Below, one piece after another: positions 1 through 64,000 of a stretch of 64,000 nucleotides of DNA (its first letter is position 1; each line of letters starts with the position of its first letter). The notes beneath the pieces were generated by a model. The model worked only from the letters and a program-made list of their open reading frames with translations, did not search any database and was not told where the DNA came from. Source of the DNA: Flavobacterium album (GTDB lineage Bacteria; Bacteroidota; Bacteroidia; Flavobacteriales; Flavobacteriaceae); NCBI RefSeq assembly GCF_003096035.1, contig NZ_CP029186.1, positions 1,935,001 through 1,999,000 on the forward strand, in the 5' to 3' direction. Position numbers and translations under genes: made by a program.

Positions 1-22
1 AACTGTCTTGAAGAACAATATT

Positions 23-146
23 TTAACCACATAGGCATATAGCTGTTAGAAAGATTTATGAGACTCAATTAAGTGACACACAGTATGAAGCTGCGCTTCA
101 CTATGTGAAATAAATCGCTATGAAGCCTATGTTTCTATGTGGTTAA
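23..146. repeat. MITE-like inverted-repeat element
   Basis: Perfect 12-bp terminal inverted repeats (TTAACCACATAG at 23-34 and its complement at 135-146) flank an inner imperfect palindrome around 77-108 centred on GAAGCTGCGCTTC. No reading frame is carried. The structure resembles short non-coding repeat elements scattered in Flavobacterium genomes, but copy number cannot be judged from one window. It fills most of the gene-free start of the window (1-229). Confidence 0.55.
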
Positions 147-229
147 TTAAATTTTAGGTAGTTACTAAAAAAACGTCAAAAATATAGTGTATGCGCCAAA
201 TGGTTTTTACTTTTACCAAAATGTGAATT

Positions 230-1081
230 ATGAAAAATCTTACTTTTTTGACTTTTGCTTCTTTATTGTTCTTATCCTGTGCAGAAGCTCCCGGCCAGCT
301 GCGTGAACTGGGCACACTGGATCACAAAGAAATTTCCGGGTTGGAGTATATCAAAGGCTCCGGGCTTTGGGCACTGGAGGACAGTGGCAATAAAAATAAG
401 ATATACAAAATCAATGAAGAGGGCGCAACAAAGGAAAGCATTACGATAAAAAACGCCAGGAACATTGATTGGGAAGAGCTTACGTCTGATACGGAAGGGA
501 ATCTCTACATAGGCGATTTTGGGAATAACGACAATGACCGCCGCAACCTTGCCATATACAGGCTCAATGCGGGAAAATATGACTGCGTAGTATCAGTAAT
601 TAAATTCCATTACCCGCAGCAGAAGGCATTTCCGCCAAAGAAATCAGAATTGATTTATGATGCTGAAGCTTTTTTTGAGCACAAGGGCAGCTTCTATATC
701 TTTAGCAAAAACCGCAGTAAAGGTTTTGACGGAAGCTTTAATATCTACAGGGTGCCGAATAAGGCAGGCGATCATGCCGCTGAACTTTTAGGTACTTTAA
801 AAGCGTGTAGCAATTATAATAAATGTGCTATCACCGGGGCCGACATCAGTCCCGATGGTACTAAGGCTGTTTTGCTTTCGGGTGGTAAAATATGGCTGCT
901 GACCGGTTTTGGCGAAAATAATTTTGCCAATGCGAAAATGGAGGAGCTTGACCTTGGCCATGTATCGCAGAAAGAAGGGATATGCTTTAAGGATGATGAT
1001 ACCCTGCTTATCGCCGATGAAAAAGACGGCGGAAAAGGAGGGAAGCTCTATGAGGTAAAGCTGTCCCAACTGAAACACTAA
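230..1081 (+). CDS. beta-propeller-like lipoprotein, function unknown
   Basis: A 283-aa protein with a short lipoprotein signal (hydrophobic residues 4-15, lipobox Cys17), so it is expected to be lipid-anchored in the cell envelope. The mature part has repeated short beta-type blocks such as EGNLYIGDFGNNDNDRR (about residues 93-109) and SPDGTKAVLLSGGKIW, the pattern of six- or seven-bladed propeller proteins related to esterase-like phytase or SdiA-regulated families. No catalytic residues can be assigned. It stands alone, convergent with the phosphoesterase that ends 40 bp downstream. A near-consensus -7 box (TACTTTTA) lies about 15 bp upstream of the ATG. Function is not recognised. Confidence 0.75.
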   Translation: MKNLTFLTFASLLFLSCAEAPGQLRELGTLDHKEISGLEYIKGSGLWALEDSGNKNKIYKINEEGATKESITIKNARNIDWEELTSDTEGNLYIGDFGNNDNDRRNLAIYRLNAGKYDCVVSVIKFHYPQQKAFPPKKSELIYDAEAFFEHKGSFYIFSKNRSKGFDGSFNIYRVPNKAGDHAAELLGTLKACSNYNKCAITGADISPDGTKAVLLSGGKIWLLTGFGENNFANAKMEELDLGHVSQKEGICFKDDDTLLIADEKDGGKGGKLYEVKLSQLKH

Positions 1082-1121
1082 ATTTCTTTATGGTAAAAAT
1101 AAAAGTGGTAAAATAAAAGCT

Positions 1122-4100
1122 TTAGATTCCAAACGATAACCCAAAGGCCACACGCCCACCATCAGTGCCGTAAAAGTAAAATACTTTCGCTGTAATCACA
1201 TCCAGGCCGTTGAGCCATGCGCCGCCACCCACGCTTTGGTGCCATTTATTGGAAGTATCATCAGATACCCATATACGCCCGTAATCATAACCTCCGAAAA
1301 TCCCGTATTTCATTGGGATGAAACTGGTTTTCACGCGGCCTAACGTTAGCCGTATATCAGTGCTTTGGTACACCGACCTCTTTCCGGTAAAGCGTTCCCT
1401 GCGGTAGCCCCTCAGGTCGTTATCACCGCCAAGGGTAGCCGCCTGGTAAAATTCAAACCCGTTGCTGAAATTCGCCTTGCCTTTTACCGTTGTAGCAAAT
1501 ACAAGGTTCTCGTCGGGAGTTATCTTGTGGATAATGCCGACAGCACCTTCGGCATGCGGGAAATTGCGTTTCGTGTCATCAATGCTGGTCTTCCACCCGG
1601 CTGCCAGGTAAAAGAACATGCCAAGCGCAGGGAGGGAGGCATTGTCATAATTCTGGAAGCTGTACTTACCGTCTACTCCGGCATACTGCCTGTGCTCAAA
1701 AAGATAAGGTTTCAGTACGCCCGGCTGGTTTACATACCGGTTGAATGTACCGTCTACCTCAATGGTCTCAAAAATGGCCCCGAATTGCGTAAGGCTGCCA
1801 TTGCGGCTCTCTTTAAAGAATGAGGGAGCCGCACTGAATTTTTGCAGTTTTACCCGGTTATAATCCATGCCCAGCTGGTCATCCGGGTTCGTGGTCTCAT
1901 TGCCCATCCCGAAGTAGTTGATGCTGAAATTAGGGCTGGTAAATGCCACATCCATCCCGATGTTCCACCGTGCGGCAGCATTCATGAACTTACCGGTATA
2001 CTTAAGCTCAAAGCCATCGGTAGCAAAATAATAATTGCCCCTTACGGTATGGCTTCTCGAGAAAGGCCTGCGGTTAAAGCTGTTTACCGTATAAGTCACC
2101 GATGCGCCAACTTTCACGCCGTCGTCCGGGTTGTAGCCTATTGCCGGATAGCCTGCCACAACATTGTATTTGGGCTTTTCAGGATCGTAGCTGTTGGTCT
2201 CATAATCATCCGTTAATATCATAGCTGTTCTGGCATCGGCTTCAAAAGTATTTTTCTTGCTTTTAAAATCGTACACCTTCACTTTTTTCCCGTTTTCAAT
2301 GCGGTAGGTGTCGTGATTCTGTCCACCCAATAATCGCAGCAAAATAGGATTTTCAGGGTTGCCTTTTACTTCAAAAACATCATCATCGTCCAGTCCATAA
2401 ATCCATATTTCCTTTGTTTTTTTACGGTTAAATGTTTGACTGAAAAATGGCGATTCACCCTCTTTAATGCCGGATATTTCGACCCTTGTTTCACCTTCGG
2501 GCAGGCGGGTTATGGTAAAGCGTTCTTTTTTGTCCGTGCCCACTATCAGCACGGTTTTCAGCAGTACATCCCTGTAGTCCAATGCATATTCGTCAAGGTG
2601 TCCCTTGCGGGCTTTCAGCTTGCTTTTTAAATCCTCTATCGTCTCGTCCTGCATTTCCTTTGGCAGGTTTGCAAAAGCATCATCTATATTGGCATCGGTG
2701 AGGTGCTCGCGGATGTATGCCGCTTCCTCCAGCCAGTCTTTTTCACTGGCGGTAGTAATAAGCGCCAGGTCCAGCGGGTACGGCTCGCGGTTCAGCCATT
2801 TTACATTCCTGATGTCGTCCTTAAACGTCTGCATGTGGCGTAGTGCGGGGATATTCATAAGGATGGATAGTAGCGCCCCGTCATATTTGGAAAAAGCCTG
2901 ATCGCGGTCCTTGGGTATAGGCCTGTAGGTCACCTTACCGTCTTTTTTATATTCGCCCCATTTCCACTGGTCGGAATGCCTGTCCCAGTCGCCTATCAGC
3001 ATATCGAACAGCCGCGCATTTATATAAGCTTTTTCATCAACGCTGTATTTACGGTCTTTGTGCAGGTTTTTCAGCATATCATCCGTGCCAATGATGTCAT
3101 CCGGTTTGCCGAAGCTCTCCAGGTCTTTCTGCTCTTTGCCTGCCTGTTCTTCGATCATATACAGCTCATCTCCAAAGTCATCGTTGTATTTCCCCAACGC
3201 GTTTTGCTTCGGGATATAAAACAGTTCCGGGTTGGTATGCGAAACCCCTACGTTATCCGCCAGCCTTCCTGCGATAAAAGGCGTATACGGGTGCGAAGTA
3301 GTATAAAAATCCAAAAGGAAGCTTTCGGCAAAAGTATTTTCAAGCTCATCACCCACATAGCGCTGCTTAAAGGCCACGGCCTGCAGGAAGCGTGTCGCGC
3401 TTTTTTTAATGGCGCGCATAGCATATTCTTTACCATCCTTAGCTTCCAGCCTCAGGGAATTGGTCTGGTGCCCGCCGCCGGTCTTTTTTGGCACGAGACC
3501 CCCGTACAGGGTGTCCAGCCGGACACTCCTGGCTTCTATAGGCATGCTGTAATATTTCCGGTAGTGCTTTCCGAAGAGGAAACGGTGGAACCCACTTTTA
3601 TCGGTCATTTCCGGTGTATATACCGAAGCTGAAACAGTTGCGGGAAATGTATCAGGATAATCTTTCAGCACAACTTCCGGCTTTTCGAGCAGTTTCTTTT
3701 CGAACAGCTGTTCTTCTTTTCCGTCTTTTACTTTGTAATAAAAAACCTTGGCAGTCCCGTCATCATTAATGTCGAGTATAGCGTAACCGGTCCCGCCATA
3801 CGAAAAATCTTCAGGGTAGGTAACGCGGGCGGCTTCTACTTTTGAGCCTGCCCCGCTGATGATCTGGTTGATATTGTCATGGCGGATGTATTGCAGGTTG
3901 TGGTCGTGGCCCGAAACCACGATCACGTTGTCTTTATCCTGTATCAGGGTCTTTATCCTGTTGGAAAACGAAGTGTACACCCGGCTCTGTATGTCCTGCG
4001 TGCTGTACCCCGAAGCCTTCCGCGCCAGGTTGACGAGCGAGCCTAAAATAGGCATGGGTATGTTATACGGCAATGGGTACAGCTGCTTTTTAAGGGAAAA

Positions 4101-4844
4101 TTGCCCGCCGTGCGAACCGTTGCTCATCAGCGGGTGGTGTACCGCAACGATAATGGTTTTGCCCTGGTTCTTGTTCAACAGATCTTCAAATTCGGTAAAA
4201 AGCTGCTCCCGGGTCTTAATGTCGCAATTATCATTGATGTCCGGGTAGTTGTCCCAGTCCTCAATATACCACTGGCTGTCAATAGTAATGAGGGTAATAT
4301 TGTCGCTTATCTTAATGTCGTCAATCGCGCAGCCTTTGGCAGGAAGGAACGACTTTTTGCCTGTATATTTATTGATGAATTTCTCCTCCTGCCGCAACCC
4401 TTCGTAACCGTTATACCAGTCGTGGTTGCCGGGGATCATCAGCGTTTGCCCCGGGAATAATTTTGACAGTTTCATCTGGGAGGCTAAGCTGGCCTCGCCG
4501 TCCTTACGCTCCTGCGATCCGTTATCAGGGGGCATTCCTTCCGGGTAAATGTTGTCGCCAAGGTAAAGCAGCGTGGCATTTTTCCCTTCCTTATCCAGTT
4601 TATCACTGACAATAGAAAGCATGGCCTGTGTATGTGGCTGATTGGCATACCCCGCATCGCCGATGAGGTAGAACCTGTGGGCGGGCTTACCGGTTTTAAC
4701 AGAGTCGTTTACGGGGACGGGGCCGGTTGCTTTGCCATATTCCGGCTTGTAGGTGGCGCAGGAATAAAGGGACATCAGTGCGAGGATAGTGGTTAAAATT
4801 TTAATATTTCCTTTAGCCGCGATGGTATCCGAAAAGATTTTCAT
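1122..4844 (-). CDS. lipoprotein metallophosphoesterase fused to outer-membrane barrel
   Basis: A 1240-aa protein with a lipobox (SLYSC, Cys29). Residues about 55-400 form a calcineurin-like phosphoesterase: GDAGY (62-66), GDNIYPEG (96-103), GNHDWYNG (139-146), an HHP motif near 236 and GHDHN near 315 supply the two-metal site. A long middle region (about 420-900) follows, and the last 300 or so residues have alternating aromatic strands typical of the surface-antigen (Omp85/BamA-type) barrel. The substrate is unknown; family members hydrolyse phosphate mono- or diesters. The start codon lies only 26 bp from that of the divergent HD gene, so both genes must share a very short control region. 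Known as a recurrent architecture in Flavobacteria; the combined role is inferred. Confidence 0.85.
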   Translation of the reverse strand: MKIFSDTIAAKGNIKILTTILALMSLYSCATYKPEYGKATGPVPVNDSVKTGKPAHRFYLIGDAGYANQPHTQAMLSIVSDKLDKEGKNATLLYLGDNIYPEGMPPDNGSQERKDGEASLASQMKLSKLFPGQTLMIPGNHDWYNGYEGLRQEEKFINKYTGKKSFLPAKGCAIDDIKISDNITLITIDSQWYIEDWDNYPDINDNCDIKTREQLFTEFEDLLNKNQGKTIIVAVHHPLMSNGSHGGQFSLKKQLYPLPYNIPMPILGSLVNLARKASGYSTQDIQSRVYTSFSNRIKTLIQDKDNVIVVSGHDHNLQYIRHDNINQIISGAGSKVEAARVTYPEDFSYGGTGYAILDINDDGTAKVFYYKVKDGKEEQLFEKKLLEKPEVVLKDYPDTFPATVSASVYTPEMTDKSGFHRFLFGKHYRKYYSMPIEARSVRLDTLYGGLVPKKTGGGHQTNSLRLEAKDGKEYAMRAIKKSATRFLQAVAFKQRYVGDELENTFAESFLLDFYTTSHPYTPFIAGRLADNVGVSHTNPELFYIPKQNALGKYNDDFGDELYMIEEQAGKEQKDLESFGKPDDIIGTDDMLKNLHKDRKYSVDEKAYINARLFDMLIGDWDRHSDQWKWGEYKKDGKVTYRPIPKDRDQAFSKYDGALLSILMNIPALRHMQTFKDDIRNVKWLNREPYPLDLALITTASEKDWLEEAAYIREHLTDANIDDAFANLPKEMQDETIEDLKSKLKARKGHLDEYALDYRDVLLKTVLIVGTDKKERFTITRLPEGETRVEISGIKEGESPFFSQTFNRKKTKEIWIYGLDDDDVFEVKGNPENPILLRLLGGQNHDTYRIENGKKVKVYDFKSKKNTFEADARTAMILTDDYETNSYDPEKPKYNVVAGYPAIGYNPDDGVKVGASVTYTVNSFNRRPFSRSHTVRGNYYFATDGFELKYTGKFMNAAARWNIGMDVAFTSPNFSINYFGMGNETTNPDDQLGMDYNRVKLQKFSAAPSFFKESRNGSLTQFGAIFETIEVDGTFNRYVNQPGVLKPYLFEHRQYAGVDGKYSFQNYDNASLPALGMFFYLAAGWKTSIDDTKRNFPHAEGAVGIIHKITPDENLVFATTVKGKANFSNGFEFYQAATLGGDNDLRGYRRERFTGKRSVYQSTDIRLTLGRVKTSFIPMKYGIFGGYDYGRIWVSDDTSNKWHQSVGGGAWLNGLDVITAKVFYFYGTDGGRVAFGLSFGI

Positions 4845-4870
4845 AAATTGGTTGTGTTAATTACCTGCGT

Positions 4871-6058
4871 ATGGATATTGTTCAAAAAGCCGAAAGCCAC
4901 GTCTTTCACCTATTCAAAGATAAACTATCTCCCGATTATATTTACCATAATTTCAACCATACTTTACGCGTGGTTAATAACGCCGCTGTCATTGCAGAAG
5001 CAGAAGGCGTAGGTAAAGAGGATATGGAGGTCATTATGCTGGCGGCGTGGTTTCATGATGTGGGGTATATCGACGGGCCTGAAAACCACGAAGAGAGGGG
5101 CAGCCATGCGGCTGAGAAATTCCTTCGTGAAAACGGCTATCCTGAAGAAAAAGCAGCACGGGTTTCCGAGCTTATAAAAGTGACCAAAATAGGTGCCGAG
5201 CCGGCAAATCTATACGGGAAAATCATCAAAGATGCCGACTGCTCGCATTTTGCGGATAAGAATTTCCCGGCATTGTCAGAGCTGCTTCGTGAAGAATGGA
5301 AGGTAACGCAGGGAAAAACCTTTAGTGATAAAGAATGGGCATTGGGCAACCGTAATGTACTCATGCAGCAGCACCGCTTTTTTACGGATTATGGTAAACA
5401 GACCTTACAGCCGCTTAAAGAAGCCAATATAGCGTTATTGCAAAAAGAAATTTCAGAGGGCGGGGAAGGCAAAAAGAAAAAGAAAGACAAGGATAAGATC
5501 AATAAAAAGAAACTCGAAAAGCTCGAGAGGCCCGACAGGGGCATCGATACAGTTTTCAGGGTGACGCTGGGCAACCACACCCGCCTGAGCGATATCGCCG
5601 ACAGTAAGGCGAACATACTCTTGCAGGTAAATGCCATTATCATATCGATCGCACTTACGACTCTTATTCCAAAACTCGACAGCCCTTCGAATGCGCACCT
5701 TATTATCCCAACATTTATTATGATGGGGTTCAGTGTGGTGTCTATCATTTTAGCCATAATGTCTACAAGGCCTAAAGTAACCAGCGGGACCTTTACCCGT
5801 GAGGATATCGAAGCCAGGAAAGTAAACCTGCTTTTCTTTGGTAATTTTTATAAAATGCCGCTGGAAGAATACGAGTGGGCTATGAACGAAATGATGAAAA
5901 GCAGGGATTACCTCTACGGCTCCATGATAAAAGACCTTTATTTCCTGGGGCTTGTCCTCCACAGGAAATACAAGCTGCTACGCCTGACGTATGCCATTTT
6001 CACAATAGGAATACTGGCATCGGTAACGGCATTTATCTACGCATTCAAAACGCTATAG
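4871..6058 (+). CDS. HD-domain phosphohydrolase fused to Pycsar-effector-type (PycTM) membrane domain
   Basis: A 395-aa two-part protein. Residues 1-190 are an HD hydrolase: H30, the H62-D63 pair in FHDVGY and D121 in KDADC are the expected metal ligands, so a nucleotide or cyclic-nucleotide phosphohydrolase activity is likely. A lysine-rich linker (201-220) leads to a domain beginning GIDTVFRVTLGNHTRLSDIA, which matches the DUF5706/Pycsar effector transmembrane family: helices at about 246-267 and 276-298 and a last one at 372-392. Pycsar effectors bind cyclic pyrimidine nucleotides and damage the membrane. No cyclase gene is adjacent, so this may be a housekeeping or orphan member. Start chosen for the aligned HD N-terminus (MDIVQKAESHVFHL). 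Confidence 0.85.
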   Translation: MDIVQKAESHVFHLFKDKLSPDYIYHNFNHTLRVVNNAAVIAEAEGVGKEDMEVIMLAAWFHDVGYIDGPENHEERGSHAAEKFLRENGYPEEKAARVSELIKVTKIGAEPANLYGKIIKDADCSHFADKNFPALSELLREEWKVTQGKTFSDKEWALGNRNVLMQQHRFFTDYGKQTLQPLKEANIALLQKEISEGGEGKKKKKDKDKINKKKLEKLERPDRGIDTVFRVTLGNHTRLSDIADSKANILLQVNAIIISIALTTLIPKLDSPSNAHLIIPTFIMMGFSVVSIILAIMSTRPKVTSGTFTREDIEARKVNLLFFGNFYKMPLEEYEWAMNEMMKSRDYLYGSMIKDLYFLGLVLHRKYKLLRLTYAIFTIGILASVTAFIYAFKTL

Positions 6059-6084
6059 ATTAATGGTCAATTGATTCCGGCAGG

Positions 6085-6160
6085 AGTGCAGCTCTTCCCC
6101 TCCCTTGGAGAGCCTGTTGCGCTGTAGCGGGAGGTGCCTGAAAGGAGGGCTGCTTTATGT
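6085..6160. repeat. degenerate palindromic intergenic repeat
   Basis: The convergent gap 6059-6182 contains CCCTCCCTTGGAGAG and later GAAAGGAGGGC, a decayed relative of the CCCTCTCC-TTT-GGAGAGGG hairpin seen at 8828-8846. Pairing in either direction could help terminate the two converging genes. Resemblance is by eye only. Confidence 0.35.
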
Positions 6161-6182
6161 AAGCGCAAAAAACTTAATTTGA

Positions 6183-8561
6183 TTAACTGCTTGGCGCCAG
6201 TTCCTTCAGCAAATCCTCATAACTATACGTAGTTTCGTCTTTTTTATCATTGCTGTATTCAACGGTTACACGCAATGCTTTAAGCCCGGTAACGCCCTGC
6301 AGGTCTTCCACCTCAAAAGTCTCTATTACATTGCCAAGCATCTTTTTATGCTGAAGGAACCTAATGTACCTGCGGTATTCAGTCTCTTCCTGTCTTTGCG
6401 AATAAACAATTGTGATCTTTCCTTTTTCGGTTATGCGCTCCGTAGTGCCTTTTATGTGCGATTTATCGATGCGCTTCTTCACGACCTCATAGCGGGCATT
6501 GTAAGTACCATCCACATCAAATCGTTTTTCATCCATTCGGAAGCGGATAGAAATAGGCGAACTGAACACCAGTATGAGCGAGGTTACATCCAAGTCATAC
6601 GGCAGTCCCGGCCTTAGCCTGTAGTATTCGTTCTCCATTTCGCACATGGCCTGCAATTGCCAAAGCCTAAGGTTGTTGAGGTAAAGCGGATTGTAAGCGT
6701 GCTTAGGCGAAATAGAAGCGCCAATATACAGGTTATGCTCCACACCATCGGTTTTGAAGCGTTCGTAATAGTGCGGGAAAAACGATTGTGCTTCGGCCTG
6801 TTTCCTGTCGAGCACTTCGGCCATTTGCTTATTGATGATCGAAAGCGCATCGTCAAAATCCTTGCGGCTGTCGTACACCATTTTCATCTTGGTGTCCAGT
6901 GTATCGAAATAATCAACTATTTTCTGGTGTATTTCAGTGTTCGAAGAATCAAAATGCTTCAGTACCGGATGCACTTCGTTAATGATATACGACTGTATAA
7001 TGGACTCTGTATCTGCTTTTAGCGACTCTTTCAGCTGGACCTCCATTTTTTCCAGTTCATAGATATGTTGTTCAATGAGTGGAAGCTTTTCTTTTTCGAA
7101 GATAAACCTGAATACCGAAAGCAGCCTTTCGATCTGGCGGATAAGGTCTTTTTCAATCGACTCATTCCGTGCAGTCGAAGAACCCTTGATGTCGATCTGC
7201 CCGTAAAGCGGGTATACCTCGCGGAACACGATCTCTTTATAGGCCTGGTCTTTTTTGTTTTTTGATATAATGTGATGCAATGCTTCTTCCCTGAATTTCC
7301 AATACACGCTGTGGTGTATCGCGGTATATTCGTTCTGTATTATAGCATCGACTTCATTTTGCAATTCAGAATAGTAACGGTCTATAGTATCGGTAAGGAA
7401 AGGCAATATATAAGCCAGCTTGTTGGCATTGATGCTGTTCAGCTCCTTGGCCCGTGACGATACCAGTTCGATAAAGCCCAGCAGCTTCCCGTCCTTGATT
7501 ATCGGTGCAAAAATACAGCTCCTGATGTCCTGCTTTAGCAAATGTGCAGCGAAGCCGGCATCGGCACCTTCCTGTAGCTTATAGGCTTCAACATCCGAGA
7601 GTACAAAATATTTCTTTTCTTCAAGCATCGTGTCCAGCGTGCCGGTGCACATCATGGTGGAGCAGCTCATTTCATTAGATCCGTTGAGGATGTAGCTGCT
7701 TATCTCCTGGAAAGGCGCAAGCCGGAATACATTATCGTCAACATTTACTTCGGTGTAGCCAATCCTCAGGTCGGGTATCTGGTAAATAGAGCGGAAAATA
7801 CCCTCGAAATCCGATTTGGTTATTTCCTTTTCGTCATTTACCAAAAGGTTGGTCTTTAGGTTCGAGATGGCGCTCTCGGCGGTGGCATCAAACAGCGACA
7901 CGATACCGAATCCCTTTGATATCCAGCTTCCAGGAGGGAATTTTTCTTTCCAAAGTTCCAGGTTGTCAAAGCTGTCCATTAGCAGGGCCACATCATCTTC
8001 AGTGATATTGATAGCCTTTTCTGTCGGAAGTAATTCAAGGAAATCGGCGTTGTAAAGGATGCGATAATAATGCATTACGCCGTCGGCATCGGGTATGTCG
8101 TAAAACAGAGGCTTGCTGAAATCGAAATGATAGCCGTAGTAGCTGTTAAGTATAAGGCAGCAGCAAAAAACATAAAACTGGTGATCGTCGAAATTCCTGA
8201 TGCTTATGCCAAAATCTTCGCCGGCATTCATCAGTATTTTTTTAAACCTGTCTGTATGATTAAATGTAATGTTGAAAAAAGGGATCGCAGCAGCTTTTAT
8301 CTCATTTTTGGTCAATGCAGTGGGGAAGAGGTCGGCCAGGAGGTTTTTTATCAGCTTTTCGTGCTTTTCGAGCAGTGAAAGGTCGGTAATGCCCTCACGC
8401 AATTCTGGATAAGGCGCGGTATGGCGTAGCAGTGCTTTCGCATAATCAGACCTGTAGTCCACATCCGATTCCGCAATTTCCTCAAGGGTTTCCAGTACTT
8501 TGTGGAACGATATTTTCGCTATTAAAGGACTGGCTACGTGCTCTTCAACTTCCATTTTCAT
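6183..8561 (-). CDS. GAF domain-containing protein
   Basis: About 792 aa, soluble, no signal peptide. A GAF-like sensor segment spans roughly residues 240-400: the stretch MCTGTLDTMLEEKKYFVLSD followed by LLKQDIRSCIFAPIIKDGKL and LGFIELVS is the usual GAF beta-sheet core. The remainder is largely helical with an acidic C-terminus, and no kinase, cyclase or phosphatase output domain is visible. The ORF can open with GTG at 8564, but ATG at 8561 (MKMEVEEHV) is the more likely start. It is convergent with the HD-PycTM gene. Ligand and partner are unknown; homologues of this layout are common and uncharacterised in Flavobacteria. Confidence 0.75.
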   Translation of the reverse strand: MKMEVEEHVASPLIAKISFHKVLETLEEIAESDVDYRSDYAKALLRHTAPYPELREGITDLSLLEKHEKLIKNLLADLFPTALTKNEIKAAAIPFFNITFNHTDRFKKILMNAGEDFGISIRNFDDHQFYVFCCCLILNSYYGYHFDFSKPLFYDIPDADGVMHYYRILYNADFLELLPTEKAINITEDDVALLMDSFDNLELWKEKFPPGSWISKGFGIVSLFDATAESAISNLKTNLLVNDEKEITKSDFEGIFRSIYQIPDLRIGYTEVNVDDNVFRLAPFQEISSYILNGSNEMSCSTMMCTGTLDTMLEEKKYFVLSDVEAYKLQEGADAGFAAHLLKQDIRSCIFAPIIKDGKLLGFIELVSSRAKELNSINANKLAYILPFLTDTIDRYYSELQNEVDAIIQNEYTAIHHSVYWKFREEALHHIISKNKKDQAYKEIVFREVYPLYGQIDIKGSSTARNESIEKDLIRQIERLLSVFRFIFEKEKLPLIEQHIYELEKMEVQLKESLKADTESIIQSYIINEVHPVLKHFDSSNTEIHQKIVDYFDTLDTKMKMVYDSRKDFDDALSIINKQMAEVLDRKQAEAQSFFPHYYERFKTDGVEHNLYIGASISPKHAYNPLYLNNLRLWQLQAMCEMENEYYRLRPGLPYDLDVTSLILVFSSPISIRFRMDEKRFDVDGTYNARYEVVKKRIDKSHIKGTTERITEKGKITIVYSQRQEETEYRRYIRFLQHKKMLGNVIETFEVEDLQGVTGLKALRVTVEYSNDKKDETTYSYEDLLKELAPSS

Positions 8562-8680
8562 CACATTACAAATAGGCTGTAAAGTTACGAAAATTTTAGT
8601 ACAACGTTATGAAAGCAAAGAAAAGGTTTTTGTGATCCTTTGCAAAATCAATAAGCAAATTGCGACAAACATTCCACAAT

Positions 8681-8762
8681 CCAGCCCCAACGGGGTATAG
8701 CCCAATAGCCCCGGGCAACGCCCGGGGAATTGAGCGTAGTTGGTAGGAAGCCCTGAAAGGGC
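8681..8762. repeat. REP-like palindrome cluster
   Basis: Three close hairpins: CCCC-AAC-GGGG (8685-8695), CCCCGGGC-AAC-GCCCGGGG (8709-8727) and GCCCT-GAA-AGGGC (8750-8762). They lie in the gene-free stretch 8562-9007. The set resembles repetitive extragenic palindromes often seen in Bacteroidota; no transposase is nearby. Confidence 0.55.
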
Positions 8763-8827
8763 GAAACAATACTATGGATTTGTATTATGATCAATATTCA
8801 TTAATATGATGAAAGCCCGTCCTGGCT

Positions 8828-8896
8828 CCCTCTCCTTTGGAGAGGGCGGGGGTGAGGCCTTGCGTGAGGGACAGCACCTGCCTGCCGGCAGGCAGG
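8828..8896. repeat. two further intergenic palindromes
   Basis: CCCTCTCC-TTT-GGAGAGGG at 8828-8846 and a perfect 20-bp palindrome (half site CCTGCCTGCC) at 8877-8896. The surrounding bases (8810-8970) are clearly G+C-richer than the flanking promoter DNA, and no plausible gene is encoded: short reading frames here simply run through the repeats. Confidence 0.6.
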
Positions 8897-8990
8897 GCGG
8901 CATCCCCGACGAAGGAGGGATACAGCGGATGGCCCGACGGCGTAGCTTGCGGAGCCGGCACGCCCAAATAATTAGTTACGTTAATTATAC

Positions 8991-8998
8991 TACTTTTG
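8991..8998 (+). promoter_or_regulatory. -7 box TACTTTTG of the deaminase-hemL operon
   Basis: Matches the Bacteroidota sigma-70 -7 consensus TAnnTTTG. Only 9 bp separate it from the ATG at 9008, so the transcript should be almost leaderless. Its position also excludes the upstream in-frame TTG at 8996 as a start. Confidence 0.7.
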
Positions 8999-9007
8999 CA
9001 TAATCCC

Positions 9008-9898
9008 ATGAACCAGCCTGTAAACATAATCTTCCCCCACAACATCCGCCTAACCGTAAAGCGGGAAGACCTACTGCATCCGCATATTTCGGGCAATAAA
9101 TTCCGTAAGCTCAAATACAATATCATTCAGGCGAAGGAGGAAGGGAAAACAGCATTACTCACTTTTGGCGGTGCATTTTCCAATCATATTGCGGCAACTG
9201 CTGCCGCGGGAAAAGAATATGGTTTTGAGACCATTGGCGTAATACGTGGCGAGGAGTTAGTTAATAAAATTGGTGATAACCCGACTTTGGCCTTCGCCGA
9301 ATCGTGCGGAATGGGGTTTAAATTTGTAACAAGGGAAGCCTACAGGCAAAAGACTGAAGAGGCGTTTGTTAACGAACTCCGCAACGAATTTGGTGATTTT
9401 TACCTTGTGCCCGAAGGCGGAACAAACCATCTCGCTGTAAAAGGCTGCGAAGAGATACTGTCAGCTGATGATGAGTGGTTTACGCATATTTGCTGTGCGG
9501 TTGGTACAGGTGGGACTATTGCAGGCATTATCAATTCGGCACTGCCGCATCAGCAAGTTTTAGGCTTTCCGGCGCTAAAAGGTGCGGAATTACAGCATGA
9601 GGTTGCTATATTTGCAAAAAAAGATAACTGGAAGCTGGTTGACGATTATCATTTTGGGGGCTACGGGAAGATAAATACCGAATTGGTAGCCTTTATGAAC
9701 GATTTTTTTGAAAAAACCGGTATTCTGTTAGACCCTGTATATACGGCAAAGCTGTTTTTTGGCGTTATAGACAGGACCAACAAAGGAATGTTTCCTGAAA
9801 ATTCTAATATACTGCTCATCCACACCGGTGGGTTGCAGGGTATTGGAGGCATGAACAGGGAATTAATGAGAAAGAAACTACCCATAATTAAAACCTGA
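9008..9898 (+). CDS. PLP-dependent 1-aminocyclopropane-1-carboxylate deaminase / D-cysteine desulfhydrase family
   Basis: About 296 aa, cytoplasmic fold-type II PLP enzyme. The N-terminal HPHISGNKFRKLKYN contains the PLP lysine in the family motif, FGGAFSNHIAATAAAG follows as the substrate-carboxylate loop, and CAVGTGGTIAGI is the phosphate-binding glycine loop. Members either open the ACC ring or release sulfide from D-cysteine; sequence alone does not separate these activities, and many Bacteroidota members are annotated only to family. First gene of a tight operon: 4 bp to the glucosaminidase and then 5 bp to hemL. The TTG at 8996 lies inside the -7 promoter box and is rejected as start. 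Confidence 0.85.
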   Translation: MNQPVNIIFPHNIRLTVKREDLLHPHISGNKFRKLKYNIIQAKEEGKTALLTFGGAFSNHIAATAAAGKEYGFETIGVIRGEELVNKIGDNPTLAFAESCGMGFKFVTREAYRQKTEEAFVNELRNEFGDFYLVPEGGTNHLAVKGCEEILSADDEWFTHICCAVGTGGTIAGIINSALPHQQVLGFPALKGAELQHEVAIFAKKDNWKLVDDYHFGGYGKINTELVAFMNDFFEKTGILLDPVYTAKLFFGVIDRTNKGMFPENSNILLIHTGGLQGIGGMNRELMRKKLPIIKT

Positions 9899-9902
9899 GA
9901 TA

Positions 9903-10832
9903 ATGTTTAGAAAAATTTTAGCTTTAGCGGTATTGAGTTTACTGGTAAGCTGCGGCACATCGAGGTCGCGCATCCAGACAACAAAGAGCAGCACGGCAAA
10001 AACAAGGACATCTTCAAAGAAAAACAAGCCGTCTGTTAAAACAAAAACGGACACAAAAACCTCTACGGCTTCCAATTCCCGTAACGACAACCAGGTCGAG
10101 GTGCTTGAATCTACATCACGCACTGTGGTGTATGCCGACCTTGTAAAAGCGTACGTGCAGCAATATAAAGACGTTGCCAAAGATAACATGAGGCGGCACG
10201 GTATCCCGGCGAGCATTACGCTGGCGCAGGGTATATTGGAGTCGGGTGCGGGGAAAGGCACGCTTTGCGTAGAGGCCAATAACCACTTTGGTATCAAATG
10301 CCATAACGACTGGACAGGCGAAACCGTACGACATGACGACGACTCCGAACAGGAATGTTTCAGGAAATACCCAAGGGCAGCCGAGTCCTTCAATGACCAT
10401 TCTATGTTCCTCACAACAAGGGGAAGGTATGCTTCTTTATTTAAGTTGCCGAAAGACGATTATGAAGCATGGGCGCGCGGCCTTCGCGCAGCCGGCTATG
10501 CCACCGACCCCAAATATCCTGAAAAGCTGATAGGCCTTATCGAACGCTATGAACTGGCAAGCTATGACTCAGAAGTACTGGACAGGCCGTACGTAAAACC
10601 GGAGCCAAAGGCAGCGCCGGTGCAGCCAAAAGCGTCGCCCGCACCTAAAGAAGAAACGCTTGTTATAGTTGCTGCAGAAACTACCGTGGCGGCAGGGTCA
10701 TACCGTGTAGCCCAAGGCGATACGCTTTATTCCATATCAAAAAAACACAACCTTACGGTAGATGAGCTGATGCGCCTTAACGGGCTTTCGAGCAACGCTA
10801 TTTCTATCGGGCAGGTATTAAAAGTAAAATAA
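9903..10832 (+). CDS. LysM-containing glucosaminidase lipoprotein (peptidoglycan hydrolase)
   Basis: A 309-aa envelope protein with lipoprotein signal (Cys17) and a Ser/Thr/Lys-rich linker to about residue 75. Residues 80-215 form a glucosaminidase (GH73-type) domain: [18 protein letters not shown] carries the catalytic Glu, followed by [15 protein letters not shown] and the [11 protein letters not shown] ending typical of the family. A proline/alanine-rich spacer leads to a C-terminal LysM (about 264-308, [18 protein letters not shown]), which binds peptidoglycan. Probable role: cleavage of N-acetylglucosaminyl bonds during wall growth or division. Second gene of the operon with the PLP enzyme and hemL. 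Confidence 0.9.
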
Positions 10833-10837
10833 GAAAC

Positions 10838-12124
10838 ATGTTATACGAACGCAGCAGCCGCCTCTTTGCCGAAGCAGAAAAGGTAATACCGGGCGGCGTG
10901 AATTCTCCCGTACGCGCCTTCAGGGCAGTAGGGGGAACGCCTATTTTTGTAAAAGAAGCTAAAGGTGCCTACCTTTATGATGAAGACGGCAACCGCCTTA
11001 TAGACTACATCAATTCATGGGGCCCGATGATACTGGGCCACGCTTACGAGCCCGTAGTAAATGCCGTTATCGAAAGGGCGAAAAAAGGGACTTCCTTCGG
11101 AATGCCTACCGCACTCGAAACGGAGATCGCCGAACTTGCCGTATCAATGGTGCCGAATATCGACAAGATACGCTTTGTGAATTCGGGTACCGAAGCCTGT
11201 ATGAGCGCTATCCGGCTTGCCAGGGGATTTACGGGAAGGGATAAAATAATCAAATTCGCGGGCTGCTACCACGGCCACTCCGATTCGTTCCTTATACAGG
11301 CCGGAAGCGGCGCGGTAACGTTCGGTACGCCAAACAGCCCCGGCGTTACAAAAGGGACGGCTCAGGACACTTTGCTTGCCCAATACAACGACCTTCAAAA
11401 TGTGACTGACCTGTTCAATGCCAATAAGGGAGAAATAGCAGCTATCATCATAGAGCCAGTGGCAGGCAATATGGGCTGTATACCACCTGTTGACGGTTTT
11501 CTGGAAGGGTTGAGGCAGCTATGCGATGCGCATGGCACCCTGCTTATATTCGATGAGGTAATGACGGGTTTCCGCCTTGCTAAAGGTGGCGCACAGGAAC
11601 TTTTCAACATCAAGGCCGATATCGTGGCATTTGGTAAAGTAATAGGCGGCGGGCTTCCTGTAGGGGCTTTTGCAGCGCGTAATGAAATTATGAACTACCT
11701 TGCACCTATTGGCCCTGTGTACCAGGCAGGAACACTGTCAGGCAACCCGTTGGCAATGGCAGCAGGACTGGAAATGCTGAAAACGCTTAATAGCGATGCT
11801 GACATCTATACGAGGCTCGACGCGAAAACGGCTTATCTTGAGACGGGCATCCGCCAAAAGCTGGATGAGACTGATCTGGTGTATACCATCAACAGGACAG
11901 GATCGATGATCTCTGTGCATTTTGATGCCAGCCCTGTAACCGATTTTAAATCGGCTGCAAAGGGCGATAACGAAACATTTAAGAAGTTTTTCCACGGCCT
12001 GTTGGCTGAAGGAATATACATAGCGCCATCAGCCTATGAAACATGGTTCATTACAGATGCGCTCACCTATGATGACCTCGACGAAACCATTGCCGCAATA
12101 GGCAGGGTATCTAAAACCTTATAA
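10838..12124 (+). CDS. hemL: glutamate-1-semialdehyde 2,1-aminomutase
   Basis: A 428-aa class-III aminotransferase that converts glutamate-1-semialdehyde to 5-aminolevulinate, the tRNA-dependent C5 route to haem. Full length. Diagnostic features are VNSPVRAF near the N-terminus, [16 protein letters not shown] (115-130), FDEVMTGFR (238-246) and the PLP lysine K267 in [15 protein letters not shown], which distinguish it from ornithine or acetylornithine aminotransferases. It closes the three-gene operon, 5 bp after the glucosaminidase, and is followed by a strong terminator. Confidence 0.97.
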
Positions 12125-12127
12125 ACG

Positions 12128-12156
12128 AAAAATCCCGCTACTAGCGGGATTTTTTA
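12128..12156 (+). terminator. intrinsic terminator of hemL operon
   Basis: Stem AATCCCGCT / AGCGGGATT with a 3-nt loop followed by TTTTT; also A-rich on the other side, so it can serve the converging minus-strand gene ending at 12175. Confidence 0.9.
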
Positions 12157-12174
12157 TATAATATCTTTCTCTTC

Positions 12175-12543
12175 TTAGTGAGTAAGCTTCTTAAGCAATT
12201 CAGGGTTTGAATCAAGTTTTGCTATCTGGTCAGCGTCCAATACTGATTTTAGCTTTGTTTCAATATTTTGGTAGATAACACCTTTACGCTCTTCAGTAAG
12301 GTTAGGCGTTGCAAGCATTTTGTGCTTTGTCTGGAACAAGCGTTTAAGATTTTTATTTTGATCGTCAGTCAGTTTTACTGTTTCCGACAATAGTCCCATG
12401 TCTTTGGCAGCAGCCTGGTTTACAGCCGCATCAGCGTCAGCAGGTTGTTGTGTTGCAGTTTGTGCTGCGGCTTTCTTTTGCTGTGCATTGGCAGTAGCGC
12501 CAAAAGCAAGCATAATTACGAAAAGAGCAATTATTTTTTTCAT
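12175..12543 (-). CDS. small secreted protein, Spy/CpxP-like helical
   Basis: A 122-aa protein with a clear signal peptide (residues 1-20, cleavage after ANAQ) and an Ala/Gln-rich start of the mature chain. The rest is helical and charged: KLTDDQNKNLKRLF and LTEERKGVIYQNIETKLKSVLDADQ resemble the LTxxQ-type repeats of periplasmic Spy/CpxP chaperones, as in the neighbour at 12624-13082. Function is not established. It has its own excellent minus-strand promoter (TTG-N19-TAGATTTG). Confidence 0.7.
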   Translation of the reverse strand: MKKIIALFVIMLAFGATANAQQKKAAAQTATQQPADADAAVNQAAAKDMGLLSETVKLTDDQNKNLKRLFQTKHKMLATPNLTEERKGVIYQNIETKLKSVLDADQIAKLDSNPELLKKLTH

Positions 12544-12575
12544 GATAAACGGTTATTTGTTTAGTGTTTATACGC

Positions 12576-12605
12576 CAAATCTAATTAATTTATAAAACAC
12601 CTCAA
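12576..12605 (-). promoter_or_regulatory. promoter of the 12175-12543 gene
   Basis: On the minus strand TTG (12603-12605), a 19-nt spacer and TAGATTTG (12576-12583), a full match to the Bacteroidota -33/-7 pattern, about 32 bp before the ATG. Confidence 0.75.
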
Positions 12606-12623
12606 AACTTTAACACTTAAAAT

Positions 12624-13082
12624 TTATCTCCTGCTGTCCTTTTTAAAATTTTTCTCTCTTTTTGTGATTTTTTCACGTTGATGCGTTTTCATCATTTCAA
12701 GTTGTGCCAATTGCCTGGCATCCAAAGTTTTTTTCATGAATGCCTTCATGGCGATCTTCTCATCCAGCATCCTGTTTTTCATCGCAAAACGGTCATCCGG
12801 AGTTAGTTTTTTACCGGCATCGCGGTTGGCTTTAAATTCCGCCATGGCTTTTTCCCTTTCTTTCCCTTTTTCGGTAAGGAATGCTTTTATTTCGGTTTGC
12901 TGCTTATCGCTCAGGTCGAGTGCAAGTGTCAATTTCTTTACCTGAAGCTCTGCCCTCTGTTCCGGTGTAAAGTTTTCCATTTGCCCCTTATCAAACTTTC
13001 GGTCATGATGCCTCTTTTCTCCCGGCTGTGCATTCATGGCAAAACCCATCACCATTACAATAGCTAAAATCCACGTTTTCAT
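12624..13082 (-). CDS. Spy/CpxP-like secreted protein
   Basis: A 152-aa protein with a signal peptide (1-18, cut near MNAQP). The mature part is helical and highly charged with FTPEQRAELQVKKLTLALD and LTPDDRFAMKNRMLDEKIAM, the paired helix motifs of the Spy/CpxP envelope-stress family, and a strongly basic C-terminus (KKDSRR end). Likely periplasmic chaperone or metal/stress-responsive protein; not demonstrated. Lies upstream of, and on the same strand as, its 122-aa relative, with an 80-bp gap holding that gene's own promoter. Divergent from the Cys-motif gene at 13191. Confidence 0.75.
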   Translation of the reverse strand: MKTWILAIVMVMGFAMNAQPGEKRHHDRKFDKGQMENFTPEQRAELQVKKLTLALDLSDKQQTEIKAFLTEKGKEREKAMAEFKANRDAGKKLTPDDRFAMKNRMLDEKIAMKAFMKKTLDARQLAQLEMMKTHQREKITKREKNFKKDSRR

Positions 13083-13157
13083 GTTTTTAATTTTTAAGTT
13101 TATACGCAGTAAGACCTTCCGGATTAAAAAAGGTTTAAAATTTCTTTAAAATATTTT

Positions 13158-13186
13158 TTGTAATGCTTTTTTGAGAGTTACATTTG
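13158..13186 (+). promoter_or_regulatory. promoter immediately before a GTG start
   Basis: TTG at 13158-13160, 18-nt spacer, TACATTTG at 13179-13186. The GTG start at 13191 is only 4 bp past the box, so the mRNA is probably leaderless. Confidence 0.75.
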
Positions 13187-13190
13187 TTTC

Positions 13191-13559
13191 GTGAAAAAAG
13201 CTGTATTCATTATAGTCCTGCTAATGCTTTTAAAGCCGGTGCTGCCGGTTTTGGATTACATTATCAATTATGATTATATAGCTACAACGCTTTGCGAGAA
13301 CAAGGCAAAACCCGAAATGCACTGTAACGGTAAATGTCACCTTGCGAAAGAACTCGCCAAAGCAGCCGAAAATGAAAAGCCGCTTTCCGAAAAAAAATCC
13401 GGCCACATCGAAACAGAGGTTTTGTTTTTCGAAGCCATTGCAACTTTTCAGCTTTCTCCACAATTCAATGTAAGCAAAACTGCCAATAGTACCGAATACC
13501 GCAACGGGTATTCCCATCTTGATGCAGCTTTTGTTTTCCGCCCTCCTGTATTTATTTAA
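13191..13559 (+). CDS. small membrane/secreted protein with CxxK-HCNGKCHL motif
   Basis: 122 aa from a GTG start. Residues 1-22 are a hydrophobic signal or anchor. A cysteine/histidine patch follows (LCENKAKPEMHCNGKCHLAKEL, cited here as CENK...HCNGKCHL; Cys at about 37, 45 and 49) that could bind metal or haem. The C-terminal part ends in FVFRPPVFI. The family is not characterised, but its place directly before an MbnP-like protein, a di-heme peroxidase and an outer-membrane protein suggests a role in copper handling. The gap to the MbnP gene is 107 bp and contains a perfect palindrome, so co-transcription is uncertain. An alternative start is ATG 13224, which would cut the hydrophobic segment. 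Confidence 0.65.
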   Translation: MKKAVFIIVLLMLLKPVLPVLDYIINYDYIATTLCENKAKPEMHCNGKCHLAKELAKAAENEKPLSEKKSGHIETEVLFFEAIATFQLSPQFNVSKTANSTEYRNGYSHLDAAFVFRPPVFI

Positions 13560-13577
13560 ATGTACATAATGATTAGG

Positions 13578-13603
13578 CCTGACAGGTTTTAAAACCTGTC
13601 AGG
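13578..13603. repeat. 26-bp perfect palindrome
   Basis: CCTGACAGGTTTT followed directly by its exact reverse complement. It forms a long hairpin between the Cys-motif gene and the MbnP gene, and may act as a terminator, an mRNA stabiliser, or simply be a dispersed repeat; similar AGGTTTTAAAACCT palindromes are familiar in Bacteroidota intergenic DNA. Confidence 0.7.
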
Positions 13604-13666
13604 TCTATAGATTCCTATGCCCAAACGACATTGGGACTCATTTACTATAACTTTTAAATAAATACA

Positions 13667-14470
13667 ATGAAATTCAAATTATATACAACAGCCCTATTGG
13701 CTGCAACAGCCCTTTTTGTATCATGCAATAGCGATGATAATTCGGTAAATAACGTTTCCGGAACCGGGAGCCTGGATGTGGAATTCGATAATGCTTTTGG
13801 CGGTAACGACCTTATCCTCAATACGCAGTCGAACATCACCTCCAACAGTGAGAACCTGAAGATCAGCAGCATTAAGTACATCATAAGCAATATTGTCCTT
13901 ACAAAACAGGATGGTACAACATACACTTACCCAAAAAGCCAAAGCTATTTTATAGTGAACGAGGCTGATGAGGATAGTCATGTCCTTGAGTTACAGAATA
14001 TCCCTACCGGCGATTATACCCGTATCAAATTTGGTGTTGGCGTAGACCAGGCACAGTTTCAGCTGGGGGCAGAAGGGCAGGGCGACTTCCTTGCGGTGGC
14101 ACAGGCCGAAGACATGCTGTGGAGCTGGTCGGCAGGATATAAATTCCTTGCTTTTGAAGGTACATTCACTTCCCCTACAGTAACGGCAGCCACGCCATTT
14201 ATGGTTCACACCGGGCAAACAGGTACCGATTATAACTATACCGAAATAACACTGGATATGCCGACAAAAGCTTTGGTACGTACAACAATAACGCCTGATG
14301 TGCATATTATTGCCGACCTTTCCAAAATTATTGATGGAACGAATAAGATAAAGCTTTCCGATAACAACGATGGCGGTATGGGTGCAATGATCATGGGGGG
14401 TGCCAACCTTCCGCTGATCACAGCCAATCTGTCAGATATGTTCTCTGTAAACCACGTTCATAATGACTAA
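13667..14470 (+). CDS. MbnP-family copper-binding-type lipoprotein
   Basis: 267 aa with lipobox (FVSC, Cys20). The body fits the MbnP family: SLDVEFDNAFGG near the start, ISSIKYIISNIVL, LELQNIPTGDYTRIKFGVGVD, and MLWSWSAGYKF (150-160) with W152 and W154. In characterised MbnP a tryptophan is oxidised to kynurenine by the partner MbnH and then helps bind copper. The C-terminus is Met/His-rich (MGAMIMGG, VNHVHND), also suited to copper. The following genes encode the MbnH-like di-heme enzyme and an outer-membrane protein, a common set in Bacteroidota that do not make methanobactin. Copper binding is inferred. Confidence 0.85.
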   Translation: MKFKLYTTALLAATALFVSCNSDDNSVNNVSGTGSLDVEFDNAFGGNDLILNTQSNITSNSENLKISSIKYIISNIVLTKQDGTTYTYPKSQSYFIVNEADEDSHVLELQNIPTGDYTRIKFGVGVDQAQFQLGAEGQGDFLAVAQAEDMLWSWSAGYKFLAFEGTFTSPTVTAATPFMVHTGQTGTDYNYTEITLDMPTKALVRTTITPDVHIIADLSKIIDGTNKIKLSDNNDGGMGAMIMGGANLPLITANLSDMFSVNHVHND

Positions 14471-14517
14471 AGCCAGGAGCTGCGCGCTGCATGCCGGTGC
14501 GCAGCTTAATCATTCTT

Positions 14518-15555
14518 ATGAAAATAAGTTATATCTTTTGGATTTTCATTCCGTTGCTGTGGAGCTGCGGGAATGATGACAGTGAATATACCAATCTGCC
14601 TTTGGATTTCCGGGTGCCGTCAAATTTTCCTGCTGTAGCGTATGATATAGCAGCAAACCCACCTACCGAAAAAGGTTTTGAACTGGGAAAAAAACTATTT
14701 TACGAAGGCAGGCTGGCTTCCGACGGTATCGTTTCCTGCGGGTTTTGCCATATACAGCAGTTTGCGTTCACGCACCACGGGCACACAGTTAGCCACGGGG
14801 TTAATAACGCGACGGGTACGCGCAATGCCCCGCCGATACAGAACCTTGCTTTCCAGAATGTTTTCATGTGGGATGGCGCAACCGGGCATCTGGACCTGCA
14901 GCCCATCATACCGCTGACAAGCCCTTTGGAGATGCATGGCGACCTGAATGCTATACTCACCATGCTGAAAGCCGACCCGGAATACAGGAAACTGTTTGCG
15001 CAGGCCTTTCCTGAAGAAGACATCACTACAGAGAACATGCTGAAATCGTTGTCCCAGTTTATGGTGATGGCGGTATCATCCAATTCCAGGTTTGATAAAT
15101 ACAGGCGGAATGAGCCAGGCGGGACATTAACGGCAGACGAAATGGCGGGATACACCGTCTTTACTGCCAAATGTGCCACCTGCCATGCTACGGACCTGAT
15201 GACCGATAACTCTTTCCGAAATAATGGGCTGGCGGTGAATCCGTTGGTTAATGATGTGGGGCGTTATAAAGTGACTGAACAGGCAGGGGACTATTATAAG
15301 TTTAAGGTGCCAAGCCTGCGGAATGTGGAAAAAACAGCGCCTTACATGCACGATGGGCGTTTCGGTACACTGGAAGCAGTGCTCAACCATTATGCATCAG
15401 GCATTACAGATTCCCCCACGCTCGACCCGCTATTGCACCAAAATGGGACATTGGGCATCTCGCTTACCGAAACCGAGAAAGCACAGGTGATCGCATTCCT
15501 TAAAACACTAACCGATGATCAATATCTTACCGATACGCGATTTTCAGAATTTTAA
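14518..15555 (+). CDS. di-heme cytochrome-c peroxidase / MbnH-MauG-type lipoprotein
   Basis: About 345 aa from ATG 14518, chosen because it gives a proper lipoprotein signal (Cys17); ATG 14491 would add nine residues before it. Two c-type haem sites are plain: CGFCH (C74, C77, H78) and CATCH (C219, C222, H223), with MHDGRFGTLEAVLNHY near the end as in the bacterial di-heme peroxidase family. Next to an MbnP gene the likely role is oxidative modification of an MbnP tryptophan rather than peroxide detoxification. Expected in the periplasm or on the outer membrane. It is followed 4 bp later by the outer-membrane protein gene. Confidence 0.9.
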   Translation: MKISYIFWIFIPLLWSCGNDDSEYTNLPLDFRVPSNFPAVAYDIAANPPTEKGFELGKKLFYEGRLASDGIVSCGFCHIQQFAFTHHGHTVSHGVNNATGTRNAPPIQNLAFQNVFMWDGATGHLDLQPIIPLTSPLEMHGDLNAILTMLKADPEYRKLFAQAFPEEDITTENMLKSLSQFMVMAVSSNSRFDKYRRNEPGGTLTADEMAGYTVFTAKCATCHATDLMTDNSFRNNGLAVNPLVNDVGRYKVTEQAGDYYKFKVPSLRNVEKTAPYMHDGRFGTLEAVLNHYASGITDSPTLDPLLHQNGTLGISLTETEKAQVIAFLKTLTDDQYLTDTRFSEF

Positions 15556-15559
15556 AACC

Positions 15560-16507
15560 ATGAAAAAGACATTATTTATACTACTTTTCGCCTTGCTTTC
15601 GGCTACTAAGATGCTGGCCGGCGACGGTAACCCGCCCGATTTTAAGAAATATCTTGAAGCCTTTGACGACTGCGATGCCTGTGGGTGTTCGGCTTCCGGG
15701 GGCGGGATGGGCTTTAGCTCAATGATCAACCAGAATTTTGTTGGGTTGAGGTACATTTACCAAAGCTATTCTACCAAAGACGGCATCTTCAACAACTCGC
15801 CGTGGGTAGGCCAGGATTTTAATACCATACAAGCCTGGGCGCGTATCCCTGTGTTTAAAAGGCTGCAGCTGTCGGTACAGGTGCCTTACCATTTCAACAG
15901 CCGCGAACTGGCAACCGGGACACAGAATATATCCGGTATTGGCGATATAACGGTGCTTGGCCTTTACAATGTGTACATGACGAAGAAAGACAGCACGGTT
16001 TTTACCCATATCCTGTCGGCAGGCGGTGGTGTGAAGGCGCCTGTAGGGAAATATGACAGCAACAACAATGGCAGCGTGAACCCGAGTTTCCAGTTGGGTA
16101 CCGGCAGCTGGGATTACGTACTGGCTGCCGAATATGTGATCCGTAAAAAACAATGGGGCCTCAACGCCATGACAAGCTATATCATGAAGACCGAGAATAG
16201 CAAGCAATACCAGTTTGGCAACCAATTCAATTACAACGCTACGCTGTTTTATGCTGCTGAGGGCGACAAGATAACCTGGGTGCCCCAGGCTGGTATCGCG
16301 GGAGAAATATATGCCACAAACAGGCAGTATAGCCAGGATGTGCCCGGTACCAAAGGCGATATCCTTTTCAGCAAGTTAGGGCTTGAAGCAGGAACAGGGA
16401 AATTCTCGGCAGGTGTCAATGCGATGTTGCCCATAAGTCAGAACTTAATTGGCGGCAGGGTAGAAGCCAATTACAGGCTGTCGGTGAATTTGAATTATAG
16501 TTTGTAG
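15560..16507 (+). CDS. outer-membrane protein of the MbnP/MbnH cluster
   Basis: About 315 aa from ATG 15560 (signal peptide MKKTLFILLFALLSATKMLA); an upstream in-frame start at 15515 would lie inside the peroxidase gene. After the signal comes an unusual cysteine cluster DCDACGC (C38, C41, C43) and a Gly-rich stretch, then amphipathic beta strands with terminal SVNLNYSL, as in outer-membrane barrels of the transporter type. Probably the exit or entry channel, or the surface metal site, for the copper cluster. No catalytic motif. Exact function unknown. Confidence 0.75.
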   Translation: MKKTLFILLFALLSATKMLAGDGNPPDFKKYLEAFDDCDACGCSASGGGMGFSSMINQNFVGLRYIYQSYSTKDGIFNNSPWVGQDFNTIQAWARIPVFKRLQLSVQVPYHFNSRELATGTQNISGIGDITVLGLYNVYMTKKDSTVFTHILSAGGGVKAPVGKYDSNNNGSVNPSFQLGTGSWDYVLAAEYVIRKKQWGLNAMTSYIMKTENSKQYQFGNQFNYNATLFYAAEGDKITWVPQAGIAGEIYATNRQYSQDVPGTKGDILFSKLGLEAGTGKFSAGVNAMLPISQNLIGGRVEANYRLSVNLNYSL

Positions 16508-16563
16508 GTTAGGAGGTCGGATGTCCGATGTCCGAAGTCCGATGCTAAGTTAGGTGTTCTTCC

Positions 16564-16636
16564 ATTTCGACCGACGGGAGAAATCTCTTTGCGGCTTTGT
16601 TTTGAGATTTCTCTCTCCACAGGCTACATTCGAAAT
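16564..16636. repeat. nested inverted-repeat element
   Basis: Outer arms ATTTCGA (16564-16570) and TCGAAAT (16630-16636), inner perfect 10-bp arms GAGAAATCTC (16578-16587) and GAGATTTCTC (16604-16613), with CTTTGCGGCTTTG in the loop. No coding content. Directly upstream (16508-16545) is a small run of GTCCGATGTCCGAAGTCCGAT, a degenerate short tandem repeat. Confidence 0.65.
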
Positions 16637-16677
16637 AGAGTAGCTTTGCTGACTTTTCAGATAATCCAATGCATCAA

Positions 16678-16707
16678 AAAGCCTCTGAATTTTCACTCAG
16701 AGGCTTT
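16678..16707. terminator. bidirectional terminator after lysS
   Basis: Stem AAAGCCTCTGA / TCAGAGGCTTT with an 8-nt loop. It lies 26 bp past the lysS stop codon on the minus strand and also faces the plus-strand copper cluster. Confidence 0.75.
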
Positions 16708-16732
16708 CTTATATAGTTAGGATTAAATAATA

Positions 16733-18427
16733 TTACCCTTTAAACTCCACCGTCTTCATGTCGCCATCCACGGTTACTTTTACAAGGCCGTGCTTACTAA
16801 GGCCTTTCATGGCGGCATCCCATTTCTTGCCGCTTAGTCCTGCTTGTGTTTTTAAGGCATCAAGCGCAAGCTGGCCGCTCACTTTCAGCAATTCGGCCAC
16901 AGCTTTTTCGTCTTCGGTAAGCTCTACTGCTTTCTTCTCCGGCCTCATTTGCGGGAAGAATAGCACTTCCTGTATTGACGGGTTATTGGTAAGGTACATA
17001 ATAAGCCTGTCCATACCAATACCAAGCCCTGATGTTGGCGGCATGCCGTATTCCAAAGCGCGAAGGAAGTCATTATCAATAAATTGTGCCGCTTCCACAT
17101 CGCCCCTTTCAGACAGTTTCAGCTGTGCCTCAAAACGCTCACGCTGGTCTATAGGGTCGTTTAGTTCAGAATACGCATTGGCAATCTCTTTACCGCACAC
17201 CATCAGCTCAAAACGCTCGGTAAGTTCCGGGTTATCGCGGTGCGTTTTACAAAGCGGGCTCATTTCTTTCGGATAATCGGTAATGAACGTAGGCTGGATA
17301 AAGTTGCCCTCGCATTTCTCCCCGAATATCTCATCAATCAGCTTGCCTTTGCCCATCGTCTCGTCAACGGCAATGCCCATGCCTCTGGCAGCTTCATATA
17401 TTTCTTCTTCCGTTTTGCCGGAAATATCAAACCCTGTGAATTGTTTGATGGCATCGGTCATCGTCACCCTGGCGTAAGGTGCCTTAAAGCTCACGTTATG
17501 TTCACCAAAGGTTACGTCAGATGTACCGTTAACCGCTATGGCACAATGCTCCAGCAAGTTTTCGGTGAACTCCATCATCCAGTTGTAGTCCTTGTAGGCT
17601 ACATATATTTCCATCGCGGTAAATTCAGGGTTGTGCGTCCTGTCCATACCTTCGTTGCGGAAGTTTTTCGAGAATTCATAAACGCCGTCAAATCCGCCTA
17701 CAATAAGCCTTTTAAGGTACAGCTCATTAGCAATACGCATGTATAGCGGAATGTCAAGTGAGTTGTGGTGCGTAACGAACGGCCTTGCGGCAGCACCGCC
17801 CGGTATTGGCTGAAGGATTGGGGTTTCCACCTCAAAATAGCCTTTGTCGTTAAAGAACGAACGCATGGCATTGAAAAGCTTTGTCCTTTTTACGAATACC
17901 TCTTTCACCTGCGGGTTCACCACAAGGTCTACATAGCGCTGGCGGTAGCGGAGCTCGGGGTCGGTAAAGCTGTCGAATACTTTTCCTTCGGCATCCGTTT
18001 TCGGCATTGGCAGCGGGCGCAGTGTTTTGCTTAGCAGCCTGAAGTCGGTAACCTTAACGGTCATCTCGCCTACCTGCGTGGTAAAGAGTTCGCCTTCAAC
18101 GCCGATAAAGTCCCCAAGGTCGATAAGCTTCTTGAAAAGCTCGTTGTATTTCACTTTATCTTCGCGGGGGCATATCTCATCGCGGTTAAAATACAGCTGT
18201 ATGCGCCCTTCGCTGTCCTGCAATTCGGCAAAAGAGGCTTTCCCCTGTATGCGCACCGACATCAATCTTCCGGCCATAACAACCTTCCTGCCTTCAGCAA
18301 AATTGTCCTTCACCTGTTTGGAGGTATGGTCTACCGGAAACAGGTTGGCGGGATAGGGATCGATGCCGAGATTCCTCAGCGCGTCCAGTTTTTCTCTGCG
18401 GATAATTTCTTGTTCTGAAAGCTGCAT
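16733..18427 (-). CDS. lysS: lysine--tRNA ligase (class II)
   Basis: About 564 aa from ATG 18427 (MQLSEQEIIRREKLDALR). A longer frame to 18472 is rejected because the promoter lies inside it. N-terminal OB fold for anticodon binding (about 45-150), then the class-II catalytic domain: motif 1 RQRYVDLVVNP, motif 2 around FSKNFRNEGMDRTHNPEFT, motif 3 GLGIGMDRL. It charges tRNA-Lys. The last roughly 65 residues (after FFPQMRPEKK) form an additional small domain, AVAELLKVSGQLALDALK...KHGLVKVTV, resembling a winged helix and common in Bacteroidota LysRS; its role is unknown. Confidence 0.97.
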   Translation of the reverse strand: MQLSEQEIIRREKLDALRNLGIDPYPANLFPVDHTSKQVKDNFAEGRKVVMAGRLMSVRIQGKASFAELQDSEGRIQLYFNRDEICPREDKVKYNELFKKLIDLGDFIGVEGELFTTQVGEMTVKVTDFRLLSKTLRPLPMPKTDAEGKVFDSFTDPELRYRQRYVDLVVNPQVKEVFVKRTKLFNAMRSFFNDKGYFEVETPILQPIPGGAAARPFVTHHNSLDIPLYMRIANELYLKRLIVGGFDGVYEFSKNFRNEGMDRTHNPEFTAMEIYVAYKDYNWMMEFTENLLEHCAIAVNGTSDVTFGEHNVSFKAPYARVTMTDAIKQFTGFDISGKTEEEIYEAARGMGIAVDETMGKGKLIDEIFGEKCEGNFIQPTFITDYPKEMSPLCKTHRDNPELTERFELMVCGKEIANAYSELNDPIDQRERFEAQLKLSERGDVEAAQFIDNDFLRALEYGMPPTSGLGIGMDRLIMYLTNNPSIQEVLFFPQMRPEKKAVELTEDEKAVAELLKVSGQLALDALKTQAGLSGKKWDAAMKGLSKHGLVKVTVDGDMKTVEFKG

Positions 18428-18450
18428 GGTCGTTATATTTTTTACGCGGG

Positions 18451-18480
18451 CAAAGATACGGATTATTGGCAAAAAACCAA
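18451..18480 (-). promoter_or_regulatory. lysS promoter
   Basis: Minus strand TTG (18478-18480), 19-nt spacer, TATCTTTG (18451-18458), about 23 bp before ATG 18427. It fixes the lysS start. Confidence 0.75.
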
Positions 18481-18528
18481 TTTGCTGTTTTTTACGCTTC
18501 CTCAGCGTTCATGATTACATAAAACAAT

Positions 18529-18536
18529 TATATTTG
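18529..18536 (+). promoter_or_regulatory. -7 box TATATTTG of the lipoprotein gene
   Basis: Exact TAnnTTTG match 20 bp before ATG 18557, divergent from the lysS promoter. Confidence 0.6.
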
Positions 18537-18556
18537 GCACAATAAACACTATATAA

Positions 18557-19294
18557 ATGAAAACAAGATTATTTTTAGCGTTAAGCCTCGTGATGGCATT
18601 TTTAACAACGTCGTGCAATTTCAGTGAGACCATTACGATCAATGAAAAAGGAGGCGGAAGGGTATCGTTCGACATAGACGGCTCAGGCCTTATGGCAATG
18701 GCCGGGGAAGAAATGGCAAAAGAGGGTGAAAAGCGCATGGATTCTACATTCACTTTCAAACAGCTTTTGGAAGAGAAAAAAGACAGCATAGCTACATTGC
18801 CGAAAGCAGAGCAGGACAGGCTGAAGAGCCTTGAGAAATTCTCGGTAAAAATGCTTATGGACCCTGCAACCAGCGAAATGAAGATCAACCTGTTCGCTGA
18901 TTTTGACAAAGCCAACGAGCTTCAGGACATGATGAAGGCTTTCGGTAACCTGAACAGCATGAAAAAACAGCTGGGCGCACCCGACATGGGAGGCATGTTC
19001 CAGAATGGATCGGAAGTAACCTATGCATATGACGGTAAAAAATTCAGCAGGAAAGTTAAACTCGTTGATAAGCCGAAAAAGAAAGAAGAAGGCGGGGATG
19101 AGGATATGTACAAAGCGATGTTCGGCGAATCGAACTATGAGCTTAATTATACTTTTCCTAAAAAAATAAAAAAGGTGTCGAACAAGAATGCAGTTATAAG
19201 TGCGGACGGCAAATCGGTAAAAGTTACCTATCCGTTAAGCGATTTCTTTGACAACCCGCAGAACATGGCGTTTGACGTAGAATTCGAAAAGTAA
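18557..19294 (+). CDS. lipoprotein of unknown function
   Basis: 245 aa with a lipoprotein signal (Cys20, TTSC). The start of the mature chain, FSETITINEKGGGRVSFDID, is a beta-type segment seen in a family of uncharacterised Bacteroidota lipoproteins. The middle is helical and rich in Lys, Glu and Met; a KKEEGGDEDMYKAMFGESNY linker precedes a C-terminal beta region that ends VTYPLSDFFDNP...VEFEK. No catalytic motif. Monocistronic: its own -7 box upstream and terminator downstream. Confidence 0.7.
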   Translation: MKTRLFLALSLVMAFLTTSCNFSETITINEKGGGRVSFDIDGSGLMAMAGEEMAKEGEKRMDSTFTFKQLLEEKKDSIATLPKAEQDRLKSLEKFSVKMLMDPATSEMKINLFADFDKANELQDMMKAFGNLNSMKKQLGAPDMGGMFQNGSEVTYAYDGKKFSRKVKLVDKPKKKEEGGDEDMYKAMFGESNYELNYTFPKKIKKVSNKNAVISADGKSVKVTYPLSDFFDNPQNMAFDVEFEK

Positions 19295-19316
19295 TAGTTA
19301 CAATGCAATAATAAAG

Positions 19317-19346
19317 ATCCGGATGAGAAATTATCCGGATTTTTTA
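19317..19346 (+). terminator. terminator before lipB
   Basis: Two copies of the self-complementary ATCCGGAT (19317-19324, 19333-19340) form a stem with an 8-nt loop, followed by TTTTTATT. Confidence 0.85.
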
Positions 19347-19374
19347 TTGATGTCAGGCTTAAGGTTTTGTTTTG

Positions 19375-19382
19375 TAATTTTG
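19375..19382 (+). promoter_or_regulatory. -7 box TAATTTTG of lipB
   Basis: TAnnTTTG match 17 bp before ATG 19400. It overlaps the extra upstream codons of the frame opening at 19367, supporting the downstream start. Confidence 0.65.
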
Positions 19383-19399
19383 TAAAGCATTTAGCATTT

Positions 19400-20131
19400 A
19401 TGAATATGAACAAAACCATAGAATTCCTTGACCTTGGAAGCATGGACTACAAGGAAGCCTGGGATTACCAGGAACAGCTTTTTAAAGAGATACTCGATAT
19501 AAAAATATCCTACAGGCGCGAAGGGCAGGAAGCTGAAACGCCCAATTATCTCCTGTTTACAGAGCATCCGCATGTTTATACCCTTGGCAAAAGCGGTGAT
19601 ATGGCCAATATGCTCCTTAACGAAAAGCAACTTGAGGCAAAAGGCGCCAGGTTCTACAAAATAAACAGGGGAGGGGATATTACCTATCACGGCCCGGGCC
19701 AGATAGTGGGTTACCCGATACTCGACCTTGAGAATTTTTTTACCGATATCCACAAATACCTCCGTTTTCTTGAGGAGGTTATCATACTTACCCTGGCCGA
19801 ATATGGCATTGCTGCCACAAGGAGCGAAGGCGAGACCGGCGTGTGGCTGGACGTAGGCACACCTTTTGCCCGAAAGATATGCGCCATGGGAGTACGTGCC
19901 TCGCGTTGGGTAACCATGCACGGTTTTGCATTCAACGTAAATGCCGACCTTGGCTATTTCGATAATATCATCCCGTGCGGGATAAGGGGTAAAGCGGTTA
20001 CATCATTAAACGTAGAGCTGGGTGTTCCCAGTGTGGATGAGGAAGAAGTAAAAGAGAAGCTCCTCAGGCATTTTGCGGCGTTGTTCGAAGCAAAATTAAG
20101 GATTGTAGATCGTAACGTGGACGTCCTCTAA
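19400..20131 (+). CDS. lipB: lipoyl(octanoyl) transferase
   Basis: About 243 aa. LipB moves octanoate from acyl carrier protein to the lipoyl domains of 2-oxoacid dehydrogenases and the glycine cleavage H protein. Family signatures: [30 protein letters not shown], the lysine in [13 protein letters not shown] and the catalytic cysteine in [14 protein letters not shown]. Start ATG 19400 ([13 protein letters not shown]) is preferred to 19367 because a -7 box lies between; ATG 19406 is also possible. Its last 36 bp overlap the end of the convergent rnhB gene. Confidence 0.96.
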
Positions 20132-20734
20132 AATATCAAATTCTATCTCCAGCTGTTCCGGCAGCAGGCGGAAGCTTTTCCTGTGGTATTTTGTAATGCC
20201 GTACTTTTTTATAGCCTCACGGTGCTCTGCTGTGGGATAGCCTTTATTCTTTTTCCAATTGTACATAGGAAACTCTTCGTGCAATTGGTTCATATATTCA
20301 TCCCGGTAGGTTTTTGCGAGTATAGATGCCGCTGCTATGCTCAGGTATTTGGCATCGCCTTCTACAATGCAGCTGTGCGGGATGCCTTCCACCGGCTTAA
20401 AGCGGTTGCCGTCTACAATAATATAATGGGGTACAGGCGTAAGCTTTACAATACATTCCTGCATGGCTTTTATAGAGGCGTTCAGGATATTGATCTCGTC
20501 TATTATTTCAGGCCCGATATTTGTGACATGGTAACATAGCGCCTGCTCCTGGATTATGGGGCGAAGGTATTCCCGTATCTTCTCGGTGAGCTGCTTGGAA
20601 TCGTTGAGTAGTTCATGCCGGAAGTCATCCGGAAGAATTACTGCGGCAGCGGTAACCGGGCCCGCAAGGCAGCCGCGGCCTGCTTCGTCAGTGCCGGTTT
20701 CATATAGCAGATCTGAAAATTTTGATGAAAGCAT
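20096..20734 (-). CDS. rnhB: ribonuclease HII
   Basis: 212 aa, cytoplasmic; removes RNA from RNA-DNA hybrids and misincorporated ribonucleotides. The catalytic start [20 protein letters not shown] carries Asp and Glu of the active site; further acidic residues lie in YIIVDGNRF and in the AKTYRDEYM segment. Length is normal apart from a short tail after [15 protein letters not shown]. The tail (IYNP end) overlaps the last 36 bp of lipB on the opposite strand. Promoter box at 20775-20782. Confidence 0.95.
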
Positions 20735-20774
20735 AAAAACCCCGTGTATGGATATAACGTATAATTTTATAGCA

Positions 20775-20782
20775 CAAAGGTA
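20775..20782 (-). promoter_or_regulatory. -7 box TACCTTTG of rnhB
   Basis: Minus-strand match to TAnnTTTG, 40 bp before the rnhB ATG. Confidence 0.55.
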
Positions 20783-20833
20783 ACAGTACTACGTTAAAAT
20801 TGAAATTATTGAAGCTTAATTTGTTATTATTTA

Positions 20834-20841
20834 TATTTTTG
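20834..20841 (+). promoter_or_regulatory. -7 box TATTTTTG of the subtilase gene
   Basis: TAnnTTTG match with TTG at 20809-20811 (22-nt spacer). It leaves an 80-nt leader before ATG 20924; the leader holds no evident hairpin. Confidence 0.5.
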
Positions 20842-20923
20842 CTAATCTTTTTTTCTTCAACATCATATTTAATAGGATATTTGCGGAAAAGAGCTATTAA
20901 CTTTTTAAATTACCAAAACAGTC

Positions 20924-22825
20924 ATGAAAAAAAATACTGTAAAAGGAATGTTTATTATTGCCATGGCGGCAATGGGAAGCGTTTCGGCTTTTGCACAGAC
21001 CCCTGAGCAAAGGAAACTTATTGTGAAGGACAACAATCTTGAAGAGCTGGCAAGGATCAGCAGGGAAGAGCTCGAATTCAAGACCAAAAATTATGCGGAA
21101 GCATTGAGGCTTGCTGAAATAAATGGATGGCCCTTAAAAAAGACAAATAGTAATGGGGACACTCAAAAGCTTTCTGGTGTCACCGAAGACGGTCATCCCG
21201 TATACTTTACGATGTACAATCTTGGCCAGGCAAAAACCACAAGGGCTGATAAGCTCATGCCGGGTGGCGGAATGGGTCTTAACCTGACAGGCGAGGGTAT
21301 GACAATAGCTATATGGGATGGTGAGCAGGTAAGGGAAACTCATGAAAATTTTGATGGACGCGCAACCATTCTTGATGAATTTGTAGGGTATGGCGACCAT
21401 GCAACGCACGTAGCGGGTACTATGGTAGGCGGCGGTATAGCAAAGCCTACCGCAAGGGGTATTGCATACAAAGCGAACATAAATTCTTTTGAAGGGTTTC
21501 AATCTGATACTCCTGAAATGACCACTGAAGCTGCAAATGGGCTGCTTGTTTCGAACCACTCCTATGGGTTTACCCCGAACCCGATGCCGGAGTGGTTTTG
21601 GGGTGCGTACGCAAATTATGCAAGATCAATAGACCAGATTACATTTGATGCGCCAAGGTACCAACCAGTGGTTGCTGCGGGTAATGACAGGAATAGCAGT
21701 CCCGAAAATAACCCGGAAAAAGGGGGATATGACCTTATAAACTGTTATGCGACTGCCAAAAACGCAATTGTTGTCGCTGCGGTATATAACGTGCCAAATT
21801 ATGTAAATAGCAATTCAGTTCAAATGTCAAGTTTTAGCAGCTGGGGGCCTACAGACGATAACAGGATAAAACCGGATATTTCTGCAAAAGGTGTCGCTGT
21901 GTATTCAAGTGAGGCAGGAAGCAATAGTGATTACGGTTCACTCCAGGGTACTTCTATGGCAGCCCCGGGTATTGCGGGTTGCATAACGCTTTTGCAACAG
22001 CATTATAATAATGTAAAAGGAGTTTACATGTGGTCGTCTACAGTAAGGGGGCTTGTAGCGCATACAGCAGATGAGTGTGGAGATTACGATGGTCCGGACC
22101 CTGCTTTTGGATGGGGATTAATGAATTCTCAAAAAGCGGCTCAAGCCATTACTGATAGTGATTCAAATGTTGCATTAGCAATAATCGAAGAAAATACACT
22201 TACAAATCCTCAGACTTATACTAAAACTGTTATGTCAAATGGAGTTGATCCTCTTGTTGCCACAATATCATGGACCGATAGGCCGGGAACTCCTAATGGC
22301 GGTAATGTTGATCCTACAACTCCGGTGTTGAGGAATAATCTTGATATAAGGGTTACTAAAGCAGGGGGTGATACTTACATGCCATGGAAATTTGGAGATT
22401 TTATGTCAGATCCGGCTATACAGGGAGATAACAATGTTGACAATATTGAGAAAATTGAGATTCCGGGAGCTTCAGGAGAGTACGTAATCACTGTTTCGCA
22501 CAAAGGTACATTGGTAGGTGGTTCGCAAAATTATTCCCTTATTGTAACGGGTATTGTTGATGTGGCAGGTTTAGAAGATAATGCCGAGAAGATATTTACT
22601 GTATGGCCTAATCCGGCGCACGGACAGCTCACTGTTTCATTGCCGCAGGGTGCTGAAAGCAATGCTGTTGCGCAATTGTATGATATACAGGGCAGGCTGA
22701 TGCTTCAAAACGCGCTTAAAGGAGGCGACAACAATATAAATATAGAGAATATGGCCTCGGGTGTTTATATGGTAAATGTGACTAATGGTAGTAAAATTCA
22801 GACTAAAAAAGTAATTATCAAATAA
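20924..22825 (+). CDS. secreted S8 serine peptidase with T9SS type A sorting tail
   Basis: 633 aa with a signal peptide (cleavage near AFAQ25). Subtilisin-type catalytic triad: D132 in IWDGEQV, H159 in GDHATHVAGT, S344 in GTSMAAPGIAG, with oxyanion N254 in VVAAGND. A beta-rich segment (about 415-545, a pre-peptidase-like domain) follows. The last 75 residues (VWPNPAHGQLTVSL ... ASGVYMVNV ... KKVIIK) form a type IX secretion sorting domain, so the enzyme is exported to the surface or medium. The following SusC/SusD genes suggest that it supplies peptides for import. Separated from susC by a hairpin terminator and a fresh promoter. Confidence 0.95.
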   Translation: MKKNTVKGMFIIAMAAMGSVSAFAQTPEQRKLIVKDNNLEELARISREELEFKTKNYAEALRLAEINGWPLKKTNSNGDTQKLSGVTEDGHPVYFTMYNLGQAKTTRADKLMPGGGMGLNLTGEGMTIAIWDGEQVRETHENFDGRATILDEFVGYGDHATHVAGTMVGGGIAKPTARGIAYKANINSFEGFQSDTPEMTTEAANGLLVSNHSYGFTPNPMPEWFWGAYANYARSIDQITFDAPRYQPVVAAGNDRNSSPENNPEKGGYDLINCYATAKNAIVVAAVYNVPNYVNSNSVQMSSFSSWGPTDDNRIKPDISAKGVAVYSSEAGSNSDYGSLQGTSMAAPGIAGCITLLQQHYNNVKGVYMWSSTVRGLVAHTADECGDYDGPDPAFGWGLMNSQKAAQAITDSDSNVALAIIEENTLTNPQTYTKTVMSNGVDPLVATISWTDRPGTPNGGNVDPTTPVLRNNLDIRVTKAGGDTYMPWKFGDFMSDPAIQGDNNVDNIEKIEIPGASGEYVITVSHKGTLVGGSQNYSLIVTGIVDVAGLEDNAEKIFTVWPNPAHGQLTVSLPQGAESNAVAQLYDIQGRLMLQNALKGGDNNINIENMASGVYMVNVTNGSKIQTKKVIIK

Positions 22826-22894
22826 TATTTTCAAAAATTTAAATAATTTCCGAAATATAACGCAACCTTTTACATTTCGTTGTATCTAATAATA

Positions 22895-22922
22895 AACGTC
22901 AGCTTTTTGTTGACGTTTTGTT
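22895..22922 (+). terminator. terminator after the subtilase
   Basis: Stem AACGTCA / TGACGTT with a 9-nt loop and TTTGTTTT tail. Confidence 0.7.
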
Positions 22923-23031
22923 TTAATTCAAAAATAGATACAATATGTGGGCAATTATTATTAATCTTCTCTGGATTTTCCATTTATACTAAAAATTGTG
23001 AAAACTTGTGAGAGTATTGCAATGTTAAAAG

Positions 23032-23062
23032 TTTGTTATATTAAAATAAATTAATAGATTTG
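23032..23062 (+). promoter_or_regulatory. susCD operon promoter
   Basis: TTTG (23032-23035), 19-nt spacer, TAGATTTG (23055-23062): the full Bacteroidota consensus, 28 bp before ATG 23091. No anti-sigma/ECF pair or HTCS regulator gene lies nearby. Confidence 0.8.
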
Positions 23063-23090
23063 CAACTTAACTAACTCAAATTAATTAAAT

Positions 23091-26000
23091 ATGAAATCAA
23101 AGTTTACTTGGATTTTTACGCTTTTACTGGCGTTTTTTATTCAGTTTTCCTTTGCGCAGGAGAGGACTATTACAGGAGTCATTAATGACAGCCAGGGGAT
23201 GCCGATTCCCGGAGCGAATGTAAAAGTTCAGGGTTCTACTGCAGCAGGTGTTCAGACTGATTTTGACGGAAGGTTCGCCATTCAGGCTTCTACTGGTCAA
23301 AAGCTGGTTATAACATTTGTAGGAATGAAAACGCAGACGATTACTGTAGGTCCTTCAGCTTCTGTTCCGGATGTAAGGATGGAAGATGATGTTACAGTTC
23401 TTGCGGATGTTGTGGTAGAGGGATACCGTAACAGTACCAGGCCGCTGTCTAATATCGCCGTGACCACAGTTACAGCAAAAACGATCGAGGGCAGGCCGAA
23501 CGCGTCTTTTATCCAGACACTGCAAGGCCAGATTCCGGGTCTTAATATCTCGACAGGTTCAGGGCAGCCAGGTGCTAACTCTACAGTAATCCTAAGGGGT
23601 TACGGATCTATTAACGGTCAGGTTGAGCCTTTGTTTGTAATCGACGGTGTGCCGTTGAACTCTGATAACTTCCGAAGCCTTAACCCGAACGATATTGAGT
23701 CGGTATCGGTTCTTAAGGACGCGGGTGCTACTGCTATCTATGGTAACAGGGGTGCGAATGGTGTGATTATCGTTAAGACTAAAAGAGGTTCTTTCAATTC
23801 AGCATTGCAGGTTAAGTACAATGGTACTACCAGCTTTACTGAAATGCAGAACAATAAGTACAATACGATGAACTCTAGGCAAATACTGGGTCTTGAGAAA
23901 ACTAAAGGTAATGGTTATGGCGCAAGCCTTACTGATCAGCAGATTGCTGCATTTGCTACTAATACAAACTGGAAAGATGTTCTTTTCAGGACGGGTGTTT
24001 CACAAAACCACGTTTTAAGCCTTACTGGCGGTGGCGAAAATATCTCATCGTTTACCTCTTTCGGTTTCTTTAACCAGGAAGGTATACTTATTGGTACAGA
24101 CTTAAAGAGGTTTAACTTCAGGAACAACCTTTCGGGGTCAAGCAAAGATAAAAGATTCAACTACGGTACTTCATTAACGATAAACTATTCTGTAAGGAAT
24201 GAAGCTTCGAATATTGGTACAGGTAACGTGAATATCAACCCTGTATTGGGTGCTAACCAGGGTGTGCCTTATATCAGCCCGGACATGTATACTACAAGCC
24301 AGGGTATCCTTGATATGTATCAGGCAGATCCTTCCGATCCAAATAATATTGGTGCAGGTACACTATTACTTTCACCGCTTATGCAGCTTGATATCGTGAA
24401 AAAAGGCACGCTTAAAACGGATGAGCTTAAAATGATTGGTAACGTTCAGGGAAGTTATAAGCTTACTGATGAGCTTACACTCGCAGGTACATTTGGTTCT
24501 GATTATACACAAGCAGTGAGCACTCAGGTGCAGGATCCTACATCGTTTAACTCGCTATTATTCAAGCAGAATAATGAATTGTATCTTGGATGGCAGGCCC
24601 AGAGTTTTGCAAGGAATATAACATTCAACACGAATGTTAACCTTAATTTTAATAAGACTTTTGGTAAACACACTAATGATGCGTCAGTTTTCTCTGAATA
24701 TCTTAAAGCGCATACCCAAGGCTTTAATTATACTCAGAATGGTTTGGATCCTAAAGTATTCGTGCCTGGCAATGGTGCCGGATTCATACCGTTTAACACT
24801 GCTACACCACAGTTCTATCTTCCTGAAGTAGCTGCTGGAAAAGGTACAGCTGGTTTATTTTCTTACTTCGCTACTGCGGATTACGACTACAATCAAAGGT
24901 ATGGCTTGGCAGTTACTGTTCGTAGGGATGCTTCTTACCGTTTTGCTGAAACGAACCGTTGGGGTACATTTTGGTCTGTTTCAGGAAGATGGAATATTGA
25001 TCAGGAATCATTTATGCAGGGTTCTCCATTTACGATGCTAAAATTAAGGGCGTCTTACGGTACTACAGGTAACCAGAATATTGTTGGATCAAGTATTTTT
25101 GCAGGTCCAAATCTTTCAAGGACGTTGTTCACCCAAGGTACCGGATACTTTCTTCAGCCCTCTTATATAGTATCACAATTAGGTAATCCTGACCTGAAGT
25201 GGGAAATATCAAAACAAGCAGACATTGGTATAGATTTTGAGATGTTTGACAGGAGGTTAAGAGGTACATTTGATGTATACCGAAAAACTACTGATGCCCT
25301 TTATCAGGGAAAACAAATTTCTGCTATAAATGCTACATATACCATTGATTCAAACGGTGGTTCATTGCAGAACCAGGGTGTTGAAGCCTTACTTTCTTAT
25401 GACGCTATAAAAACTAATGATTTTACCCTTACACTAAATTTTAATGGCTCTTACAACCAAAATAAATTGCTGGATGTAACAAATGCTGATAACTTCCGTG
25501 ACCTAGGTAACCAGGCAGATGATGAAGGCGGCCAGTTAGGACAATTCTACATGATTAAATATGCAGGTGTTAACCCGGCTGATGGTAACCTTTTGTTTTA
25601 TACCAAGGATGGCCAGTTGACTGAGACTCCAGATCAAAGTAAAGACAGGGTACTTACTGGTAAATCGCCAATTCCGGTTTATCAGGGAGGGTTTGGTTTT
25701 GAGGCTAATTACAAAGGTTTTGGTCTTACCACACAATTCTCTTATGTAGCGAAGATTTCCAGGATAGATTATGATCTTGAAGGTCTTCAGGATCCAACTG
25801 ATATTGGTGTGTTTAATAAATCTACTGACCTTCTTAACGCGTGGACTCCGGATAACAGGATAACCAGTATTCCGTCATTGTTCCTTACAAACAAAGGCCA
25901 GGATGCTAACTCTGACAGGTATCTTAGGGATGCATCTTATGTAAGGCTAAGATATGTAAGTCTTGGATACAGCTTTAACCAAAAGATGCTTGAAAAAACA

Positions 26001-26153
26001 CCTTTCTCAGGTCTAAGGGCATATTTCCAGGCTGAAAACCTACTTACATTTACAAAATGGAGGGGTTGGGATGCAGAAAGTGACCGTGGTGCAGACCAGT
26101 ACCAGTACCCTACTCCGAGAATACTCTCTTTAGGTCTTGAAGTACAATTCTAA
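23091..26153 (+). CDS. SusC/RagA-family TonB-linked outer-membrane protein
   Basis: 1020 aa. Signal peptide to FSFAQ (23), then a carboxypeptidase-D-like regulatory domain (about 26-105: TITGVINDSQGMPIPGANV), the TonB plug (about 115-235: LQGQIPGLNIS, FVIDGVPLN, IESVSVLKDAGATAIYG, GVIIVKTKRG) and a 22-strand-type barrel ending in LGLEVQF with terminal Phe. With its SusD partner it imports oligomers in a TonB-dependent way. There are no glycoside hydrolase, sulfatase or regulator genes around, while a secreted subtilase sits just upstream, so peptides are a better guess than glycans. First gene of a three-gene operon. Confidence 0.96.
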   Translation: MKSKFTWIFTLLLAFFIQFSFAQERTITGVINDSQGMPIPGANVKVQGSTAAGVQTDFDGRFAIQASTGQKLVITFVGMKTQTITVGPSASVPDVRMEDDVTVLADVVVEGYRNSTRPLSNIAVTTVTAKTIEGRPNASFIQTLQGQIPGLNISTGSGQPGANSTVILRGYGSINGQVEPLFVIDGVPLNSDNFRSLNPNDIESVSVLKDAGATAIYGNRGANGVIIVKTKRGSFNSALQVKYNGTTSFTEMQNNKYNTMNSRQILGLEKTKGNGYGASLTDQQIAAFATNTNWKDVLFRTGVSQNHVLSLTGGGENISSFTSFGFFNQEGILIGTDLKRFNFRNNLSGSSKDKRFNYGTSLTINYSVRNEASNIGTGNVNINPVLGANQGVPYISPDMYTTSQGILDMYQADPSDPNNIGAGTLLLSPLMQLDIVKKGTLKTDELKMIGNVQGSYKLTDELTLAGTFGSDYTQAVSTQVQDPTSFNSLLFKQNNELYLGWQAQSFARNITFNTNVNLNFNKTFGKHTNDASVFSEYLKAHTQGFNYTQNGLDPKVFVPGNGAGFIPFNTATPQFYLPEVAAGKGTAGLFSYFATADYDYNQRYGLAVTVRRDASYRFAETNRWGTFWSVSGRWNIDQESFMQGSPFTMLKLRASYGTTGNQNIVGSSIFAGPNLSRTLFTQGTGYFLQPSYIVSQLGNPDLKWEISKQADIGIDFEMFDRRLRGTFDVYRKTTDALYQGKQISAINATYTIDSNGGSLQNQGVEALLSYDAIKTNDFTLTLNFNGSYNQNKLLDVTNADNFRDLGNQADDEGGQLGQFYMIKYAGVNPADGNLLFYTKDGQLTETPDQSKDRVLTGKSPIPVYQGGFGFEANYKGFGLTTQFSYVAKISRIDYDLEGLQDPTDIGVFNKSTDLLNAWTPDNRITSIPSLFLTNKGQDANSDRYLRDASYVRLRYVSLGYSFNQKMLEKTPFSGLRAYFQAENLLTFTKWRGWDAESDRGADQYQYPTPRILSLGLEVQF

Positions 26154-26158
26154 AAAAA

Positions 26159-27706
26159 ATGACAAAGAATATGAAAAATTTAAAATTAATTTTGTTTTTT
26201 ATCACAGGGGCTTTATTTGTGTCGTGTGATGATGCAATTGATATAACGCAGCCAAGTGAGCTTCCACCAGATAAAGTTTATCAGACGATAGATGATATGC
26301 AGTTGGGTCTAAATGGTGTATATGCATCCATACCTGGTGAGAATCAGATATATTTTACCTCCTTATTTACTGACGAGGTTGCATTAGGTGTATCTAATGG
26401 TGGCCAGGGGCAGGATGGTGAACTTGCTTTCCTTTTAAATCCTGCTACCTCCGGAGATGCTGCTAATATGTGGCTTGAAAATTATGCACTTATCAATGCC
26501 GCAAACAGGCTTATCAACGGCGTAGAAAATGTTGTAGTTGATCCTGAGAATGAGGAGGATACTGCAAGATATAATGATATCCTTGCACAAGCTCATGCGC
26601 TTAGGGCTTATGGGCACTTCAATCTGTTGACTTTCTTTAGTGAGGATATGAAGAATGACAACTCATTAGGAGTTATTCTTGTAGACTTTGTTCCTGAAGA
26701 CATCTATATTCAACTGCCAAGGAATACAACTGGTGAAGTGTTTGACTTTATTGATACTGATCTTGCATTTGCTGCAGACAATCTTTCCGGAATTGATCCT
26801 GCAACAGGTGAGGCATATGTGAATCCTTACTTTTATGTTACTCAGAATTTTATTAAAGCTTTTAAGGCACGTATGGCTGCTTACAGAGGCGATTACGCAA
26901 CCGCTAAAACATTTGTTGACCAACTTGCTACAGGAGGCGGTCCGACTTTGGCGCTTGCAAACAAAACGCAGTATAAACTTATCTGGACAGATGCCTCTGG
27001 ACAAGAGGTTATCTTTAAGATAAACAGGTCTAACCCGGGTGGTAACGTAACAGGTAACTTCTCCCAATTCTGGTCATCTGTTAACACTACTGTTACTGGT
27101 TCTCCTTTCTTCGAAGTGAACAGGGCATTATTTAACCTTGTTAATTCTTCTAGCGATGTTAGGCAAAAAGTGATCGTAGACGCGTCTGCTTTTGGTTTCC
27201 CATCATATGTACTTCCGGATTACAATAGTGTAAGCAATTCAGTATATAAGTCGCGGGATGTATTGCCTGTTGGCAAATATCCGGGTAGCGAAGGTCTTAG
27301 TATGCTTAATGATGTTAAAATATTCAGGATGTCTGAGATGTATTTGATCAGGGCTGAAGCCTATGCAAGTATGAATGATATTCCAAATGCTATTGCAGAC
27401 GTTAACAGAATAAGGACAGCGCGTATTGGATCTTCTGCAAATATTAATCCTGCAGGGCTTACTATACAACAGGTTTGGGCCTACATCCTTAGGGAAAGAA
27501 GAATGGAACTTGCTTTTGAAGGCCATAGGTATGTTGACCTTAGACGTTTAGGTGTTCTTGCCGGACAGCAGGTTGACCGTGATCCAAGAGATTGTGCCTT
27601 CAATGGGTTCTGTACGCTTCCTACTACAGACTACAGGTTCGTAATGCCTATTCCAAGGCTTGAAACAGCTGCTAATCCAAACATTCAGCAGAATCCTAAT
27701 TACTAG
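26159..27706 (+). CDS. SusD/RagB-family nutrient-binding lipoprotein
   Basis: 515 aa, lipobox Cys23 (FVSC), surface lipoprotein that closes the SusC barrel and binds the substrate. Typical SusD parts: early EVTQP-like ITQPSELPPDKVYQTIDDM, TPR-like helices (ALRAYGHFNLLTFF; YVTQNFIKAFKARMAAYRG), and the late block RMSEMYLIRAEAYASMND ... ILRERRMELAFEGHRYVDLRRLG. Begins 5 bp after susC. ATG 26171 (MKNLKLIL) is an equally good start since it keeps the signal. The C-terminus IPRLETAANPNIQQNPNY is standard for the family. Confidence 0.96.
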   Translation: MTKNMKNLKLILFFITGALFVSCDDAIDITQPSELPPDKVYQTIDDMQLGLNGVYASIPGENQIYFTSLFTDEVALGVSNGGQGQDGELAFLLNPATSGDAANMWLENYALINAANRLINGVENVVVDPENEEDTARYNDILAQAHALRAYGHFNLLTFFSEDMKNDNSLGVILVDFVPEDIYIQLPRNTTGEVFDFIDTDLAFAADNLSGIDPATGEAYVNPYFYVTQNFIKAFKARMAAYRGDYATAKTFVDQLATGGGPTLALANKTQYKLIWTDASGQEVIFKINRSNPGGNVTGNFSQFWSSVNTTVTGSPFFEVNRALFNLVNSSSDVRQKVIVDASAFGFPSYVLPDYNSVSNSVYKSRDVLPVGKYPGSEGLSMLNDVKIFRMSEMYLIRAEAYASMNDIPNAIADVNRIRTARIGSSANINPAGLTIQQVWAYILRERRMELAFEGHRYVDLRRLGVLAGQQVDRDPRDCAFNGFCTLPTTDYRFVMPIPRLETAANPNIQQNPNY

Positions 27707-27720
27707 AAAAAAATATAAAA

Positions 27721-28545
27721 ATGAAAAAGTATCTTTCAAAAATAGTAGTCTTTGCCCTTTTAGTTGGGGTATTGTCAAGCTGCGAAGAAGACAAGATTGT
27801 TTACAAAGGAGATGGCCAATCTTTGGTTGGTTTCAATACTGCCGCAGGCAATCTTAAAACTTATGACCCACAGGAATCCACAAATCCTTCTGAGATTATC
27901 GTAGAAGTGGGCTCTACCAAGAAGGTAAATTATGACAGGACTGTACAGGTTGTAATAAATGATGAACTTACTGATGCATTACCGTCTCAGTATACTATCG
28001 ATCAGAGCACGTTTGTTATACCTGCAGGTGAGTTTACAGCAAAAATTAAAATTACGGGGCATTATGATGCACTTACTGATATCAAGCAAACCTTAACACT
28101 TGATTTGATATCTGTTCAGGACCAGGATATCTTTGACGCGAAGAGGGCAAGATATACAGTGTCAATATACAGGGTTTGCCCAAGGGACATTCCGTTGACC
28201 TATACTGGTTACGTAACTGGTGAAGTAGGCGGGGCTACTGAAGAATTTACTGTTACATTTGTTCCTACCGCAGATGCTGCTACTTATAATGTTGCAAATT
28301 TATGGGGTAATTTTGTTTCAGGAGCTACTGGATCTAATTATGACGGACAATATCCATATCCGGCTAAATTGGTAATAAACTGCGATAACACGGTTGATAT
28401 TACTCCGGATTCAAATTCACAAGTTGCTACTGACGGTAGCGATGGTACATTTGATCCTGATACTAACGAATTCCAGCTGTCTCTTACTCAGGATTTATTT
28501 TCTGATCCATTTACCGCCGATATATACCTGATACCGGCACCATAA
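27721..28545 (+). CDS. SusE/DUF1735-like surface lipoprotein of the SusCD operon
   Basis: 274 aa with lipobox Cys21 (LSSC). The N-terminal half has the beta-sandwich pattern found in DUF1735/DUF4843-type proteins (VGSTKKVNYDRTVQVVIND, TFVIPAGEFTAKIKI); the C-terminal half (about 160-274) is another all-beta domain ending in FTADIYLIPAP. It starts 14 bp after susD and ends at a strong terminator, so it belongs to the operon and probably helps bind substrate at the surface. The ligand is unknown. Confidence 0.8.
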   Translation: MKKYLSKIVVFALLVGVLSSCEEDKIVYKGDGQSLVGFNTAAGNLKTYDPQESTNPSEIIVEVGSTKKVNYDRTVQVVINDELTDALPSQYTIDQSTFVIPAGEFTAKIKITGHYDALTDIKQTLTLDLISVQDQDIFDAKRARYTVSIYRVCPRDIPLTYTGYVTGEVGGATEEFTVTFVPTADAATYNVANLWGNFVSGATGSNYDGQYPYPAKLVINCDNTVDITPDSNSQVATDGSDGTFDPDTNEFQLSLTQDLFSDPFTADIYLIPAP

Positions 28546-28566
28546 TCGGTTATAATTTAATATCAA

Positions 28567-28597
28567 AAGGGCTTTCATACGAAAGCCCTTTTTTTTG
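28567..28597 (+). terminator. terminator of the susCD operon
   Basis: Perfect 10-bp stem AAGGGCTTTC / GAAAGCCCTT with ATAC loop and a run of T. Confidence 0.95.
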
Positions 28598-28632
28598 GCG
28601 TTTTTTGAATATTCCCGTTCCTAAAATTTAAT

Positions 28633-28640
28633 TACATTTG
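28633..28640 (+). promoter_or_regulatory. -7 box TACATTTG of the porin gene
   Basis: TAnnTTTG match 16 bp before ATG 28657. Confidence 0.65.
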
Positions 28641-28656
28641 CCTAAACTTAATCCCG

Positions 28657-30636
28657 ATGCAGAGAATTTTTCTTTCTATTTTTCTTTTAATGCTGCCTGT
28701 ACTGCTTTTTTCCCAGGATAAGAAAAAAGGAAAATTAAATTCGTCCCCAAAAGGGAATTCCGCTTCTATACAGCGCGATGATAGTGATAAGGGCACGGGC
28801 CAGGCCAAAACGGCTGCTGATACTATCGCTACCATAGATATGTACAAGATCGTGACCCTGGAAAGGGATACAATCATCGTAGATACTTCTCTGACAATCA
28901 AAAACGAATATCAGAATAATTACCTGCGGAAAGATAACTTCGGCCTTCTTGCTTTTCCGAATGATGGGCAAACTTACAATACGCTCGATTACGGACTGAC
29001 AAAATTCAATCCGTTTCCCGGGTTTGGTTTTACTGCGAAGCATTTTAACTACATGGAAGTTGAAGACATAAACTATTATAATGTAGCAACTCCATATACC
29101 GATCTTTTCTATAGGTCTACCCAAAAACAGGGGCAAATACTGGATGCCTTTATTACGGTAAATACTTCAGAGAATCTCAATATGTTTGTCGGCTATCGAG
29201 GTATAAGATCAATAGGTAAATACATAAATTCTATTTCAAGTAACGGAAATCTCCGCATCGGCGGCAGTTACAATACAAAAGATAAAAGATATTTTTTAAA
29301 GCTCCATTTTACCGGACAGGACCTTTCTAACCAGGAGAACGGTGGCATCATCAATACTGATTTTTTTGAAAGCGGGGTCGATCCCTACACACAGCGGGAG
29401 CGTCTGGATGTTTATTTTAAAGATGCCACATCTATGCTTAAAGGCAATCGCTTTTTTGCAGACCATACATTCAGGCTTAACAAGAGTAACCCAAACAGCA
29501 TTGTCTTCCACCACAGGTTTACGTACGAGAATAAGTTTTTTGAATATACCCAGCCTACAAAAAGTACAAGGTTTGGTGCGGCATATACAACTTCTATCAA
29601 CAATAAGACACGCTATAATATGATGTATAATATGGTGGGCGCTGCTTATTCTAACGAAAAGATCGGTATGGTGGAGTTTTATGTAGAAGACTTTAATTAC
29701 AACTATTTTTACAGGACCATTATCCTTAATCCCAATGGTTCTTTGGGTGTGCCCAACGCCATAAATGACAGAGTTGATACTTATGGCGCAAGATATACCT
29801 ATCATAAAAACAAGCTGAAAGGCAGTGTACTTTTCTCAAACTCGATCACTAAACAATCACTCGCTAATATCGATATCTCTGCCCGATATACTTTCGATGA
29901 AAATAACAGCGTTTCGGCACGCTATCAAAACATGAACAAGCTGCCTAACCAGAATTACAAGCTTTACCAAAGTGATTATAAGGCCTACAACTGGTATAAC
30001 CCTAACGTTAAGAACGAAAAGATCAATAGCTTTGAATTTGAGGCCAAAACGAAATGGGTTGATGCCTCTGTACAATATACCATACTCAACGACCATTTAT
30101 ATTTTAAAAATGAGTTTATAAATACGATCTCTACCCCTGCGAATATCGATACGCTATATGTGAAGCCGCAGCAGTATGGGAATACGATCAATTATTTTTC
30201 GGTTAAGGTAGGGCGTGAGTTCAGGGTTTGGAAACTGGCCCTTGATAACACGGTTTTGTATCAAAAGGTTGACCAAAGGGACAATGTGATCAATGTTCCC
30301 GAACTCGTAACAAGAAATACGCTGTATTATTCCGATTATGTATTTAAAAAGGCCTTGTATTTCCAAACCGGTATCACCTTCCAGTACTTTACTAAATACT
30401 ATGGGAACGACTACAACCCATTGATCGGTGAATTCTTCGTACAGGATAAAAAGAAGTTTGGCGATTTTCCGCTAATGGATTTTTTTATTAATGCTAAAAT
30501 AAAGGAATTCAGGATGTTCCTGAGAGCTGAACACTTTAATTCGGGCTTTACCGGATATGATTATTATTCGGCGCCAAACACTCCCTATCGTGATTTTACT
30601 GTGCGTTTTGGCGTAATTTGGGATTTCTTCTCATAA
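28657..30636 (+). CDS. putative porin (Bacteroidota Porin_10-type)
   Basis: 659 aa with a signal peptide ending LLFSQ (20). A low-complexity Lys/Ser stretch follows, then YLRKDNFGLLAFPNDGQTY and a long series of amphipathic beta strands (for example FAADHTFRL, YTYHKNKLKGSVLFSN) that close in VRFGVIWDFFS with terminal aromatic residues. This is the pattern of the 'putative porin' family of Bacteroidota, about 600-700 aa. No TonB box or plug is present, so passive diffusion across the outer membrane is likely; the cargo is unknown. Monocistronic. Confidence 0.85.
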   Translation: MQRIFLSIFLLMLPVLLFSQDKKKGKLNSSPKGNSASIQRDDSDKGTGQAKTAADTIATIDMYKIVTLERDTIIVDTSLTIKNEYQNNYLRKDNFGLLAFPNDGQTYNTLDYGLTKFNPFPGFGFTAKHFNYMEVEDINYYNVATPYTDLFYRSTQKQGQILDAFITVNTSENLNMFVGYRGIRSIGKYINSISSNGNLRIGGSYNTKDKRYFLKLHFTGQDLSNQENGGIINTDFFESGVDPYTQRERLDVYFKDATSMLKGNRFFADHTFRLNKSNPNSIVFHHRFTYENKFFEYTQPTKSTRFGAAYTTSINNKTRYNMMYNMVGAAYSNEKIGMVEFYVEDFNYNYFYRTIILNPNGSLGVPNAINDRVDTYGARYTYHKNKLKGSVLFSNSITKQSLANIDISARYTFDENNSVSARYQNMNKLPNQNYKLYQSDYKAYNWYNPNVKNEKINSFEFEAKTKWVDASVQYTILNDHLYFKNEFINTISTPANIDTLYVKPQQYGNTINYFSVKVGREFRVWKLALDNTVLYQKVDQRDNVINVPELVTRNTLYYSDYVFKKALYFQTGITFQYFTKYYGNDYNPLIGEFFVQDKKKFGDFPLMDFFINAKIKEFRMFLRAEHFNSGFTGYDYYSAPNTPYRDFTVRFGVIWDFFS

Positions 30637-30920
30637 GATTTATATTTTTTGAATTATCGTCTGAAAATTAAACACTTATAACAATAGTTTGGAATAGTGT
30701 TATTTTTCCACAATAATCAAAACATTAATAAGGTAGGATTACGAAACTTATTTTATTAATTAAAATTTATCTTATTTAGGTTGAAAGCTGTTAATTTATT
30801 CAAGTAATTCTTTCGGTTTTGAATTAAATGCGGGTCTTTCGGGGAGTTTGTGATTTTTATTTAAGATTTTGATTACTATTTTTATGAAATTATTAATCAA
30901 AATTTAAATTAAAAAAAGCT
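30637..30920. other. AT-rich leader region of the repeat-protein gene
   Basis: 284 bp without a gene. A weak hairpin (AACACT / AGTGTT, 30671-30701, long loop, followed by ATTTTT) may end the porin transcript. No exact TAnnTTTG box is seen before ATG 30921, so the promoter of the large T9SS gene is not identified. Confidence 0.35.
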
Positions 30921-33900
30921 ATGAAGAAAACTACCTTCGGGAGTCAGCTCGTGGCTAAAAAGAAACAGTGGTTTACAATGCTCGCTGTAGCATTGCTGTC
31001 CTTTTTAGGTCATTCAGCGTATTCCCAGGTTGGCACGACCTGCGAAAATCCAATTGTGATTACAGGCCTGCCTTACACTACTACGGACAATACTGCAAAC
31101 TATGCAGATAATTACGATCCACCGACGGCTTCGAGCCCTGTATGCAGTACCACTAGCAGCGGTAACTATTATCATTTAGGTAATGATGTAATTTATGCTT
31201 ACACACCAGCGACAAATAAAAGCATTAATATACGTATGCCCAACGGTGTTGCATGGTCAGGTATGTTCGTTTATACAAGTTGCGCGAATATAGGTATTGA
31301 ATATGCTGCCTGCGCTACAAGTACAACTGCAGGAAACAGGGAAATAAACAACTTCCTCGTAACCGGCGGGCAGACCTATTACATTTTATTATCTATTTGG
31401 GAAACGCCTTCAACTTTTGCGTATACCCTGAATATAACAGAAAATACCTGCGCTAACCAGGCGGCTACATTTGGAATAGTATCCAACTGTGCGGTAACCC
31501 CGGGCTTTTTCGCGACTGCAAACATCACCAGCATGGGATCGGCTACATCATTGACGGTGACCGACAACCAGGGTAGCGCTCCGCAGGTAGTTACGGCTAC
31601 AGGACTGGTAACTTTTGGGCCATATACTAATGGTACTTCGGTAAACCTTACAGTTGCTAACACTACAGATTCCAATTGTGTTGTAACGGGTACAGCCCTT
31701 ACGCAGACAGCCTGCCCTCCGGCAAATGACGACTGTGCAGGTGCAATTACACTTATTCCAAGTGCGAATACTACATGTGCCGGTACTACAGCCGGTACTA
31801 CTTTGGGTGCAACGCAGTCTATGGCTGCCGGTGTATGCAGTGGAACTCCTGACGACGACGTGTGGTATAAATTTGTGGCTACTGCCTCTGTACACACCAT
31901 AACAATATCGGGTACAGCTGCTGTATCGGGCACTTCAACAGATATGTACTTCCAGGTGCTTAGTGGTACTTGTGGTACGACAACAAGCCTTCTTTGCTCT
32001 GATCCCGACACTGGCTCAGTTTCAGGCCTCACGGTAGGTGATACGTATTATGTAAGGGTGTACAGCTATGGAAGCTCTTCAAGGAATACCTTCAATATCT
32101 GCGTAACTACGCCTCCTGCTGCCGTTGCTAACGACGATTGTGCAGGTGCGGTGACGCTTACAGTGAATACTGCAGATACCTGTACGACTGTAACCGCGGG
32201 TACGACCGCTAATGCTTACCAGTCAATGGGTGCAGGTGTATGCAGCGGCACGCCGGATGACGATGTTTGGTTTAAATTCGTTGCTGCAAGTACTGTGCAA
32301 AGGATTACTTTGTCAGATGTTGTTGCCGTTTCCGGTACAAGCACAGACATGTACTTCCAGGTACTGGATGGTACTTGCGGAACGACTACAAGCCTTTTGT
32401 GCTCTGATCCAAATACCAACCTGGTTGCAGGACTTACTGTAGGCAATACTTACTTTATCAGGGTATACACCTATGCTTCTACTTCAAGGGCTACTTTTAA
32501 TATATGTGTTTCTACGCCGCCAGCACCACCGGCCAACGATGAATGTGCAGGAGCGATAACACTTACGGTAAATAATGACCTTAACTGTGGTGTAACAACT
32601 GCAGGAACAACGGTTAATGCGTACCAGTCTATGGCTGCCGGCGCATGCAGCGGTACACCTGATGATGATGTATGGTTCAAATTCGTAGCTACAAAAACGA
32701 TGCATACCATATCTCTTTCTAACGTTGTTGCTGTAACAGGCACCTCTACAGATATGTACTTCCAGGTATTGAGTGGTACTTGTGGCAACACAACAAGCCT
32801 GCTTTGCTCTGATGATAACAGCAATTTCGTTACAGGGCTTACAGTTGGCCAGACTTATTATGTAAGGGTATATTCTTACGGAACCACTTCAAGGGATACT
32901 TTCAACATCTGCATCGGCAGCCAGCCGGCTCCTCCTGCAAATGACGACTGCGCCAATGCGGTAACGCTTACAGTAAACCCTGACAACACATGTACTGCGG
33001 TAACTGCTGCCACTACTGCTGGTGCAACATTATCTATGGCTGCAACGCCTTGCAGCGGAAACCCTGACGATGATGTTTGGTTTAAATTTGTTGCTACAGG
33101 TACATCACAAAAAATAACCATTTCAGATGTGGTAGCATTAGTAGGTACTTCTACAGATATGTACTTCCAGGTAATGGGCGGTGCCTGCGGCTCTACAACC
33201 AGCCTGCTTTGCTCAGATGATAACACAAACACAGTTTCGGGCCTTACTGTAGGCGCTACTTATTATGTAAGGGTATACAGCTACGGAGCTTCTTATGCGC
33301 AAAACTTTAATATATGTGTATCTACGCCACCGGCGCCACCGGCAAATGACGATTGTGCCGGCGCGATAACGCTTACTGTAAACCCTGACCTTGCTTGTGG
33401 TACGGTAACTGCCGGTTCTACTGCAAATGCGCTTCAGTCTATGGGTGCAGGTGTTTGTTTCGGTACACCGGATGATGATGTTTGGTTTAAATTCGTTGCG
33501 ACCGGTACATCACACAAAATTTCCCTGTCTAACGTTGTTGCCGTATCGGGCACATCTACAGATATGTATTTCCAGGTATTGAGCGGCCCTTGCGGAAGCA
33601 CTACAAGCCTTCTTTGTTCTGATGCAGATACGAATACTGTAACAGGACTTACTGTTGGCAGTACCTATTATGTAAGGGTATACAGCTACGGTACTTCTTC
33701 AAGGGATACCTTCAACATTTGTATTGGCTCTTTCCCTCCGCCACCGGCAAACGACCTGTGTGCGAATGCGACCGTGCTTAACGTAGGGGTTGATTTTGCT
33801 ACTGCTAAAGTTACTACTACTACTGCGGGCTCTACCTATACGGCTTCCGGCCCGACACCTACATGCGATGCAACAGGATTTGCATCAAGCGGTGACGTTT

Positions 33901-36047
33901 GGTTCTCGGTAACAGTTCCCGCTTCAGGAAAAGTAACTATCGAAACCAGGGGTAATGGTGATACCAATGTAACAGATACAGGTGTTGCTGCTTACAGTGG
34001 CGCATGTGCTGCACTGACGGCTTTAGGATGTAATGCTGATGATGGTGATGGTAACTTCTCAAAACTGGCATTGACAGGCCTTACTGCCGGCCAGGTGATC
34101 CTTGTGCATACATGGGGATACAACGGCACATCAGGCTCTTTTGATATAGCGGCTTATGATCCGTGTGCAGGTACACTTGCACCTACAGGCAATGCTGCGC
34201 AGACTTTGGCTCCGGGCCAAAAACTGTCAAACCTTACTGTAACTGGTACAGGCCTTACATGGTATTCGAATGCGGCGCTTACTACTACAATACCTAATAC
34301 TACTACAGCGGTTAGCGGTACTACTTATTATGTAACGCAAACAGTGAGCGGATGTGTAAGCCCTGCGCTTGCCATAACGGTTACTATCGTAGATCCATGT
34401 GCCGGTACACTTGCACCAACAGGCGATGCCGCACAGACTTTGGCTCCCGGCCAAACACTTGCTGCCCTTTCCGTAACGGGTACAAACCTTACATGGTATT
34501 CTAATGCCGCGCTTACTACGGTTGTTCCAAACACAACGGTTGCTGTAAGCGGTACTACATATTACGTTACGCAGACGGTAGGAACATGTGTTAGCCCTGC
34601 GCTTGCGGTAACAGTTACTATTGTTGATCCGTGTGCAGGAACGCTTGCCCCTGCGGGTAATGCTTCTCAGGACTTAACTTTAGGCCAGACCCTTGCCGAC
34701 CTTTCGGTAACAGGTACCAACCTTATATGGTATTCGAATGCTGCACTTACAACAGTTGTTCCAAACACTACGGTAGCAGTTAACGGTACAACCTACTATG
34801 TTACGCAAACTGTAGGAAACTGTGTGAGCCCTGCGCTTGCAGTTACCGTTAATGTTATTGACCCATGTGCCGGTACGCTTGCCCCTGCGGGTAATGCTTC
34901 TCAGGACCTTACAACAGGCCAGACTCTTGCCGACCTTTCGGTAACAGGTACTAACCTTATATGGTATTCGAATGCTGCACTTACAACAATGGTTCCAAAC
35001 ACAACAGTTGCTGTTGACGGTGCAACGTACTATGTTACGCAAACTGTTGGAAACTGCGTGAGCCCTGCACTGGCAGTTACTGTTAACGTTGTAGATCCAT
35101 GTGCCGGTACGCTTGCCCCTGCGGGTAGTGCAATTCAGGACCTTACAACAGGCCAGACCCTTGCCGACCTTTCGGTAACTGGTACTAACCTTATATGGTA
35201 TTCGAATGCTGCACTTACAACAGTTGTTCCAAACACAACGTTAGCAGTTGACGGTACAACCTACTATGTAACGCAAACTGTTGGAAACTGCGTTAGCCCT
35301 GCGCTTGCAGTTACCGTTAACGTTGTAGATCCATGTGCCGGTACGCTTGCCCCTGCGGGTAGCGCTGTTCAGGACCTTACTACAGGCCAGACTCTTGCCG
35401 ACCTTTCGGTAACAGGTACTAACCTTACATGGTACTCGGATGCTGCACTTACAACGGTTGTTCCAAATACGACAGTTGCAGTGAATGGAGCTACGTACTA
35501 CGTAACACAAACTGTAGGAAACTGTGTGAGCCCTGCGCTTGCCATAATAGTTAACGTTTTCGATCCATGTGCAGGTATCCAGATCCCTTCAGGTGATGAA
35601 AACCAGGATTTCAACACAGGTGAAACCCTTGCGGATCTTGATGTAACAGGTACAGGCCTTATTTGGTATGCTGATGCTGCGCTTACAATAGTGCTTCCGG
35701 ATACTACAGTACTTACAGACGAGGCTACTTATTATGCCACACAAACTGTAGGTGCATGTACAAGCGGCGCTCTTGCCGTAACAGTAAATGAGATATTAGG
35801 CAGGAACGATTTTGATGCTGCTTCTTTCTCTTACTATCCGAACCCGGTAGTTGACGCGCTTAACCTTTCTTACTCAAAAGAGATAACAGAGGTTGCCGTG
35901 TACAACATTCTTGGCCAGGCCGTGCTTGTAAAATCAGTAAACGCTACCGAAACAAGTGTTGACCTTTCAAGCCTTGCTGCTGCCACTTATATAGTGAAAG
36001 TAACTGCAGGTGATGTAGCAACATCGATCAGGATCGTTAAAAAATAA
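30921..36047 (+). CDS. 1708-aa T9SS-exported repeat protein (adhesin-like)
   Basis: Signal peptide about 1-36 (SAYSQ end), an N-terminal beta region to about 267, then five contiguous 135-aa repeats starting at residues 268, 403, 538, 673 and 808. Each begins ANDDCAGAITLTVN and carries PDDDVWFKFVA, GTSTDMYFQVL, TTSLLCSD and TYYVRVYSYG, resembling pre-peptidase C-terminal-type domains. A divergent module (943-1079) follows, then seven 78-aa Ig-like repeats (1080-1625; DPCAGTLAP, LTWYSNAALTT, TTYYVTQTVG, CVSPALAVTV). The last 80 residues (YYPNPVVDALNLSY ... IVKVTAGDVATSIRIVKK) are a type A T9SS sorting domain. Two Cys in each 78-aa unit may pair. Probably a surface or secreted adhesin; no enzyme domain is seen. 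Confidence 0.93.
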   Translation: MKKTTFGSQLVAKKKQWFTMLAVALLSFLGHSAYSQVGTTCENPIVITGLPYTTTDNTANYADNYDPPTASSPVCSTTSSGNYYHLGNDVIYAYTPATNKSINIRMPNGVAWSGMFVYTSCANIGIEYAACATSTTAGNREINNFLVTGGQTYYILLSIWETPSTFAYTLNITENTCANQAATFGIVSNCAVTPGFFATANITSMGSATSLTVTDNQGSAPQVVTATGLVTFGPYTNGTSVNLTVANTTDSNCVVTGTALTQTACPPANDDCAGAITLIPSANTTCAGTTAGTTLGATQSMAAGVCSGTPDDDVWYKFVATASVHTITISGTAAVSGTSTDMYFQVLSGTCGTTTSLLCSDPDTGSVSGLTVGDTYYVRVYSYGSSSRNTFNICVTTPPAAVANDDCAGAVTLTVNTADTCTTVTAGTTANAYQSMGAGVCSGTPDDDVWFKFVAASTVQRITLSDVVAVSGTSTDMYFQVLDGTCGTTTSLLCSDPNTNLVAGLTVGNTYFIRVYTYASTSRATFNICVSTPPAPPANDECAGAITLTVNNDLNCGVTTAGTTVNAYQSMAAGACSGTPDDDVWFKFVATKTMHTISLSNVVAVTGTSTDMYFQVLSGTCGNTTSLLCSDDNSNFVTGLTVGQTYYVRVYSYGTTSRDTFNICIGSQPAPPANDDCANAVTLTVNPDNTCTAVTAATTAGATLSMAATPCSGNPDDDVWFKFVATGTSQKITISDVVALVGTSTDMYFQVMGGACGSTTSLLCSDDNTNTVSGLTVGATYYVRVYSYGASYAQNFNICVSTPPAPPANDDCAGAITLTVNPDLACGTVTAGSTANALQSMGAGVCFGTPDDDVWFKFVATGTSHKISLSNVVAVSGTSTDMYFQVLSGPCGSTTSLLCSDADTNTVTGLTVGSTYYVRVYSYGTSSRDTFNICIGSFPPPPANDLCANATVLNVGVDFATAKVTTTTAGSTYTASGPTPTCDATGFASSGDVWFSVTVPASGKVTIETRGNGDTNVTDTGVAAYSGACAALTALGCNADDGDGNFSKLALTGLTAGQVILVHTWGYNGTSGSFDIAAYDPCAGTLAPTGNAAQTLAPGQKLSNLTVTGTGLTWYSNAALTTTIPNTTTAVSGTTYYVTQTVSGCVSPALAITVTIVDPCAGTLAPTGDAAQTLAPGQTLAALSVTGTNLTWYSNAALTTVVPNTTVAVSGTTYYVTQTVGTCVSPALAVTVTIVDPCAGTLAPAGNASQDLTLGQTLADLSVTGTNLIWYSNAALTTVVPNTTVAVNGTTYYVTQTVGNCVSPALAVTVNVIDPCAGTLAPAGNASQDLTTGQTLADLSVTGTNLIWYSNAALTTMVPNTTVAVDGATYYVTQTVGNCVSPALAVTVNVVDPCAGTLAPAGSAIQDLTTGQTLADLSVTGTNLIWYSNAALTTVVPNTTLAVDGTTYYVTQTVGNCVSPALAVTVNVVDPCAGTLAPAGSAVQDLTTGQTLADLSVTGTNLTWYSDAALTTVVPNTTVAVNGATYYVTQTVGNCVSPALAIIVNVFDPCAGIQIPSGDENQDFNTGETLADLDVTGTGLIWYADAALTIVLPDTTVLTDEATYYATQTVGACTSGALAVTVNEILGRNDFDAASFSYYPNPVVDALNLSYSKEITEVAVYNILGQAVLVKSVNATETSVDLSSLAAATYIVKVTAGDVATSIRIVKK
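31722..33746 (+). repeat. five 405-bp tandem coding repeats
   Basis: Repeat starts at 31722, 32127, 32532, 32937 and 33342, each exactly 405 bp, ending where a divergent copy begins at 33747. No insertions or deletions between copies. Confidence 0.9.
34158..35795 (+). repeat. seven 234-bp tandem coding repeats
   Basis: Units begin at 34158, 34392, 34626, 34860, 35094, 35328 and 35562, marked by GATCC(A/G)TGTGC at most starts. Units 3-6 are close to identical at the DNA level, so recent duplication or gene conversion is likely. Confidence 0.93.
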
Positions 36048-36069
36048 CAATCTCCTGTTTTTATAAATG

Positions 36070-36102
36070 GAAGCTGCCTGTAATGGGCAGCTTCTTTTTT
36101 TT
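36070..36102 (+). terminator. terminator of the repeat-protein gene
   Basis: Stem GAAGCTGCC / GGCAGCTTC, 7-nt loop, then TTTTTTTT. Confidence 0.92.
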
Positions 36103-36212
36103 GGATTAATTGGAATTTTTTAGAAACTATTTAATTGTTTCGTCACTGGGCCATAGTATTTATAGCGAACCTGCAACACAAGTTTGAGCAACCTGACATT
36201 GCATTGCAATGA

Positions 36213-36266
36213 CTTTGCGGCTTGAAATGTGGACGGTATGAGTCTTTGCGGCTTTGCGGCTTTGCG
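36213..36266. repeat. short CTTTGCGG direct repeats
   Basis: Three tandem copies of the 8-bp unit CTTTGCGG (36244-36266, last one incomplete) and a further ACTTTGCGGC at 36212-36221. The gap 36048-36424 otherwise holds only the terminator before and the promoter after these. The same word occurs in the loop of the repeat at 16564-16636. Confidence 0.55.
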
Positions 36267-36354
36267 TGAAATAAATTGCCTGACTTTTAAAACCTATCTG
36301 GTTAAAAATATTGTTCTCTTTAAAATTTAGACAGTTACTCAAATTGTGAATTAA

Positions 36355-36386
36355 TTGCTGTTTTAAAATTATATACAATATATTTG
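36355..36386 (+). promoter_or_regulatory. promoter of the cystathionine beta-synthase gene
   Basis: TTG (36355-36357), 21-nt spacer, TATATTTG (36379-36386). The short leader then contains a small hairpin GACCG-GATTG-CGGTC (36396-36410) before ATG 36425. Confidence 0.65.
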
Positions 36387-36424
36387 CATCGTTTTGACCG
36401 GATTGCGGTCGTAAAATAGTAAAA

Positions 36425-37786
36425 ATGAAATACGCAGAAAATATACTGGGCACCATAGGTAACACGCCGATGGTAAAGCTGAACAAGATAACCGAAGGCA
36501 TTGATGCTTTGGTTTTGGCAAAAGTAGAAACGTTCAATCCGGGTAACTCCGTTAAGGACAGGATGGCCGTAAAGATGATCGAGGATGCCGAAGCCGACGG
36601 GCGCCTGAAACCGGGTGGCACCATAATTGAAGGTACATCAGGCAATACCGGGATGGGGCTTGCTTTATGTGCTATCGTGAAAGGCTACAAGCTGATATGC
36701 GTTATCAGTGACAAGCAGTCCAAAGAAAAGATGGACATCCTTCGTGCCGTAGGTGCTAAGGTGGTGGTCTGCCCGACTGACGTGGAGCCGACCGACCCGC
36801 GTTCGTACTATTCAGTTTCGAAAAGGCTGGCAGAAGAAACGCCAAACTCATGGTATGTAAACCAGTATGATAACCTGAGCAATGCAAAAGCACACTACGA
36901 GCAGACCGGCCCGGAGATATGGGAACAGACGGAAGGCAAAATAACACACTTCGTAGTAGGTGTGGGTACTGGCGGAACTATTTCCGGTGTGGCTAAATAC
37001 CTGAAAGAAAAGAACCCCAATGTGAAGTGCTGGGGCATAGACACCTATGGCTCGGTATTCAAAAAATACCATGAAACAGGCATATTCGATGAGAATGAGA
37101 TCTATTCGTATATCACCGAAGGCATAGGGGAGGACATCCTTCCTAAGAATGTTGACTTCTCCCTTATCGATGGCTTTACAAAAGTGACCGATAAGGATGC
37201 AGCTGTTTACACCCGTAAGCTGGCATTGGAAGAAGGTATCTTTGTTGGTAACTCAGCAGGGGCGGCCATCAAAGGGCTATTACAGCTTAAAGATGAATTC
37301 AGGCCGGACGATGTAGTGGTGGTATTATTCCACGACAGTGGCAGCCGCTATGTCGGGAAAATGTTCAACGACGACTGGATGCGCGAGCGCGGTTTCCTTG
37401 ACGAGGAGATTACCAAAGCAGAAGACCTTATTAAAGACCATGCTGACAAACCGCTTGTTATTGTGCGTACCGAAGAGCTGGTAAGTCATGCTATCGAGCG
37501 CCTGCGCAAATACAAGATATCACAGATACCGGTTATCGATACCCACGGTTTCGTAGGCTCTGTAGATGAAACCGACCTGTTCCGCAGCTATGTGGAAGAC
37601 AAGGACATCGCCGAAAAGCCGATACGCGAAGTGATGGGCAAGCCTTACCCTATAGTACAGAAGAATACGTCTATTGAGGAGATATCAAAGCTCATCAACA
37701 AAGACAACCAGGCCGTACTGGTAGACCTCGGCAACGGCAAGCACCATATCATTACCAAGCACGATATTATAAGCTCGATAAAATAA
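36425..37786 (+). CDS. cystathionine beta-synthase (PLP enzyme with CBS pair)
   Basis: 453 aa. Fold-type II PLP domain (1-330): IGNTPMVKLN, PLP lysine K44 in NPGNSVKDRM, EGTSGNTGMGLAL and GVGTGGTISGVAKYL. A C-terminal pair of CBS domains (about 340-453: IRTEELVSHAIERLRKYKISQ; VMGKPYPIVQKNTSIEEIS) can bind adenosine ligands. The combination marks cystathionine beta-synthase (homocysteine plus serine to cystathionine) rather than plain cysteine synthase, which lacks CBS domains. Monocistronic, with its own promoter and a terminator shared with chrA. Exact substrate preference is inferred from family. Confidence 0.92.
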   Translation: MKYAENILGTIGNTPMVKLNKITEGIDALVLAKVETFNPGNSVKDRMAVKMIEDAEADGRLKPGGTIIEGTSGNTGMGLALCAIVKGYKLICVISDKQSKEKMDILRAVGAKVVVCPTDVEPTDPRSYYSVSKRLAEETPNSWYVNQYDNLSNAKAHYEQTGPEIWEQTEGKITHFVVGVGTGGTISGVAKYLKEKNPNVKCWGIDTYGSVFKKYHETGIFDENEIYSYITEGIGEDILPKNVDFSLIDGFTKVTDKDAAVYTRKLALEEGIFVGNSAGAAIKGLLQLKDEFRPDDVVVVLFHDSGSRYVGKMFNDDWMRERGFLDEEITKAEDLIKDHADKPLVIVRTEELVSHAIERLRKYKISQIPVIDTHGFVGSVDETDLFRSYVEDKDIAEKPIREVMGKPYPIVQKNTSIEEISKLINKDNQAVLVDLGNGKHHIITKHDIISSIK

Positions 37787-37791
37787 ACTTT

Positions 37792-37820
37792 GAAGCCTCG
37801 CAATGCGGGGCTTCTTTATT
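37792..37820. terminator. bidirectional terminator
   Basis: GAAGCCTCGCA / GCGGGGCTTC hairpin between the convergent cystathionine beta-synthase and chrA genes, followed by TTTATT. Confidence 0.8.
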
Positions 37821-38922
37821 AATGGAGTAACGAAAGGATATAGCCTGCAACGGAACCAAATACTATTATAAAAGCGCTGTTGAGTTTTGGAAATGTAAAT
37901 AGCAGGGCAAAACTAAGCACCAAAATGGCAGCTGTTTCCCATGACCTGATAGTTTCGTAAGCCATTTGCCAGCAGATGGCGGCAATAACAGCCACCGAAG
38001 CAACATTAACCGCACTAAGGAATAACGCAAAGCTCCGGGAGGTTTTCAGCTTGGAAACGATCCTGTTAAGCAGTGCAACAAATACAAATGACGGCAGGAA
38101 GATTCCAGCTGTTGCAGCCAGTGCTCCCGTTATCCCGTTTACCTGGTATCCTATGAAAGTTGCGGCAGAAAAGACAGGGCCCGGGGTAAATTGCCCTACT
38201 GCGATGGCATCTGTCAGCTGCTGCCGGGATATAATGCCTGGGACAACCAATTCGGCATCTATGAAGGCAAAGAGTACATAGCCGCTGCCGTATAATATTG
38301 CACCTATTTTTAAGAATGTAAAGAATAAGCCGGGGCTTCCCATTGCCGTTCCCGACAAAGGCAGCAGCGATAAGCTTCGGATTTTTTGGCGGGAGCTGCG
38401 GGATTTGTAAGCCATATACAGGAGTCCCGCTCCAAAAAGAATGATAATCTCATTAAACCCAAGTAAAGCCATTGCCAGGCAGGTAAAGCCCAGAATAACG
38501 AGTTCAGTATTTTTTGCCGAAGCTGTTGCCATTGGCCACACAGCACATAAAATGACCGCGATAATGGCCGGCTTTATTCCGTAAAGGTAGGGTTCAACTT
38601 CCGGGAGGGTGCCATAGTTTTTATACAGCCATGCTATGCATCCCGTAAGGATTATGGCAGGAAGGATAAAAAATAGCCCTGCGGCTACCAGCCCTTTTAC
38701 TCCGGCTCTTTCTTTTCCTAAATGAATCGCAAGTTCGGTACTGTTTGGCCCGGGAATAAGGTTTGTGGCTCCTACAAGGTCCATAAATGCCGAATCATCC
38801 ATCCATTTGCGTTTGGCTACAACTTCATGGCGCATCATAGCAATATGGGCTGCGGGACCGCCAAAAGCAGTAATGCCCAGCCTTGCAAATAATGCAATGG
38901 TTTCTTTAAGCCGGTGCTCCAT
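37819..38922 (-). CDS. chrA: chromate efflux transporter (CHR family)
   Basis: 367-aa inner-membrane protein with two homologous CHR halves. The first (about 8-180) has FARLGITAFGGPAAHIAMM and GATNLIPGPNSTELAIHLG; the second (about 205-367) has FLKIGAILYGSGYVLFAF and AIAVGQFTPGPVFSAATFIGY. These are the paired signatures of bidomain ChrA, which exports chromate, although many members probably move other anions. Its first 17 bp overlap the end of the DoxX gene on the same strand, so the two are co-transcribed. Confidence 0.9.
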   Translation of the reverse strand: MEHRLKETIALFARLGITAFGGPAAHIAMMRHEVVAKRKWMDDSAFMDLVGATNLIPGPNSTELAIHLGKERAGVKGLVAAGLFFILPAIILTGCIAWLYKNYGTLPEVEPYLYGIKPAIIAVILCAVWPMATASAKNTELVILGFTCLAMALLGFNEIIILFGAGLLYMAYKSRSSRQKIRSLSLLPLSGTAMGSPGLFFTFLKIGAILYGSGYVLFAFIDAELVVPGIISRQQLTDAIAVGQFTPGPVFSAATFIGYQVNGITGALAATAGIFLPSFVFVALLNRIVSKLKTSRSFALFLSAVNVASVAVIAAICWQMAYETIRSWETAAILVLSFALLFTFPKLNSAFIIVFGSVAGYILSLLH

Positions 38923-39355
38923 TCGTATTACGCGTTGTAGTGACCGCCTTATCTACAGACCATCTTCCACCTCCTTTTATTAATAAAAAAATGCTTCCCA
39001 AAAGCATCGACCAGTCGGTCCTGCTGCCGTGGAGGAGTTCCCAAAATCCTTCATTGGCATACACTTCCGACTTGGTAGTAGCAAATGCCACCAGCATAAT
39101 AACGGCCAGCGGGATATTGGCGAGGCGGGTAAGCAATCCTGTGATTACCAGAATTCCGCAGGCAATTTCAAACGAACCCACCAATGTCCCCAGCATATCG
39201 GGCTCCGGAAAACCGATCTTTTCAAAGCGCCCGGCTCCCCTTAGCTCGGGAAACAGGAATTTTTGTATGCCTTCCGAAAGGAACACCGCACCAACGATCA
39301 TCCGGATAATTATCGTTGTTTTGGAATTATCAGTTGTAAGGTAAGGGAATTTCAT
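38906..39355 (-). CDS. DoxX family membrane protein
   Basis: 149 aa with four hydrophobic segments (about 15-33, 62-82, 84-103, 117-133). RMIVGAVFLSEGIQKFLFP and GSFEIACGILVITGLLTRLANIPLAVIM are typical of the DoxX/DoxD-like family of small membrane proteins, which may take part in quinone-linked or redox reactions; no specific role is established. First gene of the two-gene operon with chrA (17-bp overlap). A near-consensus promoter lies upstream. Confidence 0.88.
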   Translation of the reverse strand: MKFPYLTTDNSKTTIIIRMIVGAVFLSEGIQKFLFPELRGAGRFEKIGFPEPDMLGTLVGSFEIACGILVITGLLTRLANIPLAVIMLVAFATTKSEVYANEGFWELLHGSRTDWSMLLGSIFLLIKGGGRWSVDKAVTTTRNTNGAPA

Positions 39356-39374
39356 AAAAAGAAATTTAGATTCA

Positions 39375-39382
39375 GAAAGATA
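39375..39382 (-). promoter_or_regulatory. near-consensus -7 box of the doxX-chrA operon
   Basis: Minus-strand TATCTTTC (one mismatch to TAnnTTTG) with TTG 20 nt upstream. Confidence 0.45.
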
Positions 39383-39440
39383 CTATTATGTAAAGAATTA
39401 TACAATACTCAACCTGAAGGATGCTTATAAAAATCTTGAT

Positions 39441-39448
39441 TATCTTTG
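39441..39448 (+). promoter_or_regulatory. -7 box TATCTTTG of the exonuclease gene
   Basis: TAnnTTTG match 18 bp before ATG 39467. The alternative TTG start at 39446 lies inside the box. Confidence 0.65.
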
Positions 39449-39466
39449 CCAAAGATTTATTGCTCC

Positions 39467-39979
39467 ATGAACTTCACTGCCATAGACTTCGAGACTGCCA
39501 CCGGATACCCCCACAGTGCCTGCGCCGTGGGTATCGTGACCGTTGAGGATGGTATCATCACCGAGGAATATTACACCCTCATCCAGCCGCCGGATAACGA
39601 ATACTGGTACCGCAACATCATGGTGCATGGCATAAAGCCGATTGAAACGCTTAACATCCCCACATTCGACATGCTGTTTCCCGAAATAAGCAAAAGACTT
39701 TTTGGCCGGAAAATCGTGGCCCACAATGAATCCTTCGACCGCAATGTGCTGATGAAAACCATGAGTTGGTACGGCCTCTATTACGATGAGCTCGAAATAG
39801 CCGACCGCTGGGAATGCACCTGCAAAATATACCGTGCCAAGGGTTATCCCAAAGCCAACCTAAAATACTGCAGTGACCGCAACGGCATACAGCTCAACCA
39901 CCACGAAGCCCTGAGCGACGCAAGAGCCTGCGCTAAGTTGTACCTCCTTCATGACGGGCAGGTGAAGCTAAAGGTGTGA
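39467..39979 (+). CDS. DEDDh 3'-5' exonuclease
   Basis: About 170 aa, a single DnaQ/RNase T-type exonuclease domain. Active-site residues: AIDFETATG (Asp, Glu), the Asp in AHNESFDRNVL and HHEALSDARA (His and Asp of ExoIII). Cytoplasmic. Without attached domains it could trim DNA or RNA; it resembles the stand-alone proofreading-like exonucleases of Firmicutes and Bacteroidota, not the dnaQ subunit specifically. Start ATG 39467 (MNFTAIDFET) is set by the promoter. Confidence 0.9.
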   Translation: MNFTAIDFETATGYPHSACAVGIVTVEDGIITEEYYTLIQPPDNEYWYRNIMVHGIKPIETLNIPTFDMLFPEISKRLFGRKIVAHNESFDRNVLMKTMSWYGLYYDELEIADRWECTCKIYRAKGYPKANLKYCSDRNGIQLNHHEALSDARACAKLYLLHDGQVKLKV

Positions 39980-39981
39980 TA

Positions 39982-39989
39982 TACTTTTG
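39982..39989 (+). promoter_or_regulatory. -7 box TACTTTTG of the T9SS gene
   Basis: TAnnTTTG match immediately after the exonuclease stop codon, leaving a leader of about 70 nt before ATG 40062. Confidence 0.55.
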
Positions 39990-40061
39990 TTTTTTTTTAT
40001 TTTATTCTACGCAACCTTTTCCAATTACCGCGACTATAGAATAAATAAACCCAAAAATACC

Positions 40062-42347
40062 ATGAAAAGCACTTTACTCTTTTTAATGCTGCTGCTGTCC
40101 GGGATAGCAGGCGCACAGATCGTGAATATACCGGATGTTGCTTTTAAAAATGCTCTTTTAACAGGAGATGATATTATAGCAAAGAATAGTACAGGAAATA
40201 GTATCGTTATTAATGCCAACGGTGATGGCGAAGTACAGATGAGTGAAGCCCTTGCTGTTTGGGAAATGACTATCACCAATAATTATGATGGCGTGAGCAT
40301 TCAGGGAATTGAAGCTTTCTCAAATTTAAGGACGCTAACACTAGACTATCTTTATAATGTCATTGTGCTTAACCTTACAGGACTCTCAAATCTTGAACAT
40401 TTGAGTATTGCTTATTTTGGTGGTGATGAAATTAATATTGACGGGCTTTCTAATTTAAAAAGCCTTTTCATTGAAAATGCATTTTATGCTGATATATCTA
40501 ACGTTGGATTATCCAGCCTCACGGACTTACAGGTCAATTATTCGGCTATGAACATCGATATGACACAGTTACCGGCTATTGAAAGAGTACAAATGGCTGA
40601 ATCAGACCAAAGAATTTGTAATTTTTCAGGGTGCACGAACCTACAGCTCCTTAAAATGGAACATGCCTATGGACTACAATCAATTACATTAGGCGATAAA
40701 CCGTTCTTGGCCGAACTGCTACTTGATAATGATGGGAATGATGCCAATCTTACCTCAATAGATATTAGCGGATGTACAGCACTTACCCGGCTAAACATTT
40801 ATTATGACAATCCTATTATTCAACAGGGTGTTCGTTACCTCAATTTGAAAAATGGAGTTACGGAATATGAATCTTTTTCTGTGGTAATAAATACTCTTGA
40901 GATGTTTCCTGTTTATGTCTGTGTTGAAGAAGGAATGGAAGGCTTAATAACAACAACTGCGCAATCAGGCCAGTATACGCAGATCAGCACCTACTGCTCC
41001 TTTACCCCTGGCGGCGATTATAATACAATTGCAGGTAATCTCACTTTCGACAACAACAACAATGGCTGCGATGGAAATGATGCCTATACCGGCTTTGTTC
41101 GGCTCAATATCGATAATGGCCTTGAGCAGCTAAGTACATTCACGGCTTCCGGTCACTATAACTTTTTTACCCAGGCAGGTACTTATACACTAACCCCGCA
41201 ACTGGAAAACGACTGGTTTACCGTAACACCTCCTATGGCAGCTATTACACAGGAAGTGGTTGATAACAGCACTACTACCCAAAATTTCTGTGTTACTGCC
41301 GACGGTGTGCATCCCGATGTAGAGGTCGTAATAACACCGTTATGGAATGCCCAGCCCGGCTTTGATGCCTATTATAAAATAATTTACCGAAACAAAGGCA
41401 ACCAAACCCTTTCCGGTGCTATAACCCTCAATTATTATGACAATGTTTTGGATTATGTGGGAGCATACCCCGCAGAAACTTCTTCAGCAACAGGCACACT
41501 CTCGTGGAACTATAGTGACCTGCTGCCTTTTGAAAGCCGCACTGTATTTGTCACTTTTAATCTGAACGGCCCAATGGAAACACCTGCGGTAAATATTGAT
41601 GATGTGCTGGCATTCTCGGCATCGGTAACATCCGCAACAAGCGATGAAAACCCTGCCGATAATACATTTGTATTAAACCAAATAGTTACTGGCTCCTTCG
41701 ACCCCAACGACATCACCTGCCTAGAAGGCCACAGTGTTTTCCCGGACAGGATAGGCGACTACCTCCACTACAATATCAATTTTGAGAATACCGGTACAGC
41801 ACCGGCAACTTTTATTGTGGTAAAAGACAATATCGACGAAACAAAATTCGATATTAGCTCTTTGCAATTAATGGACGCTTCCCATGCTATACATACAAGG
41901 ATCAAAGGCAACAAAGTGGAATTCATTTTCGACAACATCAACCTTGGCCCGGAAGAAAAAGGCAATGTAACCTTCAAGATAAAAACAAAGAGTACGCTAC
42001 AGGTAAATGACGACGTGACTCAGCAGGCCGATATCTTCTTCGATTACAACTGGCCAATACAGACTAATGAAGCGACAACAACTTTCGAAGTTTTGAGCCG
42101 CGGTGATTTTGCAAAGGATAATTCGGTAAAAGTATATCCCAATCCGGTTAAGGACATTGTAACCATATCAGCCAATTCCAATATAAAATCAATACAGTTG
42201 TACGATATCCAGGGCAGGTTGCTGCAGTCGGCAACCGCAAATGATGTTCATACAACGATTGACCTTTCATCAAGGGCCTCAGGAATATATTTTGTAAAAG
42301 TGCTCACGGATAAAGGCATAAAAGTAGAGAAGGCAGTAAAGGAGTAA
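40062..42347 (+). CDS. T9SS-sorted protein with LRR-like and DUF7619-type domains
   Basis: About 761 aa from ATG 40062, which gives a clean signal peptide (LLLSGIAGAQ); a frame opening at 39987 overlaps the promoter. The N-terminal half has leucine-rich-repeat-like blocks (IEAFSNLRTLTLDYLYN, LTGLSNLEHLSIAYF, GLSNLKSLFIEN). A beta-sandwich follows around 330, then a conserved segment beginning SFDPNDITCLEG ... IGDYLHYNINFENTGTAPA of the DUF7619 type. The tail (VYPNPVKDIVTIS ... ASGIYFVKVLTDKGIKVEKAV) is a type A sorting domain. Surface or secreted; binding role likely, function unknown. Ends at a strong terminator. Confidence 0.88.
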   Translation: MKSTLLFLMLLLSGIAGAQIVNIPDVAFKNALLTGDDIIAKNSTGNSIVINANGDGEVQMSEALAVWEMTITNNYDGVSIQGIEAFSNLRTLTLDYLYNVIVLNLTGLSNLEHLSIAYFGGDEINIDGLSNLKSLFIENAFYADISNVGLSSLTDLQVNYSAMNIDMTQLPAIERVQMAESDQRICNFSGCTNLQLLKMEHAYGLQSITLGDKPFLAELLLDNDGNDANLTSIDISGCTALTRLNIYYDNPIIQQGVRYLNLKNGVTEYESFSVVINTLEMFPVYVCVEEGMEGLITTTAQSGQYTQISTYCSFTPGGDYNTIAGNLTFDNNNNGCDGNDAYTGFVRLNIDNGLEQLSTFTASGHYNFFTQAGTYTLTPQLENDWFTVTPPMAAITQEVVDNSTTTQNFCVTADGVHPDVEVVITPLWNAQPGFDAYYKIIYRNKGNQTLSGAITLNYYDNVLDYVGAYPAETSSATGTLSWNYSDLLPFESRTVFVTFNLNGPMETPAVNIDDVLAFSASVTSATSDENPADNTFVLNQIVTGSFDPNDITCLEGHSVFPDRIGDYLHYNINFENTGTAPATFIVVKDNIDETKFDISSLQLMDASHAIHTRIKGNKVEFIFDNINLGPEEKGNVTFKIKTKSTLQVNDDVTQQADIFFDYNWPIQTNEATTTFEVLSRGDFAKDNSVKVYPNPVKDIVTISANSNIKSIQLYDIQGRLLQSATANDVHTTIDLSSRASGIYFVKVLTDKGIKVEKAVKE

Positions 42348-42364
42348 GGCTTTGTTGCCCAACC

Positions 42365-42393
42365 AAACCGGTACAATCGTACCGGTTTTTTTT
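42365..42393 (+). terminator. terminator after the T9SS LRR-like gene
   Basis: Perfect stem AAACCGGTAC / GTACCGGTTT, AATC loop, T run. Confidence 0.95.
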
Positions 42394-42411
42394 GTCACAC
42401 CGATAAATATT

Positions 42412-42419
42412 TAGATTTG
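42412..42419 (+). promoter_or_regulatory. -7 box TAGATTTG of the DUF2851 gene
   Basis: TAnnTTTG match 45 bp before ATG 42465. Confidence 0.55.
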
Positions 42420-42464
42420 TGTAATTCATGGCAAAATCCTTACTTTAGTAATTATTTACACGCC

Positions 42465-43736
42465 ATGAAAGAAGATTTTTTACACCACGTTTGGCACTAT
42501 AAAAAATTCAGCATCCACGGATTGAAAACCGTGCAGGGTGAAGACATCGAGATACTAAACGCCGGGCAGTACCTGCAGCAGACCGGCCCGGATTTCTTCA
42601 ACGCGCAGATCGTTATAGGCGGGCAAAAATGGGCAGGCAATGTGGAGATACACCTCCGGTCGTCCGACTGGTACCTGCACAGCCACGAAAACGATCCTAA
42701 TTATGACAATGTCGTGCTGCACGTAGTCTGGGATCACGATACCCAGGTACTGCGAAAGGACAACTCTGAAATTCCAGTGCTGGAGCTAAAGCATTATACC
42801 GACCCGAAGCTGCTCGAAAGCTATAATGCCCTGGCCGCCGCCAAAACCTGGATATACTGCGAAAAGGAACTGGAAACTATGAATTCCTTTATACTTGAGA
42901 ATTGGAAAGAGCGCTTGTTCTTCGAGCGCCTCGAACGCAAAGCCGCACCTATAATACAACTGGCACAAGAGACCGGCAACGACTGGGAAGCCGTACTCTT
43001 CTGTTTCCTTGCTAAAAATTTCGGGCTTAATACCAATGGCAATGCATTTTATGCAATAGCGGGCTCCCTGCCTTTTGCTTTAGTTCGTAAAGAAAGCTTT
43101 GATGCCGGAAACCTTGAAGCGCTTTTCTTTGGAAGGGCCGGACTGCTGGATGGCGATCCCGAGGATGTGTATCCGCTTGACCTGAAAGCCCGATTTGAGT
43201 ACATGAGCAACAAGCACCAATTGCAGCGGGTACATATTGACAACCTGGAATTTTTCAGGCACCGCCCCGATAATTTCCCTACTATACGATTGTCGCAGTT
43301 TGCCGCGCTATACAATGCCCATCAAAACCTCTTTTCCAAAATAATCAATTGTGCCACGGTTGAAGAGATTTATAAAGTATTTGAAGTGCAGGCATCGGCC
43401 TACTGGCAATCGCATTATACCTTCGATAAAGAAAGCACTAAAAAACGAAAAGCGCTTACCGCATCATTTATCGACCTTATTATCATCAACACGGTAATCC
43501 CTTTTCGTTTTGCATATGCCAAAAGCACGGGGAAAGAGGTTAGCGAAGAGCTTGTGGCGCTTCTGCAGGCCGTAGCGCCCGAGAAGAACGCAATTGTAGA
43601 TAAGTTCCGGTCGTTTAAAGTCACTGCTGGATCAGCCTACGATACCCAGTCGCTCCTTCAGCTCCGCAACGAATATTGCTCCCGCAAGCGCTGCATGCAA
43701 TGTGCCCTGGGACTGGAACTTTTAAAAAGCAATTGA
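42465..43736 (+). CDS. DUF2851 family protein
   Basis: About 423 aa, soluble, no signal. The N-terminus MKEDFLHHVWHYKKF, then LQQTGPDFFNAQI, WAGNVEIHLRSSDWYLHSHENDPNYDNVVLHVVWDHD is the hallmark of DUF2851, found almost only in Bacteroidota. The C-terminus carries a cysteine cluster EYCSRKRCMQCALG (last 20 residues) that may bind a metal. The Asp/Glu/Lys pattern in the first 120 residues recalls restriction-endonuclease-like folds, but that is a guess. Start ATG 42465 is chosen since the earlier frame overlaps the -7 box. Function unknown. Confidence 0.85.
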   Translation: MKEDFLHHVWHYKKFSIHGLKTVQGEDIEILNAGQYLQQTGPDFFNAQIVIGGQKWAGNVEIHLRSSDWYLHSHENDPNYDNVVLHVVWDHDTQVLRKDNSEIPVLELKHYTDPKLLESYNALAAAKTWIYCEKELETMNSFILENWKERLFFERLERKAAPIIQLAQETGNDWEAVLFCFLAKNFGLNTNGNAFYAIAGSLPFALVRKESFDAGNLEALFFGRAGLLDGDPEDVYPLDLKARFEYMSNKHQLQRVHIDNLEFFRHRPDNFPTIRLSQFAALYNAHQNLFSKIINCATVEEIYKVFEVQASAYWQSHYTFDKESTKKRKALTASFIDLIIINTVIPFRFAYAKSTGKEVSEELVALLQAVAPEKNAIVDKFRSFKVTAGSAYDTQSLLQLRNEYCSRKRCMQCALGLELLKSN

Positions 43737-43745
43737 TTTTATTAC

Positions 43746-43753
43746 TACTTTTG
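43746..43753 (+). promoter_or_regulatory. -7 box TACTTTTG of the PspC gene
   Basis: TAnnTTTG match 51 bp before ATG 43805. Confidence 0.6.
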
Positions 43754-43804
43754 AAGCAATTCAGTTGGAGTGAGCAACCTTAAACTTTAAACCTGAAACA
43801 AATA

Positions 43805-44032
43805 ATGAAAATCATAACTGATATCAGGCACTTTTTCGAAAAGCATGGCTTTGAAGTGTCGCAGCGCCTTGCCGACAGGCTGGGCATGCGCGCTACCAAC
43901 GTACGTCTGTTTTTCATCTACATATCCTTCGTAACGGTAGGGCTGTGGTTTGGCGTTTACCTTACGCTCGCTTTCTGGCTGAAACTAAAGGACATGATCT
44001 ATACAAAAAGGAGCTCTGTTTTCGATCTTTAG
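43805..44032 (+). CDS. PspC domain-containing small membrane protein
   Basis: 75 aa. RHFFEKHGFEVSQRLADRLGMRATNVRLFFIYISFVTVG is the PspC pattern: an amphipathic N-terminus then a transmembrane helix (about 34-57). PspC-type proteins sense or stabilise the membrane under stress in other bacteria; here there is no pspA or pspB neighbour. It precedes the HhH protein gene by 16 bp and is probably co-transcribed with it. Confidence 0.85.
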   Translation: MKIITDIRHFFEKHGFEVSQRLADRLGMRATNVRLFFIYISFVTVGLWFGVYLTLAFWLKLKDMIYTKRSSVFDL

Positions 44033-44048
44033 TTAATCGCAGGTGTAC

Positions 44049-44960
44049 ATGAAGCCATTTAATTTTCTTTTGCAATTTTCTTCCGGGCAGCGAAAAGGCA
44101 TCGTGGCATTGTTTTTGTTGGTCATTGTTTTCCAGGCAATTTATTTTATAGTGGCTTCAGTTGATTTTTCAGATGAAAAAACACGATCCGCTGAAGAAAA
44201 AGAATGGCTTGCGCTTCAGCCCGAAATCGACGCCCTCAAATCTAAAAAAGCTGTAGGCGGCAAAGACTCAATTTATCCCTTCAATCCTAATTTCATTTCC
44301 GATTACAAAGGCTACACCCTGGGTATGTCCGCTGCAGAGATCGACAGGCTGCACGCTTTCAGGAAAACAGGTAAGTTCATCAACTCTCCCGACGACTTCA
44401 GGAAAGTCACTAAAGTATCCGACAGCTTGCTCGCAAAGCTGGCGCCATACTTTAAATTCCCGGATTGGGTCAATAAGAAAGAGAACGCTCCTGAACACGA
44501 AAATCGTGCTTTCGGAGAAAAGGAAACCAAACCTGCTTATAGTAAAGAAGAAAAGAAGGTTGCCCAATTGGATATCAACGCAGCATTGGAGGAAGACCTT
44601 GTAAAAGTCTATGGGATAGGTCCTTACTTCGCTAAGAAAATTTTGCGTTATCGCGCCGATCTTGGCGCCTTCGTAAGCATGGACCAAATGGAAGATATAG
44701 GCGATCTTTCCCCCGAAGCTGTTGCCGGCCTGAAGAAAAATTTTAAGGTTGGCGCGGCGCCCGATGTCAATAAAATCAATGTGAATACCGCTTCTTTACA
44801 GCAGTTGTCCCGGTTTTCATACTTTAATAGAAATCTTGCCAAAGCGATACTCACCCGTAGAAGCATGAATGGTAAAATCGCCAACATTGAAGAATTGTCA
44901 AAAATTAATGATTTTCCTGTTGATAAAATAAAAATAATTGCTCTATATTTGGAATTCTAA
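44049..44960 (+). CDS. membrane-anchored helix-hairpin-helix protein (ComEA-like)
   Basis: About 303 aa from ATG 44049. An N-terminal transmembrane segment (about 17-38: IVALFLLVIVFQAIYFIVA) anchors it; the remainder contains three helix-hairpin-helix units: LHAFRKTGKFINSPDDF (about 100-135), DINAALEEDLVKVYGIGPYFAKKIL (about 175-230) and NVNTASLQQLSRFSYFNRNLAKAIL (about 242-300). Such tandem HhH motifs bind DNA without sequence preference, as in the competence protein ComEA, but this protein is longer and there is no competence cluster here. Its last codons contain the promoter of the next gene. Confidence 0.85.
   Translation: MKPFNFLLQFSSGQRKGIVALFLLVIVFQAIYFIVASVDFSDEKTRSAEEKEWLALQPEIDALKSKKAVGGKDSIYPFNPNFISDYKGYTLGMSAAEIDRLHAFRKTGKFINSPDDFRKVTKVSDSLLAKLAPYFKFPDWVNKKENAPEHENRAFGEKETKPAYSKEEKKVAQLDINAALEEDLVKVYGIGPYFAKKILRYRADLGAFVSMDQMEDIGDLSPEAVAGLKKNFKVGAAPDVNKINVNTASLQQLSRFSYFNRNLAKAILTRRSMNGKIANIEELSKINDFPVDKIKIIALYLEF
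44944..44951 (+). promoter_or_regulatory. -7 box TATATTTG of the acyl-CoA dehydrogenase
   Basis: TAnnTTTG match inside the last codons of the HhH gene, 19 bp before ATG 44971. Confidence 0.55.
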
Positions 44961-44970
44961 AATTACAGAC

Positions 44971-46113
44971 ATGAATTTCGAATATAGCGAAACGCAAAAC
45001 ATGATCGCGCAGTCGATCAGGGATTTTGCAGAACAACACATTCGTCCGAATATTATGGAGTGGGACGAAAGCCAGCATTTTCCGGTAGACCTTTTTAAAA
45101 AATTAGGCGAGATGGGCTTTATGGGTGTCCTTGTTCCTGAGGAACTTGGGGGTTCCGGCCTTGGTTACCATGAGTACATTACCATTGTCGAGGAGATTTC
45201 TAAGGTAGACCCTTCCATCGGGTTGTCGGTTGCAGCACACAATTCACTATGTACCAACCACATTTTGACTTTTGGTAACGAAGAGCAAAAGAAAAAATGG
45301 ATACCAAAACTAGCTACTGCCGAGCACATCGGTGCATGGGGCCTTACAGAGCATAATACCGGGTCTGACGCAGGCGGAATGAATACTACTGCTGTAAAAG
45401 ACGGCGACCACTGGATTGTGAACGGTGCCAAGAACTTTATCACGCATGCAAAATCAGGCGACATTGCTGTGGTTATAGTGCGTACCGGCGAAAAAGGCGA
45501 CTCTAAAGGTATGACGGCTTTCGTCTTCGAAAAAGGCATGCCGGGCTTTACCAGCGGTAAAAAAGAAAACAAGCTGGGCATGCGTGCCAGCGAGACCGCC
45601 GAGCTTATATTTGATAACTGCCGCGTCCCTGATGCTAACAGGCTGGGCGAGGTAGGCGAGGGCTTTATCCAGGCGATGAAAGTGCTTGACGGCGGAAGGA
45701 TATCTATTGGCGCATTGTCATTGGGTATAGCAAAGGGCGCTTATGAAGCTGCATTGAAATATTCAAAAGAGCGCCACCAGTTCGGCCAGCCAATCAGCAA
45801 TTTCCAGGGCATTGCCTTCAAGCTTGCAGATATGGCTACCGAGATCGAAGCGTCGGAGCTATTGCTTCACAAAGCGGCTTACCTTAAAAATAATAATAAG
45901 AAAATGACTGTTGCCGGCGCTATGGGCAAAATGTATTCTTCGGAGGTATGTGTGCGCGTTTCCAATGAGGCGGTACAGATCCATGGAGGCTACGGCTATA
46001 CCAAGGATTACCCGGTTGAAAAATTTTACCGTGACTCCAAGCTGTGCACGATTGGCGAAGGTACTACAGAGATACAAAAGCTGGTTATATCACGCAACCT
46101 GCTTAAAGAATAG
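44971..46113 (+). CDS. acyl-CoA dehydrogenase
   Basis: About 380 aa, FAD enzyme of the ACAD family for the first oxidation step in fatty-acid or branched-chain breakdown. Signatures: GAWGLTEHNTGSDAGGMNTTA (flavin region), KENKLGMRASETAELIFDNC, GRISIGALSLGIAKGAYEAAL, VQIHGGYGYTKDYPVEKFYRD and the catalytic Glu in TIGEGTTEIQKL near the C-terminus. Length and motifs suit short-chain/butyryl or isovaleryl types; the chain length is not decidable by eye. Start ATG 44971 (MNFEYSETQ) agrees with the promoter. Followed by a strong terminator. Confidence 0.95.
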   Translation: MNFEYSETQNMIAQSIRDFAEQHIRPNIMEWDESQHFPVDLFKKLGEMGFMGVLVPEELGGSGLGYHEYITIVEEISKVDPSIGLSVAAHNSLCTNHILTFGNEEQKKKWIPKLATAEHIGAWGLTEHNTGSDAGGMNTTAVKDGDHWIVNGAKNFITHAKSGDIAVVIVRTGEKGDSKGMTAFVFEKGMPGFTSGKKENKLGMRASETAELIFDNCRVPDANRLGEVGEGFIQAMKVLDGGRISIGALSLGIAKGAYEAALKYSKERHQFGQPISNFQGIAFKLADMATEIEASELLLHKAAYLKNNNKKMTVAGAMGKMYSSEVCVRVSNEAVQIHGGYGYTKDYPVEKFYRDSKLCTIGEGTTEIQKLVISRNLLKE

Positions 46114-46132
46114 TTTTGACTCTATAATATAT

Positions 46133-46163
46133 AAACGGGCTGCTTAAGGGCAGCCCGTTTTAT
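46133..46163 (+). terminator. terminator of the acyl-CoA dehydrogenase
   Basis: AAACGGGCTGC / GCAGCCCGTTT stem with a 6-nt loop and T-rich tail. Confidence 0.93.
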
Positions 46164-46252
46164 TTGGTTTGACAAACAATGCATTGGTTTACAGTGATAA
46201 ATGCCCGGAATAAAAATTTCAAATTTATAATTCATAATCTAAAATAATGTTT

Positions 46253-46260
46253 TAAGTTTG
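46253..46260 (+). promoter_or_regulatory. -7 box TAAGTTTG of rpsU
   Basis: TAnnTTTG match 28 bp before the rpsU ATG. Confidence 0.65.
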
Positions 46261-46273
46261 CAGCCTTAACGAG

Positions 46274-46280
46274 AGGAGGT
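46274..46280 (+). promoter_or_regulatory. rpsU: Shine-Dalgarno AGGAGGT of rpsU
   Basis: A complete anti-SD match placed 8 nt before ATG 46289, which is exceptional in this window: ribosomal protein, tuf and rpo starts lack it. In Flavobacterium bS21 helps hide the 16S 3' end, and a strong SD on the rpsU mRNA is known to allow translation by ribosomes lacking bS21, giving autoregulation. An out-of-frame ATG (46284) opens a three-codon frame just before the start. Confidence 0.85.
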
Positions 46281-46288
46281 GTTATGCT

Positions 46289-46483
46289 ATGTTAATTATT
46301 CCAATTAAAGACGGAGAGAATATCGATAGGGCGCTAAAGCGTTACAAGCGTAAATTCGACAAAACCGGAGTTGTTCGTCAGTTAAGGCGTCGTCAGGCGT
46401 TCATCAAGCCATCTGTATCAAGGAGGGCTGAGATCCAGAAAGCAGCTTATATCCAGGGACTACGCGACTCATTAGAGAACTAG
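46289..46483 (+). CDS. rpsU: 30S ribosomal protein bS21
   Basis: 64 aa, basic, full length. MLIIPIKDGENIDRALKRYKRKFDKTGVVRQLRRRQAF is shortened here to its marks IDRALKRYKRKF and RQLRRRQAF, which are conserved in bS21; the C-terminal IQGLRDSLEN is typical of Bacteroidota. It sits at the 30S platform next to the anti-Shine-Dalgarno. Preceded by its own promoter and a strong SD and followed by a terminator that overlaps the promoter of the xer gene. Confidence 0.97.
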   Translation: MLIIPIKDGENIDRALKRYKRKFDKTGVVRQLRRRQAFIKPSVSRRAEIQKAAYIQGLRDSLEN

Positions 46484-46506
46484 TAGTTTTTTCGGATCAA
46501 AATAAT

Positions 46507-46550
46507 AACCGTTACCGCTAAAAGTTTAACTTTGCGTGTAACGGTTTTTT
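46507..46550 (+). terminator. rpsU terminator with embedded promoter of the next gene
   Basis: Stem AACCGTTAC (46507-46515) / GTAACGGTT (46538-46546), 22-nt loop, T run to 46550. The xer -7 box TAACTTTG lies in the loop at 46527-46534 and its ATG follows the T run directly. Confidence 0.85.
46527..46534 (+). promoter_or_regulatory. -7 box TAACTTTG of the xer gene
   Basis: TAnnTTTG match inside the terminator loop, 16 bp before ATG 46551; the leader would be roughly 10-12 nt. Confidence 0.65.
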
Positions 46551-47453
46551 ATGGTTAACAGCAAACAGGCATACCGCGATTACCTGCAGAAAGAGAAGAA
46601 CTATTCCCTTCTCACCCTGCGCGCCTACCTGGACGACATTACCGCTTTTGAGTCGTTTATTAAGGCGTGCGATGAAGGCGCAGCGCTCGAAGAGGTAAAC
46701 TACAGCCAGGTGCGGAGCTGGATTGTGCAGTTGGTGGATGATGGTATATCGAATTCGTCTGTCAACAGGAAAATGTCCTCCCTCAAATCTTTCTATAAAT
46801 TTCTTCTCAAAGCCAAACAGATAGAGTCCAGCCCGCTTCAAAAGCATAAGGCACTCAAAACCGAAAAAAAAGTTCAGGTTCCTTTTTCGGAGAAGGAACT
46901 TCAGGATGTTGTCGACTTCAATGAATACCCAGAAGATTTTGAGGGTATACGCAACAGGCTTATTATAGAGTTGTTCTACACTACAGGCATGCGCCGTGCA
47001 GAGCTTATCGGGCTTACACTGGGAAGCTACGATCCCGAAAATCAGACGCTTAAAGTATTGGGTAAACGGAATAAAGAAAGGATACTGCCGGTGCTTGGCT
47101 GTACAGCTGAGCTTATAAGCAAATACATGGCTGAAAGGCAACGGCTTCCGGGTATCCGCGACAGGGATGTGTTAATTTTGAATGCCAAAGGAGATAAAAT
47201 CAGCGAATCGTTTGTTTATAGGTTAATAAATTGTTACTTTAGTGTTGTCTCCGGCAAGGTGAAAAAGAGCCCGCACATTTTGCGGCATACTTTTGCAACA
47301 CACCTTCTTAATAACGGGGCGGATTTAAATTCAGTAAAGGAATTATTAGGCCACGCAAGTTTATCATCCACACAAATATATACCCACAGCAGTCTTGCAG
47401 AGTTAAAAAAGGTGTATGGTGATGCCCACCCGCGCAGCCGTCGTGATTCCTAA
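46551..47453 (+). CDS. tyrosine recombinase, XerC/XerD-like
   Basis: 300 aa. N-terminal SAM-like core-binding domain (about 3-90), catalytic domain from about 110. All catalytic residues are present: R148 ([12 protein letters not shown]), K172 ([10 protein letters not shown]), H242 and R245 ([13 protein letters not shown]), H268 ([15 protein letters not shown]) and nucleophile Y277. It fits the chromosome dimer resolution recombinases; whether it is XerC or XerD cannot be told by eye. It lies between rpsU and hpf in a housekeeping setting common in Flavobacteria, not beside an integrated element. The hpf region starts directly after its stop codon. Confidence 0.92.
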
Positions 47454-47480
47454 ATGTCTAACGATAAAAAAGTTATAATT

Positions 47481-47783
47481 ATGAAAGTAAATGTTCATGC
47501 AGTCAACTTTACGGTTGACAGGAAACTGGTTGGCTATGTTCAGGAGAGATTGGATAAGCTTGAAAAGTATTATGATAAAGTAGTGACTTCGGATGTGTTT
47601 TTTAAGCTGGACAATACAAGCGATAAGGAAAATAAGATTGCAGAGATAAAGATTGCAGTCCCGGGAGATGAGTTCATAGTCAAAAAACAGTGCAAATCAT
47701 TTGAGGAAGCGGTAGAACTTGCGGCTGAATCAATGGAACGTTTACTGATGAAAAGAAAACAAAAAATCAGGGCTCATTCATAA
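47481..47783 (+). CDS. hpf: ribosome hibernation-promoting factor, short form
   Basis: About 100 aa from ATG 47481 (MKVNVHAVNFTVDRKL), the usual family start; an in-frame ATG directly after the xer stop (47454) would add nine residues. The fold beta-alpha-beta-beta-beta-alpha is visible: RLDKLEKYYDKVVTSDVFF, IAEIKIAVPGDEFIV, KSFEEAVELAAESMERLLMKRKQK. It binds the 30S decoding site and inactivates or dimerises ribosomes in stationary phase. Lacks the C-terminal domain of long HPF. Probably translated from the xer transcript. Confidence 0.93.
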   Translation: MKVNVHAVNFTVDRKLVGYVQERLDKLEKYYDKVVTSDVFFKLDNTSDKENKIAEIKIAVPGDEFIVKKQCKSFEEAVELAAESMERLLMKRKQKIRAHS

Positions 47784-47807
47784 TGAGAAAAAAAATATCA
47801 AAAATGT

Positions 47808-47837
47808 TTTGATTAAAAAATAAAATCTATACATTTG
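47808..47837 (+). promoter_or_regulatory. promoter of the tRNA-tuf cluster
   Basis: TTTG (47808-47811), 18-nt spacer, TACATTTG (47830-47837): the best consensus promoter in the window, fitting strong stable-RNA transcription. Confidence 0.85.
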
Positions 47838-47838
47838 C

Positions 47839-47866
47839 AGTCCGTTAGAAATAGCGGACTTTTTTA
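47839..47866 (+). terminator. hairpin terminator of hpf, directly after the tRNA promoter
   Basis: 9-bp stem AGTCCGTTA / TAGCGGACT (one G-T pair) with a GAAA tetraloop and TTTTTT tail. It lies 1 bp past the tRNA promoter's -7 box and before tRNA-Thr, so tRNA transcripts begin in or at this hairpin. Confidence 0.85.
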
Positions 47867-47875
47867 TTATAAGTT

Positions 47876-47949
47876 GCCGGTGTAGCTCAGCTGGCTAGAG
47901 CAGCTGATTTGTAATCAGCAGGTCGTGGGTTCGAGTCCCTCTATCGGCT
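47876..47949 (+). tRNA. tRNA-Thr (anticodon TGT)
   Basis: 74 nt. Acceptor GCCGGTG pairs with TATCGGC, D arm GCTCAGCTGGCTAGAGC, anticodon stem CTGAT / ATCAG around TTTGTAA, T arm GTGGGTTCGAGTCCCTC. CCA is not encoded. Confidence 0.97.
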
Positions 47950-47994
47950 CAAATATCGTTTTCGATAAGCAACTGAAAAGTAAAAGGTTAAGGA

Positions 47995-48075
47995 GGGGAG
48001 ATACTCAAGCGGCCAACGAGGACGGACTGTAAATCCGTTGGGAAACCTTCGCAGGTTCGAATCCTGCTCTCCCCA
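47995..48075 (+). tRNA. tRNA-Tyr (anticodon GTA)
   Basis: 81 nt with a long variable arm (class II). Acceptor GGGGAGA / TCTCCCC, discriminator A, anticodon loop CTGTAAA, T arm GCAGGTTCGAATCCTGC. CCA not encoded. Confidence 0.97.
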
Positions 48076-48171
48076 CAAAACTTTTGTTTTGAATGATAAA
48101 TTGTGAATGTTGAATGATTGCCGCAAGGGAATTTAAAATATAGCATTTAAAATTTAAAATAAATGGAAGCC

Positions 48172-48243
48172 GCCGGTGTAGCTCAGGGGTAGAGTGCTTC
48201 CTTGGTAAGGAAGAGGTCACGGGTTCAAATCCCGTCATTGGCT
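48172..48243 (+). tRNA. tRNA-Thr (anticodon GGT)
   Basis: 72 nt. Acceptor GCCGGTG / CATTGGC, anticodon stem CTTCC / GGAAG with loop TTGGTAA, T arm CGGGTTCAAATCCCG. Second threonine isoacceptor of the cluster. The usual tRNA-Gly of such tuf-linked clusters is absent. Confidence 0.97.
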
Positions 48244-48295
48244 CAACGTTAGAATTTGAACACTAATTATATAACTAAGATTAAATTATTAAATC

Positions 48296-49483
48296 ATGGC
48301 AAAGGAAACTTTTGATAGGTCGAAGCCGCACCTTAACATAGGTACAATCGGGCACGTTGACCACGGTAAAACAACCCTTACAGCTGCTATTACAAAAGTA
48401 TTGGCAGATGCAGGTCTTTCTGAGGCTAAGTCATTCGACCAAATTGACAACGCTCCTGAAGAAAAAGAAAGGGGTATTACTATTAATACTTCACACGTAG
48501 AGTATGCTACAGCTAACCGTCACTATGCGCACGTTGACTGTCCGGGTCACGCGGATTACGTGAAAAACATGGTTACAGGTGCTGCCCAGATGGACGGTGC
48601 TATCCTTGTGGTTGCTGCAACAGACGGACCGATGCCACAAACACGTGAGCACATCCTTCTTGGTCGCCAGGTAGGTGTTCCTCGTATGGTTGTTTTCATG
48701 AACAAAGTGGATATGGTTGATGATGCTGAGCTTCTTGAGCTTGTAGAAATGGAAATCCGTGACCTTCTTTCTTTCTATCAGTATGATGGAGATAACGGAC
48801 CGGTTATCCAGGGATCTGCTCTTGGTGCACTTAACGGTGAGCCAAAATGGGTTGATACAGTAATGCAATTGATGGATGCTGTTGATACTTGGATCGAGCT
48901 TCCTGCACGTGACGTTGATAAGCCATTCCTAATGCCGGTTGAAGACGTATTCACAATTACTGGTCGTGGTACTGTTGCTACAGGCCGTATCGAAACAGGT
49001 GTTGCTAACACAGGTGACCCGGTTGAAATCATCGGTATGGGTGCTGAGAAACTTACTTCTACAATCACTGGTGTTGAGATGTTCCGTAAAATCCTTGACA
49101 GGGGTGAAGCTGGTGACAACGTAGGTCTTCTTCTTCGTGGTATCGATAAGTCTGATATCAAAAGGGGTATGGTTATCATTAAGCCGGGATCTGTTAAGCC
49201 GCACGCTCACTTCAAAGCTGAGGTTTATATCCTTAAGAAAGAAGAAGGTGGACGTCACACTCCATTCCACAACAACTACCGTCCTCAGTTCTACGTTCGT
49301 ACAACTGACGTAACAGGAACAATTTCTCTTCCTGCAGGTGTTGAGATGGTTATGCCAGGTGATAACCTTACTATCGATGTACAACTACTTAGTCCAATCG
49401 CTCTTAGCGTAGGTCTTCGTTTCGCTATCCGTGAGGGTGGTCGTACAGTAGGTGCAGGTCAGGTTACTGAAATTCTTGACTAA
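48296..49483 (+). CDS. tuf: elongation factor Tu
   Basis: 395 aa, carries aminoacyl-tRNA to the ribosome. GTPase motifs: [10 protein letters not shown] (G1), the GITI switch I segment, [12 protein letters not shown] (G3), NKVDMVDD (G4) and GSALGAL (G5); beta-barrel domains 2 and 3 follow ([34 protein letters not shown]). Ends [10 protein letters not shown]. Lies downstream of three tRNA genes under their strong promoter. Codon use is of the highly expressed kind. No SD before the ATG, as usual for Bacteroidota. Confidence 0.99.
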
Positions 49484-49500
49484 TTATTTTTAAATAAATA

Positions 49501-49536
49501 AAAAGCCAGCAGATGCTTGTGCATCGGCTGGCTTTT
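49501..49536 (+). terminator. hairpin terminator of tuf
   Basis: AAAAGCCAGC / GCTGGCTTTT enclosing a second stem GATGC / GCATC with TTGT loop; one A-G mismatch between. It stands 5 bp before tRNA-Trp. Confidence 0.9.
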
Positions 49537-49541
49537 AACAA

Positions 49542-49612
49542 ACGGGCGTAGTTCAAGGGTAGAATAGCGGTCTCCAAAACCGTTGATGGGGGTTCGAATC
49601 CCTCCGCCCGTG
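49542..49612 (+). tRNA. tRNA-Trp (anticodon CCA)
   Basis: 71 nt. Acceptor ACGGGCG / CGCCCGT, discriminator G, anticodon stem GCGGT / ACCGT with loop CTCCAAA, T arm GGGGGTTCGAATCCCTC. CCA end not encoded. Classic position before secE. Confidence 0.97.
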
Positions 49613-49628
49613 CAAAAAAGGAAATACA

Positions 49629-49823
49629 ATGAAGGTTACCAATTATATATCAGAGGCATTTGGCGAGCTAAAAACGAATGTTACCTGGCCTGAGTGGTCA
49701 GAGGTACAGCGCCTTACAATTATTGTTGCGGTTTTTTCGGTAATATTTGCCCTGATCACCTTTGGTGTTGATAAAGGCTTCGAGGTCCTTGTGGCAAAAG
49801 TGTATAGTTTCTTAAAAAACTAA
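49629..49823 (+). CDS. secE: preprotein translocase subunit SecE
   Basis: 64 aa, single-helix bacterial SecE. The conserved FGELKTNVTWPEWSEVQRLT amphipathic segment comes before a transmembrane helix (about 30-52: TIIVAVFSVIFALITFGVDK). Clamps SecY in the translocon. Starts 16 bp after tRNA-Trp; nusG follows 7 bp later. Confidence 0.96.
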   Translation: MKVTNYISEAFGELKTNVTWPEWSEVQRLTIIVAVFSVIFALITFGVDKGFEVLVAKVYSFLKN

Positions 49824-49830
49824 TTTTATA

Positions 49831-50385
49831 ATGATGACTGATAACAGTGTCAAAAAGTGGTATGTCGTTAGAGCGGTAAGCGGTCAGGAAAATAAAGTTA
49901 AGAACTATATCGAAACCGAGATCAACAGGCTTGGCATGGCAGATTATGTTTCCCAGGTTCTTGTGCCTACCGAGAAGGTAGTGCAGGTGCGCGAAGGAAA
50001 GAAAATCAGCAAAGACAGGGTGTACTTTCCGGGATATGTAATGATTGAGGCTAACCTGACAGGTGAAATACCACACATAATAAAGTCTATAGCCGGTGTT
50101 ATCGGTTTTCTTGGAGAAACAAAAGGTGGCGATGCAGTGCCATTGCGCCTTTCTGAGGTAAACAGGATGCTTGGTAAGGTAGACGAACTGTCTGTGAAGA
50201 CTGATAATGTTTCGATACCATTTACGGTAGGCGAGACGATCAAGGTGATAGACGGGCCTTTCAACGGTTTTAACGGTACGGTTGAAAAGGTAAATGAAGA
50301 AAAGCGTAAGCTTGAGGTTATGGTGAAGATCTTCGGAAGGAAGACCCCGCTGGAACTCAGCTTTATGCAGGTTGAAAAAGTATAA
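49831..50385 (+). CDS. nusG: transcription termination/antitermination factor NusG
   Basis: 184 aa. N-terminal NGN domain (KKWYVVRAVSGQENKVKNYI ... VYFPGYVMIEANL) binds RNA polymerase; C-terminal KOW (about 130-184: GETIKVIDGPFNGFNGTVEKV, ending LSFMQVEKV) contacts Rho or ribosomal S10. Length normal. Start could be ATG 49831 or the adjacent 49834. Confidence 0.97.
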   Translation: MMTDNSVKKWYVVRAVSGQENKVKNYIETEINRLGMADYVSQVLVPTEKVVQVREGKKISKDRVYFPGYVMIEANLTGEIPHIIKSIAGVIGFLGETKGGDAVPLRLSEVNRMLGKVDELSVKTDNVSIPFTVGETIKVIDGPFNGFNGTVEKVNEEKRKLEVMVKIFGRKTPLELSFMQVEKV

Positions 50386-50408
50386 TTTTTGTTACACTTA
50401 TTATAAAT

Positions 50409-50436
50409 CACATCCTCGCTTCCAATTGAAGATGTG
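50409..50436 (+). promoter_or_regulatory. hairpin in the rplK leader
   Basis: CACATC / GATGTG with an inner TTC / GAA pair in the 68-bp gap between nusG and rplK. May be a regulatory leader for the ribosomal operon (L1-type feedback is known elsewhere); not tested. Confidence 0.4.
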
Positions 50437-50453
50437 CTAAATCTTTTAAAGAA

Positions 50454-50891
50454 ATGGCTAAAGAAATTAGTAAAGTAGTTAAACTACAAGTTAAGGGAGG
50501 TGCTGCGAATCCGTCGCCACCGGTTGGACCTGCTTTGGGAGCTGCGGGCGTTAATATCATGGAGTTCTGTAAGCAGTTCAATGCCAGGACCCAGGATAAG
50601 CCCGGCAAAGTTTTACCGGTACAGATTACTGTGTACAAAGACAAATCTTTCGAGTTTGTTGTTAAAACGCCACCGGCTGCTATACAGCTGATGGATGCTG
50701 CCAAGCTAAAAGGCGGATCGGGTGAGCCGAACCGTAAAAAAGTTGCAAGCGTTACCTGGGATCAGATCAGGGCTATCGCAGAAGACAAAATGCCGGACCT
50801 GAATGCTTTCACTATCGAGAAAGCAATGAGCATGGTTGCCGGTACTGCAAGGTCTATGGGTATAACCGTATCAGGAGCAGCTCCTTTTTAA
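50454..50891 (+). CDS. rplK: 50S ribosomal protein uL11
   Basis: 145 aa. [35 protein letters not shown] is summarised by its marks [16 protein letters not shown] and [11 protein letters not shown]; the C-terminal rRNA-binding half ends [13 protein letters not shown]. Part of the GTPase-associated centre. First of the L11-L1-L10-L7/L12 set. Confidence 0.98.
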
Positions 50892-50909
50892 TCGTAAAAA
50901 GAAAACGAA

Positions 50910-51599
50910 ATGGCAAAATTGACAAAAAAACAGAAAGAGGCTGCTTCAAAGATTGAGAAGAACAAGCTGTATTCATTGAAAGATGCATCTGCATTGATCA
51001 AGACAGTTGCTTCTGCAAAATTTGATGAGTCTGTTGATATCGCAGTACGTCTGGGTGTAGATCCAAGAAAAGCGAATCAAATGGTAAGGGGCGTTGTGGC
51101 GCTTCCTCACGGAACAGGTAAAGATGTAAGGGTTCTTGCCCTTGTAACTCCTGACAAAGAAGCTGAAGCTAAAGCTGCCGGTGCAGACTTCGTAGGTTTA
51201 GATGATTACCTTCAGAAAATCAAAGACGGCTGGACTGATGTTGATGTTATCATCACAATGCCTGCAGTAATGGGTAAACTTGGTCCTTTGGGTAGGATAC
51301 TTGGTCCTCGCGGACTTATGCCGAACCCTAAGACCGGTACTGTTACTATGGAAGTAGGTAAAGCAGTTCAGGAAGTGAAAGCCGGTAAAATTGACTTTAA
51401 AGTTGATAAGACAGGTATCGTTCACGCCGGTATTGGAAGGATCTCTTTTGATGCTGACAAGATCACCGAGAATGCTCACGAAATTATCCAGACATTAATC
51501 AAACTGAAGCCAACTGCAGCTAAAGGCCAGTACATAAAGAGTATCCATATCTCATCTACTATGAGCCCGGCTATTCCTTTAGATCCTAAAGCAGTTTAA
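50910..51599 (+). CDS. rplA: 50S ribosomal protein uL1
   Basis: 229 aa, full length. [39 protein letters not shown] and [10 protein letters not shown] are the standard L1 signatures. Forms the mobile L1 stalk and often represses its own operon by binding the mRNA. 18 bp after rplK. Confidence 0.98.
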
Positions 51600-51622
51600 T
51601 TGGCAGTTAAAAATTTTATATT

Positions 51623-52138
51623 ATGACCAAAGAAGAAAAATCAAGAGTTATTGAAGATTTAACTGCACAGTTGGCCGGTACTAATGTTGTATATGTTACC
51701 GATATTTCCGGCCTGAATGCTGAAAATACTTCAAACCTTAGAAGGGCTTGTTTCAAAGCGGGCATTAAGCTTGAAGTTGTTAAGAACACCCTGCTTGAAA
51801 AAGCAATGGGCAGCCTTGACAATAACTATGGCGACCTGCCTTCTATACTGAAAGGAAGCACTTCTATAATGATCGCAGAGAACGGAAACGCTCCTGCTAA
51901 AATCATCAAGGAATTCCGTAAAAAATCTGATAAGCCTGTACTAAAAGGCGCTTACATCCACGAAGCAGTATTCATCGGCGACAACCAGCTTGATGCCCTT
52001 GTATCGCTTAAATCTAAGGATGAAGTTATCGGAGAAATCATCGGTCTTCTTCAGTCTCCTGCTAAAAATGTTGTTTCTGCTCTTAAATCAGGCGGCAGCA
52101 CTATTGCAGGACTTGTTAAAACGTTATCTGAAAGGTAA
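51623..52138 (+). CDS. rplJ: 50S ribosomal protein uL10
   Basis: 171 aa. N-terminal rRNA-binding domain (VVYVTDISGLNAENTSNLRR, KVVKNTLLEKAM-like VVKNTLLEKAMG) and the C-terminal helix that holds L7/L12 dimers (about 135-171). Only 23 bp separate it from rplA, so the long L10 leader known in E. coli is missing. Confidence 0.97.
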   Translation: MTKEEKSRVIEDLTAQLAGTNVVYVTDISGLNAENTSNLRRACFKAGIKLEVVKNTLLEKAMGSLDNNYGDLPSILKGSTSIMIAENGNAPAKIIKEFRKKSDKPVLKGAYIHEAVFIGDNQLDALVSLKSKDEVIGEIIGLLQSPAKNVVSALKSGGSTIAGLVKTLSER

Positions 52139-52200
52139 CACCACCGCGAGAACGCACTTAATAAATTATATATTACAAACTATTTAAAACGATAGAAAAA

Positions 52201-52578
52201 ATGGCAGATTTGAAACAATTCGCAGAACAACTAGTTAACCTTACTGTTAAAGAAGTTAACGAACTAGCTACAATATTGAAAGATGAGTATGGAATCGAGC
52301 CTGCAGCTGCTGCTGTAGTTGCTGCTGGTCCTGCTGCTGGCGGAGACGCTCCTGCTGCTGAAGAGCAAACTGAATTTACAGTAGTTCTTAAAGATGCCGG
52401 TGCTTCTAAACTTGCTGTAGTTAAAGCTGTAAAAGAACTTACAGGACTTGGACTTAAAGAAGCTAAAGACCTAGTTGACGGAGCTCCTGCTAACGTTAAA
52501 GAAGGCATCTCTAAAGATGAGGCTGAAGGCCTTAAGAAATCTCTGGAAGAAGCCGGAGCTGTTGTTGAGCTTAAATAA
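52201..52578 (+). CDS. rplL: 50S ribosomal protein bL12
   Basis: 125 aa. N-terminal dimerisation helices ([20 protein letters not shown]), an alanine/glycine hinge (about 38-55) and the globular factor-binding domain ([20 protein letters not shown] ... EAGAVVELK). Followed by a strong hairpin before rpoB. Confidence 0.98.
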
Positions 52579-52611
52579 GCTTACATAGGTTAAAAAACCC
52601 AGGTTTAGGCC

Positions 52612-52655
52612 TTGAGAAGAACTCTCAAAGGCCTAAACCATTTTTCGTATAATAA
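52612..52655 (+). terminator. rplL-rpoB attenuator hairpin
   Basis: Stem beginning GGTTTAGGCCTT with a single bulged A and an inner GAGA / TCTC (52612-52649), then ATTTTT. About 16 bp of pairing. It can limit read-through from ribosomal protein genes into rpoBC. Confidence 0.88.
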
Positions 52656-52705
52656 CATTTTATACGCTTTTATTTAAATTATTTTAATCAAAATTTTGTC
52701 CATTG

Positions 52706-55700
52706 ATGATAACAAATCAGACTGAAAGATTAAATTTTGCCTCTACTAAAAACATCCCGGATTACCCGGATTTCCTTGACATTCAGGTAAAGTCGTTCAA
52801 AGATTTTTTCCAGTTGGAAACCAAATCGGATGAGAGGGGCAACGAAGGTCTTTATAACACCTTCATGGAAAACTTTCCGATCACTGACACAAGAAATCAG
52901 TTCGTGTTGGAATTCCTTGATTACTTTGTTGACCCGCCAAGATATACAATTGAAGAGTGTATAGACAGGGGGCTTACTTACAGCGTGCCACTTAAAGCAA
53001 GGCTGAAGCTGTACTGTACAGACCCTGAGCATGAGGATTTTGAAACAATTGTGCAGGATGTATATCTGGGAACTATCCCTTATATGACACCAAGCGGTAC
53101 CTTTGTTATTAACGGTGCTGAGCGTGTGGTTGTTTCGCAGCTTCACAGGTCGCCCGGAGTTTTCTTTGGCCAATCTTTCCATGCAAATGGAACTAAATTA
53201 TACTCTGCAAGGGTAATTCCTTTCAAAGGCTCATGGATCGAGTTCGCTACCGACATCAACAGTGTAATGTACGCGTATATCGACCGTAAGAAAAAGCTTC
53301 CTGTTACAACTTTGTTCAGGGCTATCGGCTTCGAAAGGGATAAAGACATCCTTGAGATATTTGACCTTGCTGAAGAGATCAAGGTTTCTAAAACCGGTCT
53401 TAAAAAATATATTGGCAGGAGGCTTGCCGCGCGTGTATTGAATACCTGGCACGAAGATTTCGTGGATGAGGATACAGGCGAGGTGGTTTCTATTGAGCGT
53501 AACGAGATCATACTGGATCGTGACACCATCATTGACAAAGACAATGTTGAGGAGATCATCGATTCTAACGTGAAAACGATACTGCTTCATAAAGAGGATA
53601 ATAACCAGGCAGATTATGCCATTATCCACAATACATTACAAAAAGACCCTACTAACTCTGAGAAAGAAGCTGTAGAGCACATTTACCGTCAGCTGCGTAA
53701 CGCAGAACCGCCTGATGAGGAAACGGCTCGTGGCATTATAGATAAATTGTTCTTCTCTGACCAGCGCTACAACCTTGGTGAAGTAGGCCGTTACAGGATG
53801 AACAAAAAACTTGGGCTTGACATCCCTATGGAAAAGCAGGTGCTTACCAAAGAGGATATCATTACCATAGTAAAATACCTTATTGAGCTTATCAACTCTA
53901 AAGCAGAGATTGATGATATCGACCACTTGTCTAATCGTCGCGTGCGTACGGTAGGCGAGCAGCTGTCGGCTCAGTTTGGTGTAGGTCTTGCACGTATGGC
54001 AAGGACTATCAGGGAGCGTATGAACGTTAGGGACAACGAGGTATTTACCCCGATTGACCTTATCAATGCCAAGACATTGTCTTCGGTTATCAACTCGTTC
54101 TTTGGTACTAACCAGCTATCGCAGTTCATGGACCAGACGAACCCGCTTGCGGAGATCACGCACAAGCGTAGGCTATCGGCTCTTGGGCCGGGCGGTCTTT
54201 CCCGTGAAAGGGCAGGTTTCGAGGTACGTGACGTTCACTACACGCACTATGGCCGTCTTTGTCCTATTGAAACACCGGAAGGCCCGAACATCGGTTTGAT
54301 CTCTTCGCTTGGTGTTTATGCGAAGGTAAACGGAATGGGCTTTATTGAAACGCCATACCGTAAAGTGACCAATGGAGTGGTTGACCTTCAGTCTGAACCG
54401 GTTTACCTGAGTGCAGAGGAGGAAGAAGGCAAAATGATCGCACAGGCGAATATCGATATGAACGATGACGGACAGATCACTGCCGATAAGGTAATTGCCC
54501 GTGAGGAAGGTGACTTCCCGGTTGTTGATCCTACAGTGGTTCATTATACCGACGTTGCGCCAAACCAGATCGCTTCGATATCGGCTTCGCTTATCCCGTT
54601 CCTTGAGCATGATGATGCGAACCGTGCGCTGATGGGATCGAACATGATGCGCCAGGCAGTTCCTCTTTTACGTCCGGAAGCCCCTATCGTGGGTACAGGA
54701 TTGGAGCGCCAGGTAGCTTCTGACTCAAGGGTACTTATCAATGCCGAAGGCAATGGTACCGTTGAGTATGTTGATGCCAACCAGATTACTATTAAATATG
54801 ACAGGACCGACCGCGAAAGAAGCGTAAGCTTTGACGCTGACGAGAAAACCTACCAGCTTATCAAGTTCAGGAAAACCAACCAGAGCACCAGCATCAACCT
54901 TAAGCCGATCGTAAGGAAAGGCGACAGGGTAAAACTGGGCCAGGTACTTTGCGAAGGCTATGCTACGCAAAATGGTGAGCTTGCCCTTGGGCGTAACCTT
55001 AAAGTGGCGTTCATGCCATGGAAGGGCTACAACTTCGAGGATGCGATTGTGATCTCTGAAAAAGTGGTTCGTGACGATATCTTTACTTCAATCCACGTGG
55101 ATGATTATTCACTGGAAGTAAGGGATACCAAATTGGGTAACGAAGAGTTGACCAACGATATCCCTAACGTAAGTGAGGAAGCGACCAAAGACCTTGACGA
55201 AAACGGTATGATCAGGATTGGTGCCGAGGTGAAGCCTGGCGACATCCTTATCGGTAAGATCACTCCAAAAGGGGAATCAGATCCTACACCGGAAGAAAAA
55301 CTTCTTCGTGCGATCTTTGGTGACAAAGCCGGTGATGTGAAAGATGCTTCATTGAAAGCTTCGCCTTCACTTCATGGTGTTGTTCTTGATAAAAAACTGT
55401 TTGCGCGTGCCGTGAAGGATAAGCGCAAGCGTACTAAGGATAAAGATGATTTAGGAAAACTTGAGATGGATTTCGAAGTTAAGTTCAATGAGCTTAAAGA
55501 GAAACTTATCGATAAGCTATTCAACATCATCAACGGAAAAACTTCGCAGGGTGTTATGAACGACCTGGGTGAGGAAGTACTGCCAAAAGGCAAGAAATAT
55601 ACCCAGAAAATGCTGTATGCTGTTGAAGATTTTGCGCACCTTACCAAAGGGCAGTGGACTACGGACGACGATACCAACGCAATGGTAAACGACCTTATCC

Positions 55701-56518
55701 ACAACTATAAGATCAAGCTGAATGACCTTCAGGGTGCATTGAGGAGGGAGAAATTCACCATTACGGTGGGTGACGAACTTCCGTCAGGTATCCTTAAGCT
55801 TGCTAAAGTTTACATCGCTAAGAAACGTAAGCTTAAAGTGGGTGATAAGATGGCAGGACGCCACGGTAACAAAGGTATCGTTGCGAAGATCGTACGCCAT
55901 GAGGACATGCCGTTCCTTGAGGATGGTACTCCGGTAGACATCGTTCTTAACCCGCTGGGTGTACCATCGCGTATGAACATCGGGCAGATCTATGAAACGG
56001 TGCTTGGATGGGCCGGTATGAACTTAGGCAAGAAATTTGCTACGCCTATTTTCGATGGTGCTACCCTTGACCAGATCAATGCGCTGACAGATGAGGCAGG
56101 AATACCGCGCTTTGGCCACACGTATCTTTATGACGGTGGTACAGGAGAGCGTTTCCACCAGCCGGCAACCGTAGGTGTTATCTACATGCTGAAGCTGGGC
56201 CATATGGTAGACGACAAGATGCACGCGCGTTCTATCGGTCCGTACTCGCTCATCACGCAGCAGCCTCTTGGAGGTAAAGCGCAGTTTGGTGGACAGCGTT
56301 TCGGGGAGATGGAGGTTTGGGCTCTTGAAGCATACGGTGCATCGAGCACGCTTAGGGAGATACTTACCGTTAAATCGGATGACGTTATCGGAAGGGCTAA
56401 GACTTACGAGGCTATCGTTAAGGGAGAGACCATGCCGGAACCAGGCTTGCCGGAATCATTCAATGTATTGATGCACGAGCTTAAAGGCCTTGGACTAGAC
56501 ATCAGATTAGAAGAATAA
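52706..56518 (+). CDS. rpoB: RNA polymerase subunit beta
   Basis: 1270 aa from ATG 52706; an in-frame TTG at 52703 just adds one residue. All beta-subunit regions are intact: [15 protein letters not shown], the rifampicin region [25 protein letters not shown] (cited by its core [12 protein letters not shown]) with [34 protein letters not shown] and the C-terminal clamp [23 protein letters not shown]. The residues of the rifampicin pocket (Q, D, H, R, S) are wild-type-like. Separated from rpoC by a hairpin. Confidence 0.99.
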
Positions 56519-56526
56519 ATTTCCAC

Positions 56527-56568
56527 GGGATGGCGCTTTTTGCGCCGTCCCTTCTATACTTTTTTTAA
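56527..56568 (+). terminator. hairpin between rpoB and rpoC
   Basis: 10-bp stem GGGATGGCGC / GCGCCGTCCC (one T-G pair), TTTTT loop; a T-rich tract follows 9 bp later. It may tune rpoC levels or protect mRNA; full termination is unlikely since rpoC is essential and no promoter is seen after it. Confidence 0.7.
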
Positions 56569-56589
56569 TAAATCGATAGATTACATATC

Positions 56590-59500
56590 ATGACGAGATT
56601 AAAAGATAAAAATACCGTTAAAAGGTTCGACAAGATTTCCATTGGGCTTGCTTCACCGGAATCTATACTTGCCGAATCAAGAGGTGAGGTCCTTAAACCG
56701 GAAACCATTAACTATCGTACGCACAAACCGGAAAGGGACGGCCTTTTTTGTGAGCGCATCTTTGGCCCTGTAAAGGATTTTGAATGTGCCTGCGGTAAAT
56801 ATAAAAGGATCCGCTACAAAGGGATCGTGTGTGACCGATGCGGTGTTGAAGTTACCGAGAAGAAAGTTCGACGTGACAGGGTAGGGCACATCAACCTTGT
56901 AGTGCCTATCGCCCACATCTGGTATTTCCGTTCGCTGCCAAATAAAATTGGCTATATCCTTGGCCTTCCGTCTAAGAAATTAGACATGATCATATACTAC
57001 GAAAGGTATGTGGTTATACAGCCGGGTATCGCTAAAGGGCCGGATGGCGAAACCCTTAACCGATTAGATTTCCTTACTGAAGAAGAGTACCTGAACATAC
57101 TGGATACCCTTCCGATGGAAAACCAATACCTTGACGATAACGACCCTAACAAGTTTATCGCCAAAATGGGTGCTGAGTGTATAATGGACCTGCTTGCAAG
57201 GATCGACCTTGATGAGCTGTCGTATAACCTTCGCCACAGCGCCAACACTGAAACGTCGAAACAACGTAAAACCGAGGCCCTTAAAAGGCTGCAGGTAGTT
57301 GAGTCGTTCCGTGAGTCGAACTTCAACAGGGAAAACCGCCCTGAGTGGATGATACTTAAGGTGATACCTGTTATCCCGCCGGAACTTCGCCCGTTGGTGC
57401 CGCTTGATGGCGGACGTTTCGCTACTTCCGATTTGAATGACCTTTACCGCAGGGTGATCATCCGTAACAACCGTCTGAAAAGGCTTATGGAGATCAAGGC
57501 CCCTGAGGTGATCCTTCGTAACGAAAAGCGTATGCTGCAGGAGTCTGTAGATTCACTATTCGATAACACAAGGAAAGCATCGGCTGTTAAGACAGAATCG
57601 AACAGGCCATTGAAATCGCTTTCCGATTCATTGAAAGGTAAGCAGGGACGTTTCCGCCAGAACCTTCTTGGTAAGCGTGTTGACTATTCGGCACGTTCGG
57701 TAATCGTCGTTGGCCCTGAAATGAAACTGTTCGAGTGCGGCCTTCCGAAAGATATGGCTGCCGAGCTGTACAAACCGTTCGTTATCCGTAAGCTTATCGA
57801 GCGCGGAATCGTGAAAACGGTAAAATCGGCCAAAAAGATAATCGACAAAAAAGAGCCTGTAGTATGGGACATCCTTGAAAATGTTATCAAAGGACACCCG
57901 GTGCTGCTCAACAGGGCCCCAACCCTTCACAGGCTTGGTATACAGGCATTCCAGCCGAAACTTATCGAAGGAAAAGCGATCCAGCTTCACCCATTGGTAT
58001 GTACGGCGTTCAATGCCGACTTTGACGGTGACCAGATGGCGGTACACCTTCCGCTTGGGCCTGAGGCTATTCTTGAAGCACAGCTGTTGATGCTTGCTTC
58101 ACACAATATCCTTAACCCTGCCAACGGTGCGCCTATCACGGTACCTTCTCAGGACATGGTACTTGGTCTGTACTACATGACCAAGGAACGTTTGTCTACC
58201 GAAACGAACAAAATTTTAGGCCAGGACCTTACTTTCTATTCTGCCGAAGAGGTGAACATCGCTTTGAACGAAGGAAGGCTGGAACTGAATGCACGCGTTA
58301 AGATACGTGCTAAAGACTTCAACGAAAACGGTGAGCTTGTGTACAAGATCATCCAGACTACAGCCGGAAGGGTACTCTTCAACGAAGTGGTGCCGGAAGC
58401 TGCGGGTTACATCAATGAGGTACTTACTAAGAAGTCATTAAGGGATATTATCGGTAAGATCCTAAGTGTTACCGACGTGCCTACAACGGCAGCGTTCCTT
58501 GACAATATGAAGGACATGGGTTACAAATTCGCATTTAAAGGCGGTTTGTCATTTAGCCTTGGTGATATCATTATACCTGAAAGGAAGCAGGAGCTTATTG
58601 CCGATGCCAACGAGCAGGTGGAAGGTATCTCCATGAACTATAACATGGGTCTTATTACCAACAACGAGCGCTACAACCAGGTGATCGACGTGTGGACCTC
58701 TACCAACGCATTGCTTACAGAGCTTGCCATGAAAAACATCCGCGAAGACCAGCAAGGCTTCAACTCGGTGTACATGATGCTTGACTCCGGGGCGAGGGGT
58801 TCGAAAGAGCAGATACGCCAGCTTACCGGTATGCGTGGTTTGATGGCCAAGCCTAAAAAATCGACCGCAGGTGGTGGTGAGATTATCGAGAACCCGATCC
58901 TTTCCAACTTTAAGGAAGGGCTATCGATCCTTGAGTACTTCATCTCTACGCACGGTGCACGTAAAGGTCTTGCGGATACGGCCCTTAAAACGGCGGATGC
59001 GGGATACCTTACAAGGAGGCTTCACGACGTATCGCAGGACGTTATCGTAAACTCTGTAGACTGTGGTACCCTTAGGGGCATCGAGGTTACGGCGCTTAAG
59101 AAGAACGAGGAGATCGTTGAGTCGCTTGGCGAAAGGATATTAGGCCGTGTTGCATTACAGGATGTTATCAACCCGCTTACAAGCGAAGTGCTTGTACATG
59201 CAGGTGAGCAGATAAAAGAAGCGGAAGTAAGGGCCATCAACGCAGCGCCGATAGAGAGGGTAGAAGTACGCTCGCCATTGACGTGTGAGGCTAAAAAAGG
59301 TATCTGTGCGAAATGTTACGGACGTAACCTTGCTACCGGCAAGATGACGCAGAGAGGTGAGGCTGTAGGTGTTATCGCTGCACAGTCCATCGGTGAGCCG
59401 GGTACACAGCTTACCCTTCGTACCTTCCACGTGGGTGGTACTGCAGGTAACATTTCTGAGGAATCGAGCATCGTTACCAAATTCCACGGAAGGCTGGAGA

Positions 59501-60888
59501 TCGAAGACCTTAAAACCGTTAAGGGTGAAGACAACGAAGGCAGCGAAGTGGATATCGTGGTTTCCCGTTCGACAGAGCTTAAGCTTGTTGACGAGAAAAC
59601 AGGAATACTATTAAATACACACAACATCCCTTACGGATCGAGCATCTACGTGAAAGACGGCGATGTGGTAGACAAAGGGACTGTAATATGTAAGTGGGAC
59701 CCTTATAACGGGGTGATCATCTCCGAGTTTACCGGTAAGGTAGCTTATGAAGATATCGAGCAGGGACAATCGTTCATGGTTGAGATCGATGAGCAGACCG
59801 GATTCCAGGAGAAAGTAATCTCTGAGGCAAGGAACAAGAAATTGATCCCTACGCTATTGATCTACGGAAAAGACAACGAGCTTATCCGTTCGTACAACCT
59901 TCCGGTGGGTGCCCACCTTATGGTAGATAACGGCGAGAAGATCAAGGCAGGTAAGATCCTTGTTAAGATCCCAAGGCGTTCGTCCAAAGCAGGTGATATC
60001 ACCGGTGGACTTCCGAGGATTACCGAACTTCTCGAAGCGCGTAACCCTTCGAACCCGGCTGTGGTATCTGAGATCGACGGTGTAGTATCGTTCGGTAAGA
60101 TCAAAAGGGGTAACCGTGAGATCGTTATCGAGTCGAAATTCGGCGAGATCAAGAAATATTTGGTTAAACTTTCCAACCAGATCCTTGTTCAGGAAAACGA
60201 CTACGTTAAAGCAGGTATGCCGCTGTCAGACGGTGCCATTACGCCGGAGGATATCCTCAGGATACAGGGCCCATCTGCCGTACAGCAGTACCTTGTGAAC
60301 GAGATCCAGGAGGTTTACCGCCTTCAGGGTGTGAAGATCAACGACAAGCACTTTGAAGTTGTTATCCGCCAGATGATGCGTAAGGTACAGGTACAGGATC
60401 CGGGAGATACGCTGTTCCTTGAAGACCAGCTGATCCATACGTCCGACTTTATCGAAGAGAACGACAAGCTGTATGGTATGAAAGTGGTTGAGGATGCAGG
60501 TGATTCAGAGAACCTGAAACCGGGCCAGATCATATCGACACGCGAGCTAAGGGATGAGAACTCCCTGCTGAAGCGCAATGATAAGAACCAGGTAGTGGCA
60601 AGGGACGTAGTTCCTGCAACGGCAACGCCGGTACTACAGGGTATCACCAGGGCATCGCTTCAAACCAAGTCGTTCATTTCGGCTGCATCGTTCCAGGAAA
60701 CTACAAAAGTACTGAACGAAGCCGCAGTAGCAGGTAAAGTTGACGGACTTGAAGGACTTAAGGAGAACGTTATCGTAGGACACAGGATACCTGCAGGTAC
60801 AGGTATGAGGGATTACGACAACATCGTTGTAGGTTCTACAGAAGAATATAATGAGCTATTAACCCCGAAAGAGGAATATAACTATTAA
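56590..60888 (+). CDS. rpoC: RNA polymerase subunit beta-prime
   Basis: 1432 aa. N-terminal zinc site in [20 protein letters not shown], catalytic [14 protein letters not shown] (three Asp binding Mg), the bridge/trigger regions ([27 protein letters not shown]) and the second Zn site ([15 protein letters not shown]). Ends with [16 protein letters not shown]. Full length with no sign of disruption. DUF3467 gene follows after 4 bp. Confidence 0.99.
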
Positions 60889-60892
60889 TATA

Positions 60893-61204
60893 ATGAGTGA
60901 CGAGAAACAGCAGCCAGGGCAGATCAACATCGAACTGGACGAGAAAACAGCTGAAGGCATCTATTCCAACCTTGCGATCATCAACCACTCCGCTTCAGAA
61001 TTTGTGGTGGACTTCGTGACGATCATGCCCGGTGTGCCAAAAGCCAAAGTAAAGTCGCGCATTGTATTAACGCCCCAGCATGCCAAGCGCCTGCTGAAGG
61101 CTTTAGGCGAGAACATCCACCGCTTCGAGAGTGCCCACGGTACCATCAGCGATATGGAGCAGCCGCCCATTCCACTGACTTTCGGGCCTGCAGGACAGGC
61201 TTAA
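60893..61204 (+). CDS. DUF3467 family protein
   Basis: 103 aa, soluble. QINIELDEKTAEGIYSNLAIINHS and SEFVVDFVTIMPG...AKVKSRIVLTPQHAKRLLKAL are the DUF3467 pattern; the C-terminus ends PPIPLTFGPAGQA. It lies 4 bp after rpoC and shares the transcript, as in other Bacteroidota, which hints at a link to transcription or stress; the activity is unknown. Confidence 0.9.
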   Translation: MSDEKQQPGQINIELDEKTAEGIYSNLAIINHSASEFVVDFVTIMPGVPKAKVKSRIVLTPQHAKRLLKALGENIHRFESAHGTISDMEQPPIPLTFGPAGQA

Positions 61205-61211
61205 GATAAAG

Positions 61212-61243
61212 AAACCCCTTTCGGAAACGGAAGGGGTTTTTTG
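61212..61243. terminator. terminator of the rpoBC operon
   Basis: AACCCCTT / AAGGGGTT stem, inner CG-GAAA-CG, then TTTTTTG. It lies at the junction with the AT-rich island and ends exactly where the minus-strand gene's stop begins. Confidence 0.9.
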
Positions 61244-61798
61244 TTATTCCTCATTTTTTTCTAATTCTTCACGAATATGATTTCCAAATATTTTTGTTAC
61301 TATAAATCTAAAAATAGGGATGAGGATGATATTGATAATTAATAAGCAAATAAAATAAATTGTTAAATTTATATTTATATTCCAAATGGAATTAAAGGTA
61401 AAATAGTAAATTAAAATTTTAAAAAAACAATATGTTAAAAAAGTGTAAAGTATAGTGAAAAAGAATTGTAATTTAGACTCCTCTTCTTCTAATTCTTCAG
61501 ATTTTTCTTCAATAAATTCATTGATTCTATTTATTTCATTTCTGTCAACAACTTTTTCTATTGCATATTTGATTATACTACTTAAACTTATTGTATCAAA
61601 GATATTGTATGGAATGCTAAATATAAAACTCCATAACATTAGTAATAGGAAGTCATATAAACTGGTTGTACTTTCTGAAAAAAAACCTTTTTTAAAAAAT
61701 ATATCTAAGACAACTAAACCAGGCAAGGTATAATTTAAGAACATAAAAATTTTACTTCTAAAAAGTTTTATGTTGGTTTCATTGAAAATTTCACTCAT
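61244..61798 (-). CDS. four-helix membrane protein of the AT-rich island
   Basis: 184 aa, very AT-rich coding. Hydrophobic segments at about 17-35, 47-68, 108-130 and 136-165. Between helices 2 and 3 is a charged, mostly acidic loop (NRINEFIEEKSEELEEEESK, about 86-105) and the C-terminus is charged (HIREELEKNEE). No enzymatic motif and no known family recognised. It begins 12 bp after the phosphoesterase gene and is the last gene of the three-gene minus-strand operon. By analogy with conflict systems it could be a membrane effector or anchor, but that is inference. Confidence 0.7.
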   Translation of the reverse strand: MSEIFNETNIKLFRSKIFMFLNYTLPGLVVLDIFFKKGFFSESTTSLYDFLLLMLWSFIFSIPYNIFDTISLSSIIKYAIEKVVDRNEINRINEFIEEKSEELEEEESKLQFFFTILYTFLTYCFFKILIYYFTFNSIWNININLTIYFICLLIINIILIPIFRFIVTKIFGNHIREELEKNEE

Positions 61799-61810
61799 AC
61801 ATATATGATA

Positions 61811-63292
61811 TTAAGATTCATCTTTTGGCATTCTAGCATACACATAACAAATCGCTTCTGATTTATCATTAAAAAACATTTTAGCTTGAATGAGCATTGG
61901 TCCCCAGTAATGATAAGAAAATGAAAAATTAGGATTATCATCTCTTAAACAAATTATTTTTTTAAAATATTCACCAGCAGTCCATTCTACTTTTTCTAAA
62001 AGCGATCCTTTATATAATTCAGGTTTATGCTGAACAATCCATCCTCTAGCTTCATAAGCTTGTCCAGGAATTAACGATGGCATAACCTCAATAACGGGCA
62101 TATGATATTTTTGATTTTTGTATTGCTTGAGCCGTTCCGTATCATCAGTTATTTTTTCGGTATTTACAACGCCTACAATAGGGACTGTTTTATATGGTGT
62201 AATTACTCTGTCAGTGACATTAACTGTTTCCCACTTCCATAAATCTGGAGATAGCGGTCTCTTTGCGGTTCTAATTAACCCTCTTGTAATTACATTTATT
62301 CTGGCTTGCTGCGCATCTGGATGCCATTTTATTGTAATTAATGAATATGTATTACATGCTTTATTAGAAATTTCGGTAGGCAATTCTCTGCTACCACAGC
62401 TCCCGCCAGCAATTACAACTTGAGGTATCTTACTCTCGCTATTTGACCATAATGGTGTTGGCTCATAATTGAAGATTTGTGGATAGTGCTTATGACCATG
62501 TAAAATTAAATGAAAGTTGTGCTCGCTGAGCAACTCAAGTAAATATCCTGAATTCATTATAGAATCTACTCCTCTTCCTGGTTCTATAAATGAAGGTAGT
62601 AATACAACGTGATGATGTATTACAACTATTTTTATATATTCATTAAAATCTTTTTCAGTAGATGAAATCTTTTCAAGTTCTTCTCTTAACCTTTTAATTG
62701 AATCGTAGTCAACTTGTCCTCTGCTACTGTCAATGGTATCTTTTTCCACATAGATACAACAGTTAATTTCAACAATGGTTACTTTATTACCTTCAAGATT
62801 TTTAATGTGCACTTGAGTAAGTTCTTCAGGTTTATGAGATACCTGAGGCGGACGAATACCGTCGAAAAATTTATTATAAAAGCTACAGTAAGGTTGAAAT
62901 CTTTCGTCTTTAGTAGAGTCTGCGAATCTAACATCATGATTTCCGGGCACAAAAAAAATATCTGATTTTTCGACACGCCTATTGAGTAACATCTCTGAAG
63001 ATAGTCTGTTTAAAAAGATAAGAGCTTCATTAAACTCGTCATGCTTTGCTTTTTGCGTAAAATCTCCGGAGACAGCAACAATTAATGGGGATTCTTTTTG
63101 ATCTGAATAATCTGTTTTATCAATTACAGTTCCCCCGAAATCAATTTGTAAGTCGTCTATAATTAAATCAGCAAGTGTCGGTATGCCTTTTTTTGAGGCT
63201 GTAGGTGGAGGATTACAAATATGATATTCTCCAAAATGTAAATCGGAAAAATGCAAAATTTGTATCTGATTAGTATATGATATATTACTCAT
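61811..63292 (-). CDS. calcineurin-like phosphoesterase with possible YEATS-like C-terminal domain
   Basis: 493 aa, no signal peptide. Residues 10-320 are a metallophosphoesterase with every metal motif: D17/H19 (SDLHF), GDFTQ (76-80), GNHDVRF (117-123), HHH (226-228) and GHKH (266-269). Enzymes of this type can be phosphatases, cyclic-nucleotide phosphodiesterases or nucleases. The region 330-420 is a linker; residues about 432-487 (KVEWTAGEYFKK ... NPNFSFSYHYWGPMLIQAKMFF) fit the beta-sandwich pattern of prokaryotic YEATS domains, by eye only. Starts 8 bp inside the upstream small gene. AT-rich compared with rpoC and mutL on either side. Confidence 0.85.
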   Translation of the reverse strand: MSNISYTNQIQILHFSDLHFGEYHICNPPPTASKKGIPTLADLIIDDLQIDFGGTVIDKTDYSDQKESPLIVAVSGDFTQKAKHDEFNEALIFLNRLSSEMLLNRRVEKSDIFFVPGNHDVRFADSTKDERFQPYCSFYNKFFDGIRPPQVSHKPEELTQVHIKNLEGNKVTIVEINCCIYVEKDTIDSSRGQVDYDSIKRLREELEKISSTEKDFNEYIKIVVIHHHVVLLPSFIEPGRGVDSIMNSGYLLELLSEHNFHLILHGHKHYPQIFNYEPTPLWSNSESKIPQVVIAGGSCGSRELPTEISNKACNTYSLITIKWHPDAQQARINVITRGLIRTAKRPLSPDLWKWETVNVTDRVITPYKTVPIVGVVNTEKITDDTERLKQYKNQKYHMPVIEVMPSLIPGQAYEARGWIVQHKPELYKGSLLEKVEWTAGEYFKKIICLRDDNPNFSFSYHYWGPMLIQAKMFFNDKSEAICYVYARMPKDES

Positions 63293-63620
63293 AGAAATAT
63301 ATTTCTCTTTCTGTATGATTTATTGTTCTTGATCCAATGGCTGCAAATTTTTCTTCATTGGAGTTTTCTATTTGTTTAAGTCCAACCCTTATAAAAGAGC
63401 CAGTAACAATTTTTTGATTTCCAGGGCGAAGTTCAATTTTGAAATTTGGTTCATAAGCATCTTCTTGAAATTTGCCTTTTTCTTTACCTCTCCACCTATG
63501 CCAAACTTGAGCTTCTATAACAGACGGGCCCGCATTAAATAATAGTGTTTGAGTTAATAAATTTCCTTCGACAATAATAGGATTGTGATTTTCTGTTACA
63601 GGAGTAATAATTTGATACAT
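63285..63620 (-). CDS. small beta-rich protein of the AT-rich island
   Basis: 111 aa, soluble. Alternating hydrophobic strands (IIVEGNLLTQTLLFNAG, VIEAQVWHRWRG, FKIELRPGNQKIVTGSFIRVGL) suggest a beta-sandwich, perhaps a binding domain. No recognised family. First gene of the minus-strand operon; its last 8 bp overlap the start of the phosphoesterase gene, so translation is probably coupled. Function unknown. Confidence 0.65.
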   Translation of the reverse strand: MYQIITPVTENHNPIIVEGNLLTQTLLFNAGPSVIEAQVWHRWRGKEKGKFQEDAYEPNFKIELRPGNQKIVTGSFIRVGLKQIENSNEEKFAAIGSRTINHTEREIYFYE

Positions 63621-63730
63621 AGGTTTTAAGTTATAAGTTTAAGTAAACCTACAAAAATTTTGTTAAAGCCCATCACGTATTTCCCGCAATAATATCAATC
63701 ACGTAATTTCCCCCATCCCGCAAAAATCCT

Positions 63731-63738
63731 TAACTTTG
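63731..63738 (+). promoter_or_regulatory. -7 box TAACTTTG of mutL
   Basis: TAnnTTTG match 31 bp before ATG 63770. Confidence 0.65.
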
Positions 63739-63769
63739 ACATTACCAATAAATCGCTATTTCCTACACA

Positions 63770-64000
63770 ATGTCCAGTATTATCCAGTTACTTCCCGATC
63801 ATGTTGCCAACCAGATAGCCGCCGGTGAGGTGGTGCAAAGGCCGGCCTCCGTCGTGAAAGAGCTCCTGGAAAATGCCGTGGATGCAGGCGCTACCGAGAT
63901 CAAGCTCATCGTGAAGGATGCGGGTAAAACGCTGGTGCAGGTCATCGATAACGGCAAGGGTATGAGCGTGACCGATGCGCGCCTGTGCTTCGAGCGCCAT
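63770..64000 (+). CDS. mutL: DNA mismatch repair protein MutL (5' part, cut by window end)
   Basis: The first 77 codons of a frame that continues past the window. The encoded start ([20 protein letters not shown]) and the following [16 protein letters not shown] and IDNGKGM are the GHKL ATPase motifs I and II of MutL, including the catalytic Glu and the Mg-binding Asn. MutL links MutS mismatch recognition to strand removal. Preceded by its own -7 box and divergent from the AT-rich island. Confidence 0.95.

Follow-up and report, generated by a model that had tools for sequence, protein, structure and literature searches.

The window analyzed here (64,000 nucleotides of Flavobacterium album DNA) contains an acquired island of three genes between the rpoC block and mutL, in which two genes, kept in two phyla, form the conserved unit as judged by sequence comparison. 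Gene 2 is of a recognizable kind, predicted to be an intact calcineurin-like phosphodiesterase fused to a pYEATS domain, and is preceded by gene 1, which codes for a small protein. A conflict role of the module is likely. The explanation that we favor, and to which we give somewhat better than an even chance, is a horizontally moving conflict module, most likely anti-phage, with the small beta protein and the phosphodiesterase-pYEATS protein as its core, and with the pYEATS domain and the small protein gating the enzyme.

Layout, composition and insertion site of the island

The three open reading frames (Table 1) are located in the ORF list exactly where the earlier note had placed them, all on the minus strand; genes 1 and 2 overlap by 8 bp, and 12 bp separate genes 2 and 3. 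The small conserved gene after rpoC, which we take to be DUF3467-like, and mutL flank the island.

Table 1. Coordinates of the island genes, predicted domains, borders and flanking genes in the window
Feature	Positions	Strand	Description
Small conserved gene after rpoC	60893-61204	plus	left flank
rpoC-operon intrinsic terminator	61209-61242	plus	left island border; aligns with terminator at F. akiainvivens empty site
Gene 3	61244-61798	minus	184 aa ORF; membrane protein, 3 or 4 hydrophobic segments
Gene 2	61811-63292	minus	493 aa ORF; calcineurin-like phosphoesterase with C-terminal pYEATS; PF00149 + PF20305
pYEATS domain of gene 2	61835-62056	minus	residues 413-486; PF20305, E=1.8e-13
Metallophosphoesterase (MPP) domain of gene 2	62480-63262	minus	residues 11-271; Pfam PF00149
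Gene 1	63285-63620	minus	111 aa ORF; small partner protein, predicted all-beta
Conserved promoter-like block upstream of mutL	63722-63752	plus	right island border; aligns with F. akiainvivens empty site
mutL start	63770-64000	plus	right flank

The lower G+C that had been noticed by eye is clear when measured. The G+C of the island is 0.304, which is 4.7 standard deviations below the mean of 0.444 (standard deviation 0.030, minimum 0.365) of 295 segments of 2.4 kb, all lying wholly before the island and none as low. The values for the individual genes are 0.318, 0.335 and 0.214 (genes 1, 2 and 3, respectively). At third codon positions (GC3) they are 0.17, 0.23 and 0.20, compared with a median of 0.50 for 32 large ORFs, and the GC3 of gene 2 is the lowest among the 32 non-overlapping ORFs of at least 200 aa. 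Outside the island, the lowest G+C (0.365-0.384 in 2.4-kb segments) is found at positions 28201-31600.

F. akiainvivens likewise has rpoC, the small gene and mutL in this order, and ~123 bp lie between the small gene and mutL. This empty site keeps both the terminator and the block upstream of mutL, matching the two edges of the island; the insert therefore measures ~2.45 kb and extends from after 61242 to ~63721. No 9-base words are shared by the island borders, and a scan for sigma-70 promoters gave no more matches than in shuffled sequences.

The gap between rpoC and mutL was compared in 20 congeneric regions, with mutL lying within the stretch in three and not found in the stretch in the other 17. 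The gap measures 675 bp with one 167-aa ORF in genome G024, 2256 bp with three genes (one of them an acyltransferase) in G033, and 5.6 kb in G032, where 10 ORFs have 60 aa or more. The cargo in G024 and G033 differs from that of the window, and is likewise of low G+C and on the same strand.

The interval between the gene after rpoC and mutL can be described as a small, well-defined insertion hotspot of Flavobacterium (window 61243-63721; locus L037, 1070-1573; L045, 1055-3099; L078), empty in F. akiainvivens, occupied by a different set of low-G+C genes in each of G024, G033 and the window, and a place to look for further cargo. In a near relative (G078; L036, 3976-5169), two toxin-antitoxin-like pairs were read from the ORFs, 2.7-3.9 kb after the same small gene.

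The enzyme encoded by gene 2

The earlier note had described gene 2 as a full phosphoesterase with an extra C-terminal domain, and this extra domain can now be named as pYEATS. Both Pfam families are matched well over their cut-offs (PF00149 with 48 bits against 21.5, PF20305 with 50.6 against 26.9), and the AF2 model of the protein has a pLDDT of 89. Calcineurin-like metallophosphoesterases bind their metals through the motifs DxH, GD, GNH[D/E], H and GHxH. In gene 2 the motifs D17xH19, G76D77, G117N118H119D120, H226-H228 and G266H267xH269 are present, and each active-site position is kept in 48 or all 49 of the 49 aligned relatives. By structure comparison, the MPP fold resembles Rv0805, SMPDL3A, GpdQ, purple acid phosphatases and acid sphingomyelinase. 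The enzyme family is not small, since 377 proteins in the protein database match gene 2 at E<=1e-10.

The model of the pYEATS domain retrieves the YEATS structures of GAS41, AF9 and ENL in Foldseek (E 5.5e-4 to 5e-3, TM scores by target mostly 0.4-0.57). The aromatic residues W418, W437, Y462 and W463 are conserved and offer only a lead, as candidates for the recognition of a ligand (acyl-lysine or other). The domain is present in 9 of 395 genomes of the phylum, and no MPP fusion was seen at the eight other pYEATS loci, which were read by ORF list and in part scanned with profiles.

Some of the other pYEATS proteins have companions of their own. In two Bacteroidota genomes a small membrane protein is encoded near pYEATS proteins with membrane segments (L067, 7097-8019; L070, 4708-4995 and 6245-7366), the two small proteins sharing 28% identity along 80 aa; at L067 the pYEATS and membrane proteins are adjoined by a patatin-like phospholipase. 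This arrangement may be another pYEATS system. At L065 (4171-6619) the gene immediately after that of a phage tail collar-domain protein encodes a pYEATS protein whose N terminus bears a hydrophobic segment.

The small partner protein and the gene pair

A homolog of gene 1 is found directly upstream of the enzyme at loci L001, L003 and L064, as in the window. No match to the small protein was detected at L002 (tblastn, E<=1), so the pairing holds for four of the five loci (two from Flavobacterium, one from Pedobacter, and one on a Rhizobium plasmid). The two genes are separated by 4 bp in Pedobacter and by 1 bp in F. akiainvivens, and overlap by 4 bp in Rhizobium. Sequence comparison thus describes a conserved unit of two genes, gene 1 and gene 2, kept in two phyla.

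The alignment of the small protein (six sequences) has 16 invariant columns, with identity down to 32%. Its AF2 model, calculated from five sequences, consists of eight strands at a pLDDT of 74, and a jelly-roll or cupin-like all-beta fold is assigned with low confidence. Gene 1 gives no Pfam match over the cut-off. When its profile was searched apart from the enzyme, no confident match was obtained in 389 other genomes of the phylum; the second match after the window's own (in G095) is borderline (E=0.009), has two stops inside, and was dropped. In the protein search two homologs besides gene 1 itself were found, on contigs of 145,904 and 18,054 bp. Contigs of equal size carry two of the enzyme homologs, which suggests that these genes are linked in the same way.

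The membrane protein encoded by gene 3

The description of gene 3 as a four-helix membrane protein was roughly right: three segments exceed a Kyte-Doolittle value of 1.6, while the fourth peaks at 1.55. At its own base composition, an open frame of this kind is expected by chance with P ~1e-8. No Pfam match over the cut-off was found, the protein search returned only gene 3 itself, and tblastn at the four other loci yielded a single match at the level of chance (E=0.22, 36 residues, at a distance of 4 kb). The absence of relatives is weak evidence, because the same type of search missed three known relatives of gene 1, those in L001, L003 and L064.

The three-gene system of the earlier note is not borne out: no homolog of gene 3 was found, and the other four loci have no gene 3. 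A conserved membrane effector as a general third gene was rejected, with gene 3 at one of five loci only and no homolog in the protein search. Gene 3 is probably a local add-on and may be unrelated to the function of the pair.

Distribution and transfer of the enzyme

Searched with gene 2, no genome but the window's own carries the enzyme among 59 other relatives (1 of 60 with the window's own), 397 other sampled genomes of the genus (1 of 398) and 394 other sampled genomes of the class (1 of 395). These sets are samples from larger groups, and 333 of the 398 genus genomes have a completeness of 90% or more and no more than 5% contamination. As a positive control, the same query recovers three of the three genomes known to carry the enzyme. 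A family search around genome G331 found it in 0 of 147, in a set that holds no known positive. The F. akiainvivens copy came from a separate collection and does not belong to the sampled genus genomes with the enzyme.

The genome-contig search detected relatives in Pedobacter caeni (63% identity), in a Bacteroidetes MAG (55%) and in F. akiainvivens (54%). The window enzyme resembles that of Pedobacter (63-64%) more than that of F. akiainvivens (54-57%), whereas the gene after rpoC has the opposite pattern, with 59% identity to Pedobacter and 86% to F. akiainvivens, the latter falling inside the 65-91% range of matches within the genus. In F. akiainvivens the enzyme lies at contig position 31,793, and the neighbor of rpoC at 4,226,155. 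A more distant relative (34% identity) is encoded by Rhizobium johnstonii, on a plasmid classed as mobilizable, the only record returned by the plasmid searches. One weak match was found in phage records (24.5% identity over 68%); in viral contigs there was none with the single gene 2 sequence and one weak match (28%) with the alignment. A phage origin of the enzyme was rejected on the weakness of these phage and viral-contig matches.

The comparisons point to an enzyme that is rare among the sampled genomes and travels between bacteria. A housekeeping or native operon was also rejected, on the absence of the enzyme from the other relatives, genus and class genomes at the thresholds used. What had been called a compact, apparently acquired operon has held up, by its low G+C, by a site that is empty or otherwise filled in relatives, and by the lack of the enzyme in the other sampled genomes of the genus. 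The opposite case, the same three genes at this site in all relatives with normal composition, was looked for, and none of the 59 relatives or 397 genus genomes has the enzyme.

Neighborhoods of the relatives

The Pedobacter pair starts 303 bp after a tRNA-Lys gene and is followed by a homolog of PD-T7-4 (PADLOC E=2e-82), a system that has been shown to defend. Further on are a gene resembling endolysins and a weak match to excisionases (E=0.006); no att repeats were found downstream of the tRNA. A 184-aa gene of no known family stands right after the PD-T7-4 homolog (L001, 8511-9062). In Rhizobium, a SIR2-like gene, a tyrosine recombinase and two IS transposases lie within 6 kb upstream of the copy. 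The copies in the window, in F. akiainvivens and at L002 have ordinary neighbors, with no defense genes beside them in the reading of the ORFs. The context therefore favors defense or mobility at two of the five loci and is neutral at the rest.

Proposed function and alternatives

The pairing of the genes, the conservation of the active site and the fusion to pYEATS agree with an enzyme that is held or aimed by two parts, each with a sensing or binding role. In the mechanism that we propose, the pYEATS domain and the small protein would sense a cue of infection (a ligand or a modified protein), and this sensing would release or position the phosphodiesterase. The phosphodiesterase would be the effector, cleaving a nucleotide or nucleic-acid substrate and so stopping phage growth. 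The membrane protein, present in the window only, could serve as an accessory effector or anchor; the role of an extra effector is considered because small membrane proteins accompany calcineurin-type enzymes in other predicted conflict systems (PMC7159879). In favor of an anti-phage module we count the kinship to DS-9A, the Pedobacter context (PD-T7-4, tRNA-Lys, endolysin-like gene) and the SIR2-like and mobile context in Rhizobium. Against it we count a profile score of 135 bits where 420 are required, no match in PADLOC, three copies without defense neighbors and the unpaired enzyme at L002. A more specific version, which we regard as decidedly speculative, is that a bacterial YEATS domain and its jelly-roll partner read an acylated protein or a related mark during infection and switch on the fused phosphodiesterase, so that a chromatin-type reader would gate an immune nuclease or nucleotidase.

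An ordinary accessory phosphodiesterase, engaged in nucleotide, lipid or glycerophosphodiester turnover and carried on small AT-rich inserts, with pYEATS as a binding or oligomerization domain only, is an unlikely alternative, although the fold also resembles GpdQ, purple acid phosphatases and acid sphingomyelinase, many homologs are named 3',5'-cyclic AMP phosphodiesterase CpdA by the source database (among the best 120 of the 377), and the neighbors look ordinary at three of five copies. The very sporadic distribution, the pairing with an uncharacterized small protein across two phyla, the DS-9A kinship and the neighbors of the Pedobacter copy speak against it.

We consider it quite improbable that the operon is a signal-erasing switch, in which the membrane protein is a killer effector, kept in check or released by a nucleotide messenger that the phosphodiesterase destroys or controls. 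Gene 3 begins only 12 bp downstream of the enzyme, Rv0805 and SMPDL3A, to which the MPP fold is matched, are phosphodiesterases, and calcineurin-type genes with SLATT membrane effectors are described in PMC7159879; yet gene 3 follows the enzyme at one of five loci, no homolog of it was found in a search of limited sensitivity, and loci of Flavobacterium, Pedobacter and Rhizobium have the pair but not gene 3.

Least probable is an enzyme that serves counter-defense or a mobile element by breaking down immune nucleotides of the host. In its favor, evasion of bacterial immunity by a phage phosphoesterase is reported (PMC12287305), and mobile elements or phage-like genes are found near two of the copies; against it, the phage and viral-contig matches are weak and all five copies read are in bacterial records. 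The anti-phage module with a gated phosphodiesterase remains our preferred reading.

Comparison with known systems

Profile searches recovered MPP, pYEATS and a remote kinship to DS-9A for gene 2, and gave no Pfam family over the cut-off for genes 1 and 3. The statement that no established system matches was too broad, as the enzyme is an MPP-pYEATS protein related to DS-9A, though below family cut-offs. In PADLOC-DB 2.0.0 no system was matched, with weak partial hits only (the best being PDC-S60, 28.8 bits, a model of 1027 positions). By the tests run, the gene pair falls outside DS-9, DS-8 and all PADLOC systems.

Burroughs and Aravind (2020, J Bact) reportedly predicted immune systems with prokaryotic YEATS domains. 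Their pYEATS systems have PF20305 in common with gene 2 and may already include the pair of MPP-pYEATS and small beta protein; a claim of novelty is limited, because the paper introducing pYEATS may already describe this architecture. In the CC-licensed literature searched, no paper on pYEATS in defense was found.

In the GAP1-N1 conflict systems, a calcineurin phosphoesterase is accompanied by SLATT 2TM membrane proteins (PMC7159879). A calcineurin-type enzyme and a membrane gene share a cluster there as here; in contrast, the window operon has no GTPase or GAP1 gene. Gene 3 was not matched to SLATT, with no Pfam match over the cut-off and no homolog in the protein search. The phosphodiesterases Rv0805, GpdQ and SMPDL3A share 12-18% identity with gene 2, which has an extra beta region and pYEATS.

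DS-8 is a single protein of MPP and NACHT, with partial MPP similarity to gene 2 (39 bits against 790); gene 2 has half the length of DS-8 and no NACHT domain in the Pfam scan. DS-9 (DefensePredictor) consists of the metallophosphatase DS-9A and a HAD phosphatase, and the likeness to gene 2 lies in the MPP domain. DS9_1_antiphage is the best NCBIfam match of gene 2 (residues 6-303, 135.2 bits against a cut-off of 420), and this profile matches four of the four enzymes scanned with 113-135 bits. The match starts at position 190 of the 486 of the DS-9A profile, whereas in gene 2 the MPP domain is N-terminal and pYEATS C-terminal. In place of the HAD phosphatase, the window has genes for a beta protein and a membrane protein as neighbors, and these two give no Pfam match over the cut-off. 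Catalytic mutants of the metallophosphatase lose defense in both DS-8 and DS-9 (DS-9A), as stated in PMC13092281, and the enzyme of the window may work like DS-9A. Should the pair prove to defend, it would add a defense metallophosphatase with a new two-gene arrangement to DS-8 and DS-9. Being compact and expressible, it would then help to find what metallophosphatases of the DS-8/DS-9 type cleave, and would let one test directly what is read by prokaryotic YEATS domains.
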